Assembly (NCBI GenBank): GCA_019044685.2
Contig: JAGTXX020000012.1
Coordinates: 248,001-312,000 of the forward strand
Reading direction: 5' to 3'
Length of the DNA stretch: 64,000 bases
Source of the DNA: Nannochloris sp. 'desiccata'
Lineage: Eukaryota > Chlorophyta > Trebouxiophyceae > Chlorellales > Chlorellaceae
The notes under the pieces were generated by a model. It did not search any database. It was not told the DNA's origin and saw only the letters and a program-made list of their open reading frames with translations. The position numbers and the translations under genes are program-made. The stretch's first letter is position 1. Every line of letters begins with the position of its first letter. Positions 1 through 64,000 of the stretch are shown here, piece by piece.

Positions 1-609
1 ATAAATCAAATACCTCTGAGAAACACAGTAGGCCCCTGGGAAACAGGACGATGCCCGCTCTCAGATCAACTTCATGGTTGTGATCTTCACCGCCATGAAT
101 AACCGACTGTTGGTTCTGTTGGACAGCAGACACCATCCAATGCAATGCGGCTTGATACGCCCCAGAAAAAGATAGCGACAGATGCGATTTATATTATGGC
201 GTGTTGCCAAGAGAAGGGGTTCTTTGGCGTCAAAGTCCCTCAGAAACTTGTCCAGCCACCGCTACCACTTGGCAACAATCAGCCTTAGCTAAGCTTTGCA
301 TACATTACGGAAGAGTTAGCTATCCTGCCATTTTCTGCAAGATAATTAACAGGTTAATACTGAACTAACATTATTTACATGACTTACAATAAAGATGATG
401 ATCCTTTCTTACACAGTAGGTTAAAAACAAATCCTAGCATTTAAAACCGAGCCCTTCAGATCCAGGTATCCTAGGCGCTCTTTAATTTAAGAGAATGTGC
501 ATGAGCAAGTGAGTAACTAAAAGATGCGACGGGGACCAGAGGGCCAAAGTACTATCGCCCAGTGGGGCATACTTTGGCCACGGCACCACCGCTGGGCAAA
601 AGAAATTAA
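1..609. other. Gene-free left edge
   Basis: No open reading frame of note and no recognisable RNA gene were seen here. The stretch lies beyond the 3' end of the minus-strand LINE. The only structure noticed is a hairpin-forming inverted repeat near 542-581: ggccaaagta and its exact complement separated by about 19 bases. It may hold decayed repeat sequence. Confidence 0.5.
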
Positions 610-674
610 TTAAGGCACTAGTTAAACGGATTATTATTATTTAATTGTACCAATCCATAGTGGAATAACCATGA

Positions 675-3600
675 TCAAGTGGGTGGTGGCACCACCCGCA
701 GGGTACTGTAGTCAAGGGGGGATATTAAGGGGTGTGTGGGGGGAATATCTTTCACCCAAGGTGGTGAGGGGTGAACGGTGACATAGTCAGCCAAAAGTTC
801 CCAAAAGTAGGTAATAACATGTCTTGTAATTAGTTGCTGACGTTCAGCAAAAGGTGGGATAGGGGTAGAGCTTTTCTTTGGGTGGGTGTAGACATATGCC
901 AGTTTTCTGGCGCTATCTAGTGCAGCCACCACTGCAACACACACCACCGACCAGACTGATGATGAAATTCCAGCCATGGGGCGAGCCAACCAGATATTAT
1001 CTCGAGTAATTTGTGTATTAGTTAGTGTATTAATGCGTGCCACCAGGTTTTGAACAGCAGGACAGTCCCAGAAATGGTGTTTTATATCCGGGCGGTCTGT
1101 GCCGCAGCAACCACATGGGTCATCTTTGTGCAGCCGTGCCGCTGTGGGCAGGCCATTATAGACTAGTCTCCAAAGGGGTTCTTTATATTTATTATTCCAT
1201 CGTATCCTATGGGCCCGACGGAGCATGCTACAAACAGCTTTGGTAGCTGCGTCAGCATTTTCTGCACTTTGATAACAATTTTCTGTGCCTTCGGCCAACG
1301 CTACATATTGGAGTAATCTGTCACGTCGTCCTTTGACGGGCTGTACATTTCCATTTAGACGCATTTGTCTACGCTCTTCGCTTCCTCTCCATTCTGTTTG
1401 CTCCTGTAAAGACAGAAGCAGGTCCGTAGCAGATTTAACTGAGAGCTTGGTGAGGCGGATAGGTCCGCCAGTAGGGCGTATCCAACCAACTGGCGCGAGC
1501 ATGGCTTTTTGGGAAGCCTTGACTCTATTTGAATTAGGTTGAATGATCTCATTGACGTTTGCAGGTATGTTTATATTATTATGCCTATAGGCCTCAAACG
1601 CGCTGTGAACCACGTGCCAAGCACCCATAAAGACCGGTGCCGGGAGACAGCCCCTCAGCTTATTGAGGGCGTGGAGGGCTGTTCCAGGGGCATTAAGGTC
1701 TGCATATGATGACAATGTGTAAGGAGGTTTAATCATGTGCAACGCCTGTGCCATACAGGCTGGGTTGCAGTTCATATGAAAGGCTAAGGTAGGAGGCAAG
1801 AGCGAGCTGGCCCAATGTTCTAATTGATGAATGAGCTATGTTGCTCAAAACCCTAGCCATCTGTTCTTCCAGGCAGTAGGTATTATTTTCGATTGTTTTA
1901 TAATGTGGTAAGTAGCCCCAAAGAGGAGCATCAAAGCACCACGGCCCCGGAGCAGGTAGAGCCTCCAGCATCTCTGGGGCAGGTAGCTCACGCAGAGCTG
2001 CCAAGCAGCAGCCAAGGTGGCCGCCTATCTCTAAATTAACTATACTAGTGCGATCCCACACTATAGTCCAGATGTCCAATCCTGCATCCTGTAGTAAATC
2101 TCTTGCTGCTGAGATCCAGGGTATAGTGGGGTCACCTGTGATTATTTTCAGTCCCAGCACAGCGTGTCTAGCTTGAATGTGCTGTTTCCAGGGAAAGGCT
2201 CCAAAACCTCCCTCTTCACGACGTCCAAATAGTATTTCCTGATGTAAACCTGCAAAGACGTGTTCAGGATCGGAGGGGGCTTGACCCCTGTCCACGAGTT
2301 TTGCAGTAATTTTGGTTAAGTGTTGTTGCTGCGCTATAGTAAGCAAACCACTATACTCAGCATGGTGAAGTAATCTTGTAACACCGTAGCAGCCTGTGGC
2401 ATGGGCTCTGCCAAAAATGGTGAAACGCCAATTGCTAATGGAGGAGTAGCTACGATCAAGTTTTGCTATCAGAGGTTCAAAGTTTTTAATAGGGTCTCCA
2501 GTAAACTGGGAAAATATAATGCCAAGGGCTTTGGCTGTGGGAGCCACAGGGATGCCATGCAGTTCTGTGGCTGCAGTAAAGGTAGGGTGAGCACCTATCT
2601 TCAAGATCTTGGTTTTTTCAACGTTGAGTTTCTGCCCAGATGCTTTTTCAAAGGTGCGCATGGTTTCAAGAAACTTTGGCACAGCACTCTGGTCAGGAAG
2701 AAAGACTTCGGCATCATCTGCAAACTGCGAGGCTGTGAATCGTCGGCCACGCACAGTGATCCCTATCTCCTGGTGTTTTAGTAGTCGCAACAGAGCTTCG
2801 GCTATGCAGAGGTATAACAGGGGTGCCAGGGGACATCCTTGTCGTACTCCTGCATAGAATGGTTGAGGTTCTGAAATAAAATTGTTGGTGATAGCTCTAG
2901 AATAAGTAGTGGTTGGCAGCAAGATTTCAACTAATGAAATGAAATCTTGGCCAAGACCCAGAGCTTCAAGGACTGCAAATAAAAAATTTCGGTCAATGGT
3001 ATCGTAAGCTTTCTCAAAGTCACAAAATACTGCTAATGCTGGCATATTAGCCTTTTTTAATAGCTTTGGCAATGTTTGTAGCAGCATAATAGAGTCACCA
3101 ATCGATCTATTATGGAGAAAGGCGGTTTGTTCAGGGCTGATTATATCCATGAGGCTAATGCCAAGCCTGTTGGCCAGCACTTTTGCCATCACTCTATAGT
3201 GCGTATTAAGCAAGGTAATGGGCCTATGGTTCTAGTGATTGTAATATCTCCAGATTTATGAATGAGTGTTATTAATCCTTCCAGAAAACCAGCTGGTGCG
3301 GTGCCAGTGGTTGCAATGGCTGTAAACAACCGAGTAAGGAAAGGTGCAAAGATTTCTGAATATATTTTGTAGATTTCTACTGGGATTCCATCAAGTCCGG
3401 GGGCCTTGCCATTGGGGCAGACCTTGAGAGCTTCTAAAATCTCAGCTTCATTGAATGTTTTATTGCCGAGTACCGTAGCCAAGTCGGTGGGTAGTTGCTG
3501 TCTTGCAGAGACAGCCCCAAGGACTTGTTGTTGGGCGATAGGGCAAGTATTTGGTTGTTTTGATACGTTTGCATAGTGTTTAGCTGCAACAGTGGCAGCA

Positions 3601-4892
3601 GCTGTTCTTACTACCACTCTCCCCAGATCATTCTTGAGACCGGGGATTGTTCCAGAAAAGGCAGGGCGACATAATGCTGCTGCTTTGCCTGCAGTAACTC
3701 GCTCGCCACGATGAATTTCCTTCCTATAGTTATGAATATCAGATGTTTCGCAGTGAGTATACCAAAGGCTCTGCCATTCTTTACGCTGTGACATCAACTG
3801 TGCAAGTATATGGTCATTGCCTCCCTGCTGGTATTGCTCACGAAGTTGTTGGAGATCTTTTTCTACTGATTCAAGTGCTTCTGGTTTATTAGCCCTTGAG
3901 GCGGCGTGAAGCCGACGGCCTAGAATTGCAATTTTATTCAAGGCCCCAGGTGTCCAATGGATAAGTTGATTCATTTCAGAAGGTGCGTCAGGCATGATCT
4001 GAGTAGCTCCTGCTAAAAAGAGATCATGTAGTTTAGGTACCTTCGTAAAACCCAGTCTCACACGAGGGCGCCCAGCGGCGCGTGGCACCCCAGATTTGCC
4101 GGCAAGGGTGATGTAGACTGGGTTATGATCAGAAGGTCCATGCTGCGAGGAAATATTGCTGTTAGATATATAGGGGAGTAGGGTATGTGAGGCATGAACA
4201 CGATCAATGCGACTGGCGGAGCGCTGATCCCTATGGAAGAAGCTGAACTCTCGCCGCCTTGGGTGTAGCCGTCGATAGGTGTCGGTAAAGGAGGAGAAAA
4301 GTGTTTTCCATGTAGTATGGGCAGGATCTCCATTAGATGAGTTACCACGATGGCGATCAACTGCTCTACATTCTACAAAGTTAAAGTCTCCAGCAATTAG
4401 GGTGGGCCTCTGAGGGTCCACTTCTGGCTGCAAAATTTGAAGAAAAGACTTTTGTTCTGTAGGATTATTGGGAAGGTAAACATTGATTAAGTCAAAGTCA
4501 TGCCCTGCCCATTTGATTCTTATTTTGATACCACGTCCTGGAGTATTGTTACAGATAGATTGTTCATCTAAAGCTTGTAAGATACCAGAGTCGAGTAAGA
4601 TAGCATCAATAGCAATACATACTCCAGCACTATTTCTAGTGCCGTGAGAAAAGAAAGTGAGCCAGCCAAGATCCAGCAGGTGTTCCCGCCAGTTCTCAGC
4701 TCTCTCAGAAGTAATAGAGTTTTCTAGGCTTGTATGTGTTTCTTGGAGGCAGACTATACCATAGCTGCAGTCCCTCCAAAGGCGTGCTGCCTTGCCAATT
4801 TTTTGACGATTGACAAGGCCACACAAGTTGTGGCTTCCAATTTTAAGGGCTGGAGCCTTTGCCCTTTGTTTTTTATTTGTTGATCTACGCAT
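675..4892 (-). pseudogene. LINE ORF2: endonuclease plus reverse transcriptase, two frameshifts
   Basis: The first segment (4892 down to about 3231) starts at ATG and carries an apurinic-type endonuclease domain, including the LQETHTS and AGDFNFVE motifs and a terminal SDHNPVYI-like motif, then enters the reverse transcriptase at APGLDGIPVEIY. The frame breaks near 3231, where one base appears to be missing in a short A run. The second segment, down to about 1800, holds the core RT motifs, including FDFEKAYD-like, GVRQGCPLAP and the catalytic FADD. A second break near 1800 moves the frame again. The last segment ends at 675 and carries a Cys/His knuckle of the zf-RVT type (CGCCG followed by HHFWDC). 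Identity as LINE ORF2 is firm; intactness is excluded by the sequence as given. Confidence 0.9.
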
Positions 4893-5119
4893 TACTGCGA
4901 AGTACTCGTTTTTGAACGAGTATTCCTTGATGCAGGAATTTTGCCAGCCGGGTCCCGAAGGGGAGCACCGCCGGCAGCATCACGAAGGGCGGCGGGGCCG
5001 CTCGGGCCAGCAAGGCCGCTGGCGCCATCTTGAGGCCCACCTTCGACATCAGTGCCTGGAATCTTGGCTGGACCATCGCTCTTGGGACCATTCTTGGTAT
5101 CAGGAGTGTTGCTAGCCAT
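4892..5119 (-). CDS. Candidate LINE ORF1, short, overlapping ORF2 by TAATG
   Basis: A 75-codon frame starts at ATG 5119 and its TAA stop overlaps the ATG of ORF2 (TAATG at 4890-4894). The product is rich in Gly, Ala, Pro and Lys, with no zinc knuckle or recognisable RNA-binding fold, and is much shorter than usual LINE ORF1 proteins. The frame stays open upstream to 5179 without another ATG. Stop-start overlaps of this form are known in some insect LINEs, where ORF2 is translated by termination-reinitiation. The same mechanism here is inference. The frame could instead be a truncated ORF1 remnant. Confidence 0.5.
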   Translation of the reverse strand: MASNTPDTKNGPKSDGPAKIPGTDVEGGPQDGASGLAGPSGPAALRDAAGGAPLRDPAGKIPASRNTRSKTSTSQ

Positions 5120-5297
5120 TTGCTTTTTAGTTTTCTTCTCTTCCGACTTATAGGAGGAAGGGCGTTGCAGAGCAAACACAGCTCTTGCCCCGGTAGTTAC
5201 AATAATAATAGTGAGAGAAATTGCGAAGACAGAAATGTAAAAAACTAGTTAAGCAAGTATACAATGAATATCAATCTATATGTTTGTATATGTACGC

Positions 5298-5524
5298 TTT
5301 TTTTTTTTTTTTTTTGCAAAGGCGGTGGCTGTTGGGTAATAAAGTGGTACAGGGAGGTGGGTGGGAATTAACTCTGATCAGTAACAACGCACAGAATGAC
5401 CAGCTAGACGCTGGATAGCTGACTATAAGCTGGTCGATTCAGAAAGCCCCAGCTTTCCTCCAGAAAGCCTCAATCTTTCTTCTCTTCCGACTTATAGGAG
5501 GAAGGGCGTTGCAGAGCAAACACA
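5298..5524 (-). mobile_element. Short poly-A element sharing the LINE 5' end (SINE-like or LINE-derived)
   Basis: On the minus strand this unit begins with the same 49 bases that begin the neighbouring LINE (5476-5524 versus 5132-5180). It continues into a 110-bp block (5365-5474) that recurs identically at 8038-8147, and ends in an 18-base A run (T run 5298-5315 on the plus strand). A shared 5' end, non-coding body and terminal poly-A fit a non-autonomous element mobilised by LINE machinery. No internal Pol III A/B boxes were recognised, so a tRNA-type SINE is unlikely. Borders are by eye. Confidence 0.55.
5365..5474 (+). repeat. 110-bp direct repeat, copy 1
   Basis: This block is identical, base for base by eye, to 8038-8147 in the same orientation. 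It contains short internal complementary words (agctgg and ccagct). It forms the body of the short poly-A element. Confidence 0.9.
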
Positions 5525-7088
5525 ACAGTTAAAGATGTATATTCAGTCCAACAGCCGAGCGGGGAGCTTCACGGAGCGTTTGTTTTCACGGAGGGTGACG
5601 GGAGGATAAGGGCGAGGGGCAGGCGCTGCTCTACTGCCGAGGTGACGACGATTGGGGGGAGCAGCGGGAAGGATCAATGGTTGAGGTTCGCTGACAGCCT
5701 GGACGGTGCTGCTGCCGGAGTACCGAAAGAGCCCGACGAAACCCACGGACATCGATGTGACCAGCATATGGTCCTGTAGGGTGGCTGTAGCGCCGCGGAA
5801 GCGGGAGGCCAGTTGCTGAAGGTGCACCGTTGTCGGTGGTGCCCTCTTCTTGATGGGCCTGGCCGGGATGCCCTTGGCCCATGGGTCTTGCGAGAATCTG
5901 TGCGGCTATCTCATCGGTGGTGGGAGAAGGTAATCCGCACATCTAATGGGGGGTGGAGATGGCATGCCGAAGTCCCAGCAGAACTGAAGTTGTTTTCTGT
6001 GATCTACAGATTTAACCAGCAAATCAGGTACAGCCGGATTGTCTGTTCGCCTGCGGGCACTGCTTGCATCTGGTGTTCGGTACAAAACGAGAAATAAGCT
6101 GCGGGGTGTAGCTCATATTTCTCTAGCGACGACGCTGCTCTGGAGCTTCTGATAGCTTGCAGCATTTGGATCAATTAGATGCGACACTTGTTCGTTAGCT
6201 GCCAGTGTGGGCGCTAATACTGCACGCTGAGCTGCTTCCCTAGTGAGAGTGTCGTCGGTAATAGGGAAAAGTTAGTGGAGACGGGCGGTCGGTGGAGACT
6301 CGTGGCTATGAGTGCGGAAATCAAGGCGCAAGATTGCTAAGACTTGCCAGTGTGGGGTACCTACAGCTCGCTGGTTACCGTGTTTCGGTCCTGGTAGGAA
6401 CATGTCGAGCTCTGTGGGGAATGAAAGCACTTCCACGACGTAAGGTTCAGCCCAATGTGAGCCATCGGGGAGAGGAGAAGAGGCCACCAGGGCCTCCCTT
6501 GCCAACGGGGGCAGAGCATTGTCGCCTGAGCGTTGCAGAGGCTGAGATGCCTGATGACTTGGCCTATTAGGCCGAACGTAGGGTTAATCCAGCAGTGCTC
6601 TCCTGCCCAGACCTGCGTGAAAGCGACGGTGGGGCGCTTTGCTACTGCTACTGTTAATAGCGCCTGTTTGGAGGAGGGATGTTACCGCGGAAGAAATGAA
6701 GGGTTTAGGGTTGTGCGCTGCACCTGTGGCGGTGGCAATTTCTGCAAGAAAAAAAAAACTGAGTCCTCTGTGGGGAGCTCTGGATAAGGAGGTGTAATTC
6801 TGAAGAATAAAATTGGGGGGTTTAGGAAGGGTTACATTGTTTGTGCATACAAGCAATGACCGGAGAATACGCTGCCAGTGAGAGGTGGCGTTTCGAGAGA
6901 TTCATTTTTTTTTTTTTTTTTTAAGAAATTGCTAGCTCAATAGCGCATCTCGCTGGAGTTGAGACCGGCTCCCTGCCCGTGGGCAGGCTTAGTACAGCTT
7001 TGCCGCGCCTGTCTTCTTGTGTGGGTACTTCTCCCAGCAATCCTCAGGTTTGTGGTTAGGCTTATCACAATGGGGGGCAAAGGGACTG
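5525..7088. other. Repeat-like region without a convincing gene
   Basis: Only short frames on both strands occur here, with none carrying recognisable domains. A T run near 6907-6922 could be the poly-A tail of another minus-strand insertion. The base composition is more GC-rich than the following A-rich stretch. The position between two copies of the 110-bp repeat suggests degenerate mobile DNA, but no element was identified. Confidence 0.4.
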
Positions 7089-7961
7089 CTAAAGGTCTGA
7101 TCCCGAGGATTCGTCACTGTCATGGTGGTGTCGTTTCCTCTGGGCCGTGGTGCGGGCCGCTCTCGCTTCTTCTTGTTCCGTTTCCTGAACCATGCTATTC
7201 AAGCGGTCTTGGAATGCTGCATCATGATTCCAGTTGCCGACTATCAGGGACCTGTGCAGTCGCCTGGCTACTGCTGGGTTGCTGATGTTGACGCGGTCAA
7301 TACGCAAGAACTTCTTGACGATGTCGATCGCTGCAGCACAGGGGAGAGCAAAGCAGGGTGTGAGTCTGCTGCATGTCCGTGACTTAGGAACGGAATTCTT
7401 CGGTACTCGGGGACCGAATGCTGCCAGTTATGAGGAACTGGGGCGTCTGTGGCGCCTAAAGCTCTGGTGCGCAGGGCACTTAGGTTGGTTGCTGGCTGTG
7501 GCAGCTACTGCAGTGCAGAGCATTGATTCGTCGGTGCTGTGGACCGGACGTGGCCCATAGGGAGGCCTAGACTTGCGTCTCGGAGTGTTTTACTCCGTAT
7601 ACGGGAATGGGAGTAAGGGCTTACCTGAAGACAAATGGCCATCGATAGCAGCCTGTAGCGACGCAATTGAATGGTCGTTTGCGGAGAGCTGGTTCGTCCG
7701 CATCTGGGCCTTGGCGACGTTCTCCAGAACGTCAGCGAGACCTGTGACCCTGTCTAAGAAGGTCTCTTCCCTGATCTGCTGCAGATCGCGCTGAGTAGGG
7801 AGTTCGCCTCGAATGGCGTCTGGAAGCTGTGATGTGTGGATCTCTGGTAGGACCTCCAACATCTCCAGTTCCTCGTCCTCGGAGGGTGACTGGGCGCCTC
7901 TCTGGGCTGCGTGCGTGGCTTGGGGCGCCTTAGTGGTGGACCTTCTTGGTTTTTTAGGCAT
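7089..7961 (-). CDS. Unrecognised two-exon protein, 192 aa, within the repeat region
   Basis: Exon 1 is 7961-7625 (ATG at 7961) and ends in CAG followed by GTAAGC. Exon 2 is 7330-7089 after a GCTGCAG acceptor. The join is in frame and gives 192 residues. The N terminus is basic (MPKKPRRS), followed by an acidic stretch, a helical segment, and a His/Asp/Ser-rich C terminus (RKRHHHDSDESSGSDL). No catalytic motif or known domain was recognised. It lies between two copies of the 110-bp repeat and starts beneath a telomere-like TTAGGG tract, so it could be a transposon-encoded accessory or gag-like protein or a host gene caught among repeats. The intron prediction rests on splice consensus and frame closure. 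Confidence 0.5.
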
Positions 7962-7965
7962 GATG

Positions 7966-7982
7966 TTTTAGGGTTAGGGTTA
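7966..7982 (+). repeat. Short interstitial TTAGGG-like tract
   Basis: Two to two and a half units of TTAGGG occur just upstream of the minus-strand ATG at 7961. The tract is too short to be a telomere. It could be a telomere-capture scar or chance. Confidence 0.4.
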
Positions 7983-8037
7983 GTAGGATTCAAAATTGAA
8001 AACTACCGGGGTAGGAACTGTGGATGCCGGGATTAGA

Positions 8038-8147
8038 GAATTAACTCTGATCAGTAACAACGCACAGAATGACCAGCTAGACGCTGGATAGCTGACTATA
8101 AGCTGGTCGATTCAGAAAGCCCCAGCTTTCCTCCAGAAAGCCTCAAT
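8038..8147 (+). repeat. 110-bp direct repeat, copy 2
   Basis: This copy is identical to 5365-5474 and in the same orientation. Here it lacks both the LINE-like 49-bp segment and the poly-A tail, so it is not simply another copy of the short element at 5298-5524. Confidence 0.9.
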
Positions 8148-8187
8148 TTTTCTTTGCTCTCTTTTTTTGGCGTTTGTTGTTCTCGCC

Positions 8188-8887
8188 ATGTGCAGCTTGT
8201 TGCCGGGTGGCTGTGCCACTTTTAAGAAACAGGAAGAAGATCTGACAGCTCAAGCTGCACAGCTAGAGAATCAAGAGAGCTACCAGCGAGAGAATCAAGA
8301 ATTGAAGACAGAACTTGAAGAGAAAAAAAAAGAGAAAAAACAACAAAATCGTACAATTGAAACGCGAAGTGGTTACGAAAAACGAAGACTACAATAGAGT
8401 AAGATCCAGAGAAAGAAGAACTGAAGAAAAACTGAAAACTTACCAAGACCAAGAAAAAGATTCTAAGAAGAAAGCAGAAGAAGAACGTCGCCGAGATCAA
8501 GACAGACACCACAATCACCGCTATGAGTCTATCAGCATCAATAAAAGACCCAGAGAAGATCTCCGTGATGGCAACAAAAGGAGTACTAAAAGAACCAAAA
8601 ATAACAATAACACCAGAAACAGGAGTGGTAACCTTAGCAAAGCCCCCCAAACCCTCGTCCCCCACCCCCGCAACGACGGGGTCTCTGGGTCCATAAGGAG
8701 CCCCAGTCGCAGTCCCCCTGCCCCTTCCCCACCGCCAACGAATTTTCAGGAGATTGACCATCCTTCCCAGCAGGAGCATGCTCCCTTTTTCGGGCCACCA
8801 ACCGACCCTCGCACACAGCCCAAGAAAAAACAAAATGACGAAGAGCACGAAGAAGGGGAGTACCCTACGAAGAAGAGCGCTTTCTGA
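8188..8887 (+). pseudogene. Lys/Glu-rich coiled-coil ORF with a frame change at an A run
   Basis: An ATG at 8188 opens a frame encoding a Gln/Glu/Lys-rich coiled coil. It runs into A tracts at 8323-8331 and 8335-8340. The same style of sequence continues in the next frame until 8887, through an Arg/Lys/Asn-rich segment, a Pro-rich segment (PAPSPPPTN) and an acidic end (EEHEEGEYP). Composition is continuous across the shift, so the two halves look like one protein broken by a one-base slip in the A run, or read by programmed frameshifting. No domain was recognised. Its position directly after the 110-bp repeat suggests a transposon ORF1-like protein, but a host gene remnant is possible. Confidence 0.4.
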
Positions 8888-9775
8888 TATTTCTTTCCCT
8901 GAAAAACTAAATAAACAAATTATTCAGAAAAATGAATGTATAGAAAGAAGGATTTTATCTGCACTAATTAACCAAGGCGCTGAGTCCAGAGCAGAGATCC
9001 TAGGGCACTGCCGCCAAATTGGCATCACCGCCTGCAAGATTACGATAATAATTTCAGCGCTAAAAATTAATATTATTTTACAAATATCTATATTCTTTTA
9101 TATTTATACAAATATATCTTCCATGCGCTCGTCTTGTCTATTCAAAGAAGAATCATCGGTATATCACTACTATTATGTAAATTAGCTATGATATGTATTC
9201 AAACAATTAGTGTTCTCGACGAGAGAATGAAGTTTTAAAAAGAAAGAAAAAGAAGAGTATCCATTGCAAAGTATGTTTCTGAGGCGCAGCAGAGGGATGG
9301 CTGGGGTAAGGGGAAGAGAAAAGAATAGAAAAGAAGATCAGAGGCTAGTATTCAATCATTCATTAATCATTCATAGTCATATCAATCAATCAGAAAGGGA
9401 ATAATTCGGAAAAATAGAGGATGCGGGTGAAGAAAACAAATGAACAGATATGCTGTTGGAGACAAAGAAAGACAGAAAGAATCGTATTAAAAAAAAAAGA
9501 GAAAGGTGGATTAGGATGTTTATGAAAAAAGAATACGTATTCAAGGTGTATTTCTATATATTCATTCCAGAGAAAAAGAAAGGGAGAAAAGAAAGTATTG
9601 CTCCAAAAGGTCTCCATAAGAATATTGAGGCCATTATTTTGTAAGTCAGACCGATAAATTCAACTAAGAAGTTCCATCATAGCTATAGGTGGCAAAAATT
9701 ACGACATTAAGAGGAGACTCCGGGTGATTTTTGGAAGAAAAAGACGGGACTCTATAGAAAGAAAAAAGGAAGTAC
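8888..9775. other. A-rich intergenic stretch
   Basis: The region is strongly A-rich on the plus strand, with many GAAAG-type purine tracts and a small AATCATTC repeat near 9354-9376. No supported gene, tRNA or repeat family was seen. Confidence 0.5.
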
Positions 9776-10535
9776 TTACTTTCTATTTAAAAAGTACAAA
9801 GGAATATCTTCATCGTCGTCATCATCCTCATCGATTCCTTGTAAAATAGTCAAACTATCCGATTGAAAATCAATAGGAAACACTTGACGAACAAACTTTT
9901 GATTGAACACAGCATCCAAAGCGGCGTCCAGAGCTCCGTCAACATTCCGATCAGTGAGAGCTCCAGCCGAGCGGGATTGGCTGGTTAATGATGCGAGAAT
10001 AGGTTCAAGTAACGTGCGTCCAAGTTTCATAGGAGAAGCATACGCCAATGCAACCGAGCATGCGACCAAGCCTGCAACCAAGAAAGCGAAATTACCGACA
10101 CTGTCTGAGCACACGCCGCCAAAGATTCCGACAGTGGCATTTTGAGGGAGGAACAGTTCAGCAGAAAAGGCTAGCGCGAAACCAATCATCGCGCTTCTTC
10201 CAGCGGCTTGTTCAAAGGCAGTGGTGAGAGCCTGCAAAGAGAAAGTGAGGAAAAGAGTGAGGCTAGGGCTTTATGACAGAATTGACGCCAGGCGCCAGAT
10301 TGCATAGAGCCACACATACCTGAATTTCAACCAGCTCGCTAAGGAGGGGCAAAACACGTTTCTCAACATCGTTAAAAGGTGCTGGAGCGAGCCGAGAGCT
10401 TGGAGACGCTTGGCTCTGTGCAGCGTTGCAGACGAGCATCACTGGGGATCGATGGAGTACGCGAGAAGCGCTGTTCTGGGCACTCAGACGTGCGCTAGGA
10501 GCTGATCTCAATGTGATCTGCTTGCTTTGCAACAT
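9776..10535 (-). CDS. LHC-like / one-helix type chlorophyll-binding protein, plastid
   Basis: Exon 1 is 10535-10320 and exon 2 is 10231-9776, joined in phase 0 across CAG|GTATGT and TTTGCAG|GCT, giving 223 aa. The N terminus is Ser/Ala/Arg-rich without acids, as in plastid transit peptides. At residues about 78-96 lies FEQAAGRSAMIGFALAF, matching the ExxxGRxAMxGF chlorophyll-binding motif of the light-harvesting superfamily. A second hydrophobic helix (NFAFLVAGLVACSVALAY) follows without the motif. The C terminus is acidic (DEDDDDDED). Proteins with a single motif helix belong to the stress-induced LHC-like group (OHP, SEP, LIL types), which bind pigments in thylakoids for photoprotection. 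Which subfamily is not decided. It is divergent from the SpoU gene, with 374 bp between starts. Confidence 0.75.
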
Positions 10536-10909
10536 GGCGGAAACTATAAAGGACACGTTTTTAGAGTTTCGTCTTCGTTTCAATTTAATCGGAAGTTTAA
10601 ATAAACCAGGTGTTTATGAACTTTCAGTTGTCGCAGGAGCCTCGCAACAAAGATTTAGACTTTGTGGGTAAGATTGGAATATACAGAACTTTGGTATGTG
10701 AGCAACTAATATGTGTATCCATATTTGTGGTGTCCTCCGACAAGAATTTGAATTTGTTTTGGCGCCATTGAAGCCAAGGTGAATTTTTACAAATACATTG
10801 GCCTTAAGTGAAATCAATGCATACATAGAATAGTAATGAAATTAGTTGCAGCGCCTCCGCTCAGCTAGCTTGAAGCAACACAAGTAATCTGCGCGCATGC
10901 TTTTCCAAG

Positions 10910-11772
10910 ATGGCATCTCCTCCAGACTGCTATCTTATTGTCTTCAACGTCAGCAAAAAACACAACATAGGAACTCTCGTGAGGTAATTAAATGCATCAC
11001 AATTTTAACTTTGCCTCATTATTAGTTACTTTTAATGATTTAACTCAAATTTCTTAAATTCCGCCGCCTCCCTCCCCCGCTTCATAACAGGTGTGCCACT
11101 GCCTTCAACGTTAAAGAAGTCTGCTTAGTAGGCTCTCGTCAATTTAATACTTTTGGTAGTCATGGTAGTGAAGCCTACGTCGCATATAGACATTTCAATA
11201 CACTAGAAGAATGCTGTGAAGAATTAAAATCAAAACACGGTACGTAGTCATTTTTCCAATTTTTCCGACCATCGGTATTATTTTATTCCTTTATCCCAGT
11301 CCAATGAGTCTTACCAAAAGATTACCTATAAGTAAGTGCAGGTTGTGAAATCATCGGTGTAGAGATAACAGATACCGCTAAACCTGTCCACACCCACCCT
11401 TGGTATGGTCCAGTCGCCTTTATGTTAGGCAACGAGGGAACAGGACTAAATGACCGGCAAATGCGAGTCTGTGACAGTTTTGTTTACATCTCACAATATG
11501 GAGCAGGTACAGCTTCTTTAAACGTGGCAGTCGCTGCTTCTATAGTGTTACATCAGTATGCCATCTGGGCAGGGTATCAAGAGCGGAGTAGGCAGGGGTA
11601 TAAGTTTGATGTCGCAGAGAGGCCAGAGAAGAGGCCAACGGCACGAGGGATGGTACCATTGACGGAAGTTGAAAGGCAAGAGTTGAGGGCAAAGAGGGCT
11701 GGGGGAGATAAAAGTGGAAGTGATGGAGAGAACTTTTTAGATTTTAGTGGCCGTGGGTTGCCTAGCACGTAG
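10910..11772 (+). CDS. SpoU/TrmH family RNA 2'-O-ribose methyltransferase
   Basis: Three exons (10910-10983, 11091-11239, 11342-11772) join in frame to 217 aa. The SPOUT knot is recognisable: an N-terminal strand (YLIVFNVSKKHNIGTLVR), a middle PVAFMLGNEGTGL segment (the G-N-E-G-x-G-L motif 2) and YGAGTASLNVAVAASIVLHQYA (motif 3, S-L-N-V-A-x-A). These form the trefoil knot that binds S-adenosylmethionine. A basic C-terminal tail follows. The family methylates ribose 2'-OH in tRNA or rRNA. The substrate here cannot be told from sequence. There is no N-terminal substrate-binding domain, so it resembles compact TrmL/TrmH-like enzymes. Confidence 0.85.
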
Positions 11773-12005
11773 TGAGGAATGGAAAAAAGAATAGAGTGGG
11801 CAGTGGAGGGCACACCATCGAGGAGGGCGCCCACAGGGGAGATGAAATTTGATCTGATGAAGATTATTGAAATTCAGCTTCGTGATCATAAATGTTTAAG
11901 ACATCAAAATTCATAGATGGATCGCTAGTTGGGCGGCTTGATAACTAAGCTGGTTGTTGGTTTCTTAAGGGATAGATCAAATTATTATATTTGAAATTCA
12001 ATAAA

Positions 12006-13976
12006 ATGAGCACAGCAAACGCATTCTCCCTGCTGGATGGCGATGATAGTGGGTGGACCCAGACGTCTAAGGGCAAAAAGAAGTCAAAGAAGAAGACTTC
12101 CTCAGCTGTAGAACAGACCACCCAGGCGGAGGTACCAATTTCAAAAGATGATGCAAACGATGAAAACGGAGCGGCAGCAAGAGGGTTTCAGGTTGTGAAG
12201 CGGACTAAAAATCCAGCAAAGTCAAGCGGGGCCGTGGCTAATGGCAACGGCGCTGCCATGGATGGAGCAGCTTTGGAAAAAGTTGCAATGGAGACTAAAT
12301 CAGGTGAAGGAAGAACAATCCTTATAAATGAATGGCAGGCCAAGATACGATCGGATCAAGCATTCCGTACCGTGATCTTGAAATCCCAAGCTGTAGAACG
12401 CCTGATAGAGGGTATGACTACCATCTCCAGCCTTGATGCTGAGGCCATGCCGCTGGGTGAACTTCTCTCTTCAATAGCTCATCCCTCTACCCCATTTACC
12501 TTACCTCAAGCTGTAGCAGATCTCATAATCATGTGCGGGATCCTCTCCCCACAAGACCCTTTGGCTCCGAAGTCCCAAGCAGCTGCAGCTGGATCTGCTG
12601 CAGTGGCGGTGATCAAACAAGGCATCCCATTGACTGCACAAAACAATGGAGGCAGCAGCAGCAGTAACGGCATTTCTGCCTTGGAAACACTTCAAGCACG
12701 TCTTGAATCCTTAGAAATTGCGTTTGGCCGTGCTGTTACCAGTAAAGATCAAGCCCGTGTTGCTACACAACTATTTGAAGCGGCACGAGAAGGAGCAGAT
12801 CTGGGAAATCCCGACAGCGTGGCATCTGTCTTCCCTGCAGCAGCAGCTGCTTTAAGTTCTTTAGAATCCCTTCATTCTGCATTAACAGCTCGACATAAGA
12901 TGTTAACAGCGCAAGACGGTGCGAGTGTGGAAGAGCAGGCGGCAGCAGCACAGCATGCGCACAGCATGGAGGATGCCAGCTTAGCTACCAAAGAAGCAGA
13001 AGCTGATGCGCTTGTAGCAGATTTAGAGCAGAAACTTGCTGCGGCACGCGCTGCTGCACAAGAAATCAAAACCCGTCGTGCTGCAGCAAAGCAAATATTA
13101 CAACAAACAGTGGAAGGTCTCGCCCGGGGAGCTGCCGCCTCAGCTGCGTGCGCTGCGAAAATAACGTCTAGCCTTGAAACTGCACTTGAACAGGCTGATA
13201 AAGTTAACACAGTTCTTCATGTTGCGGTGAAGACCGTCTCTGCTTCTGCAGATGAAGGGAAAGAACTTTCCAAGAAATGGGTAGAGTCTGGCCTAGCAGG
13301 AAGATTCACCGCCACAACGGTACAGCAACTGGAAGCCTCTGTCAAGTATTTAAGAGAACTTGGAAGCAAAAGTGCGTTTTACCGGGAACGGTTAGATGCG
13401 TCTACTCGGCAAGGGGAGCAATTGACCATGCTGAAGGACACCACTGCACTGGTGGAACATAAAAAACAGCGGAAAAGTCTTGAGGGTCTTCTTTCAGACT
13501 CTGTTACTGCTGCTATCGCGGTAGAGAGGTCTACGCAAGCGACGGTAGAAGCCTGGCGTGCAAGACAAGGCCGCCTTCGCCGGCAAGGAGGTGCTGCTGC
13601 CATTCCTGCTGGTGCTGCTGAGAAAATTGAAGCGCTGGCGGCCGATGCAGTTCAAATCGGAGAAGATATTGCTGCTGGCAGGACTGTCCAAGCAGCTTTG
13701 CCTCCAAAGCCTCAACGTAATAACAGTAAAATTGCTGGATCTGCTTCAGAAATGAGTGGAAGGACATCTCCAGGGTCTTCTTCTGTGGCTATGACGGCAG
13801 CCAGCGGTGAGGACACGAGCTTGAGTATGAGCACGTCCTCAGAATTGGCAATTTTGGAGCAGCGATTGGCTGCTCTGGAGAAAGAGAACAAAAAGAAAGA
13901 TGCACAGATAGCTGCAATGATGGCAGCTGCGTCTGTAGATATCCCTAGCCCTGCGCCAATGCCTAAAAAGATGTAA
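12006..13976 (+). CDS. Ala-rich coiled-coil protein of unknown function, 656 aa
   Basis: The ATG at 12006 is chosen because the frame upstream has no earlier ATG. The N terminus (NAFSLLDGDDSGWTQ then a Lys-rich KGKKKSKKK patch) resembles the start of some ribosome- or RNA-associated proteins but is not diagnostic. Most of the rest is helical, rich in Ala, Glu and Gln, with predicted coiled coils around residues 230-480 and a last heptad-like segment near the C terminus (LAILEQRLAALEKENKKKD). No enzymatic motif was seen. The stop at 13976 overlaps a good splice donor (AT|GTAAGT). Splicing to an acceptor at 14090 would replace the end with a short basic tail closing near 14129. Confidence 0.7.
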   Translation: MSTANAFSLLDGDDSGWTQTSKGKKKSKKKTSSAVEQTTQAEVPISKDDANDENGAAARGFQVVKRTKNPAKSSGAVANGNGAAMDGAALEKVAMETKSGEGRTILINEWQAKIRSDQAFRTVILKSQAVERLIEGMTTISSLDAEAMPLGELLSSIAHPSTPFTLPQAVADLIIMCGILSPQDPLAPKSQAAAAGSAAVAVIKQGIPLTAQNNGGSSSSNGISALETLQARLESLEIAFGRAVTSKDQARVATQLFEAAREGADLGNPDSVASVFPAAAAALSSLESLHSALTARHKMLTAQDGASVEEQAAAAQHAHSMEDASLATKEAEADALVADLEQKLAAARAAAQEIKTRRAAAKQILQQTVEGLARGAAASAACAAKITSSLETALEQADKVNTVLHVAVKTVSASADEGKELSKKWVESGLAGRFTATTVQQLEASVKYLRELGSKSAFYRERLDASTRQGEQLTMLKDTTALVEHKKQRKSLEGLLSDSVTAAIAVERSTQATVEAWRARQGRLRRQGGAAAIPAGAAEKIEALAADAVQIGEDIAAGRTVQAALPPKPQRNNSKIAGSASEMSGRTSPGSSSVAMTAASGEDTSLSMSTSSELAILEQRLAALEKENKKKDAQIAAMMAAASVDIPSPAPMPKKM

Positions 13977-14214
13977 GTAGTGGTCTACTTTAGGTGCTGC
14001 TGCTGCTGCCTGTGGGCAAAAAGGGAAATGAGAAAATGTTCAATCATACAAACTTTTTATTTTACTGATATTTTCTATTTAATTCTAAAGGCATCGGAGG
14101 CGAGTGACCTCTTCACAGTGATGGGACCCGGTAAAAAAGAAAAGAAAACATGAAATATACTTGATTAGTACAACCTGACTAAAACAATACAAGACAAAAT
14201 AACTTGCTTCTGTT

Positions 14215-14581
14215 TCAGTTGAGAGTCGCTGCAAAAAAGATACAAAAGCGTTGAAGTTAAAGTATGAAGCACTTAAAATAAAGAGTAAGATGTAAAGAAA
14301 CGCAACTAACCTTGTGAGCCAGCCTTGGAAATTTGCGAGGGGACGTAACTTTCTCCTTTATCTTCCCATAGCGCTAGTGTACGAAAACAGGCGGTCTTAA
14401 GTAGTTTTGTCTTCATGGCGAGCTGGCTTCCCTTAAATGAAGAGGATAACCGTGAATCCGTAATGAATGCGTCTTGAGGATGCGTCTTGAGAGACAGAAG
14501 GGACAGAAGAGTTGTATTGTGCTGAGTGGACGGCATCCTTGAGGCCAGCAGCAATTGAAGCTTGAGGCAGCAGGCAGGCAT
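14215..14581 (-). CDS. Small unrecognised protein, possibly organelle-targeted, 94 aa
   Basis: Exon 1 is 14581-14311, with donor CAAG|GTTAGT. Exon 2 is 14228-14215 after TTTTTTGCAG, giving 94 aa ending in SQATLN. The N terminus is Leu/Cys/Ser-rich with basic residues and no acids, like a targeting peptide, followed by a short Lys/Ser-rich mature part. No family was recognised. It is head-to-head with SLBP, with only 119 bp between start codons. A second in-frame ATG lies at residue 16. Confidence 0.45.
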
Positions 14582-14700
14582 GTCAACAATTTTTGAACTT
14601 CAAGTTCACAGGCAAACACATTTTGCAGATTTATAATTAACAATTAGTTGTTTTGTGTTTTTGTTGACCTTGTTTGACAATTCTAGATAAGATATTCACG

Positions 14701-15625
14701 ATGGCTAGCAAACAGGTTGACGATTTTAGTTCCGAATTTGAGGTAGAAGATGCCCCCATCGGTAAGTAAATCTCACTTCAAGACAAAGTGCATGCTTCAA
14801 TGATATCTCCATGTATATTATAGTATATTGTTAACCTTAAACCAGCTTATTCTTCTCTTTTGCAGCTCCTGCTGGCTCATCTGAGGAGCGTGAGAGCGAT
14901 CCTCACCGCTTAGCACAGCGCCAGAAGCAGATAGATTTCGGTAAAAACACGTTAGGTTACCAGAGATACCTTGATGAAGTGCCCAGGTAAATCTGCGTGA
15001 AAGTAATGAACTCTCCCAAAACATAATTTTGAAATTTTGAAAATAACAACAACTTATTTTGGTTTTTGAACGCAGGGAGACTCGAGGTAAGCAGCATCCT
15101 AATACCCCTGACGTTTACCAGAAGACTAGCAAGCGTGCTTTCGACGGACAGGTAAAGAAATGGCGCCGCATGCTCCATACCTGGGATCTTCCTGGAGACG
15201 CTGAGCATACCGCTGCCCCCCAGACCGAGTCAAAAAACGGGGAGAACCAGCGTCAGCCCGCCGCCGGTCTGCCGCTGAAGATGTCCGCGATGCGCCCAAC
15301 CAACAACAACAACAAACGCTCTCATTCTTTCCTGGCAGCTCTCCTCTCCCCCACCATGGCACCTCCAGAGTCCAAAGTGCAGAAAAAGATCAACGCCAAC
15401 ACAGAAGGAGAACCCGTAGTCCAGGAGGAATCTCACCCCAGCCAGGCTCTCATGGCCAAGTGGAGAGACATGGTGACTGGAAAGAAGACGAACAACAGCG
15501 GGCCTCAAAACGACATCATCGAGATGATTGATGCTGCCGTCGGCTGCAGTGAAGAGGTTTCGTACAGTGAAGACGAAGATGAAGCAGTGCCCATGCAAGC
15601 AGAAGCCATGAATGTCGTTGTCTAG
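14701..15625 (+). CDS. SLBP: Histone stem-loop-binding protein (SLBP)
   Basis: Three exons (14701-14761, 14866-14986, 15076-15625) join in frame to 243 aa. Residues about 34-97 form the SLBP RNA-binding domain: [56 protein letters not shown]. The conserved Tyr, the TPD(V/N)xxK segment and the final W-RxxLHxWD helix are present. SLBP binds the conserved hairpin at the 3' end of replication-dependent histone mRNAs and directs their processing and translation. The C-terminal part (Asn/Gln-rich, then acidic) is lineage-specific. SLBP is known in animals, Chlamydomonas-type algae and protists, but land plants use polyadenylated histone mRNAs. Confidence 0.92.
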
Positions 15626-16142
15626 ACAGATACTTTAAACCTTTATATGTTCCTAGAAGACGAGGGGGGTTTCAATACCATTTGACTACAAAAAGTGATT
15701 GCAAAAAGAGAAAAATGAAACTTTTTGAAGACGGGGTCCGGAAGTTAATTTCCAACTCGTTCGAAGAAGGAACAGTTTTTCTCTTCGTCAATCTATTTTT
15801 GCCTTAATATATTTACATATGCACAGAGACAACCTTTCTATTTCACTATTCCTATCTTACAAGACACACAGCACGTCATTTTTCTCAATTTGAAATCAGC
15901 TGTCTAAACAAAACACACCCATGTAAAAATTCATTTTCAGTAAGTTGCTTCTCTCTTGGAGGAGCTCATTCTGTGAGATAAACGTAAAATTCAATGCACC
16001 CCGATGAAAAGTCGTATTCGTCTAAGAAACAGTGCTGAAATAGTTTGAGTACCAACCTTTTCTCAATACCTTTTCGGTATCAGAGCATGGTTTTTAGAAA
16101 TCAAATTTCAGTCCATCAAAAAAATTGATAGTATTCTATCTA

Positions 16143-17796
16143 TTAGTTATTGATATTTGTATTTCTGGTCTTGAGCGTTTCCTTTGCTTGTTTCAGCAAC
16201 TTGAAATTGATTTTTTTCTCAGTCTCAGTCATTCCAGGGCGAGGCCTTGCAGCTTTTTGCGCAGACACTTGATCGTCCAACGCCTTCTTAAACTTACGAT
16301 TCTTTTCAGCAGTGCGTTTGGCCTTTTGGGCTTCTTCGGCAGCAAACACAACCTCCAGAGCAGCAGCGGCAGCGAGCTCCTCTGCCTTTGCTTCCGCCTC
16401 GGCAGCACGAGCCATCTGCTGGAAATGTAGCTGTTCTGCAACTTCGGCAGCAGTATTTTGTGCGGCAGCTGCAGCTGCAGCTATCTTTTGTTTTTCCTTC
16501 TCGGCAGCCAGAGCCTCGTACTCCTTGGCTTGGCGCTCAATTACTTTTTCGTCCACCCAAATTTTGAAAGGAGGCCTTGTAGCAGCATCAGCAGCCTGTG
16601 CAGCTTGCACAGCGCGGACCTTTTCAAGCTGTGCCTGTCTTTCAGCTTCTTGACGTGCCAATTTCTCAATAGATTGAGCCATAAATTTGCGATCCAGCTC
16701 TTGTTCAGCAGCACGTGCTGCAGCTCTGGCACGCTGTGCTGCACGGTTTCCCTCGAAAACAGCTTCTAGTTCCTTACGAGCTGCAGCCCGAGCTGTAATT
16801 TCCCTTTCAGCAGCACGGCGAGATGTTTCTTTGTCTGTGTTTGCAGCATAGGCGTCTGCTGCTTGGCGTAATAAGCGAGCCATCTCTTGGCGATTGTGCA
16901 TTTGGTCCATCTGTAACTGGCGATCTCTCTGCATGAAAAAGAAAGATAGAAAGAAGAGAAAATGGGGATATCAAGCTCAATAAAATGCCATAATAAGAAT
17001 ATATAAAGCGATATTGTGTATTAGATTAATAAAAGACATAATTTAGAGGGGAAGTATGTACTTGTTGTGATGAAATTGAACTTACCGAAAGGGTTTTTGA
17101 GGCGCTTCGTCGGGCTTCTCTCTTGGCCACCTCTGCTTGTCGCCATACCCTGACTTCTTGTTGAACTCTCTGCAGCTCAAATCGCTTTGATTCACGCTCA
17201 CTCTGCAAAGGTGGAAAATAAAGAAGTCAAACTAATTAGTTCTAGTTATCTAAATAAGGATTTGAAAAAAAAATAAAAAAACAACGACGATGTCTTTCAC
17301 CTTTTGGCGTGCTACAGCTGCCTCTTGTTGCATCCTCAGTTCTTCTTTTGCTTTCTCCGCTCTGGTATGAGCTTCCAACGCCTTCTTTATATCTTCTTCT
17401 TGCTTCAAATGAGCAGCATAGCGAGCAAGTAAAGCCCACTCGTTTGTTGAAGAGCTGCTGCTCCTGCGCTGGGCAGAGCTACCGGTAGCTCCACCAGATT
17501 TCAGACGTTCCATAATTCGAGTCTCCAGTCTCATTACAGTATCAATATTCTGCATATTGAAGCAAGTAAAATCAAATTTAGTTCATTTTAAAGTCATGTT
17601 TCTCGAAAAATGAAGACGCCCTCCAAAATTAAATTGTCTACTTTTTTTTTTCACCAGGCCATCGTCCTACCTCAATAACTTGACCGCTTCGGATTAGAGA
17701 CAAAACCTCTTCTTCAATCGCTTTACCTGCCTCGGTAGGGTCAAGCTTCATATTTGTTTTCAGCTTTATAGTGATTCTTTGAACCAAATCCTCCAT
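16143..17796 (-). CDS. Long alpha-helical coiled-coil protein, 425 aa
   Basis: Four exons on the minus strand (17796-17671, 17549-17301, 17202-17086, 16928-16143) all join in phase 0. The short N-terminal segment (MEDLVQRITIKLKTN...) is followed by almost continuous Ala/Glu/Lys/Arg/Gln helix. The composition resembles trichohyalin/plectin-homology and ciliary coiled-coil proteins such as MNS1-like factors, but no diagnostic motif was found, so a flagellar role is only a guess. The C terminus is basic. It is divergent from the membrane protein gene at 18180, with 384 bp between starts. Confidence 0.7.
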
Positions 17797-18179
17797 GATT
17801 GCTTGTAAGAATGTTTTTCAAGAGCGGTGGGCAGGGAGATTTACAGGGTTTTCAAAAGAGATGTATCTGGGTGTATAACCTTCGCACCTAGTTAATTACT
17901 AATTAATAGACAACAGTCAAGGCTTTCATAGTGAACTTGAGGTCTCTAAGGGCAAGCGATGGTCGAACATAGGGAGCTCCAACCCACACAAGCTCCAAAA
18001 AATTCAAATTCTGCTTGGCTGGCTCCGAGTCGGCTTTGCCTCGAAGTGAAGTTTGACTTCTAGGCAAATCTCATGCTGAACCGTTTAATATATGTTTATT
18101 AAATTTCTAAATACTTTAAATGATATTAAACTCACATGGACCAGCCTGAGCATCTATAGCTTAGAGAGAAAGTCACACG

Positions 18180-19729
18180 ATGCAAGGCATCGAGATAGCA
18201 ATGCCAACAGTAATTGCAAAACATTTCCATTTCCGCAAGATTTTACAGGCAAGTATAGCAGCAGTATTATATTGTTGATAAGCCTATCGGCATTTAATCA
18301 CAAATTGCCAACCTTTTCGCAGGAAACGGATGTGGTTTGTGATAGCTTGATCCCCGGCGTCGATGATGCTGGTACCATTGCTATACTCATAGCAATTGGC
18401 TTTGTCGTGGGCTCAATTCTCACCGCCTTGATTTTTTTGATTCGACAACGGAAAGCTCGCCAAGTAGACCATGAGTTTAGAGAACGCTTTGGCAGTCCCC
18501 TAGCTGCCGTTGTGGGGAACGGCACAGGCACAGCCACGTCTCAGCAACAGCACGATGTCTCTCTTCTGCTGCACGCTGCGGCTGCTCCTGCATATCCAGA
18601 ACCCATGAATACCCTGTATATCCCTCAGAAACCTCCATTACTGCCTAAAACAATGGATACCCTCTCTAAGGCAGGTCCCTTGGGGTACTCGATCACCTCT
18701 CTGCGAGATTCTCTTTGCTTCTCTGAAGAACACCGCACTCAAGACAATCAAACTGAAGGTCCTAGGGAATCCGCTGTGTTTATTCCTGCGTACTTCGGAG
18801 CAGCACAGAGTTCTTCTGATACTCCTTCCTCTGGATCTGGCGCTCATATAAATAATACCAGAAGTACGATAGTTGGTGCTGCCAGTGGTCTGGATGCGTC
18901 TGCTACTGTTATTATTCGTGAAGAAGGTCCTCCTAACGCCTCCAACGTCTTTCGTTCCCCCTTTGCTCAGCGCAAGGAGAGTGCCCAAGAAAATAATGAA
19001 ATTGGAAAAGTTGAGCAAGTCGCACCTCCACCAGTATTTATTTCTCCCTCTAAAGGCCTTTCTAATATAGGACCATTAGCACGCTCTGTATCTAATTTAC
19101 AGATACCAAGTACAGTTAAAAGCTGCGCTAATGAAATCGCTTCTACTACGAATGCCACCAACAACAGTGGACCCGAGGTGCTGATAGCAGTTGACCCAGG
19201 AGTCGAAGAAAAGACAGAAGACGATATTACTAAGGCTAGTACTATTGCTGAGGAATATGAAAATCCCTTTGCTACAACATCTGCTGCTAAAGCTGCTCAT
19301 AAACATGCCCTCCTTGAGCTGGAAGCTGCTGCAAAGCAACCAGGGCTGTTCTTATCAACCAAGGCCGCCTGTGCCGACGGGCAAGGTACCAATGCTGCTC
19401 TGCCTGAAGTAGCAAACAGTTCTAGTAAGGCACGTAGTGGAAACTACAGTAAACCAGGGACAAAAGTGACGCCAAAGAGAAGCATGGATGGAATTGAAGA
19501 AGTAGCCCAAGTGTTGGAAAAAAGATTAGATACAGCAACTCTAGCAACTGCCTCCAATCTGAATTCTTCAGTTTGTGATGGTGGTGGTGATGCGGATGGT
19601 CGAATTATACCACATGAGCAAGGAGAGAAGGATAATAATAATAATAATATTGTGCATGTAGAGGGAAGCCTAAGGAAGAGTACAATGTCCGACAGGTCTG
19701 CTACTCCATGCAAAGAAAAAGCAGAATAA
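18180..19729 (+). CDS. Single-pass membrane protein with long Ser/Thr-rich tail, unknown function
   Basis: The preferred model has exon 1 at 18180-18248 and exon 2 at 18323-19729, joined across an unusual GC-AG intron (CAG|GCAAGT ... TTTTCGCAG), giving 491 aa. An unspliced frame from ATG 18092 is the alternative. A transmembrane helix (TIAILIAIGFVVGSILTALIFLI) near residues 42-64 is followed by a basic RQRKARQ stop-transfer. The remaining 400 residues are low in hydrophobicity and rich in Ser, Thr, Ala and Asn, probably cytosolic and disordered. A repeated NxFRSPFAQR/ENPFATT-type NPF-like element (ENPFATTS) could bind EH domains, but this is speculative. Confidence 0.6.
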
Positions 19730-19928
19730 TAAACTGATAAATTTTTAATTAATATTGCAAAGAACAACAGTTGAATCATCTTAAAGTGGTGTCTTGTATA
19801 TCTGATTAGTCAATCTCAGAGAATAATACAATAAATCTTGTTGTACCGTCATATAAAAGCTATTATCAACGCACTTGATTATTATTATTAAATAGCAGGA
19901 GCAAACCTCCTTTTCAAAAATTCATTTT

Positions 19929-22519
19929 TCATTGATATATAGTCTGAGCTAGTTGATTATATTTTTCTAGTGGAACTGCACTTCCATGGATACCCACAAA
20001 CTGCTTTATGCTCGTCCTCCCTAGTGGTATAGCCTGCAGTGTCCCTCCACCAGCGTGTACCACCTGAACAGCAACGTAATCACCCGCTTGAATTTGCACA
20101 AGTGGTGAACAAGCATCGTTCCCCCCGCTCGTAGCAAGTGTTTTAGTAATGTCAAAAGCATTTGCCTCTCTATCACTTCCTATTATAGTATATTCATAAG
20201 GTACAGAGCAGTCTTCAAACATCACTCGTTTAAATGTATCCGTCCTTCCAGTCAACTGATTTTTATTCTTTCTAGATTTTCCCTCAACGAGAACCAAATG
20301 CCGTCGACCAATTTCCTCGTTTGCTTTCTCATAGACTCCTTGTCTATACGTATCTATTAGTTCTGTTAATCTACGTATTTTGACCTCTTGAGGCACGCTG
20401 TCTATATAATTTCGAGCTGCGTGGGTCTTTTCCCTACGACTATAAGCAAATAAAAATGCCATGTCATAACAAACTTTCTTTAACAAGTCAACGCTTTCTT
20501 CATGCTCACTTTGACTTTCTTCACAAAATCCAGCAATCATATCTGTAGATAACGCCACGCCAGGTAATGTAGAACGAATATGCTCTACTAAAGAATCGTA
20601 CGCTTCTCTAGTATACCCTCTTTTCATTCTGTCCAGCACGGAGGAAGAACCACTTTGTGCCGGCATATGTAGTTGTTTACACACGTTATCTCGCGACCGC
20701 AGCACGCGCAGCACATCATCTGAAAATTCTTTTGGATGTGGACTGGTGAATCGAATTCGCATTTCGGAGTCAATGTCTGATACTTGGTCGAGCAGGTCCG
20801 CAAAAGTTGTGGCGCCCTGTCGCTGAGGGCGATAGACGCTTTGAAAACCCTTTGCATAGTGGACATCGAACGGATTTGATTCATTCCCATTAAGTAGAGT
20901 AGTAGCAGAAGTTGCGGTGTTGCTGTTAGTGGTACTAGTGTTTGTAGCGCTGAAGTCGGCGTAGGAGTTTACGTTTTGACCCAGGAGGGTGATCTCTTTA
21001 ACGCCTTGATCAGACAGCATCCGCACCTGAAAGAGAAATATAAAAAAATAGAAAATAGAGTTAATAAAGAGTTTAGTAGGGGTTGTAGATAATCTGCTAG
21101 GTAGTAATGATCCAATTAATGAGTTAAGAGAGAATACAGAGCATCAGAAAGACTAATCAACTGGTCACCGTGCTTTAAAAACACTCCCAGAATGAAATAA
21201 AAATTGTATCATCATACGCTCTAGAAATCTCGAAAATTAAAGAGTCAATGCACAGAAATGTCTGTATTTGATGCTTTATCTTGAACAGTTTAGAACTCTT
21301 ATATATGCTGCGCATCTCTAAAGAAATATTGTATGGATAGAAAAAAAGAACTATCCATAAAGAAACTTAAACGGCATTTCATTTTTTCCGTTTTTGTGCT
21401 TACCTCATCTAGTATAGACTGCATAGGTCGACTTCTTTCCCTTCCTCGAGTAAAAGGCACCACACAAAACGAGCACATATTATTGCAGCCTCTCATAATA
21501 GAAAGAAAGGCCGACTGAGCGCCTGCAGGGCGGACAGGTATAACATCAGCATACGTCTCATCGACACTTAATTGTACATTAATCGCTGCATTATAGGAAA
21601 AATTCGCATTACATTCTTCGCCCTCTTCTTGATCTTGATCTTTTTTCAAAGATTCTGCAGAAGAGGCAAAGGAGGCCGTGGTGGTGCTAGGCATTTTATT
21701 CTTGCTAATATCAATAATTTTCCTAATTTTCCTGGCTTTTTCACTAGAAACCCCTCCATCGACGACGTTAATAAGCCGCGGTAGGTCTCGATAGGCATCA
21801 GGACCAGCTACAAGATCAACAAGTCGATCAGATTCGAGTAATTTAATTTTAAGTCGCTCTGCCATGCACCCGAGCACACCAACCACTGGGCCAGCATTGG
21901 GGCTGGTGGTGGCGGCAGTGTTGTAAGATGTGGTAGAAACAGAGGCTCTAGCGGAGACTTCCATGTTGCCCGTTGCTCCAACACCAGCACCTCCAGCAAC
22001 AGCAGCAGCTTTTCTCTTTGCAGTGTTCTTTCTTTCTAGCTTCATATTTTTAAAATAGCCTAATCGTTGCCATATTTTAGATTCTGCATTATCCCGTATA
22101 GCACAGGTATTAAGAAGCACCACATCTGCTGTTTCAGCAGAGGAAGCGGCGGAATAGCCTGCATTTTGAAGTACTGAATTGACTACTTCAGAGTCTGACA
22201 TGTTCATCTGGCAGCCGTACGTCTCAATATAAAAGGAACCACCTTTCAGTTGAGTAGTGGTAGGGAGAGCAGCAGCAGGTGAGGTCGCTTTAAAGTGGGA
22301 TTGCTTGATGAAGTGGTTTAGGGTAAGGCCATCGTTAGGGATAGCAGTAGCGGAGGAGGAAGAGGAGGAGGACTTGGCGGTAACAGCCGGGGAGGACGAA
22401 GATGAATACCGAGAATCAGCAGGGATATTTACCAATTCTGCTCCATTCTGGGAAAGAACCCGGGTGTGGAATTTGACAGGCAATGCATAAAGCCCTCGAT
22501 GCTTCCCTAGAGCCAGCAT
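19929..22519 (-). CDS. CDK5RAP1: tRNA methylthiotransferase, MiaB/CDK5RAP1 type
   Basis: Exon 1 (22519-21404) and exon 2 (21026-19929) join in phase 0 to 737 aa. Residues about 93 onward ([34 protein letters not shown]) form the N-terminal MTTase cluster domain. CNNMCSFC supplies the radical-SAM CxxxCxxC cysteines just before the intron. LGQNVNSY and the C-terminal TRAM region ([11 protein letters not shown]...GDYVAVQV) complete the MiaB architecture. These enzymes add the 2-methylthio group to i6A37 in tRNAs of mitochondria, plastids or bacteria. The Arg/Ser/Phe-rich leader suggests an organelle. Two long low-complexity insertions (Ala/Thr-rich and Glu-rich) interrupt the MTTase domain. The second LINE lies about 230 bp upstream of its start codon. 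Confidence 0.92.
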
Positions 22520-22750
22520 CGTGGTGTCAAATCAAAGCCAGATGGCGAATTTTATATGATTATATTAAATTGTGACTAGGCGTAATGCCAATGCCATCTG
22601 GCATTCATTGGACTGCCAGCTTTCTCTAGAAATCATGAAATAAATTTTGGAAATGCCATGCATGCGAAAACGATGAGAACTTTTCAGAGAGTTGGCGGCT
22701 GAAAAAATTAAAGGAAATTTCGAAAATTCAAAACATGACTGGTTGTTTGA

Positions 22751-24105
22751 ACTCTCAATCTTCTGCACAGAATTATTAACAAACTTCTCAGCAGAACAGG
22801 CAAGACCACCATTATTAAAGTGAAAGCCCACTGCGGCATCTCAGGCAATGAAAAAGCAGACGCTGCTGCGACCAGAAATCCAACCTCTACCTTGCCAACT
22901 GCCACCTTTAGAACAGGATCCACTGGATACCCAGGCCGTGGACCAACATACCTTGAAATACCACGCACTGCTGCACCATTTGATCAAACCGTAGCCACCG
23001 TAAATGGACTATGGGTGCAAGCGGGGGACCCCAAAACCAGCACTAATCTAGTCATCACAGCCCTTAGTCTCCACCAACGAAAGAGAAAAACTACAAATCC
23101 AAGATTAACAGAGTTAATGGGCAATAAAACCGCTGCAGTAGCCCCTATTGATCCTTTCTCCATTCAATGCATAGCTACAAATAATCAGATCCCAACCCAC
23201 CTCCAAGCTCTAGCTGCTAGAACTCGACTGCGCCACTTATATGGTAACAGCAGAAACCACATCGTCAACCCAGTAAAGACACCATCTTCCATTTGCACCA
23301 TTTGCAACACAGGTCAAGAAACCCAGGGGCATATCCTGGGCTACTGCAAACACCCAACGATGACCAGCATCAAACTTAATCGCCACGGCAAAGCGACGAC
23401 CCTCATCGCAGCAGCGATCAGAAAGAGCACCACCATTGGCAACTGTGCCATCTTTGTTGACGCTGAAGGCGGAGAACGCACAGCCAGAGACACAGAACAC
23501 ATCCCTTGGTACCCACAAGCACCCACCACCACTGACGCCAACGGCAACACTACACCGACAAGCCTCCCTGACATTATTATCTTCCCAAAAATTGATAGCG
23601 CTGCTATTCCCCAGCAGGAATCTACTAGCGCAGACAATACCAGTGCGCTCTTCACCCCCACAGCCCAACACAAACATATCATTCTTATTGATGCCACCAT
23701 CACTGATGATAGTAAAGTCAAAGAACGATTCCAGCACAAAATGAGCCACCACAACCCCTACTTTACTCACCTCCAAACCCTTGGCTGGCAGCCGAAACTC
23801 TTCCCTATTGTCTTCACGCACTCTGGCTGCGTCACCACCTCCTTTAGAACCCTCTTAACTGATTGTGGCTTGACTCCCCATGCAATCAACTCTCTCCTCA
23901 AGTCTATTCAACTTCAAATCCTCAATTACAATTCCAGTCTCCTAATCACTCGGTATAAACTACTTACCGCCCACCGCTCTAACCTCCTAGTACCTACTGG
24001 TGTAGGCTAAACTTCCTTTTCCTTCTATATAGGGGTGGCCTGAAGCTTGGGTGCAAGCTTCTCACGATCCCTTAAGTCACCCCCTTGGGGTCCTTTTATT
24101 TTATT
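22751..24105 (+). mobile_element. 5'-truncated LINE carrying an RNase H domain end and Cys/His knuckle
   Basis: A frame open from about 22751 to 24010 begins inside an RNase H domain: VKAHCGISGNEKADAAA is the classic HxGxxGNExAD end of LINE/retroviral-type RNase H. About 140 residues later is CTICNTGQETQGHILGYC, a CxxC...HxxxxC knuckle typical of LINE ORF2 C termini. The rest is Thr/Asn/His-rich. A stop at 22748-22750 and abrupt loss of similarity mark a 5' truncation, the usual result of incomplete target-primed reverse transcription. The 3' part has an 8-bp hairpin (gaagctt...aagcttc, 24044-24063), then a TCCCTTAAGTCACCC block and a T-rich tail. The open frame suggests a recent insertion. 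Confidence 0.85.
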
Positions 24106-24389
24106 TTTAAGTCTTCATGCATTCACGAAATTCTAGAACGTCTCGTCAATTATGTTATTACATTGTTAGCCAGGTCAGTCTTTCAAAGCAGTCCACTTCT
24201 TCTTCTCAAGGCAAAAGCAAGAGAGGACAAAATGGGGAGAGAAACAGAAAGCAGCAAAATATATAAAATCTAAAAATTTCTACCCTAATACTAATAGAAG
24301 TTAAATTGGTTAATATTCATACTATTATATTAATTATTCTAACGATTAGAAAACATATATCTATAATAGGAGTACCTAGGAGTGCTATT

Positions 24390-27300
24390 TTACTGCACCG
24401 TAGCGGTACCATCACCACCGCCAGCTCCCATCATGACGGGAGGTCCATATTTAGTCAAGTCAAAAGTAAAACTCTCAGAAGATCCATGCTCAGGGCTTCT
24501 ACACACACCTACCAACGCATCTGCCTTTTCATAAAACACATCTTTGAGAGAAATCACAATGCCTTGGAAAGAACCAGCCACTCCAGGACGGGTTTTTGCT
24601 CTCATGTAGGAGGCTACCTTGGCCACGTTTGAGGCATCCAAGGCTGCATCGATTTCATCTAGCACAAAGAATGGGGATGGGTGGAAAGAATGGACCGCAA
24701 AGAGTAATGCTAATGCAGCGACGGTCTTTTCACCTCCAGATAGCTGTTCCATATCACGGAAACGCTTTGTTGGCGGCATTGCTGAGAACTTGATCCCGGC
24801 AGAGAAGGGGTCTTCAGGGTTTTCTGGAGCGAGATAGGCTTGTCCACCGCTAGGATGTAACGCAGAACGGGTTAATTCTTTATAAATAGGATCTATATTT
24901 GCGGTAATATGAGTTAAAGCAGCGTTGAAAAGGTCAAAACGACGCTGTCGGATGGTATTGAAGCCTTCTGCGGCGGTTTTGCATTCCCGACGAGCCCCGT
25001 CTACTTCATCTATTTGTCTCTTTTCACGAGCTTTCACCTCATCATATTGTTCCACAGCTTTGAGATTAGGTGCCATGCGAGCCAGTTGACTAGCGGTATC
25101 TTCTATTTGAGCTTTAAGATCATGTCCGTGGCGTTCGCGAGCTTTACTCTCTCGGCGGCGATCATCGTCAGAAAGAGAATTATAATCGAAAAGAGCATTT
25201 TGATAGGAGATAGCTTTAGGCGTCGCTGTACTAGGGGCAGCAGCTTCACTGGGACCATCCACATCCATAGCATCATCTTCATCATCATCATCATCATCAT
25301 CTTCGTCAGAGCCAACAATAGCTTTAGCTGCAGCCTTTGCCTTGGCGGCCCGCCGACCGGCGAGGGTCGGCAGTACCAAACCTTCCATTGAAGCGACCTC
25401 TAAAACATCAGAACGAGCTCCACGAAGTTGTTCTAAACGAGAATCCACGCTTCCAATAGACCGTTTCGCAGCAGCGACTTGGTCGGCAGCTGCACGAGCT
25501 TTCTTTTTAAGTTCTCTCGATTCTGTCTCCACGGCGTCAAGCTGACTTTTCAGTGCCGCCAACTTGCTGCCAAGTTCTTCAAGCTCTGCTTTGACTCCAG
25601 CTGCTGCGGATTCGTACTCTGCATCTTCACGTTTAAGATTCTCAAGAGTTTCGGTTAAAGTTTCGAGCTCAGCTTCCAGTTTAGCTGCCTCAGACTCAGG
25701 ATCTGCCTTGCTCTCGTACTCGAGCTGATTGCGGACACGAGCTACCTGGTTGGCCACAGCGACTCTGCGTTCCGCTAAACGCTCAGCTTCTTTGAGGTGC
25801 TTGCCTTCATATTCACGGATAGAAGAAACGCCGATTTTTCTGTAACAAATAGAAAGAAAAAGAGAGAGAAAAGAAAGTTAGTTGGTGAGGGACAATAAAG
25901 AAATTTAGAAAGGCGAAAAGGAAAGAAAGAGGGCAGTTGCTATAATAATTAATATTAATATTAATAATATAATAATACGTACTTGGCAAAGCTAGCAAAC
26001 ATCTGCTCCGCAATATCATCAATTTCCCTTTGAATAGCTTCCACTTTACGCTGCTTCTCCTGAATCTGTGCTTCCAATTTTGCAGTTCCCGGTGCTTTAG
26101 TGTCACGTTCTCTTTTTAAGGCCGTCACTTGGTCAACACTTTCTTGCATTTTTTGCTTTGTAGCCTTCTGATCCGCAGTAGCATAGTGTAAAGTATTATC
26201 CAACCTGGACATGGCTGCTTCTACAGCTTGCAACTTTTCTGTCAGCTCTCTCAGTGTAGGTAAAGAGACCAGCTCCCCGGTAAACCGGGCCCTCTCTTCT
26301 TTTAATTTGCCCATCTCACCGGCATCCCATTTATTCGCACGCTGTTCCATGGCAGACGTAATACCACCAGTAATAATACCAGTTTTTAAGAAAGCAGTAC
26401 CATCCAGTGCGATTACTTTTTGTCGTACTTCACCTCCAAATGCCAGCTGGCGAGCTTCTGGTACTGTGTCGCAGAGTAATGTACTGCCGCAGATAGATTG
26501 GAAGGCACGGGTGCAACGTTCATCTTTAATTTGTAAGCAATCAAAAGCCACACGGCACGAACCACCAATAGAACGAAGGCCTTGATCAATCTCTTTAACT
26601 CTGATCGTCTCAGCGGGTAAGAAAGTCATTGGTGGCATTCTACGTTCTTTAACCACCTGAATACACTGCATGGCAGTTTCAGGAGTATCGACAATAACAG
26701 AATCGAAATCTTTTCCCAAAACCACGCTCATAGCAAGCTTGTACCGGTCATGCGTGGGATCAGCCAAGTCTGTGACCAAGCCATAGACTCTCCTAGGGAA
26801 CGTGGTACGGAGATGCTCTACCAGCTGGCGACGAGCTTCTTCACGAGCAGATTGCTTTGAATCAGCTTTTGCATCACGGAGTTTCCCCTCAGCCTCTTCA
26901 ATACGGCGTTCCAGAGCAGCACGGCGAGCTTCGATGCGCCGACGTTCGGCTTGGAGGTCTTGTTGTTCTTTTGCTTTTGTGCGACGTTCGGCAGTAGATT
27001 TTTCAATAGCTTCCGTAGCACGGGCGAAGCGACCTTGATCTTCAGCAGCAGAGCTTTCAAGCTCTTTAATACGCTCGACTACGGTAGCTACAGAGTCCTC
27101 GAGCATTTTTAAAGCTTCGGCATCAGCGTCAGCAGCTGCTTGGAGAGCTTCTTTTTCTGCTTCTTGCTTGGCAGCTTTGGCTCCAAGCTCCCGTTTAGTT
27201 TTATTGTATTCCTCAAGCAAGTCAGGGCTCAAGCTCTTACGTCTGTTGCGGCTACCTTGAAGTTCAGAGTCCACTTGGCGCTGGGCATTCTCCAGTGCAG

Positions 27301-28519
27301 AGAGTTGTTGACGTAATGAAGCCAATTTAGCAGTATGTTCAGTAGCTTTATGACGAGCGACTTCACCTTCCTTCTCAGCAGCTTTCATACGGCGTTGGGT
27401 ATGGCTAATCTTCTCACGCACTTTAATGAGACCGGGATTTTTTTTATCAGCTTCATTTCGTTTTTTAGCCATTTGTTTCTCCAAAAGAAGGCGTTCTTTA
27501 GCTACACCAGCTTGTTGACGACGGTGTCTTTCCAATTCGCCATTAGCTTTCTCGGCAGTTGCTTCGGCGGCCTTGACTTCACTAGAGAGCGCTTTGCGTC
27601 GGTCTTTGGCCTCTACTGCATCTTCTTCTAAATGATAGACCTGCCATAAAGCGTGACGTACTTTAGAGCCTTCTAATTCTTCAATCAGCTTCATATGCTT
27701 CTCAGCCTCCACTTTCTGATCCTTCTTTTGACGTTTTTCAGCTGCAATTGCTTTGCGGCGGGAAAATACAAGAGTCATTGCAGACTCGGCATCTTTCATA
27801 CGTGTTTCTGCTTCATCGTACTCTTTGCGGAGCGCAGCAGATCCAGAGATGGTTTCAAACATCGCCGTCAAGTCTTTAGGGGACATTTGAGCGACGCTTT
27901 CGATGTCTCCTTGGAAAACTAAGAAGTTACGAGCTCGGACGAGGATCCCAAATGACTCTAGTTTGTTGTTATAGGTTTCTGCAGTGACAGTGCGGCCGTC
28001 AAGTTTGTAGACGCTGGCGTAGGTGTCGCCAGAAGGGTTGATAGCGCGGGTGAAGAGGACTTCAGTGCCGTCGGGGGCTTCGAAAACTAGAGTGACTTGA
28101 CCTCTCTCTGGGCTGCAAGGAGGAGATTAAAAAGGGAGGGAAGGGGAATGGTAAGAAAAACATAGATTAAGAGCAGCGGAAATCGCTTGCAACTGGTTAG
28201 AAACCGTGTCTATTCGACTCTTAATATTCAAAGTCACAGAAAAGAGGAGTAAAATTTAAATTAATACTCACTGATCCTCAGGGTGTTCAGAATCGGTGTT
28301 TATATAGAGCAGCTCTTTGAGATTACTGCCACGCAGAACGCCAGTCTTGACACCCAATACGAATGATATGGCATCCATAAGGTTACTTTTACCACTACCA
28401 TTGGGGCCAATAATAGTGGTGAAGTTTTTAAATGGACCGATCACTTCTGTTCCACGATAACTTTTGAAATTCTCGATTTCAAGGCGCACTACGCGGCCTT
28501 TATGCTGTTCAGGAGCCAT
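24390..28519 (-). CDS. SMC1: Cohesin subunit SMC1
   Basis: Three exons (28519-28272, 28112-25983, 25839-24390) join in frame to 1275 aa, the usual SMC1 size. The N-terminal ATPase half has [11 protein letters not shown] and Walker [10 protein letters not shown] (residues 38-46), then [20 protein letters not shown], which matches SMC1 rather than SMC2-4. Long coiled coils flank a hinge around residues 520-660 ([33 protein letters not shown]). The C-terminal half has the LSGGEKT signature and Walker [13 protein letters not shown], ending in [11 protein letters not shown]1 pairs with SMC3 to form the cohesin ring for sister-chromatid cohesion. An acidic run of about 16 residues ([12 protein letters not shown]) is inserted in the second coiled-coil arm. 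It is divergent from the EH-domain gene. Confidence 0.95.
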
Positions 28520-28959
28520 GAGGACGGAGTAAACCGCCTAGCTGAGCGGGTGAGGGACTCTAAATAAGTTTGCAAAGGATCACAGTTTGAATTTAAAAAG
28601 CCTGTGATCGTCAAAGGAGACGCTCTCGCTGCGAACCCACTAAATCTTCAGAATATCAGTAAGATAACGTAAGGTCGCGGAGGTGTCCGGGGTGCTCTAG
28701 AAGACCAGGGGATGGGCTTGAAAGAGCTGCTGAGATATTTTCAGCAAAGCACGTGAAAATTTCAGGGTGGTTGGTTAGAGGAGCTCAAGAACAAAGGTGA
28801 CCAAATCTGATAAACAACCTATTATAAGTATCAACTATTTTTTCGATTTATCTGCGCCGCGTATAGGGCTGCAAGGGCACTGTGCAGAAAACTTATTTTC
28901 AACCAACTGTCATAATCACGAAATCACAATTTTGAGGCGGAATCTCCGCTGAATTAGAA

Positions 28960-31232
28960 ATGGACGCTGTTCTAGATTGCGCTTTAGAGCGTGCTCTATC
29001 AAATCTAAAGGTAAGTGGCATATGTTCTTGATTTTCATTTCGATCATTTCTCCACCAAACTCCAACCGAAATAATCGCTATTTTCCTCTGTCACAGGGTT
29101 CTCAAGCTCTCAGTGGCGCTACTGGCTCCGATATCGCAAGCTATAACCGTCACTGGACCAAAGCATGCGGTGCACATGGCGATACTGACTCCATCCCTAC
29201 TTCTCAAGCTAAATCCTACCTCACTGCCGAAGTAGCTCATTCCTCTGCAGTCTCCCGAGCTCTCCTCCATTTTCAAGCCTCTGAAAGCGATACTATAAAT
29301 CAAGAAACCTTCCAGAAAGCAGTTCACATTCTATATTCTGCAGTGCGTTCAGCTCAAGAAGAAGTCTTTGCTAGTGACGACATGTGGGGCGACGCACCCG
29401 CTCCAGGTACCAATGGCAAAGAAGAATCAAGTAGCCATACTCCTGGAGATAAACATCACGATTGGGTTATTGGAACTCTAGCTGCAGCTCATGCTTTCAC
29501 CCCAGACGACGACGACCAAGAAATAGATAATAACGCTGAGAACGAAAATACTGCTGCTGCTGCTGGACGTACTCCGCTGTCGCTCGACTGTGCGGGTGCT
29601 GATGCCAGTCCTTCTTCCCCTGAGAGCCCTGGTGATTCTGCCGGTGCTGTTAGCATTGGTGATTCCATCTCTGCTGCTATTGAATCAAATCAACAATCTC
29701 CTGGGGATGGAGTTACTTCTGCTTCCTCTTCAGCGCATCCTCCAGTTTCAGATTGGCGGGCCTTTGATACTGAGTTCACCCAATTAAACATAGGCAGTAA
29801 ATTAAAAGATGGCGAAGGAAATACTTCGGGCTCAAAACAGCCTCCTTCTTGGACTGTAGATATGATGAAACAGCCCCGGCAACGGGTGTCTTTAGCAAAT
29901 GCCAGCTCGAAGCTTTCCACCATTCCTGGCACCTCCCTCCACCCAATGCTGCCAGCAGAACGACAACGCTGTGAACTGGCATTTAGAAATAAAGGTTATG
30001 AACAGACTGGAGGTTTACGTGAACCAGATGCACACCGTATTTTTGAACGATCTCAATTGCCTACGAGTTCGTTTAGAGCATTATGGCACTTGGCGAATAC
30101 AACAGGCGCCGGTGCCTTGGATATTCGTCAATTTTGCTTATTTATGCATTTATTAAAAGCAGCAGTAGAAGACAAAAGCACTAGTAATTTACCTGATACA
30201 ATTTCGCAATTGCAAGCTGCGCAGCTCTTAGGTGACGTGCCTATTGCTATGTTGTTCAATTCTAGTAGTAATGGCAACAGTAAGGGTGTTGTGACGTTTA
30301 GTGCCAGAGCTACCAGTACAATGGTAGAGCCTTTAAGATTAAATACAGCAAGGTTAAGAGCAGTATTACACCAAGAAGAGACTCCTCGACTTTTACTTGC
30401 TCGTAGTGGCACCGGTACGACCGCTTCTTCAGCCACTCCACCGGCCTATGATAGCGATGATGATTCTAGTTTTGTAGACTCCGATGAAGAGGAAGAAGAA
30501 GCTGGAAATGAAGCTGCCTATGGACTTGTTGGTGATAAATATAATCATGGTGGCGCTACCCCTTCCCCTGTTCAATTGGGTGGTGGTGGGTCTACTAAAC
30601 GACCTGGCTCCGGCGGTAAAAGCAGTGCGGCTTCTGCTCCGACTTCTACTTTTGCCAAAGCTGGGCAAAGTATTCCTAGCCTCGCTCTTCCTGCTGCTGC
30701 AGTCACCTCTCTCCCTACCTGCCGTCTTGATAGAGCTGCGTGGGAAGCGGAAGCTGGTTCAGGGCATGCTTCTTTGCAACTCTGTTTCCGTACAGCTGCA
30801 TTAATGCAAAAGAAATTGCTCGATCGCCCTTTTATTAGCCTCTCTGTTCGAGACCCTGTTGGGCGTCTCGTAGAGCTTCCACAGGAAAGTCACCCTGGTT
30901 TATACAAGAATGATATTGGTTGCATTGATTTCAGCAACCAAAATATTAGTTTAAAAACACCTTTGAGGTCTTTACCTCCTGGGTGTTTGCTCTTTTTAGA
31001 GGTGAAGCAATGGAAATCTGACAAGAAACGATTTAGTACAGTCGCCTGGGCATTTGTAAATGCAGAAATGATGATTGATAGCGGCCCTGTCTGCAGTAGA
31101 GTCCGTTGTGGACCCATGGTACTACCCTTATTTAAAAAACCCATGGATACAAGCTTGCAGAAACTTAAAAGATTGAATGGCCGGGGACCTGGTTTGCATA
31201 TTACCGTTTCCGGGGTAGAATACAAAAATTGA
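28960..31232 (+). CDS. EH-domain protein with a C-terminal AIDA-type C2 domain
   Basis: Exon 1 (28960-29010) joins exon 2 (29097-31232) in phase 0, giving 728 aa. Around residues 300-375, an EH-like module is visible: F(R)NKGYEQTGGLREPDAHRIF, SQLPTSSFRALWHLAN, GALDIRQFCLFMHLLKAA, with the ALW.LAN and FCLFMHLL helices of Eps15-homology domains. The final 140 residues (FISLSVRDPVGRLVE, LFLEVKQWKSDKKRFSTVAWAFV, GPMVLPLFKKPMD) resemble the C2 domain of axin interactor AIDA, a phosphoinositide-binding fold. Between them is acidic, low-complexity sequence. The pairing suggests a membrane-associated endocytic adaptor. Family assignment of the C2 is from memory of its motif pattern. Confidence 0.65.
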
Positions 31233-31883
31233 AATAGTTCGTTCATGGTAATATTTAGCAGATGAATTTAGAGTTTTCCTATATTACCTTGTAAGAAAGA
31301 TCATTGAGAATTGATATGTTGAGGCTTATAGGCTCTAGTCTACTTGATGGAATCAACCTGTAAGAATAATAATCATCCTTGTACCAGCACCAGTGGTAAA
31401 CAAAAAATGGAGCAAAGCACCTTGTAATATGAATATAATGCGCAATAATCCCCAAACCCAGGGTTAAATTGACCATGGATCTGTCACATAGTACCATCAA
31501 GTACAGATTGAAAGAAAGTAAAGAAAAGGGTGCAAGTTTTTGAGGAAGAAACGAGGGAAAAGTTGGTAGGGACTCCCTAAGGGAAGGCCCTAAGGGAGCC
31601 ACCAAGTTGAAATGCATGTACCTTTCATATTTAGCAAGCTGTAACTGTAGCTATGTTTGAATGCGTATAAATGCATGCAGATTTCATGCTGTGTACCGAC
31701 AATATATCAGTGCTATAATAGTACTGGATTTAATATGCAGAAGAAAGTGCGGTTATAGTCTAGAAGAACCACCCACCCTACTAGGCTATCATCAAGTGGG
31801 GAAAATGGAGGTCCAACTTAAAAATGAAAGATTCACTCAAGGCACTTAAATAATTTACTTTCTACTGAATAGCCTCGAATACA
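31233..31883. other. Intergenic region with a possible LINE 3'-end remnant
   Basis: No convincing gene was seen. A minus-strand frame at 31279-31617 has no recognisable motif. The block near 31570-31605 (minus strand GGTGGCTCCCTTAGGG) resembles the 3' terminal block of the LINE at 24.07 kb and a stretch at 52.14 kb, so it may be the relic of an old insertion. Confidence 0.4.
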
Positions 31884-32611
31884 ATGGGTAATACACTAGG
31901 CCGAGCGATTCGATCAAGTCACAAGCGTCCATTGGATCCAGCTGTAGCTGCACAAGCTCTTAGCATCAAGGAGAAAGGTAAGTAATACTAGAAGAATCAT
32001 GGTGTTTTTATATCCTCGTCTTTAATGTAATTTAACCCAGCGGCATAACTCACCATTCATTTAATCACCATTCCTCCCACGTTCATCTCCACAGAGGCCG
32101 CTCATGCTGCAGTCCTTCAAGCCAATATAGCACGAGCTCCACCCGCCGAAGTCGACCTACCAGAGGATAACGGTGATCAGCTACGTCAACTCGTACGTGC
32201 CATAGAATCTCGTCCACTAGATCTATATAAAGATAGCAAAGATGTTGCGGCGATGAAAAGACGGCGAGTCACCAAAGAACAAAAAGAAGCAGCCTTAATA
32301 GGTCGATTAGACACAGTAGCGCTACGAGCTGCTCTTGAAGACGTTCTCAGGTAAGTAGAGATATAAGTAATTTTGGAAGCAAGCCTCAATTAAATATGTG
32401 CTATTCTTTCTTTTCTCGTCGGGACTGCAGGTTTGAGAGGGAAGGGAAGGATGTCGATATGAGCCAGTTAGCAAAGAAATATGAAGCCAATGAACAGGTG
32501 CTACAGAAAACTTTAGCTCATTGTGGCCTTGCGCCGGTAGAGCAAGCTCCAGATGGGAGGCTTGTGGCGAGAGCAAAGATAGCATGGCAGCGTGAGCAGC
32601 GGTCTACCTAA
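31884..32611 (+). CDS. Small protein, possible NDUFAF4-like complex I assembly factor
   Basis: Three exons (31884-31977, 32095-32350, 32431-32611) join in frame to 176 aa. The N terminus MGNTLGRAIR is a plausible N-myristoylation site. The middle is polar and charged. The C terminus (DMSQLAKKYEANEQVLQKTLAHCGLAPV) has the shape of the helical end of NDUFAF4 (HRPAP20), which also starts with a myristoylated MG and has a similar length. NDUFAF4 helps assemble the Q module of mitochondrial complex I. The resemblance is weak and based on architecture, so the name is tentative. It lies in tandem just upstream of the Top6A gene. Confidence 0.5.
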
Positions 32612-32804
32612 TAGTGTCCTCTACGTTGAGGAACAACACTATTTTTTAAAAAGTTTATTTTTTAAAATCAAATCAATTACTTTGAGTTTAAATTTCTAGA
32701 AACTTTATATTCTAATCAGATACTTGAGAAGGTGTTCAAGTGCAGAAGCGTCACCTGAGTCCAAATATTCAAGTGATCGCAAACTAGGATCGAAATTAGC
32801 TGCA

Positions 32805-34160
32805 ATGTCAAAAAAGAAGGCTGATGCCGATTTAGCAGGCATTACTAAGAAGAAGATCAAGACTGTAGAGGTATGGATCGTCGAAAATCGCATTACTAGA
32901 GCTTTCCCACAAGTTTGATCTCAAATTTTTGAAATTAATTATTGATCACTTTTGTTTTCTCCACCTTTTACTTCTCTCAAAATAAAACAGGAGGTTTTAG
33001 CCAAAGTAAAACGTCTTGCAGACCGGGTCAAACAAGAACCAGACGTCGTGCGCACTCTCGCTGACCTCAACTTACCTCATTCTTGCCGAGAAGTCATCGA
33101 CAAGGATGCCAACGCGGTCCTTGATGAAATTGAGTCTGCAATCCTCTTAGTAGCTGCATCCATCCTCCAAGGCGATGGATTCTCATATTCTCTCCCCAGC
33201 CGTTCTAAAAACAACCAACTCTACGTTCCGGAACTTGATAGAATCGTGTTGAAAGATTCAATTTCTCAACGCCCCTTTGCCAACACGTCTTCTTGCCGCA
33301 AAGCTGTTATCACCACCCGCATCTTACAGCTCGTCCATGAACTATGCACCAAACGTATTCACGTTACAAAACGTGATCTTTTCTACACAGATGTCAAGTT
33401 ATTTGAAGATCAGGGTAACTCTGATGCTATCTTAGATGATCTCGCCTGCATGCTGGGGTGCACCCGGTCCTCTCTCCATGTCGTCGCATCCGAGAAGGGT
33501 GTGGTAGTAGGGAGGTTAACATTCCGTGAAGATGGTGATTTTATCGACTGTGGACGTATGGGTGTGGGTGGCAAAGCAATTCCTCCTAATATTGATAAAG
33601 TTACTGAGATAACATCAGATGCCATGTTTGTTTTGCTCGTCGAAAAAGATGCTGCCTTTATGCGTCTTGCAGAAGATCGGTTCTACAACACCTACCCATG
33701 CATTATTATCACAGCAAAGGGGCAACCAGATGTGGCTACACGCTTATTTTTAAAGAAATTAAAGTCAACTTTGAAAATCCCCGTCTTGGCGTTGGTCGAT
33801 TCCGATCCTTATGGACTTAAAATCTTATCCGTGTATATGAAAGGATCTATGAATATGTCGTATGATAGTTCAAATTTGACCACTCCAGACATTAAATGGC
33901 TAGGTGTCCGTCCCTCGGATCTTGATCGTTTCAATATTCCAAATCAATGTCGATTACCGATGACAGAAGAGGATGTGAAAACTGGCAGGAAACTGCTTGA
34001 AGAGGAATTTGTTAAGGCAAATCCCTTATGGGTGAAGGAATTAGAGATTATGGTGACGACGAGGGTGAAGGCTGAGATTCAGGCGCTGTCGTCTTTTGGA
34101 TTTCAGTATCTATCACAACAGTACTTGCCGTTAAAACTTCAAGAAGGTGATTGGATTTAG
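32805..34160 (+). CDS. TOP6A: DNA topoisomerase VI subunit A (plant SPO11-3 type)
   Basis: Exon 1 (32805-32870) and exon 2 (32991-34160) join in phase 0 to 411 aa, close to the plant protein. The catalytic-tyrosine region is [24 protein letters not shown], followed by [19 protein letters not shown]. The Toprim part has [21 protein letters not shown] and [13 protein letters not shown], where the Glu and the DxD bind metal. The end ([19 protein letters not shown]) is typical of plant SPO11-3/RHL2/BIN5 rather than meiotic SPO11-1 or -2. With TOP6B it decatenates chromosomes and supports endoreduplication in plants. Animals and fungi lack it, which supports an archaeplastid or algal source. Confidence 0.95.
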
Positions 34161-34187
34161 ATTTTCTTTTGGTGAGGTTCGACTGCT

Positions 34188-34356
34188 TTAACGACATTGA
34201 ACACTGTTTCGAGAATAATAAGTGAATGATTGCAACTGTAATGATAAGATTCTGAGCTTTGGAAAGAGGGGTGAGGAGATATTGGCGGGTGGCGGGAAAA
34301 GATGAAAAGAGATCTGAGGCGAGTAAACCCTTGAAAAACTTGATAACAGGCGCCAT
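34188..34356 (-). CDS. Possible small membrane protein overlapping the Top6A 3' flank
   Basis: An ATG at 34356 opens a frame with a basic/hydrophobic start (MAPVIKFFKGLLASDLF) and one hydrophobic helix (NLIITVAIIHLLF), like small mitochondrial inner-membrane subunits. The frame continues to 34048 and overlaps the Top6A coding end, which would be unusual, so the true end may involve an intron or lie earlier; the end given here is nominal. It would be divergent from the TIGR01589 gene. Nothing diagnostic was recognised. Confidence 0.25.
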
Positions 34357-34620
34357 GAGACGCTTCTGAATGGCTCTGGGAAGTTAACTAGTTGTAGTTT
34401 AGCTAGTTTTCGGTCGTTCGACTTTTGAAGTTCAACCGCCATTGGTATTTTACCCGAAATCTCTTGGGTGAAATTTGGCGCCTCAATCGAAATTTGGGTC
34501 TTGAAATTTGGGTTTGAACGCCCCTTGCACACTCCATAAGCGGCATACTAATACTGTAATACAAATAAAGCCCGTTGATGGGCCTTTACTACGTGTGAAC
34601 CCTACTAAAACAATAATAAA

Positions 34621-35005
34621 ATGTGCATCTTTCAGGCCCAAAGGTCCACCGCACATGCTCGGCACGCCGCAGCGGCAGCAGAGCCGCAGAAGAATGGCGT
34701 GACTGTTCAAGATGTTGAGAAGGTGCGGAGGCCGTTTCGGAGAGCTCATACGATCTGCCCGCCACGAAATTGCGAACAAACCTGTTGATTATTGATATCC
34801 AAAGTACTCACACGCGTCATTGATTTTGCAGGTTCAAATGCTAATAGAAACATGCATACAGCGCGTATATACCCTTGAAGAGACGTGCCATATCTTGGAG
34901 TCATACGGCGTGGACCACAGATTCGTCATTATAGTATGGCAAAGACTTGAGCAGGAAAACCAAGAGTTCTTTGCAAGCTACAACAAGGCTTTGCGAGCGA
35001 GATAA
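34621..35005 (+). CDS. TIGR01589 plant-specific domain protein, 91 aa
   Basis: Exon 1 (34621-34722) and exon 2 (34832-35005) join in phase 0. The N terminus is Ala/His-rich. The C-terminal 57 residues (VQMLIETCIQRVYTLEETCHIL, VWQRLEQENQEFFASYNKAL) match the pattern of the uncharacterised plant domain TIGR01589: VQxLIExCL, a central variable loop, and VWxxLExENxEFFxAY. The domain is known almost only from plants and green algae and has no established function. An acceptor-like cag just after the ATG (ctttcag) leaves open an alternative upstream first exon. Confidence 0.75.
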
Positions 35006-36358
35006 AGCAAAGCTTTGAAACTCTAGAACACGCGATTTCTAATGCTGACAACTCAATGCATTGTCCAGGCAATGTAATGAGTTGTTCTTTGAGCTATTCT
35101 ACGATGGATACAACCAAACCTTCACCCTGTTCCTTCTTTATATATTCCCTTTTCGATATGAGCTGAACAACTCGAGATTGTCTCCTTCCCCAACAGAGGG
35201 ATGAGACAGACGTTTATCTCAATCTCAGGCACCGCCGCTTTTCTATTGAACCCCAACCACAGAAATTCCATCCTGTCCCCTAAACAAATAATTCTATGAG
35301 ACGACGCTGAGTTAGTCTATGTTTCTGTACCTTCGATGATACGATTCACGTCTTAATTTCCTGAATTTTCTTCTTGTATGATTTTCTTTTCTGCCGATTT
35401 TTCTCCCGCTCTCAGTTTCTCCTTTCTCTCAGTTTTGTTTTTCCTTTTGAACACGTCATCCTCTTCATCCTTTTTCTGTGGATCATGAATAATCAACAAA
35501 TGAACGAACTCACGATGTTGTATTCTGGCAAATACAAAACTCTTGAACCCTTCTTATCTCCTTTTCCCTTTTCAAAAAAATATAAAATAAAAAAAGTCTC
35601 TCCAAGTTTCTCGGCCGTTTTAACTTCTCCTCCTCCTCCGTCTTAACTTCCTCTCCCATTTTTCCGCCCTAATCCTTTTTGATGATTCGATTACTTATTT
35701 ATTCTTTATGCCTCTTTCTCTTCCACTGTCTTTATGTATATCCCACGGTCTATCTGTTTCTTTTTTGTACTTTCTATTTTGCGTTCTCCTTCTCCGCTGT
35801 TCTCCGTCTGGCTTTTTTTTTAATATGATTTGCGTGAAATGTGAGCTTCTTCCCTTTTCGTCAATGAAAAATGTGTCTTTCTATGTTCTTTATCATTACA
35901 GACTTAACAGACGGTCTCCCCTTGTCCTTATCTTCAATGCTCCCCCTCTGGTGATGATTACTAAAACTCTTTCTTTGTTTTTCCGATATGATTTAAAACT
36001 TTCCTGGTGATCCGATCCGATACGATTGTCTACTATATTATTGCTCTTTTTTTGTACCTAGACAAATTGCGATAACGATGATTATTATATATATATTTTT
36101 TTTCCCACACTTTCTTTCACTTTCTTTCCCCTGTTTCTGTCCTTCTGCCGCAAGAAATCACAAACGATACGATTTTTGATTAATACGATTTTAAAAACAC
36201 GCGTTTAATCAAATCTGTATATGATATTAGCTCGGTATTCTGTAAGATTGAGTCGATTATATGGATAGAAGAGTAGAATTACCGATTAAAAACGAATATA
36301 CAATACACAAGGTAAAGAAGAAAGCAACGACAGCGTTGATCCTAAATTTTATTTTATT
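35006..36358. other. Pyrimidine-rich gene-free region, about 1.35 kb
   Basis: The plus strand is strongly T/C-rich with long TTTTC-type tracts. Short frames here are Phe/Leu/Ser-rich by composition only. The word acgatt with variants (gatacgatt, aatacgatt) recurs near 35338, 36018, 36165 and 36183. No tRNA, hairpin or repeat family was identified. It could hold the untranslated regions of the flanking genes. Confidence 0.5.
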
Positions 36359-37976
36359 TTATTTTGGTCTTGCCAATACAAGTCTATTCTCTCCAGAACT
36401 CTCAGGATCACAATACAAGACCTCTATTGCATCAAACCCATTCCTACGCAACCATTCTACTCTCCCATAATCAATTAATCGTTTACATTGTTTGCCTATG
36501 AGCTGCCTCTCTTCTCTTGGAAAACTGTGGTGCAAGCGCCATCCGCCACCATTTATCCTCTCCTCTACACCACCCTCGATACTTTCTTCCTCCTCTTTTG
36601 CTTCACTAACACCAACGCATGTAGCATGGCCATTATCTCTACCGCTGTCATTGGCATCTTTACCATTCTTATTACTTTTACGCGTACTTGAGTTGGACGT
36701 GCCAAAGTGACCACACAACGCCCACGAAGTAAAATAACTAAAAATTTCAAACTCTTCAGGGGAGAATCCAAGCTCTAGAATCACATCCTGAGCTATATAA
36801 TGTTGCCAAGAACATCGATGATGACAACATGTAGCTACACCAAGGCCTAAAAAGGTAGATTTATGATCGACTACCTGCACTGTATCGGCAGAGCTGCCAG
36901 CGTCCCCGGTGGTTGTACCGCCACCGCCACCCCCTCTTTCTCTTCTCCTTTCTAGATATCGATAGCAACATCTTAGGGTTAAATCAGTTGCTGCTCCACA
37001 TAAATGCTTCCCATGTGCCACCCAGAACGGCACTTGTTCAAACCCGTCCACCCCACAGGGCTCAAAATTGGCAATATCGCAGCGAAGTCTCTGCATTTTT
37101 TTATTACGGAGCCGTCTGTCGGCAAGCAATTTAAATTTTTGATTATCCATCATGATTAGCTTATCCGCTTCAGGGATTAATTTAGCCAGTGCGTTGGTTA
37201 AATAACCTTTTCCAGCGCCAAATTCGATAAACATAGTGTCTTTCGGGTGTGAAAATAAGCCAAATTTGTCCATATTGCCAAGTATCGAAGCATGTTGCGC
37301 CCCGTGTTTTACATTGAAAGGCATGTGCGATGACCCTGTAGAGGCTCTCGCAGCCAGTTTTTCTACATCTTCTTCCCGTAGAATGGAATATTTGTTTGGG
37401 GAAAGTTCTTTAATCCGTTTCGAGACGCTATTTAAGCGGGAAATCAAGTTTTTCAAAGCATCTGGACCTAGATTTACAGCATAGGCAAGTCGTCGGCACG
37501 CGGGAGTATCAACCCTTCCTTTGAAATCTGCCAGTTCAGGTGGAGCATCAGGAAGTATGAGAGCTGGTTCAGGACCTGCATTGATCGATGGGACGTGGTA
37601 TGGTTCGCTTGACCATTGGTCGGCTATCTTTTTATCGTTGCAGATTTTTAAATGGCTGGCGAGGAGATATGCTGGGACAGTGCTGTGCCAGAGGAAATCA
37701 AGGGTCAAGTATTAATTGTATTGTATTTGATGCGGTATTAAAAGCATGAACGAGGTAATTTAGAACTGCTGTGCTTGTTAGAACTTACTGTTTGCCATAG
37801 GGGCATTGGACTCTTCTGTCTCCTGCTTGTTGGTCCTCACATCCCTCCGTCGGCAGATGTTGGCCGCAGTAATCGAGGCCCGCTTTAACCGATTGTTTGC
37901 ATTGCCTCTGCTTTTTCGGAAGAATAAACTTGCATCGATTGTTATTTGGGATTGAGGCGCCTTCAGTAGACGCCAT
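36359..37976 (-). CDS. TRM13: tRNA 2'-O-methyltransferase TRM13
   Basis: Exon 1 (37976-37789) and exon 2 (37682-36359) join in frame to 503 aa. Near the N terminus is a CCCH finger (C15, C26, C37, H40) followed by a U11-48K-type CHHC finger (C58, H63, H73, C77), the double-finger start of TRM13. The methyltransferase part has FIEFGAGKGYLTNAL, HGKHLCGAATDLTLRCC and GLGVATCCHHRCSW, all characteristic. TRM13 2'-O-methylates position 4 of tRNA-Pro, tRNA-Gly and, in yeast, tRNA-His acceptor stems. A Gly-rich insertion (RRERGGGGGG) and a Ser/Asn/Glu-rich insertion are local expansions. It is divergent from the gene at 38261, with 284 bp between starts. Confidence 0.95.
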
Positions 37977-38260
37977 TAAATTGTCTCGCCAAATGTGATT
38001 TCTGAACTACCAATTAATGATTCAAATAAAAAGATTCAAAGAAGATGGCTCATTTGCATTAATTTTTGCGTAAGCGGCATCATCTAGAAATGCATCATCC
38101 AAATGTATGAAAAAGTTATATGCAAGCATTGAGAAATGCAGCAAAAATAGGCTTGTGTTTTGCACGGCGCCTTCAAAACTAAACAAACAAAACTGTCTTA
38201 AACCCAGTCTCCGTCAAGCGATCGAAACACAACATAATCTAGAAATTTAGTAACATAACG

Positions 38261-38980
38261 ATGTCAAAGTGTAGCTGCGGCAAATCCATAGGAGGCTTCC
38301 TCAGTCCAAACAATGCTAGTGCTTTAAAAAAAGCTGCAACTTCTTCTGCAGAGATTCTCAGGGACTCTCTTCCAGAATTTCCAGGTACATAAATTATCCG
38401 CATTGATATACAAACCGCCGCTTTTTGATTGCCTCCCATTTCATCACTACTTTCCTCATCTAATTTCAATTTTGATCTTCTCAACTTTACAGAGGGCCAA
38501 TCTCTTCACGATCCAGAAGTTTACTTACTTGACTACTGCCCCCCTGAACTGCGCATTGAAGTCAGCAAACAATTCGCTCTTGGATATGCCAATTTCATGG
38601 ACAGCATCGCCTATCTCCTCGAACAAGGACAGCTCCCAAAACCGAGAATGGTCGCTCAGTGCGCAACAATCCTTCCTGGAGTAGATAAAGAAGCTTCTAA
38701 ATGTTATTTATCAGCCAACGGTTTAGCAGAATACGCTATGGATGCGGTCTTAGCACAGTGTGAAAGTTCAGGTGGAGAAGCGTCTGCTGCTGGGCCAGGA
38801 CCCGAGTGTGCTCTTGACGGGAAATGGGAATTACTTAGGCAACACCTTTTTAGTAACTCTGAATTCTGGCCATGTGGTCCGTATCCAATGGATGATGAAG
38901 GTGGTGACGTAGGGGAAGATGGTGGTGATGGGTGGGTGTATTATGATAACTCAAACTGGAAACCACCTGCGCAAAAATAG
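38261..38980 (+). CDS. Unrecognised protein, 203 aa
   Basis: Exon 1 (38261-38384) and exon 2 (38493-38980) join in frame. The N terminus has CSCGKSIGG, a short Cys pair that might bind metal. The middle (DPEVYLLDYCPPELRIEVSKQFALGYANFMDSIAYLLEQ) looks like a compact helical domain, and the C terminus is acidic and Gly-rich before a YYDNSNWKPPAQ tail. No family was identified. Clean splice sites, frame closure and ordinary amino-acid composition support a real gene. Confidence 0.6.
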
Positions 38981-39234
38981 TTGATTTGTGTAAACTAGAC
39001 AACTTACTTTCTTCTCGATTTTGATCATCGTCGTCTTTTTCGTGTATGTGTCATGACTTTTTCTTCTTTCTTTTCTCGGTAAATATAGTTTCTAATGAAT
39101 GAAATAAGGAGTAAATTAAATGGTATCGTGTTGCGATGTAGTGGATTCAGTTGCATTATTGTTTGAGTATTAAATATACGCGTGTAAAGCACAAAATGGT
39201 CGCGGGAATCAAAAAACGGTAAAAAAAAAAGTTG

Positions 39235-40350
39235 TTAAAATAATGCCACAGTCTCGAGGCCTTCTGTAGTGCTACGAGCGCCTATAGAAAACTCGGCATG
39301 ATGTGAGAATGAACTAGAAGAGCCATAAAGAGTATTTAGTTCAATGTAAAAGTCACTTTCTTCTTCAACAACCGGCTCTTCTTCAAATGATAAAGTGAAA
39401 CTGGTGGCTGCTGCTGGACAAGTACTAGAGGGTGTGCCGGTCGTAGGCGCAAAGCTTTTAGCGTGAGTATTATTAATCAAGTGTTCGTTGTTATTCTTGT
39501 AGAACTCATAGGTTGGCGGGTTTCCGGATAAAGAGTCTAAAAAGCCCTCTTGCGGTTGTGGCATTGTTACTCCAACTGGCTGGTCATTGGCAACGCCGGT
39601 GGGTGCTCGACCTTCTGCTTCTTCTACTTTCGCAGCGAGAAGTTTATCATTCTCTTCTACTATAGTCAATGCCTTCCTTAAGAATCGACGTCCGAAATGC
39701 TGTTCTAGAATCTCCATATGTGATGCTCTCTCCCTTTGTGCTTCAGCTATGCTCGCTCTTCGCTGCTGCTGAGACATGCATTGCTGAAGTCGCCGTTGCC
39801 CGGCTGAGAAGGCGAAAATCACCTCTTCATGAGCTGAAAACAACGACCTCGCGGGCAGAGGAAATGAAGTATTGTTATTAAATGATGTGTATTCTTCAAT
39901 ATCGTGCTCTTCTGAAGCAGAGGGATCGATACAGCTCGAATGCTGCTCCAGCAAAGAGCTTTTTCTCCGTGTTGTCGGTATTCTTTTCAGGGCTGCTATA
40001 GCAAAAAAGGAGCTCCGATCAAGCTTCCTATCTATTACTGATATGTCTTTCTTATATGGAGAAGCAATCCATGTCTCAGGATCGTTGTTATTGTTGTCCA
40101 ACGTTTGTTCTTGTTCAAGATTGAAACAGAAGGACTTCTGCAAGGGAAAAAAATAGCGGGAAGCAGGAAAGGTGAATGTTACAGACAACGACGCTTGAAA
40201 TTACTAATAATAGTAAAATTTAAGTTAATTTCTAAATCGTACAGTCTTTGAAATCAGTGATTGTCTGATACTAGGGAATTTCTTGCGAATCCAGCCATTT
40301 TTAATTTCAAATTCACCATTCTCACTGTTGTTCAATCCCACCGCCGTCAT
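39235..40350 (-). CDS. Unrecognised Ser/Asn-rich protein, 336 aa
   Basis: The proposed exon 1 (40350-40243) begins MTAVGLNNSENGEFEIKNGW. It joins exon 2 (40137-39235) in phase 0 across ACT|GTACGA and CCCTTGCAG|AAG. The protein is polar, with a central helical segment (QRRLQQCMSQQQRRASIAEAQRER) and patches of Asn and Glu. No domain was recognised. If exon 1 is wrong, an alternative start lies in exon 2's upstream extension. It is divergent from sulfite reductase, with 378 bp between starts. Confidence 0.5.
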
Positions 40351-40728
40351 GTGATTTTGACTGGAAGTTTACACAAAGACCAGACTCCGACGAGAGAATT
40401 GAAGCTGGCACGCAATCGTTAGGTCTATAATAACTCTTCATAGCAGCGTAACGCTGTTAAATATTTGGATTCAAACACCCATATTGGACGATCGAAAACT
40501 GGTCGTTGTTGAAAGGTGGTGGTGTTCAAACAAAAAGGAAAACTGGGACAAATGCTGTGCTCGCAAAGCCAGAAGGCTGGCAATTTTTAAAAGGTTCAAA
40601 TTTAATCGATTTTATATGAATTGAATCAATCATTACTTTAGCATTGTAATTTACAACAAATATAGAGTGCTGGTTGATTAATAAAGCGTGCGTTGCCAAC
40701 TGTTTTATTAAGTTAAATCGGCATTATC

Positions 40729-42865
40729 ATGCAGTCGAGCAGTTTCCTCGGCAGCACAGGGCTGATGGCTTCTCGTCAGCCTTGCGCTCCCAGTACATGT
40801 CGCCCTGGTGGAAGCGTGGTCACTTGCGTGGCCACCCCCAGTCGCCCTCCTACATCTAAACCTGCCAAGCGTTCCAAGGTGGAGCTCATTAAAGAAAAGA
40901 GTGATTTCCTTCGCCATCCTCTCATGCAAGAACTCGTTACTGACGCTCCCAGCATCGCTGAAGACGCGGTTCAGCTCATGAAGTTCCATGGCTCTTACAT
41001 GCAAGACAACCGTGAAGTCAGAACATTTGGAGCTGGCAAGTCCTACCAGTTTATGATGCGCACGCGCCAGCCTGCTGGTACTGTTACCAACCAACTTTAT
41101 CTTGTTATGGATGAATTGGCTGACTTGGTAAGAATTAGATTTGGGTTTGAATAAATCAAGACCTCATCAACTCGTTTCATCCCCGCCTGATTCTGGCACC
41201 TATATTTATTATTATTTTCTCATTTATAATTTACTTTGACACCTCCCAATACAATCTTTTCTGCAGTATGGAAACGGTACTTTACGATTAACAACTCGCC
41301 AAACTTTCCAACTTCATGGTGTTCTTAAACAAAATCTCAAAACCGTCTTTTCCACCGTCATCAAAAACATGGGTAGCACTCTTGGAGCGTGCGGTGATGT
41401 CAACCGTAACGTCATGTCCCCTCCTGCACCCTATACAAACCGTCCAGATTACGCTGCAGTAGAGAAGCTCTCTAACGATATTGCAGACCTGCTTGCGCCT
41501 CAATCTGGCGCGTATTACGATGTCTGGCTTGATGGAGAAAAGTTCTTTGCTCATAATATGGAAGACCCTAAAGTAACTGAAGCCCGTGATTTCAACGGGT
41601 TCGGTACCAACTTTGAAGGCAGCCCTGAGCCTATCTACGGCAATTTGTTCTTACCTCGTAAATTTAAAGTGGCCATTACAGTACCTGGTGATAATTCCGT
41701 TGATTTGTTTACCAATGACCTCGGTTTAGTGGCTATTTCTGGCCCTGATGGTACGGTACAAGGGTATAACATCGTCGTAGGAGGTGGTATGGGTCGTTCT
41801 CATGGCAAGGTCAATACCTTCCCTCGATTAGCTGATCCCTTGGGCTATGTTGCAGCAGATGATGTGCTTCATGCAGTTAAAGCTGTGGTTGCTGTTCAAC
41901 GCGACTACGGTCGCCGTGACGACCGTAAACAATCCCGATTGAAGTATTTGGTTCATGAATGGGGTATTGACAAGTTCCGTTCTGTTACTGAACAGTATTT
42001 TGGTAAAAAGATGGAGGCGTTCAAACCGTTACCAACTTGGGAATTTAAAGATTATTTGGGATGGATGGAGCAAGGAGATGGTAAACTTGCATACGGTATC
42101 TACGTTCAAAATGGTCGGGTTAAAGGTGAAGCGAAACGTGCTCTTCGTAATGTGATCGAGCGCTATGAAATCCCTGTCACCATTACCCCCAATCAAAACT
42201 TGATCCTTCGTAATATTTCTCCATCTTGGAAGGATGATATTTTATCTACCCTGGGAGCTGCTGGCATCAAGGATAACGCAGATTGGGATCCTATTGAAGC
42301 AAGCTCCATGGCCTGCCCTGCATTACCTTTATGTGGTTTGGCAATTGCAGAGGCAGAACGTGGTTTACCAGACATCAATGCTCGTATGCGTACGGTCCTG
42401 GATAAGCTCGGCTTTGCAAAAACCGAGACTTTTGTTGTCAGAATGACCGGTTGTCCTAATGGGTGCGCTAGACCGTACAATGCAGAGCTTGGTTTTGTTG
42501 GTGATGGCCCGAACTCCTATCAAATTTGGTTGGGAGGCTCTCCTGGAGCCACCCGATTGGCTGAAGAGTATGCCGGTCGTGTAAAGGTTAAAGACCTGGA
42601 GACATTCTTCGAACCTTTATTCGCGTTATTTAAGGCACAAAGAAGGGGTGCTGATGAGACATTTGGTGATTTCTGTGCTCGAGTAGGATTTGAGGCATTA
42701 CGTGCGCAACAAGCATCGTACATCTCACCTGACACGGCAAAGACGCTGCCCAAGGTTGGAGTAGCGGAGGATGTGGCTGTGGCATTGAAAGAAGCAGCGG
42801 CAAAAAACGGGAAGACTGAAGAGCAGCTTGCGACCGAGGCCATTAGAGCGTATCTTGGTATGTAA
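40729..42865 (+). CDS. SIR: Ferredoxin-sulfite reductase, plastid
   Basis: Exon 1 (40729-41127) and exon 2 (41267-42865) join in phase 0 to 665 aa. A Ser/Pro/Arg-rich transit peptide of about 45 residues precedes [13 protein letters not shown]. The repeat-1 and repeat-2 siroheme modules are visible ([23 protein letters not shown]). The 4Fe-4S/siroheme cysteines are in ACPALPLC (C483, C489) and TGCPNGC (C529, C533). This enzyme reduces sulfite to sulfide with six electrons from ferredoxin in the plastid stroma. The CPALPLC form fits sulfite rather than nitrite reductase. A C-terminal tail of about 45 residues resembles a short ribbon-helix-like segment ([28 protein letters not shown]). Confidence 0.95.
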
Positions 42866-43499
42866 TTTTTATAATATATGAGTTGCCTCTTCAGTTTATT
42901 TTTCGTTCTTTCTTTATATCTTTCTGCCAAGTATGTGGGCCACCAGCCCAGGTCTCTGCAGTTTATTGTTCTTTTTATTTTCTGTCTATGGGTCTATAGA
43001 CTCCTCGCACCCTTGATGCGTATTTAGTTAGATAACTATAGTATTGCATTGGTTATGCATATATATAGCAGAGCAGTATGCTGTTTTAAAAAGAATGTTT
43101 TCAAACTAAAAAAACCCCTCTCCCGCGCGCACTCTTTTATTCTTTGAATGAGTAATAATTACTATTTGTGTCCTTTCTTCTTTCCTTCTCCCGTACATTA
43201 TACGATTTATAGCTGCTACAATAGTGCATTGTAAGCTTAATACGGTATTTGGGTTTAGATAAAAGAAAGCAGCTTTCAGAGTTCCAGTCAGCGGCTGGCG
43301 GCAGACTCAAATTCAGAATCTTGAGTTCAACGGCCACCGCCATAGAAAACAAAAACCACCCCACTCTTTTCAGGATAAATACTTTAGTAAAATCAGTGTT
43401 GCTATTTTACCTGCTTCAATTGTCGGAAGGTCTGATATTGTCGAGAGATTACGTTGCTAAAATCACGGATCACAATAACGGAATACAAAATAAAACAAG
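42866..43499. other. Intergenic region between SIR and MoaE
   Basis: The region is T-rich downstream of SIR, as expected for a 3' untranslated region. Near 43320 a ttgagttcaacggccaccgcc element resembles motifs seen upstream of other genes in this window. No RNA gene was recognised. Confidence 0.45.
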
Positions 43500-43982
43500 A
43501 TGGATAGAGGGGAACTTACCATAGGAGATCTCTATATAGAAATCACTCCGAATACTCTCGATGTCATGAAATATACAAATCTAGTTTCAGATCCAGGAGC
43601 AGGGGCAATTGCTTCCTTCATTGGCGTCACTCGTGACACTTTTGATGGCAAGCAAGTCGAGCGCTTAGAATACGAAGCCTACGTTCCTATGGCGCTTAAG
43701 AAACTACTAGAACTGTGCGAAGAAGCATACACAAAATGGGACTTGAAAAAAGTCGCTATGGCCCACCGCACAGGAGTGGTGGCGGTGGGTGAAGCCAGCG
43801 TTGTTATTGTCATCTCCTCTGCTCACAGAATAGAAGCCCTAGAAGCAGTGCACTGGGCGATTGATGAGCTGAAAGCAACGGTGCCTATTTGGAAAAAGGA
43901 GTTTTTTGAAGGTGGGGAAGTTTGGAAAGAAAATGCAGAGTCTCGAGCACGATTGTTGCGAAAAGAAGAAGGCAGTTCATGA
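43500..43982 (+). CDS. MOCS2B: Molybdopterin synthase large subunit (MoaE/MOCS2B/CNX6)
   Basis: This is an intronless frame of 160 aa, the normal MoaE length. Motifs are GAIASFIGVTRDTFDGKQVERLEYEAY, KVAMAHRTGVVAVGEASVVIVISSAHR and the catalytic/substrate loop VPIWKKEFFEGGEVW, whose lysines (KKE) are essential in MoaE. With the small subunit MoaD/CNX7 it inserts two sulfurs into cyclic pyranopterin monophosphate to make molybdopterin in the cytosol. It is convergent with the IMPACT-type gene. Confidence 0.95.
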   Translation: MDRGELTIGDLYIEITPNTLDVMKYTNLVSDPGAGAIASFIGVTRDTFDGKQVERLEYEAYVPMALKKLLELCEEAYTKWDLKKVAMAHRTGVVAVGEASVVIVISSAHRIEALEAVHWAIDELKATVPIWKKEFFEGGEVWKENAESRARLLRKEEGSS

Positions 43983-44161
43983 AAGGAGCAGAGCCTCTCG
44001 GAGAGCAATGATTTAAATAAAAGTTTATATTATTAGTTTGCTCAATATAGGTAGTACAATATAAATAAGTCTGGTAATACTACAAACAAAGTAAAACATA
44101 TGTAAATTTATTCAGTATTCTATTTATTCTCCTTTTTATAAAATGATAAGAGGAAAAATAA

Positions 44162-44731
44162 TTAAGTACTTTCAACAGTCGCACGAATTTTTCCGGCGCT
44201 CGCATTTTTCAAATTTTCACACAATCTCTCTGCCTTATCCGCATCAACCTCCAATTTCAATACAACTCCAGTGTTTGCTTGGCTTTCGTAATCCTCGCTT
44301 ACCCTACTCGCACCAGATTGATCTGCCGCTTGGTAGGCCGCTCCTAGGCAATCAAATGGTACTACCGCTGAGATGACTACACGTGGAATTACCTCATGAC
44401 GTGGGGCTTCCCGTAGGCATGCACGTGCTGCATTACCATAAGCTCGTACTAAACCACCTGTGCCTAGCTTAATTCCTCCAAAATGTCTAATAACTAACAC
44501 AGCAACCCTGTCGATGCCTTCATTTTCTATTGCGGCTAGGATCGGTCTTCCCGCAGTGCCGCCAGGTTCGCCATCGTCACTGCTTCGATACTGCTGGCCT
44601 ATTTTGAATGCGAAACAGTTGTGCGACGCTGAGGGGTCGTGTTGTAAGGATATTTTGGCGAGCGCATCATCGGTGCTAGTAATTGGCCAGGCCCAAGTGA
44701 TGAAGCGGCTTTTTTTAGCTTCTGTTTCCAT
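44162..44731 (-). CDS. IMPACT/YigZ family protein (UPF0029)
   Basis: This is an intronless frame of 189 aa. Diagnostic motifs are KSRFITWAWPI, HDPSASHNCFAFKIG, SSDDGEPGGTAGRPIL and VIRHFGGIKLGTGGLVRAYG, the conserved core of the YigZ/IMPACT N-terminal domain. A ferredoxin-like C-terminal domain follows. The eukaryotic IMPACT protein inhibits GCN2, but it carries an added RWD domain that is absent here, so this resembles the bacterial or plant stand-alone form. Its biochemical role is unresolved. Confidence 0.92.
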   Translation of the reverse strand: METEAKKSRFITWAWPITSTDDALAKISLQHDPSASHNCFAFKIGQQYRSSDDGEPGGTAGRPILAAIENEGIDRVAVLVIRHFGGIKLGTGGLVRAYGNAARACLREAPRHEVIPRVVISAVVPFDCLGAAYQAADQSGASRVSEDYESQANTGVVLKLEVDADKAERLCENLKNASAGKIRATVEST

Positions 44732-45565
44732 GCAAATACTCTCGCAGGCAAGAGTAACAAACCTTTGGAAATATATCAGAGTAATTGGTTTTTAGAATAG
44801 ATTCTAGAGAGGAAAGGAAAGACATATACAAATAATAGGAGGTAGTGGCGGGGTGGGTGGCGGTTTCCGTTCGAATTCAATTTTTGAAGACGTACCGTGC
44901 GGGCTCTGCATGTACGATAACTGACGCATGAAAATGCTTCTTATCAAAGCCAGATAGAGGTCCCCAAGAAGCTGTATTTAAGCGTAACAAAGAAATTTTG
45001 GGACGAATTTGAAAAAACGCGATCGAACTTCGGGGATTCATGAAAACAATATTAGGGCATTTCGCAGTGCATTTGATGTGTGGATTGTTGTTTCAAGTAT
45101 ATCAATATGCAAGTTAATCGCCCAATTCTTGCGGAAAATGATACATCACTGTTGGAGCACCCTGCATGTAGGTCAGCAGGCCTCATGATGGCGCCTGACA
45201 TATCTTTACTGGACCGCATGCATTAAGCGCAGATCTTAATTTTCTCCATTCTGTTGCAATCTTGGTTCAAGGTCTTTCCTTTCCATACCTGTGAGGAGCT
45301 TTTTTTGTTTTTGAGGTTGTTATACCAGCCAGGTACAATTTGGGAAATCCATCTTGCAAAGCATTTGAGCCTTGAAGAGCGCAAGTTTTTACCATAATTG
45401 CCTTGATTGGTTTTCGTTCCAAATTGCTATAGGTAGCGCTGGCACGTAATTTACCTGCAAATATATCATAAAAGTGTACCAGCAGTGATCACGCAATTTC
45501 CACGTGTGTTCTCCTCGTTGCCTCTCTTCACTTCTATATAGCTTTGTTCAACACTAGGTGCTATT
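44732..45565. other. Gene-free stretch of about 0.8 kb
   Basis: No convincing reading frame, tRNA or repeat family was seen. A ttttttgaagacg-type word at 44880-44892 matches one at 15721-15733. The region separates the divergent IMPACT-like and copper-transporter genes and may hold their promoters. Confidence 0.45.
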
Positions 45566-47032
45566 ATGAGACAATCTAGGAGGGCGGAGACAGCCGCAGC
45601 GCTGCTGGTGGTGGTAGCTTTTATGATGGCTCACCCAATTACCGCTCAAGCAACGGGCGCGACAACATCGCCCTGCTTTGAAAACCCTACCCAGCAGTCA
45701 TGCCGCTCATTCACCATGCCCGAAGAAGACATCCTCGCCCAACTAACAGGTCTATGCACCTCTATGCCGGATATGATAGGCTGCTCTCTCTGGAATACTT
45801 GCAAAAATAATGCAGCAGATGGTTTGTATTGTCAACCGATGTCACTCTATGGCACAATTTGTGAAGAAATGGGCGAAATGACCGACTGCACCCCTTACAA
45901 CCAACTCTGCTTTACACCAGGAAGCGTCGTAGAACAGTGTAGGAACCCTGGACCACTTCCTGGAGCAGTAACAACCACTAAGACAGTTGAAGCAGTGCTC
46001 ACCATGTGCAGCACCCACTCGATGGTCGGCTGTGAGGAATGCACAGCGCGATCTAGCTGCCCTACTCCATTAGAGACCCTGAGTAAACTGTGCCATAGTA
46101 TGCCTGGCATGGCTCAATGCGCTGGGTTCTTCACTATGTGCTCAAACAGTGCTGTAGAATCAACTTTTTATACATTTTGCGATGAAGACAAGAACGACCC
46201 CACAGTACTTCCTCCAATGAAAATGTGGATGCATGCTGGAATCTACGATATTCTGTTATTTAAAGAATGGGTCCCTAAAAATGCAGCGGAATATGCAGGG
46301 TATTGTATCATGTGTATCGTAGCTGCACTGGTGGTTCAAGGCTTGAAAGCATGGAGAGTTCGGTTGGAGGCCCGGTGGGCGTCGGCATGTAGAATCCCTT
46401 GCTGTGAAACTGCAGCTTGTGGGACAGACACTGGTGCTGGAAGAGTATATGGAGCTTCAGATGATAAGGCGACTGCCAATGCAGCGTCCAGTGATGAAGA
46501 GTTTGCTACCTCTAGTGAAGCAGGGCTGCCGGCATCGACTTCAAACAAAAGCCGTAGAGGCAACAGTAATGTGTGTTGTGGTGGTGACGCTACTCCTGAT
46601 TCTAATGAAATTATCATTGCTGGTGCTGGCATTGGTGGTGCTACCAATAACTTACGTCGCCGTAAAAAGAACGCTACTAGTCGAAGCATTCAACAAGGCG
46701 GGGAGATGGCTCTCGGTGGTAGCACAAATCGTTGGCACTTTATTATTCCGTCAAAGGAACAGATGGTCCGTAACGTTATTCGAGGTGCATTTACCTTTAT
46801 TATTGTGTTTTTAGACTATATGCTTATGCTTATCGTCATGTCCTTCAATATTGGAATCATCTTGTCTACTGTGGCGGGCTTTGCACTTGGGGCGGTGTTA
46901 TTTGGCCATTGGGGGGAGAGAGTAGGTACTGGTTCTGCTGTTGCTGTGGGAGAGGTGGCTCCAGATTGTGAGAATGATTTGGAAGTGCATTTTATGGAGG
47001 CGCAGACATGCTGCAATTCTAGACATGTATAA
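45566..47032 (+). CDS. CTR: CTR-family copper transporter with Cys/Met-rich ectodomain
   Basis: This is an intronless frame of 488 aa. A signal peptide (ALLVVVAFMMAHPITAQA) leads into an extracellular domain with three CxxMxxMxxC(x5-6)C motifs: C64-C79, C99-C115 and C176-C192, plus a partial one at C148-C156. Next come MKMWMHAG (M218, M220, M222), TM1 (YCIMCIVAALVVQGLKAW), a long Ser/Gly/Asn-rich cytosolic loop, TM2 with MLIVM (MxxxM) and TM3 with GFALGAVLFG (GxxxG). These are hallmarks of trimeric CTR copper(I) channels. The Cys-Met arrangement is the one described for Chlamydomonas CTR1/CTR2 and predicts high-affinity copper capture at the cell surface. Confidence 0.95.
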   Translation: MRQSRRAETAAALLVVVAFMMAHPITAQATGATTSPCFENPTQQSCRSFTMPEEDILAQLTGLCTSMPDMIGCSLWNTCKNNAADGLYCQPMSLYGTICEEMGEMTDCTPYNQLCFTPGSVVEQCRNPGPLPGAVTTTKTVEAVLTMCSTHSMVGCEECTARSSCPTPLETLSKLCHSMPGMAQCAGFFTMCSNSAVESTFYTFCDEDKNDPTVLPPMKMWMHAGIYDILLFKEWVPKNAAEYAGYCIMCIVAALVVQGLKAWRVRLEARWASACRIPCCETAACGTDTGAGRVYGASDDKATANAASSDEEFATSSEAGLPASTSNKSRRGNSNVCCGGDATPDSNEIIIAGAGIGGATNNLRRRKKNATSRSIQQGGEMALGGSTNRWHFIIPSKEQMVRNVIRGAFTFIIVFLDYMLMLIVMSFNIGIILSTVAGFALGAVLFGHWGERVGTGSAVAVGEVAPDCENDLEVHFMEAQTCCNSRHV

Positions 47033-47325
47033 ATACTTAGTTTAGTAAATAATGGAATGGGGTTTTTTTTTTTTTTTAATATCATCATATTTTGATAGAT
47101 GATTCTTGCCTGTTAATTTTTTTCTTTCAAGTTGATATAGGCCGTATTTTGTCGATAGTAGCCTTGGTTATATCCTTATTTTCTACTCTCGTTTTCCTTT
47201 AATATAGTACAATCAATAAGTCTGATCCTTATCTTTACTAGTTTGGTTTTGTTTCTTTTCATTGTCTCTAATTTTGTAAAGAACGCCGTCAGAAATGTTA
47301 CACTTTACAGCAAGACGTTTTTATT

Positions 47326-48558
47326 TTAACTTGAAGCTGTGGCTGTAGGTGGTGCAGGAGCAGGTAAATGCCGTACTATATCTTTTGTATCAAACTTGAA
47401 GTTCCGCAAACTCTCACTCGGCCCTTTCCTATTTTTATCAATGGCACCATTTGAGACATTACCGCTCGCAGCAACAGGAGAGATAACAGCAGAGGAGACA
47501 ACAGCACCGACCTGTTGCTGTTGTTGAGGCTGTCCCCGCCGTTTTGCCTTCTTTATCCATGCCCTTAGCGGCTTCATATATGGCCACACATTAAAGAATT
47601 TATGCCTCCCCCCTTCAGTATTAACAAATAACTGTTTGCCTTCTTCCCATGTTGCTGGCAGGTGGGCAACCACGTGCCAGCCATACGCACCAATCTCTCC
47701 TCGAACATGTGGAGCAAACGGGGTACTTTCCTCAACGCCAGGTATAATAAACAACCGTGTAGCTTGATCACCTAGCTGCACATCTATATACTGATCTTCA
47801 ACTAATTTTGAAGTGATGTCGAAACCTGTTTCTTCAATCACCTCTCGTGCCGCACACTGAGCATCTGTTTCATTTAAACTGAGTTTACCTCGTGGGAAGC
47901 CCCAGCCTGCGTCTTTCTTGAATCCACGCACTAATAGACATTTCTCCATTGAGGGGTCTAGTAAGATAGCCCCGCGAACAGGGACTGTCCTTTTATAAGC
48001 GTTGAAGGATGCATAGATTTCTTCGAGTGATCCACGGAATGGTTCTAATCCAGGGCATTTCTCGAATATTAAGCCTGTGAATTGTTTGAGACTAAGGGAG
48101 CGGAGGTGGGAGTTTTCCGGTCTTTGTCGGACATGGTCCTGTAACGAGGAGTGAGAGAGGGGAGGGTTTCGTTTTATTGTAAGTAAGTTGAGAAGGAGCG
48201 GCGGTGAAAGGGCCGGGATGTTTGGGGGAAAAAAGAGAACGAGAAGGGATTACTAATAGATATGAAGTCAACCAACCACCTAATTCTATTCTTACTTCAT
48301 AATGCCACCAGGCTTGTTCTACCGAGAAGAGCAACCGTTCGAAAGATCTGCATTTTATATTAAGATTTGAAATTAAGATCATAAGCAAAAATAAACGTAG
48401 CAATTTGTTTCAAAACTTGAATTTTAAAACGATTATTATTATGTTCTCCATCGAAGTACCGCTTACTCTAATTCTGTTGCAGGCAGAGTGAGGATGAAGC
48501 GCACAGAAATGTCATCGAGCAGCTCTGGTGAAGGAAGCTGTGTAGCTTCCAACGCCAT
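47326..48558 (-). CDS. DCP2: mRNA decapping enzyme DCP2 (Nudix)
   Basis: Three exons (48558-48467, 48347-48296, 48138-47326) join in frame to 318 aa. The N-terminal regulatory domain is recognisable (LPSPELLDDISVRFILTLP, SVEQAWWHYED). The Nudix box is GFPRGKLSLNETDAQCAAREVIEETGFDI, split here as GFPRGKLSLNETD then AREVIEETGF, with the catalytic REVxEE glutamates. Box B follows (FFNVWPYMKPLRAWIKK). DCP2 removes the m7G cap in cytoplasmic 5'-to-3' mRNA decay. The C terminus has a Gln run and a short conserved-looking end (FKFDTKDIV). It is divergent from ArgD, with 467 bp between starts. Confidence 0.95.
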
Positions 48559-49025
48559 GGTGACTCTCTGATATGTTTAGTGGGTATTTTGTAGAATTAG
48601 TTTTATTGCTTCGATGCTACGGGGGTAGATAACATAAGAGAAAGCAATATTTCAAATTTCTATTTTCCTGCCGCCGTGGCACTGCCATTGGCAGTGTGGA
48701 GAGCAACCCTGTGGATTGCCAGCAGACATTATGGAATGTGGCTCGCAAGAGTATATCTAGGAAGCCGAAGCAATCATTGTCATTCAAACTCTGCTTCAAT
48801 CTAAACTGCTTTCCTGCTGGCGGGCGGCCTCACAAAATTAAGCACAACCACTTGGGGCTTTTACCAGCCACCGCTGCATTAAGCACCACATCGTAATGCA
48901 TATTGGATTTTTGCGGAACATTATTTTCTCGGATTCGTCAAGGCCATAACGGCTTTTCCATTTCAATACCCCAGATTCACATAGTTAATTCAACTTTGAT
49001 TTCACCACACTTGAAGTTTCATTCA

Positions 49026-50540
49026 ATGCATTTGGGTGCCTCAAAGTCCCTCTTTGGGACTCATATCTCCCAGATCAAGGCAGCACCCAAGCGAAAGGTG
49101 CGCAAACAGTCTTCTCTGTGTTTAGGAAAAAAATCCAATTACCCTAGTAGAGACAACAAGCAAACCCTCTTGTTTTCACACTTCTCCTGATCTCACCACA
49201 CTAACCCAACATCACCAACCAAACCTTTATCTCTGCAGAATGTATCCTCCTCTCGTCGCGTTTTGGCAGTCCAAACCCCCGATCGCTTAGCGGCATCGAC
49301 AGATGACGCTCTCGCCCAGCAGGTTATTGCCGATGAAAAACGTTACATCCTGCAAACATACGGCCGTCCAGACGTCGTTTTTGTCCGTGGAGAAGGCACC
49401 AAAATGTACGATACTCACGGCAAGATGTATCTCGACTTTGCTGCAGGCATCGCTGTGAATGCTCTAGGTCATGGAGATCCCCGCTGGGTTGCTGCTGTTA
49501 CTGAACAAGCTGCACTCTTAACCCATACATCTAACCTATTCCACACTGCTCCTCAAGCTGCGTTAGCTCGTCGTTTATGCGAATCTTCCTTTGCTGATCG
49601 TGTCTTTTATGCAAATACTGGTACTGAAGCTAATGAGGCGGCAATCAAATTTGCCAGGAAATATGGCAAAGTAACTGCTGGCTTAGACCCCTATAACGCA
49701 GAGACTGCTGGCGACGCTGCATATGAAATCGTTTCATTTACAAATTCTTTCCATGGACGTACCATGGGAGCCTTGGCTTTAACTTATAAGGAGCAATATA
49801 AGACGCCTTTCCAACCTGTGATGCCAGGAGCGGTGATGCTTCCATATAGAGATTTAGAGGCCGCTGCTGCGAATATTAAAAAGGGACGTACTGCAGCTGT
49901 ATTTGTAGAGCCTGTACAAGGTGAAGGTGGTATTCATCCTGCAGGAGCAGAATTTTTAGCAGGGTTGAGGAAATTGTGTGATGATGCCGGAGCATTGCTT
50001 GTCTTTGATGAAGTACAAGTGGGATTAGGCCGTACTGGCAAGCTGTGGGCGTATGAAAACTATGGGGTTGAACCTGATATGATGAGTTTAGCAAAACCGT
50101 TGGCCGGTGGGCTGCCTATTGGAGCTGTCTTGATGAAACAAAAAGTTGCCGATGTGATGCTTCCCGGGGACCACGGGTCTACTTTTGCTGGAAATCCTCT
50201 TGTATGCCATGCTGCATGCACTGTATTTGATATTATTGCAGATCCTGCGTTTTTGGCAGATGTTGAGCGGAAAGGGAAAGCTCTCCGAGAGGGGTTGACG
50301 AAAGCGCTGGCAGGTAATTCTCATGTTAAAGAAGTCCGTGGTTCTGGGTTAATTTGTGGTATTCAGCTCGACCAGATGGGTTCTAAAGTTGTGGAATGTG
50401 CTCGTGATGAAGGCTTGATTGTTATCACTGCTGGGAAGGGTGATATTTTGCGGTTGGTGCCCCCATTGACGGTAACTGATGACGAGATTAAGAAATGTTG
50501 TGAAATTATGGGTGAAGTGGCAGGAAAGGTACTGGTTTAG
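49026..50540 (+). CDS. ARGD: Acetylornithine aminotransferase, organelle-targeted
   Basis: Exon 1 (49026-49097) and exon 2 (49239-50540) join in phase 0 to 457 aa. The first 40 residues are basic and Ser-rich (GASKSLFGTHISQIK), a likely plastid or mitochondrial leader. The class-III PLP aminotransferase core has MYLDFAAGIAVNALGHGDP, NTGTEANEAAIKFARK, FHGRTMGALALT, VFDEVQVGLGRTG and the Schiff-base lysine in SLAKPLAGGLPIGAV (near residue 309). It transfers the amino group to N-acetylglutamate semialdehyde in arginine synthesis. The GHGDPRW and TSNLFHTAPQ motifs favour acetylornithine over ornithine aminotransferase. Confidence 0.93.
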
Positions 50541-51010
50541 AAAATTAGTCTTTTTATGTATAATCGATGCTGTTGGTAGAGTATAAGTCTTGTAAAAATG
50601 AATTGCCAGAAAAAATGAACTACTTGAGGAAAGGTGTAGCACATGGCATGAGTTGAACTAAAACTAGCATACTGCTGTTGACCTGGTTTCGTTAAAAGTT
50701 GACGACAGTCATTAGTATGTATGATATGGATATGTAAAGCTAGTATCCGCCAATTTTGGTGGGGAGAACTTTGATTGCATGATCACATGTTACTCTCTTG
50801 CAAGTGATTAAGCACGATGCGGCCTTCTAAAACCTGCAGTTGAATCTATGGAGTAGATTCAGTGTTCCAGAAATTGACAAACCGGTGAGAAATGGAAGAA
50901 ATTTGGATTTTAACAGAATTTTCAAAAATATGATACAGGTCCATTCGATATTGAGCTTCAGTCCGATTTGATTCCCTATCATAGGAATACCCTATCATAT
51001 ATTTGGGTCG
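50541..51010. other. Intergenic region upstream of the first permuted tRNA
   Basis: No gene was recognised. A duplicated ccctatcata word (50974-50999) and a TATA-like catatattt just before 51005 lie directly ahead of the permuted tRNA. The second permuted tRNA also has catatattt upstream (52802-52810). Confidence 0.45.
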
Positions 51011-51113
51011 CGACAGAAGTCCCCAGTTCGAGCCTGGGTATCCGTACAGTCGTACCGTAGAATTCAGTACGACACGCGGATATAACTCAGCTGGTTAGAG
51101 TGCTGTCCCCACA
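51011..51113 (+). tRNA. Circularly permuted tRNA gene, predicted tRNA-Val (CAC), atypical C33
   Basis: The 3' half comes first. C38 is at 51011, the anticodon-stem 3' strand GACAG at 51012-51016, variable loop AAGTC, T arm CCCAG-TTCGAGC-CTGGG (51022-51038), acceptor strand TATCCGT (51039-51045) and discriminator A at 51046. A 29-nt linker follows, then the 5' half: GCGGATA (51076-51082), D arm ACTC-AGCTGGTTA-GAGT (51085-51101), G26 and CTGTC (51103-51107). GCGGATA pairs fully with TATCCGT (one G-U at 1:72), and CTGTC pairs fully with GACAG. The loop reads CCCACA plus C, giving anticodon CAC (51110-51112). Position 33 is C, not U, which is abnormal. A leader TGGG (51004-51007) can pair with loop CCCA as in a bulge-helix-bulge, but the leader-side bulge is 4 nt rather than 3. 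Confidence 0.8.
51047..51075 (+). other. 29-nt linker of permuted tRNA, perfect hairpin
   Basis: This linker joins the 3' end to the 5' end of the tRNA in the precursor. GTCGTAC and GTACGAC form a 7-bp perfect stem around an 11-nt loop, stacked next to the acceptor stem. It would be removed by RNase Z-type cleavage after A73 and RNase P cleavage before G1. Confidence 0.75.
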
Positions 51114-51118
51114 AAATC

Positions 51119-51122
51119 TTTT
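51119..51122 (+). terminator. Pol III T4 terminator after permuted tRNA 1
   Basis: A TTTT run follows the predicted 5'-half end by five bases, as expected for RNA polymerase III termination. B-box-like sequence (gttcgagcc) lies in the 3' half upstream and A-box-like sequence (ataactcagctgg) in the 5' half downstream, so the promoter order is reversed. Confidence 0.65.
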
Positions 51123-51768
51123 AGCCCTTTGGCCACCATCACCAGCATGGGCTCCGCCAAAACTCGGTTCTCACAGCATAATACCCTCTTTCCGTCGCAC
51201 CCTGTCCTGTCGACGCAAACAACCGTCAATTACTTCATTACTGACTTAGAGGTGGGTGTTCGATGCCAACAATAAGGTCCAGGAAGGCGCACGGCTAGAA
51301 CTTTAGGCTGTGCACAACCCGCCGCCGTTACTGTCGCCCCTTATTTTGCATCATGATTTCTTGGAAGGCTAGGAAGGATACGACAGGTTCTAAAACATCT
51401 ACAGATGCTACTGCTACAGTTTCTCTGAGAGGTCGACTTTACCTGCTCTCAACTACAGGCAGCACTGGGCGACTGCTCGTAAAGACGCTCCTTGCGTTAG
51501 TAATAACGAAGCGAGAGTATGCGGCGAGGGTAGATTGATTGTAGATCTGATGTAGCTGATTCTGTGCACACTCAGCATCACGCAGTGTTGCATTTTACTG
51601 CTGGGGTCGTGTCAAAGCTTACCGCTTATGAAGAACTGAAAATTACCGCTGATGTCGAAGGAATTGCCCTGCCCCATGACGGCGCCTTACTGGGCTGACA
51701 AACTTAAATTTTGATACCGATGGGCAAGAATTTAATTCATATCCAGACTTACTTGAAGTTCCACTTTA

Positions 51769-51950
51769 TTGAAAGCTTTGAAGCTCAGTGATGGCCGTGT
51801 CCGCTTGCTGCCTGACACTATCGGCAATTTCAAGAACCTGGAGTACTTCTATCTCGGTTGGCTGAATAAAAAGGAAATCCCAAAATCTATTGGAGACTTA
51901 TGCTGCTTGATAAAAGTTCCGCTACAGCGTTCCTCATGCGGTTGGAAAGA
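51769..51950 (+). pseudogene. Leucine-rich-repeat gene fragment
   Basis: A short open stretch encodes LPDTIGNFKNLEYFYLG and IPKSIGDLCCL, the spacing of plant-type LRR units (LPxxIGxLxxLxxLxL). It has no start codon of its own, no complete domain and no neighbouring exons that extend it, so it looks like a relic of an LRR protein gene. Confidence 0.5.
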
Positions 51951-52138
51951 GCAAAGTGGCTGGAAGTTTAGGGTAATTTTAGCCAAGATAGTAATATTTA
52001 ATGTTTCCGCCCCTGCCGTCCCCCATAATTTTCTTTGTTACGCAAGTATATATATATAATATTTTGTTGGCCCAGTCTGTAATATCTATGCTTTTTACCG
52101 TGTTATTAGTGAAGCAAGCAAAACAAAGGGACAACAAT

Positions 52139-52165
52139 AGGGTGACTTAAGGGAAGCCACCGGGG
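52139..52165 (-). repeat. LINE 3'-end-like block
   Basis: On the minus strand this contains TCCCTTAAGTCACCC preceded by GGTGGCT, matching the 3' terminal block of the truncated LINE at 24.07 kb over 15 bases. It is probably an old, heavily truncated insertion. Confidence 0.45.
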
Positions 52166-52849
52166 TGAGTGCACTGATGCCACCCTTATCTAAACCATAT
52201 AAAAAGAGCTAAAATTAAAAAAAAATGATTAAAGCCCGTCTCTTCTAGCAAGGATGCCATCTATGAGGTATGTTACCAACTCACCCAGTTTTTAAGGTAG
52301 AACAAAGTGGGTCGGAACATGACATGTGATCAATGCCACCACAAGTGATTATTCAAGCAATTTATCTGAAAGCCAACAAAAATCAATCAAACCTTCGCTG
52401 ATAGAGTTTTTAAAATAGTTTCTGCTGCCGCATAAGAAGAATTGGGTGGATGAATTATTACAACCAGTTTGGCCCCAAGTTGGAAGGTTTCGATGAAAGT
52501 TAAAGTAAATGAGGGCATTTAGACGCAATGACAATACTACTTCCTCCCATCAAATTTAAACGATTGATTTCACCCCATTGAGCTTTGCAGCAAGCTCTTA
52601 AACGTCTCAATTCGCCTAGAAACAATATTTTTGCCAAATTTGGTCCCAAGTTGATTTTTAGCAATTTTGCCCAAAACAGGGTCGGATCTCCCAACATACG
52701 CCTTGGGACTGTTGTGAACGATGCAGTTAGCCTTGCGAAAGCTGCCTTATCTTACGGAATCGCCCAAAATTTTGAAAAAACTGAAAAAAGCCTAAGTTGA
52801 CCATATATTTTTCTCTGAATTGTCCTCATCAAGCAAAATTTCCTTAATA

Positions 52850-52952
52850 CGCTTGAAGCCCCCAGTTCAAGTCTGGGTAGGTGTACGAAACCTCGGTTCC
52901 ATAACGGCCGTGCTGCACCTATAACTCAGTTGGTTAGAGTGCAAGCTTAACA
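52850..52952 (+). tRNA. Circularly permuted tRNA gene, predicted tRNA-Val (AAC)
   Basis: The 3' half comes first: C38 at 52850, GCTTG (52851-52855), variable loop AAGCC, T arm CCCAG-TTCAAGT-CTGGG (52861-52877), TAGGTGT (52878-52884) and A73 at 52885. After a 29-nt linker comes the 5' half: GCACCTA (52915-52921), D arm ACTC-AGTTGGTTA-GAGT, G26, CAAGC (52942-52946) and loop TTAACA to 52952. Both the acceptor pair (GCACCTA/TAGGTGT) and the anticodon stem (CAAGC/GCTTG) are perfectly complementary. The rejoined loop TTAACAC has U33, anticodon AAC (52949-52951) and A37. The leader has TTAA plus a 3-nt TAC bulge (52844-52850) facing loop TTAA, a bulge-helix-bulge-like site. Cloverleaf positions are canonical. 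Confidence 0.88.
52886..52914 (+). other. 29-nt linker of permuted tRNA 2
   Basis: The linker has the same length as that in permuted tRNA 1 but unrelated sequence and only a weak hairpin (GGTTCCATAACG). Equal length with different sequence suggests a constrained spacing for precursor folding. Confidence 0.7.
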
Positions 52953-52956
52953 TTTT
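52953..52956 (+). terminator. Pol III T4 terminator after permuted tRNA 2
   Basis: A TTTT run begins immediately after predicted A37, giving a very short trailer. In addition, ATTTTGC here can pair with GCAAAAT at 52833-52839 in the leader, closing the two ends of the precursor. Confidence 0.6.
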
Positions 52957-53394
52957 GCCCTCTACTTTTCACAAATGTATTCATTACTGCCCGTCGATTG
53001 GCGTTGTCAAAAGTCAATTCCGATACCATTTTGACCATGTTTAAGGCCACATGAAGTCTGCCGCCATTACTGCAGTTCGGATGTAGTTTTAACTCTGCTT
53101 TGGCTCTATTTTACAACCCCTCGCATCAAATCTAGTTGATTGGCGTTGACTCTACTCCATTCCGACCCCCAATTTCGTCCCTTTTTCCGACAAAACTCCA
53201 CGGTGACAGCGGAGGCATATACTACTCGCTCTAAGTATTATATCTAATAAACTCTATGCTATCTGCTCTATGTTTTACACGCTTCTAATCATTCAAACAA
53301 ATTTTGAGGGAAGCAAATGCATTTGATTTACCCTTGGCACCAACTAAACATACCGCCAGCTACTCTTCAAACTACTCCTCTCGGAAAAACGTAT
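52957..53394. other. Intergenic region after permuted tRNA 2
   Basis: No supported gene was seen. The region is moderately pyrimidine-rich and ends at the MYND gene stop codon. Confidence 0.45.
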
Positions 53395-54770
53395 TTATTT
53401 CCCACATATATTCTTATGCCCAGCTTTCCAATGCTTCTTTTGACACACTGTATTGCAATAATATACCTTCTTGCACCCTGAGCACGCACTCATAGTCCTA
53501 CTTTCTTGATCACATGCCGAACACCGACGCCTTGGATTCGGATCACCCAAATCGAATAAATCCAATTCTGAGGGATCGATCCCAAAAATTACCTCCATTC
53601 CTAGTTTTCTTGTCTTGTAATCAGCGGGATACATCTTTTCTGCGCCTTTCAACATTTTTCCAATTATGTCTGCCCCTTCAATTAAAATTTTGCGAAAATA
53701 TGGAGGCACCCACGGTTTGCATGCTGCCATATGCGAGAACCCTCTTTCTGACAAATTGTTCAATTCTGTAAAGGACCACCACTATCAGTTACTTTGGCTA
53801 GTGCTAGGTCAAATGAAGCCCACGCTTGCCGCAGAGGATCACCCTCCTCTTCTGCTGCCTTCAAGTTCTGTTGAAATATTTTCTCTATTCTTCTATTGAT
53901 AGTTCCCGTCACTTGAATGTTAGAAGCTTGAGTTGTAGGGCCCAACGTACCATATATTTTCGAACATCGATACCAAGAAACTTCTTGTGAAGTTTCCACG
54001 CTGGATAAAAAATGTTCCAAAGCAACAGCTGCACCGTCGACAAGCTCTGAATTACTAACGATCAACCCATTTTCTGAAGAAAGGGTTGCACTAACCTCTG
54101 CAGCTTTCAGAATAAGCTCTGCATACCTAACTTCGCTCATTTCTATCAAATCAGCCAATGTTAATTGCGTTTTGTACGTCTCCTGAAGTCGTTTCATCTC
54201 TTTTTCATTGTTAGCCGTATTTTTTTCATTTGTAAGGAGTTGTCTTGCAGTCAATAGCCCTTCCATTATGAAATAATGCGATTGAGTTCCAGGTGCACAT
54301 GAGTCGTAATGGCCAACTTCAAGAGATGCAGCGCAGGCTAGTCTATGGATGGCTCTTGCCACGGGGCTCTTGCTTGGTTTTATCAAAGGATTATGAGCCA
54401 CAGGCCCAGTAGCTAGATCCTCCATGGCAATAGCAGATGAAAGCAAGAATTTCGCCAGTTTCGTCGCTAGTTCAACCGAAAGGAGGGAGAAAACAGACCG
54501 ATCTTTGATCGGACGATGCTGGACTTCCAAACAGGGGAGAAAAACGGTGAAAGGAGCATCGGGGGTAGCGACAGTTGGCGCTGGTTCGGGTTTATTCTCA
54601 TCAAAAATACAAGCAATGGCATCAAATAGTTCCATGCTGCGGAGCAGATCCTTTTGGGAACCGCATAAATCGTCTTTCGGAATTTTGGAAAGATGCTCCC
54701 GCCACCGAGGCCAGGGTGCTGCCGACGGGCTCTTGCTGCCGTCGCTGGTGACAGTGTTGGCGACAGGCAT
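53395..54770 (-). CDS. MYND zinc-finger protein, apparent frameshift
   Basis: The frame from ATG 54770 runs about 336 codons to a stop at 53760. A second frame, shifted by one base, continues from about 53763 to 53395. The first part is helical with no clear domain. The second ends in a MYND finger: CSACDQESRTMSACSGC, YYCNTVCQKKHW, HKNIC, with all C/H ligands. Sequence character is continuous across the junction (FDLALAKVTDSGGPLQ then LNNLSERGFSHMAACKPW), so a one-base indel near 53762 is the simplest reading. A 76-nt intron from GTGATC to TTTACAG would also restore the frame. MYND fingers bind proline-rich protein partners. Product otherwise unknown. Confidence 0.65.
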
Positions 54771-55047
54771 CGTTTGGGTTCTTTATGATTAAAAAGATTC
54801 CGTTGTATGTATAACCAGGAACAAAGGTATAGCAAAGATGACGAAGATCGAAAATATTGATCGATTAATTAATTGACCAACCAGACTTTGGTTTTCAGGA
54901 TGAAAATCGTTTCTAGGTGCAATGTCACCGATTTTTACTTCATAAGAAACAAGTATCAAAAGTTGGGATCAGTCTATATGGTTACAAGACAAAATGATTA
55001 ATTTAAACAAAAATTGAGAGCTGTTCTCATTTGCTTCTCATTTCTTA

Positions 55048-58000
55048 TCACCTCGTTCCTCCTCCTCCTCCTCCTCTTCTGTTATAATTGATAGCACAGC
55101 CCAGCATATCCAACATACCACCCAGCTGCTGTAACCTTCCTCTATTTTCCCCTGCGACGATAATCTGGCCATCAGCACCATTACTCGAGATATTGCTTTT
55201 TCCGCTGCTGCCTCCGCCATCTGAACTAGATGAAGAAGCCAGCATTTTCACTTGCCAGGCCATTTCTTTCGCTTTCTTTTCAGCTTCACTCACTGCTACT
55301 TTCAGAGACTCTATCTCTCTTTCAGCTGCTGTTGCACGCCGGGTCGCTGCAGCTGCTGCTAGTTCTGCTGCTTTGGCTCTCTCTATGAAACCCTCATCTG
55401 TACTAGTACTAGGAAGTGCTTCTGCTTCCCCTGAAGGCAATGCATCAAAATTATCTGATTCGCCTGTAGCACGTTCTTGTGCTAATTCAGCTACTTTTAG
55501 AGATAATTCAATCTTGGCTGCTTCAGCGCTCTCAGCACGAGCGGTGACATCGGCTAGAGAAGAACGAGCTTCTTGTAGTTGGTGTTCAAGGGTGATGGTA
55601 GCATTTTTCGCTTTTTCTGCTACTTTATTTAAATCTTCTGCGTGTTGAACTTCTAATTCTTTCGAGCGTACAGCCTCCGCAGCAGCTGTTTCTTCAGCAG
55701 CAGCAAGTTTGTTTTCGATAACAGCTGCCTTCTCCGCTGCTTGATTCGCGGCAGTTTGAGCCTCTATTACCAACGCTTCTGCTGCATCTTTTGCTTTCAA
55801 AATAGAATCTAATTTCTCTACGGCATGGTTCTTGTCAGCGATTGCAATTTCACTTAATTGCTTGGCTTCAAGAGCCACCACTTCAGCGTGACTGGACCGG
55901 CTCTCTGCGGCAGCGACAGCTGCAGCCAGCTGCTCAGCTTGGACCATAAACTCAGTTTTACGAGACTCAAAACTAGACTGAACAGCTGCAAAGCGTTTTT
56001 GTCGCTCACTGGCAGCTTCTTTTAGACTTTCGCACTCCTTCAGAGCGTCTTCAAGTGATATTTTAGACACGGCAGCTTCTTCAACTGCCTTGTCTGCTTT
56101 ACTTTGCAGCTCATTGACAGTCTGAAGTAAACGTTCCACCTTTTCAGCACCTTCAGCATCAGATATTTTCGATGACTCAGCAGTTTCTAGGGCAGTTTCC
56201 AATTGTTGACACCGCTGCTGCAGCTCTTCGATTTCAGCTTGCGATTTTTTCACAACTGCGGTGGCTGTTTGTTCGGCTTCTTTAACTGCAGCAGCTACAG
56301 CTTTCGCTACTTGCTCTTCTATTGTAGACTCCATTTCTTCCTGCAGCTTTTGTGTAGTTGAATCTAAAGTTTCAGCAGCTCTTGTCTTTTCTTCTTCATA
56401 GCGCCTTTGCAGTGTTTGCACTTCAACTTGCCACTGTTCAGCTTGTGCCGCTGCTTCTGAAGCCCGTATTCTTTCAGTTTCTATACTTGAAAATGCAGCA
56501 GTACGAGCTGCGACTGCTTCTTGATGCGCTTCTTGTGCTGCTGTTAACGCTGCTTTCATTTCCTCAAGGTCTGATACAGCATCTTCGACTTTTTGTTCTG
56601 CGTTCTTCACAGCAGCTGCAGCTAATTGGGACTCTGCTTTGGCACCTTCTCGCAAAGCTTCTAATTCAGTACATTTTTGCTTTACTTCAGCTCTCAAGTC
56701 TTCAATCACCTTTTCAGTCTCTGCGGAGGCAGGAGCTGTCGGCAGCGATTCTTCTTTTTGCAATTCAGACGAAGCGGTTGCTGCAGCTTTTGTTTCTGCT
56801 TCTTCAACTCGAGCAGCAAGAGCACTATTCTCGGCCTTAAGAGCATTTAACTCTCTTTCAATCGAGCTCTTTGTGGTTTTATATTTCTCTACTTCATTTT
56901 CAGCTTGAAGGAATCGCTCTTCAAGTTCTTGATTTGATCGTCTCAGAGCCTTAACTTCATCTTCAATCGATTTCTTATCAGCGTTCTTATCTGTAGCCTC
57001 TAAAGAACCAGCCTCCTCGTTTCCTTTTTCTGATACTAATACTAACGCACTTTCAGCGGCAGCAACGCGTTCTTCAGCAGCTTCTTTCTCATCGAGTGCC
57101 GCTTTCAGCTGTCGGGCCAACACCGCTGCTTCCTCTTCTATTCTTGTGACTACTTCATTTTGTTGAGCTTCAGATGAAGAAAGCATTTCTTCGATATTCT
57201 TTATACGTTCTTGCAGCTCTGCGTTCTCAATTTTTAAAGCTGCAACAACCTCTTCCTCCTCTTCGTTGAAATTTTCTTCACCACCTTGCTCCTGCTCCTC
57301 CTGCTGCACCGTTTGTAGTTTCTCTAGTGCAGCCTCTTTTGCACTTACTGCTTCTGCAAGCTGTTGTTTCATTGCAGTGAACTGTCGTTTTGCTTTGCTC
57401 ATTTTCTGTTTTAAAGCCTGAAGCTCTTCTGCAGCATTGCCTTCTTCTTTTTCTCCATCGTCCTTGACTTTTCCTTTACCTGTTGCTACCTGCATTGCTT
57501 TTGCTTCCTCAAGGTCCTTCTTTAAGGAATCGACTTCATTTTTTAATTTCTCGACATCTTCTTGAGATACGCTCCCGCCTGAACTTTCCGTCTTCCCAGC
57601 AGCAGACTTCAATTTTGTTATTTGAGCTCTGGCAGCGTCTCGGGATGCAATTGCTGCTTGCAATTTGTCTTTATAATCTTCAAGCTCACCCAATGCATCA
57701 GCAGCAGCCTGCGGTATGAGAGAGTGTATAAATGAATGCACCTATTAATTACTGTATATCAGAGGTAGTGCATTATCTAATTGAGTTTTAATAAATTAAC
57801 AATCGAATATCTTACCGCTTCTACTGTTTCAAGGCGTTGCCGGAGGACTTCAGTCTCTTCTGCACCGCCTCTGCTCCCTGAAGAGGAGTTCCTATAGCCA
57901 CGAGATGGTGATCTGTGTGTAGGCATGGTGGTATGTAGTGCAGTTTCATCTACGTAGTCTTCGTCCTCTCCGTCCGAATAGTCGTCGTCATCCTGCAATT

Positions 58001-58290
58001 TCAATAAAACTTGTTGAAAAATAATTTCCCTATGAGTTTTGATGGAGATAGTGTGTATTGTGCCTTACCGCTTTCATGTTGATTACATTGCTGGCAATGT
58101 TCTTTGCTTGAGCCTGAAAAGAATAATTCAAAAAAGTAGTTGATCAACCACCTTGCAAAAGTAGGGTAATTGTCGCTTTTATTTAATCTATTTCATCTCT
58201 TACCAGCTGCTCATCCAGTCCAACCTCTTGCGCGAGCTCAGTCGCTTGCTGTGCGATGGAGTTTGTCAGAGAGCTCAGTTGATTCCACAT
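55048..58290 (-). CDS. Large coiled-coil protein, golgin-like, 989 aa
   Basis: Four exons on the minus strand (58290-58204, 58113-58069, 57992-57816, 57708-55048) all join in phase 0. The short N terminus (MWNQLSSLTNSIAQQATELAQEVGLDEQ) resembles the starts of golgin/TMF-type tethers. An acidic segment (DDDDYSDGEDEDYVDE) and a Ser/Arg-rich linker follow, then about 850 residues of nearly uninterrupted Ala/Glu/Lys heptads. The end is Gly-rich (RRGGGGGGTR). No GRIP domain or transmembrane anchor was seen. A vesicle-tether or scaffold role is inferred only from shape. Confidence 0.75.
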
Positions 58291-58605
58291 CTTTCAGTTG
58301 TAATGTTTCAGAGTGATGCCAAGGTGTTTCTTCACAATGCCATTGCAAAATTGAGTGTAATTACATTTAAATTCTTCGACATGTTTGCAATAGACTAGAA
58401 TCGCGTTCTTAAAGAGGAAAACAGTGTTTTTTCCTGAAAGTCAGTTCAGGCCCAGCGGCGTACGCGCCATCCGATGGCACCACGAGAAGCAGCATTTCCT
58501 CCCACTTGCCTTCCTTTAAGTTCAACACACTTTCCACTTTGATACAACCAATAAAACAAAATTAATGAGTATGAGTAGAGAATAAACTCCAATATTATAC
58601 GAACT

Positions 58606-61600
58606 CTACACTGCAGCAGGCGGTGCTATCTGTACCACCCCTGATGAATCAGCCAATTGTACTTTCCACCTCTCTATTGCAGCATCTCTATTGCCTTGTC
58701 CCCATACAGCAGCATATACAGCAGATAAAGGGGCCAACCCAGAAGCATGCAACGTCGCTTGCACGGCATCTCCTTGAAGCCCTCCCGTCAATGCTGCTAA
58801 TAACGCTGCTACCCCTGGATCTTGTAATGCGCTTCCTGGTCGAGCAGAAGCAGCTGCAGCAGCTAAATTACGTGTACTTTCTGTCATACGGCATCTCCCC
58901 ATTCTAGCTACGAGATCTTCCAATACAGAAGCAGGTAGTACAGGGGCATATCGAACTAAAGCACCAAGAGCAGCACGAGCAGCGTCCATCTGTCCTGCAT
59001 CTGCTGCAGCGTCAGCAAAGCGTAAGCCTAATTGAGCGGCAGCTGAGATACGGCGAAGTTCACCTGGTTCTACGATCTCAGTTGCAGCGGAAGAGGTGGT
59101 GGTGATGGCCGAGCCTGTGTTTTGGCTATCCTCTTCTCCCGCAGTGGTAGTTGTTTCATTGTTGCCTTCAACTCCATCAGTAAAATTCTGGCCTAGAGTT
59201 GATAGTGGTGCATCCCAATCGACAGGATCTACAAATGGAACATCTGTTTCTTCTTCGCTATCACTTTCTTTATCCCCGCTTGCTTTCTTAATTGAAGCAG
59301 CAGCAGTGGTAGCAGCAGTGGTAGCTTCATCATCATTATCCACGTTAGTAACATCTCTACCTGACGCATGTTCTCTTAATATCTCTACAACTGCAGCGAC
59401 ATGATCCCGGCCTAACGAAAGCCCAGCTAAACTATCAGCGACCCCGCCTGAATTGTCACCCGCAACACCGCTAGCAGCCTTGCCTGCAGTGAGTGTGAGC
59501 AACGCTTTATCACTCACACCCAACGCAAAGGCTTGGAAACAACGAGCAGCACGATCCCAGGAACCATCTCGAATAGCCAAGGCCATTTCAGTTTCCGGTG
59601 ATAGTCCCGGTAATAGCAAAGCTTCTTTAACTCCATCTCCTGGACTCATGGCAGCTAAGAACCGGGCTACATCATCATGGAATGCAGCACTAAGACCTCT
59701 TTCTGCAATAGTACGTGCCATTGTAAGCTCCCCACGTGCTGCAAGGCATCGCAACCTCAACCCAGGATGGCGGAGAGATACTAAGAAAGGTCTTCCAAAG
59801 GCATCTGCTAGCCATAAATAGCTATGCCTGACTCCAGCAAGGGTGACAGGCCCTGCAGGACGCATTTGCTCAGGTGGAAGAGGCGTTGCGTCCAAGGAAG
59901 GAGCAGTTTTTGAAGCAGCGCCTCCTTGGAAACTTGCCAATGTCACTTCTTGTACAAACTCTTGAGCAGGGTCTGCGAAAATAAGATGAAGCGAAGAAGG
60001 GGTAGATACAAACAGTTGTCGGGATTGCCAAATACCAGCAGCAGCGTGGGCGAGTGATAACGTAGCAAATCTTTCGAAATTTGGGTGTACTCGACACAGC
60101 TCAACGGTGTGCTCAAAGCCTAGAGTTACCAAAGTGCATTCAGGCTCCCAAGATACCCATAGCGGTTCAGGCAAGGCAGGTCCAACAGGAGAGAAATCTC
60201 TCCAACTGAAGAATCTTAAAGCCCGTTGTAAAGTGACAGGATCGATGGCGACAACTCCCAAAAGAGCCCCTCCGTGAAGCAAGACGGGTTGAGCGCCATT
60301 GAGCGCCAAATCATGTGCAGCTACAAACTGCCCAGCGTTAGATTCATCAACAACATGTACTTGAACAGTAGTTGCAGCAGCAGCTGCACGAGCAGCAGCA
60401 GCGACAGTTGCTGCTTCCTCTTCTGCGGCAGCACTTGCTGCAGCACTGGAAAATTTTGACGTCAACGTGCTCAGAAGACCTTTCTTCGTTGTAACTTCAA
60501 AATCTGGGATATTAGCTACAGAAATTAGAGCATACATGGGTGCTGTACTTGCCCATGCTAGGCAATTACCAGAGCCTCTATCCACTACATCCCAGGTTCC
60601 AGTCGGAGCAAGAGAGTATACAGTATAATTACGACTTTCCGGCCAGACAGCACTGATACTGCGCCCAGAGGTAGAGCAGGCGAGCAATGGCCGGCCAGCT
60701 TGCTCAAGATCTGCAATAGCTTCACGTGGACTGGCCTCAAGTGTGACTGTGCGTTCCGTAGCACCGGTTCTGAGGAGAGAAAAAGAAAGTAAGAAAAGAA
60801 AAATGGATATTTTAGTTTTGAACAACTGTCAAAATTAAAAAGAAATAGAATATAATGAGACTTACTTTGCACGTGACTCCATCCTCAAGGCGGTAGACCA
60901 CAGTTTCCCCTGTGTTGCCATAACATATGTTAAGCCAAGCGCCCCTTTTCCAGCTGGAGCAGCAGTGCTCGCTGCAGCACCACTTGCAGCAGCAGCCTGT
61001 TCTTCCTTTGCTTCAGAGGCCTGCATTAAGGCTTCCAACGTCATCACCTGCGCTGGCAACGCCACCACAGCAGGCTGCTCCTTTGGATCTGCTGTCAATA
61101 ATACAACTCCTGTATTTGTAGCAGCTGCCATCAAATGAGGACGTGTTGGATGAACACCTATCTGATATACTTTAGGAATTTTTTTAAAGCCAGGGTCTAT
61201 CATTCCTTGCAAATCAATCAAAGGTACAATTTCCTTGGTAGAAGGGTTGACTCCCATCAAAATAGTGCTCTCTCCTGATGCTATAATAAGAGATGGGTGA
61301 ACACCAAGGCCCGCACCACCCCAGGGCGCAAACTTTACAGAGTGACAGGACGCTTTAGGGAGAGGTTGGAGTTTGTCAAGCGTTCCCCAGTTGGAAACAT
61401 TCCATAAACCGAGTTTTTTATCGTCACCTACAGTAGCAAGACATAAGGGGAGCTCTTCTGGTTTGTCCCCGGCATAAGAAATGAAGAATGACGCATCTTT
61501 AATTCCATTTTCATGTGCTTTAAATGACTTTACAGGGGCCATTTCACGGTCAGAACCTCGTACAGTTGTTCGGGAAGGATCCCAAATGGCAACAGTGCCA

Positions 61601-62577
61601 TCTGCAGAGGTAGAAACGAGACGATCTGGGGCGCCAAGAGTCTCACCGCCCAGCGGGCATAACGCAGTGATAGCACCACGATGTGCACCTGAAAGTTTGG
61701 CAAAGACGGTCATAGAAGTAGGGCTGACCAAATAGATAGCTCCAGAAGATACGCCGACAGCGAGAACTGGAGAAAGATGAGGAGCAGCAGCTCCTGCACT
61801 ACCAGCAGTCGTAGATGAAGTTGACGACATGGCCCCTGTTAAAGAAGCCGAGTTAAGGAAGAGGAAAGCTAACCTTGTAGGTGATTTTGATTCAAATGCA
61901 CCAGCGCGTGATAAATCTAAAGATTCAGAGGAAGCGAGATCATGTAAAGTTACTTTATTTTCACATGCTGCGATAATCCATCGTCGTCCATCAACTCCTC
62001 TTATATGAGACATGGCAGGGATCGCTGAAGCATCATGTGCGCCATATTGCAGCCACCTTTGTAACGCTATCTGCCAGAAACAGGTGTCTATGTCTAGAAA
62101 TGCGAGATCGTTAACAGAGCCAGAAGCGGCGGATTTAGTAGCGAGGGATGCTTCTTGTGATGGAGAAAGGCCAGGTCCAGGAGGGGCCCCTGCTGCAGCA
62201 GCGACTGCGTCAGCACGTTTGCGAAGGGCTGCTTCTTGAAGAGCACCGTCATCAGCTCCTCCAAGTTGGTTGTTATAGATGACCTATGAAGAAGAAGAAA
62301 AAATGTTTGTCGGGAAATGAGGAATTATAAAACTAAAGAAGGTGCCAAAGAGGGTAGGTAGATGGCTTTATTCTGGGGATAGATCGCATTAACAGGTGCG
62401 TAAACTCTTCAGTCATACCTCATTGGATTCATAATTCCACACAACGACTGCATTATTCCGCTCAGAGTATGCTACCCAGGGCTGAACAGGATGAAAGATC
62501 ACACGGTCAACCTTGTCCTTTGAAGCCTTGATGCCTCTGATGGACAAAATGTCTCTTCCAGAATTGTTGTCATTCAT
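58606..62577 (-). CDS. TWD40-1: TPLATE/TSET complex subunit TWD40-1 (TTRAY1)
   Basis: Three exons (62577-62419, 62283-60866, 60769-58606) join in frame to 1246 aa. The N terminus (FHPVQPWVAYSERNNAVVVWNYES) and following WD40 units (GAHRGAITALCPLGG, STSADGTVAIWD, SFKAHENGIKD, CLATVGDDKKLGLWNV) form the first propeller. QIGVHPTRPHLMAAATNTGVV, SISAVWPESRNYTVYSL, PVLLHGGALLGV and GIWQSRQLFVSTP match plant TWD40-1. LRCLAARGELTMARTIAERGL and FHDDVARFLAAM begin the alpha-solenoid. TSET/TPLATE is an ancient adaptor-like complex acting in clathrin-mediated endocytosis at the plasma membrane. The identification is from remembered plant sequence features. It is divergent from the gene at 62894. Confidence 0.88.
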
Positions 62578-62893
62578 CGTGTTCTAGGTAGATGTGAGTG
62601 TTCACTATTTTGCAATAATCAAATGATTGATCAATAAATAAATGTGATCCTAAAGGTCAAAGCGCAGGCAGCCTCCTATCTCCAGCGCACATCCGTGTAT
62701 AATTGACTTTATTTTATTGGAAATGATATATCCCTCTGCTTGATTACGCGGTTTTGAGACGGTACAAGTTTGCCTTCTCCGAGGTACATAACACCCATAT
62801 AAGTGTCCATTTTTTTTGAAATATCGTCTTTTAAAAATTGCATTCAACTCTACTTTACAAACCAAACATATTCCAAAAGAAGCCAGGCTCGTC

Positions 62894-63558
62894 ATGCCTG
62901 TAGGGGGTAAATTAGTTCTCAAAGGTGGCTTAAAAGTTACATCGACTGGAGTAACAAAGAAAAAGAAGAAGAGAAAGGAAGAAGAATTAACAGAAGAGAA
63001 GAAAAAGCAAAGAGAAGAGGAGCGTAAGTCTAGTTTTGAAGTAGATTACCTTTTCCGAAGATTCCCCGCCTTGATATGATCACCGCTTCGCCTGCTTTCT
63101 ATACACGGAAAATTAGCTGTGTCTAGAATTTTCGCAATCCTAAATATTCCTGCATGTTCATGCTCATATTCTGACTCTCTCACATGTCAATTATTGCTTT
63201 GTTTCTCCAAATAATGCAGGAAAAACTCAAGGAGGCATTTCCGTCATGTCCAATAAAAGTTACGAAGAAGAATTTTCACTAGAAATGAGTAAAGCAAAAG
63301 AAGGCAAAGCCAAAGCAGCACCGTGGAGCTCTGGATATAAGAAAGCACCGGAAATTTTGCATGGATATGATAAAAAAGTGAAAGGAAAGACAGCAGAAGA
63401 AAGACTAGATATGAGATCAGGTGAGATGTTGAAAAGAGCTCATTTTGTCTTTCTTTGTTAATTCTTGTCCTATTCAGGGTCATTAATTGTATGGGTAACT
63501 GAAATATTCTATTGTTTCTTGATGTACAGCTATGAAGAGCGACAAATTTTGCAAATAA
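62894..63558 (+). CDS. Small Lys-rich protein, three exons, 119 aa
   Basis: Exons 62894-63023, 63220-63420 and 63530-63558 join in frame. The start (MPVGGKLVLKGGLKVTSTGVTKKKKKRK) resembles the KLxLKG...KKKKK beginning of FAM32A/DUF1754 nuclear proteins, but the C-terminal part (GYDKKVKGKTAEERLDMRSAMKSDKFCK) does not match the FAM32A tail, so it is not named. A basic, disordered, probably nuclear protein ending in a conserved-looking SDKFCK is all that can be said. Confidence 0.65.
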
Positions 63559-64000
63559 ATCTAGAGGAAGAAGAAAAAATTGAAGGAAGAATATTTCCAC
63601 CCCTTCTCTTCGTCCGCAATTTTGTGCTGACTTGGGGGAATTGTTTTTTCTTTTGTATATATACCATACCATATCAATGTTATTATTTAAACGTAATGAT
63701 CCACCTGTGACAGTGTAAAATGTGTAAAGGAATTGACGACGATACTGCAGTGCCAAAGATAGAAAGACTGAAGACGGTAGATGGCCCCGGGAGGGTGGTT
63801 TAAAATTTCCAAAATGCAAGCTCTTCTCGTATGTGAGAGAGTAGACTTTATATGTGATATTTTTCACAATCGAACTAGAATGCAGCAGAACACTCAGTTC
63901 AAAATTGAAATATAAACATCGGCTACTTGAGTTCATTTCAATTTCGATTCGCATCTCTTATTTCATCTTCACAGACCAGCAAAGCTGCAATGCCTTTGAT
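63559..64000. other. Right edge of window
   Basis: No gene can be supported. The last 40 bases contain an acceptor-like tcttcacag near 63974 and an ATG at 63990, possibly the start of a gene that continues beyond the window. Confidence 0.35.

Follow-up and report, generated by a model that had tools for sequence, protein, structure and literature searches.

Circularly permuted tRNA genes, in which the 3' half of the tRNA is encoded upstream of the 5' half, were reportedly described in Cyanidioschyzon merolae by Soma in 2007. By 2014, 34 such genes were listed from six algal species and one archaeon, with no more than 11 in any genome and spacers of 1 to 74 nt, and the review that gives these figures also describes a circular intermediate (PMC3978253). 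In C. merolae, 11 of 43 tRNA genes are permuted, with junctions at positions 20/21, 37/38, 50/51, and 59/60 (PMC3978253). Ostreococcus, Micromonas, and the Bigelowiella nucleomorph, which belong to the green lineage, have relaxed hBH motifs and a 37/38 junction in nearly all of their permuted genes, with three to six genes per nuclear genome in prasinophytes and two in the Bigelowiella nucleomorph; these genes often specify Ser, Cys, Leu, or initiator Met, and Table 1 of the review has no Val (PMC3978253). Two further permuted genes come from the Amorphochlora nucleomorph (PMC4494063), and permuted tRNA genes of Auxenochlorella were reported in 2025 (PMC12633428; PMC12636532). The sequence-only reading of the DNA described here had given the distribution as Cyanidioschyzon, some prasinophytes, and a nucleomorph; all of these are known, but the list is too narrow, since permuted genes are also present in Auxenochlorella (PMC12636532; PMC12633428) and in the archaeon Thermofilum (PMC3978253).

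The gene under study lies in a 64,000-nucleotide stretch that was analysed as a whole and is called the window (contig C12, 248001 to 312000), from the 21.55-Mb, 18-contig genome of Nannochloris sp. 'desiccata'. The host genome is that of a trebouxiophyte green alga, and an acetylornithine aminotransferase gene in the window (49263-50540) has its best named matches in green algae (Chlorella variabilis, 75%), with the nearest proteins at 95%. The locus is a circularly permuted tRNA-Val(AAC) gene of type II with its junction at 37/38 (Table 1), and the order given by the sequence-only reading, with the 3' half upstream of the 5' half on the same strand, is borne out both by the sequence and by a permuted-tRNA finder. 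As in C. merolae, the 3' half comes first, a spacer joins the acceptor ends, the junction has a splicing-endonuclease motif, a T stretch lies downstream, and CCA is not encoded; these shared features are known from C. merolae (PMC3978253), from which the present genome differs in that permuted genes make up 22 of the 30 nuclear tRNA genes found and that all are modelled at 37/38, the one junction tested. The relaxed hBH and the 37/38 junction are shared with Ostreococcus, Micromonas, and the Bigelowiella nucleomorph, whereas the count of 22 exceeds those of the prasinophytes and the nucleomorph, and Val is permuted while initiator Met is ordinary (locus L003) (PMC3978253). Auxenochlorella UTEX 250-A is likewise a member of the Trebouxiophyceae with a streamlined genome of about 22 Mb and an incomplete tRNAscan-SE set (PMC12636532; PMC12633428); with a GC content of 63.9%, against 44.6% in the sequence examined here, it is a different organism. 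Thermofilum pendens also combines circular permutation with a splicing-endonuclease motif but differs in being archaeal, in its 59/60 junction, and in encoding CCA (PMC3978253).

Table 1. Permuted Val genes of the window (all on the + strand) and tRNA genes found genome-wide
Feature	Position	Strand	Evidence or remarks
tRNA-Val(AAC) gene, permuted	52850..52952	+	sequence and permuted-tRNA finder
Val(AAC) 3' half	52850..52885	+	position 38, anticodon 3' strand 39-43, variable region, T arm, acceptor 3' strand, A73; order C38, GCTTG, AAGCC, CCCAG-TTCAAGT-CTGGG, TAGGTGT, A73
Val(AAC) intervening sequence between acceptor ends, 29 nt	52886..52914	+	finder; T4 absent inside
Val(AAC) 5' half	52915..52952	+	acceptor 5' strand, D arm, anticodon 5' strand, U33, AAC, A37; order GCACCTA, T8, ACTC/GAGT D stem, CAAGC, TTAACA
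Val(AAC) anticodon AAC	52949-52951	+	
T4 stretch, Pol III-type terminator	52953..52956	+	right after position 37, within TTTTGC; T4 scan downstream of genes
hBH leader strand TTAA	52844..52847	+	pairs with positions 32-35 (52947-52950)
3-nt bulge across cut before position 38	52848-52850	+	register test
Possible outer helix, leader GCAAAA	52833..52838	+	with trailer TTTTGC 52953-52958; offset by larger internal loop
Val(CAC) permuted gene	51011..51113	+	1.8 kb upstream of Val(AAC); exposed by weak RF02553 match
Val(CAC) 3' half	51011..51046	+	RF02553 match, E 0.037; permuted-tRNA finder
Val(CAC) intervening sequence, 29 nt	51047..51075	+	permuted-tRNA finder
Val(CAC) 5' half	51076..51113	+	loop CCCACA; permuted-tRNA finder
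T4 stretch after Val(CAC) 5' half	51119..51122	+	T4 scan
Permuted Ala AGC/CGC/TGC, Arg ACG/TCG/TCT, Asn GTT, Cys GCA			8 of 22 genes
Permuted Ile AAT/TAT, Leu AAG/CAA/TAA, Lys CTT, Met CAT, Phe GAA			8 of 22 genes
Permuted Ser GCT, Thr AGT/TGT, Tyr GTA, Val AAC/CAC			6 of 22 genes
Ordinary Val TAC, Gln CTG, iMet (L003)			intronless
Ordinary His GTG, Pro TGG, Ser TGA, Asp GTC, Ser CGA			intron at 37/38

Once rejoined, the halves of the Val(AAC) gene form a cloverleaf whose four stems, described as perfect in the sequence-only reading, are fully paired (acceptor, 7/7, with G-U at 1:72; D, 4/4; anticodon, 5/5; T, 5/5). The conserved U8, A14, G18G19, TTCAA, and A73 are present, as are the U33, AAC anticodon, and A37 that had been noted in the rejoined loop; CGA, not CCA, stands directly after A73. 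The spacer falls within the published range, and those of the 22 permuted genes span 5 to 55 nt. ARAGORN finds no tRNA in the window in genomic order, and RF00005 has no match there at E values up to 10, so that the gene does not qualify as an ordinary tRNA gene; the permuted-aware search proposed earlier gives the gene a score of 28, the maximum of the finder, and ARAGORN calls the rejoined sequence a tRNA-Val(AAC). GTT and GTC make up 50 of the 102 Val codons in three window genes, and tRNA-Val(AAC) is therefore needed.

The sequence-only reading called the finding of one such gene here rare, but within this genome the gene is no rare singleton: a second permuted gene, for Val(CAC), lies in the same window, and the genome total is at least 22 permuted genes against eight ordinary nuclear tRNA genes found. 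The spacers of the two Val genes are equal in length and match at 9/29 positions, with 27/36 and 28/38 identities in the halves, and their acceptor and anticodon stems differ by paired changes; the comparison suggests that an already permuted gene was copied. U33 is near-universal in tRNAs and is present in 21 of the 22 permuted genes, the sole exception being Val(CAC), where C33 replaces it. Val(CAC) may represent a variant or a copy that is failing, and not every permuted gene need therefore be functional.

The finder scores stems and conserved bases and models the 37/38 junction only, so permutations at other positions would be missed. Read in genomic order, none of the 22 permuted loci is called by ARAGORN; once rejoined, all 22 are, each with the expected anticodon. 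A genome search with RF00005 gives 16 places at E values up to 10 (63 of 825 candidates scored), of which the 10 over the cut-off are the eight ordinary nuclear tRNAs and an identical, organelle-looking pair, and the other six are parts of permuted genes. Seven ungapped D-arm patterns, which are independent of gene order and allow three mismatches, match 44 places: 18 distinct permuted genes, four ordinary nuclear genes (counted once each), the pair of organellar appearance, and 20 places that neither finder accepts as a tRNA. By themselves these patterns are weak proof because reversed patterns match too (0, 8, 3, 1, 7, 6, and 1 places), and the cloverleaf check decides; the 18:4 ratio may also lean to permuted genes because some patterns were picked after permuted D arms were known. 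The census is incomplete, with Gly, Glu, and Trp genes, among others, not turning up in the RF00005, YrlA, and D-arm searches. The permuted Met(CAT) gene is taken as elongator, since L003 is of the initiator type. For Leu(CAA), a variable region of 11 nt instead of 4 nt completes the anticodon stem; the covariation, identity, shuffle, and leader-trailer energy tests used the 4-nt reading.

Several other features of the genome are of note. The organelle-looking pair is a tRNA-Ser(GCT) with the same near flanks in both copies (L004 1501-1586 and L005 1501-1586, on contigs C6 and C13), with a T4 inside and no T4 terminator within 40 nt; it has the look of organellar DNA residing in the nucleus, or of one piece of assembly shared by the two contigs, and a separate permuted Ser(GCT) gene is present at L045. 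The 31-nt intron of the ordinary tRNA-Asp(GTC) gene (L028 1501-1603) holds a T-arm-like AAGTTCGAGTCCT, which may be a B box or a relic of a 3' half. Irregular TTTAGGG/TTAGGG-like repeats at the end of contig C10 (L049) are probably telomeric.

The junction was examined by sliding the leader along the anticodon loop in 84 registers for the 22 permuted genes. The best register has a 3-nt bulge, made of two leader bases and position 38, with a helix starting from position 32; its mean of 3.09 of 5 pairs compares with 2.21 for mismatched genes, and none of 5,000 permutations reached it family-wise. The effect is moderate, with four or five pairs in seven of the 22 genes (Val(AAC) has 4/5) and only one or two in four of them; five ordinary introns have 4, 4, 3, 2, and 1 pairs in the same register. 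The sequence-only reading had proposed a bulge-helix-bulge (BHB)-like site with a 3-nt bulge exactly at 37/38: the bulge and a motif of the splicing-endonuclease type hold, whereas a strict BHB does not, and the site is a relaxed hBH. A strict BHB is unsupported at the permuted junctions, where leader-trailer duplex energy is no better than that of mismatched pairs (P 0.27) and leader-trailer pairing shows no general excess, both over 21 genes; the fixed hBH register alone is supported. Genes for a Sen2-like endonuclease (E 5.3e-35 to 8iss_B) and a Sen34-like endonuclease (E 1.5e-10 to 6z9u_A) are encoded in the genome.

A permuted order could also be the non-functional remains of a tandem tRNA array: two ordinary genes in a row, of which the first has kept its 3' part and the second its 5' part, while the outer halves have gone. 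One route to permuted genes described in the literature is the loss of the outer segments of a tandem repeat (PMC3978253), and an additional, degenerate T-arm-like stretch that immediately precedes the permuted Thr(TGT) gene (L066, about 1366-1400) is possibly a relic of the tandem duplication that gave rise to it. Decay, however, would not preserve paired stems across the halves amid the covariation that is seen: in 16 of the 22 genes, which were aligned, 97.3% of cells pair, with 122 two-sided changes against 36.7 in shuffles, and all seven acceptor pairs and all five anticodon-stem pairs, which bridge both halves, show two-sided changes. The acceptor stem is 7/7 in 21 of the 22 genes and the anticodon stem 5/5 in 19, whereas mixed stems from different genes (21 genes) pair on average at 3.7/7 and 2.3/5. 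The anticodon, carried by the 5' half, and the discriminator, carried by the 3' half, also agree in the cases checked, with G3:U70 in all three Ala genes, C1:G72 in Tyr, U73 in Cys, and G73 in Asn, Ser, and Lys, as general tRNA identity rules would have it. A T4 follows the 5' half within 25 nt in all 22 genes (control, 15%) and lies within the gene body in none (control, 48% per 100 nt), and the hBH register is present at the cut. Nor does an ordinary Val(AAC) gene seem to serve instead: the conventional copy that the sequence-only reading had named among the signs that would speak against a permuted gene was looked for by sequence and is absent both from the RF00005 genome matches (63 of 825 candidates scored) and from a genome-wide search with the rejoined sequence, which matches its own two halves only. 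A tandem remnant is thus very improbable as an account of the present state of the locus, and the idea fits a possible origin better.

Upstream of the permuted genes, no clear motif emerged from a motif search; AT content is about 0.64 at -80 to -40, against 0.55. C. merolae has upstream TATA-like boxes (PMC3978253), whereas TATAW is not clearly enriched here, being found in 4 of 22 genes against 11% in the control. A terminator of the TTTTGC type is common to both kinds of gene: it follows within 40 nt in 12 of the 22 permuted genes and in 6 of the 8 ordinary ones, where the control gives 2.9%.

More improbable still is mimicry of a permuted tRNA by a non-coding RNA, whether YrlA-like (Y RNA) or another. 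YrlA is described from bacteria and is not known to have an anticodon arm or tRNA function, and its family (RF02553) shares the order of T arm, acceptor, and D arm found here. It is the only Rfam family that matches Val(AAC) at E values up to 10 (52853-52944; E 4.9, 21.7 bits); it also matches at Val(CAC) (50992-51127; E 0.037, 29 bits) and, with 46 of 427 candidates scored, at 12 places in the genome at E values up to 10. Those 12 places are all permuted tRNAs, Val(AAC) itself not being among them, and the best score in the genome, 29.1 bits, is far below the cut-off of 69, so membership is rejected on score. The loci moreover carry an anticodon stem and proper anticodons, and the rejoined sequences are tRNAs to ARAGORN in all 22 cases.

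A chance cloverleaf in non-coding DNA has a negligible probability: shuffled sequence does reach finder scores of 24 to 26, but the window and the loci, dinucleotide-shuffled in 1,115 rounds to a total of 308 Mb, gave no match at 27 or above, two at 26, and five at 25, whereas the 294,740 bases of real sequence (overlapping loci counted) gave 22 distinct matches at 25 to 28, all of them the permuted genes with their differing anticodons, common layout, and terminators, and a remaining six at 20 to 22 (best, 22), and the idea is already refuted statistically.

The directly observed gene order, cloverleaf, cross-half covariation, terminator placement, hBH register, and endonuclease genes point to a nuclear tRNA-Val(AAC) gene of type II that is functional and circularly permuted with a 37/38 junction, in a trebouxiophyte most of whose tRNA genes found are permuted, a reading to which we give a probability of about 0.92. 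Observations that count against it are the upstream regions with neither clear TATA enrichment nor a clear motif, the leader-trailer energies, the weak hBH register in four genes, the C33 of Val(CAC), a very short trailer, the T4 adjoining position 37, and a whole-precursor fold that is unremarkable relative to shuffles (z -1.49). If transcription, circle formation, ligation, end trimming, and decoding follow the published pathway and what is usual for tRNAs, Pol III would transcribe leader, 3' half, spacer, 5' half, and trailer, ending at the T stretch, and the precursor RNA would fold such that the anticodon stem closes and the hBH forms at 37/38. A Sen2/Sen34 endonuclease would then cut off the leader and trailer, tRNA ligase would link position 37 to 38 to give an RNA circle, and RNase P and tRNase Z would excise the 29-nt spacer, with CCA addition and conversion of A34 to inosine yielding a tRNA predicted to decode GUU and GUC.

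Val(AAC), Ala, Ile, Phe, Tyr, Asn, Cys, and Lys(CTT) are permuted with no ordinary gene found here. It is likely that permuted order is the default for nuclear tRNA genes in this alga, with most isoacceptors permuted, that translation as a whole therefore runs through circular precursors, and that Pol III has to cope with genes whose B box precedes the A box. If true, we know of no tRNA gene set that is more heavily permuted. The kind of gene is known already; the number and share here are new to us, the highest printed count for one genome known to us, apart from that for Auxenochlorella, being 11 (PMC3978253). Among the matches listed for the open-licence literature (titles, term counts, and abstract starts), no paper names permuted tRNAs in Nannochloris or Picochlorum, and the word 'permuted' is absent from the Picochlorum genome paper PMC11092101.

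Permuted tRNA genes have so far passed for a rare curiosity, and here they outnumber the ordinary ones among those found. In algae of this kind, most tRNA genes may escape standard annotation: ARAGORN, in genomic order, calls none of the 22 permuted ones. With at least 20 further tRNA genes encoded back to front, protein synthesis in this alga probably relies on tRNAs that start out as RNA circles, and a single organism makes testable how Pol III recognizes inverted A and B boxes, whether most tRNAs can be made via circles, and how permutation spreads.
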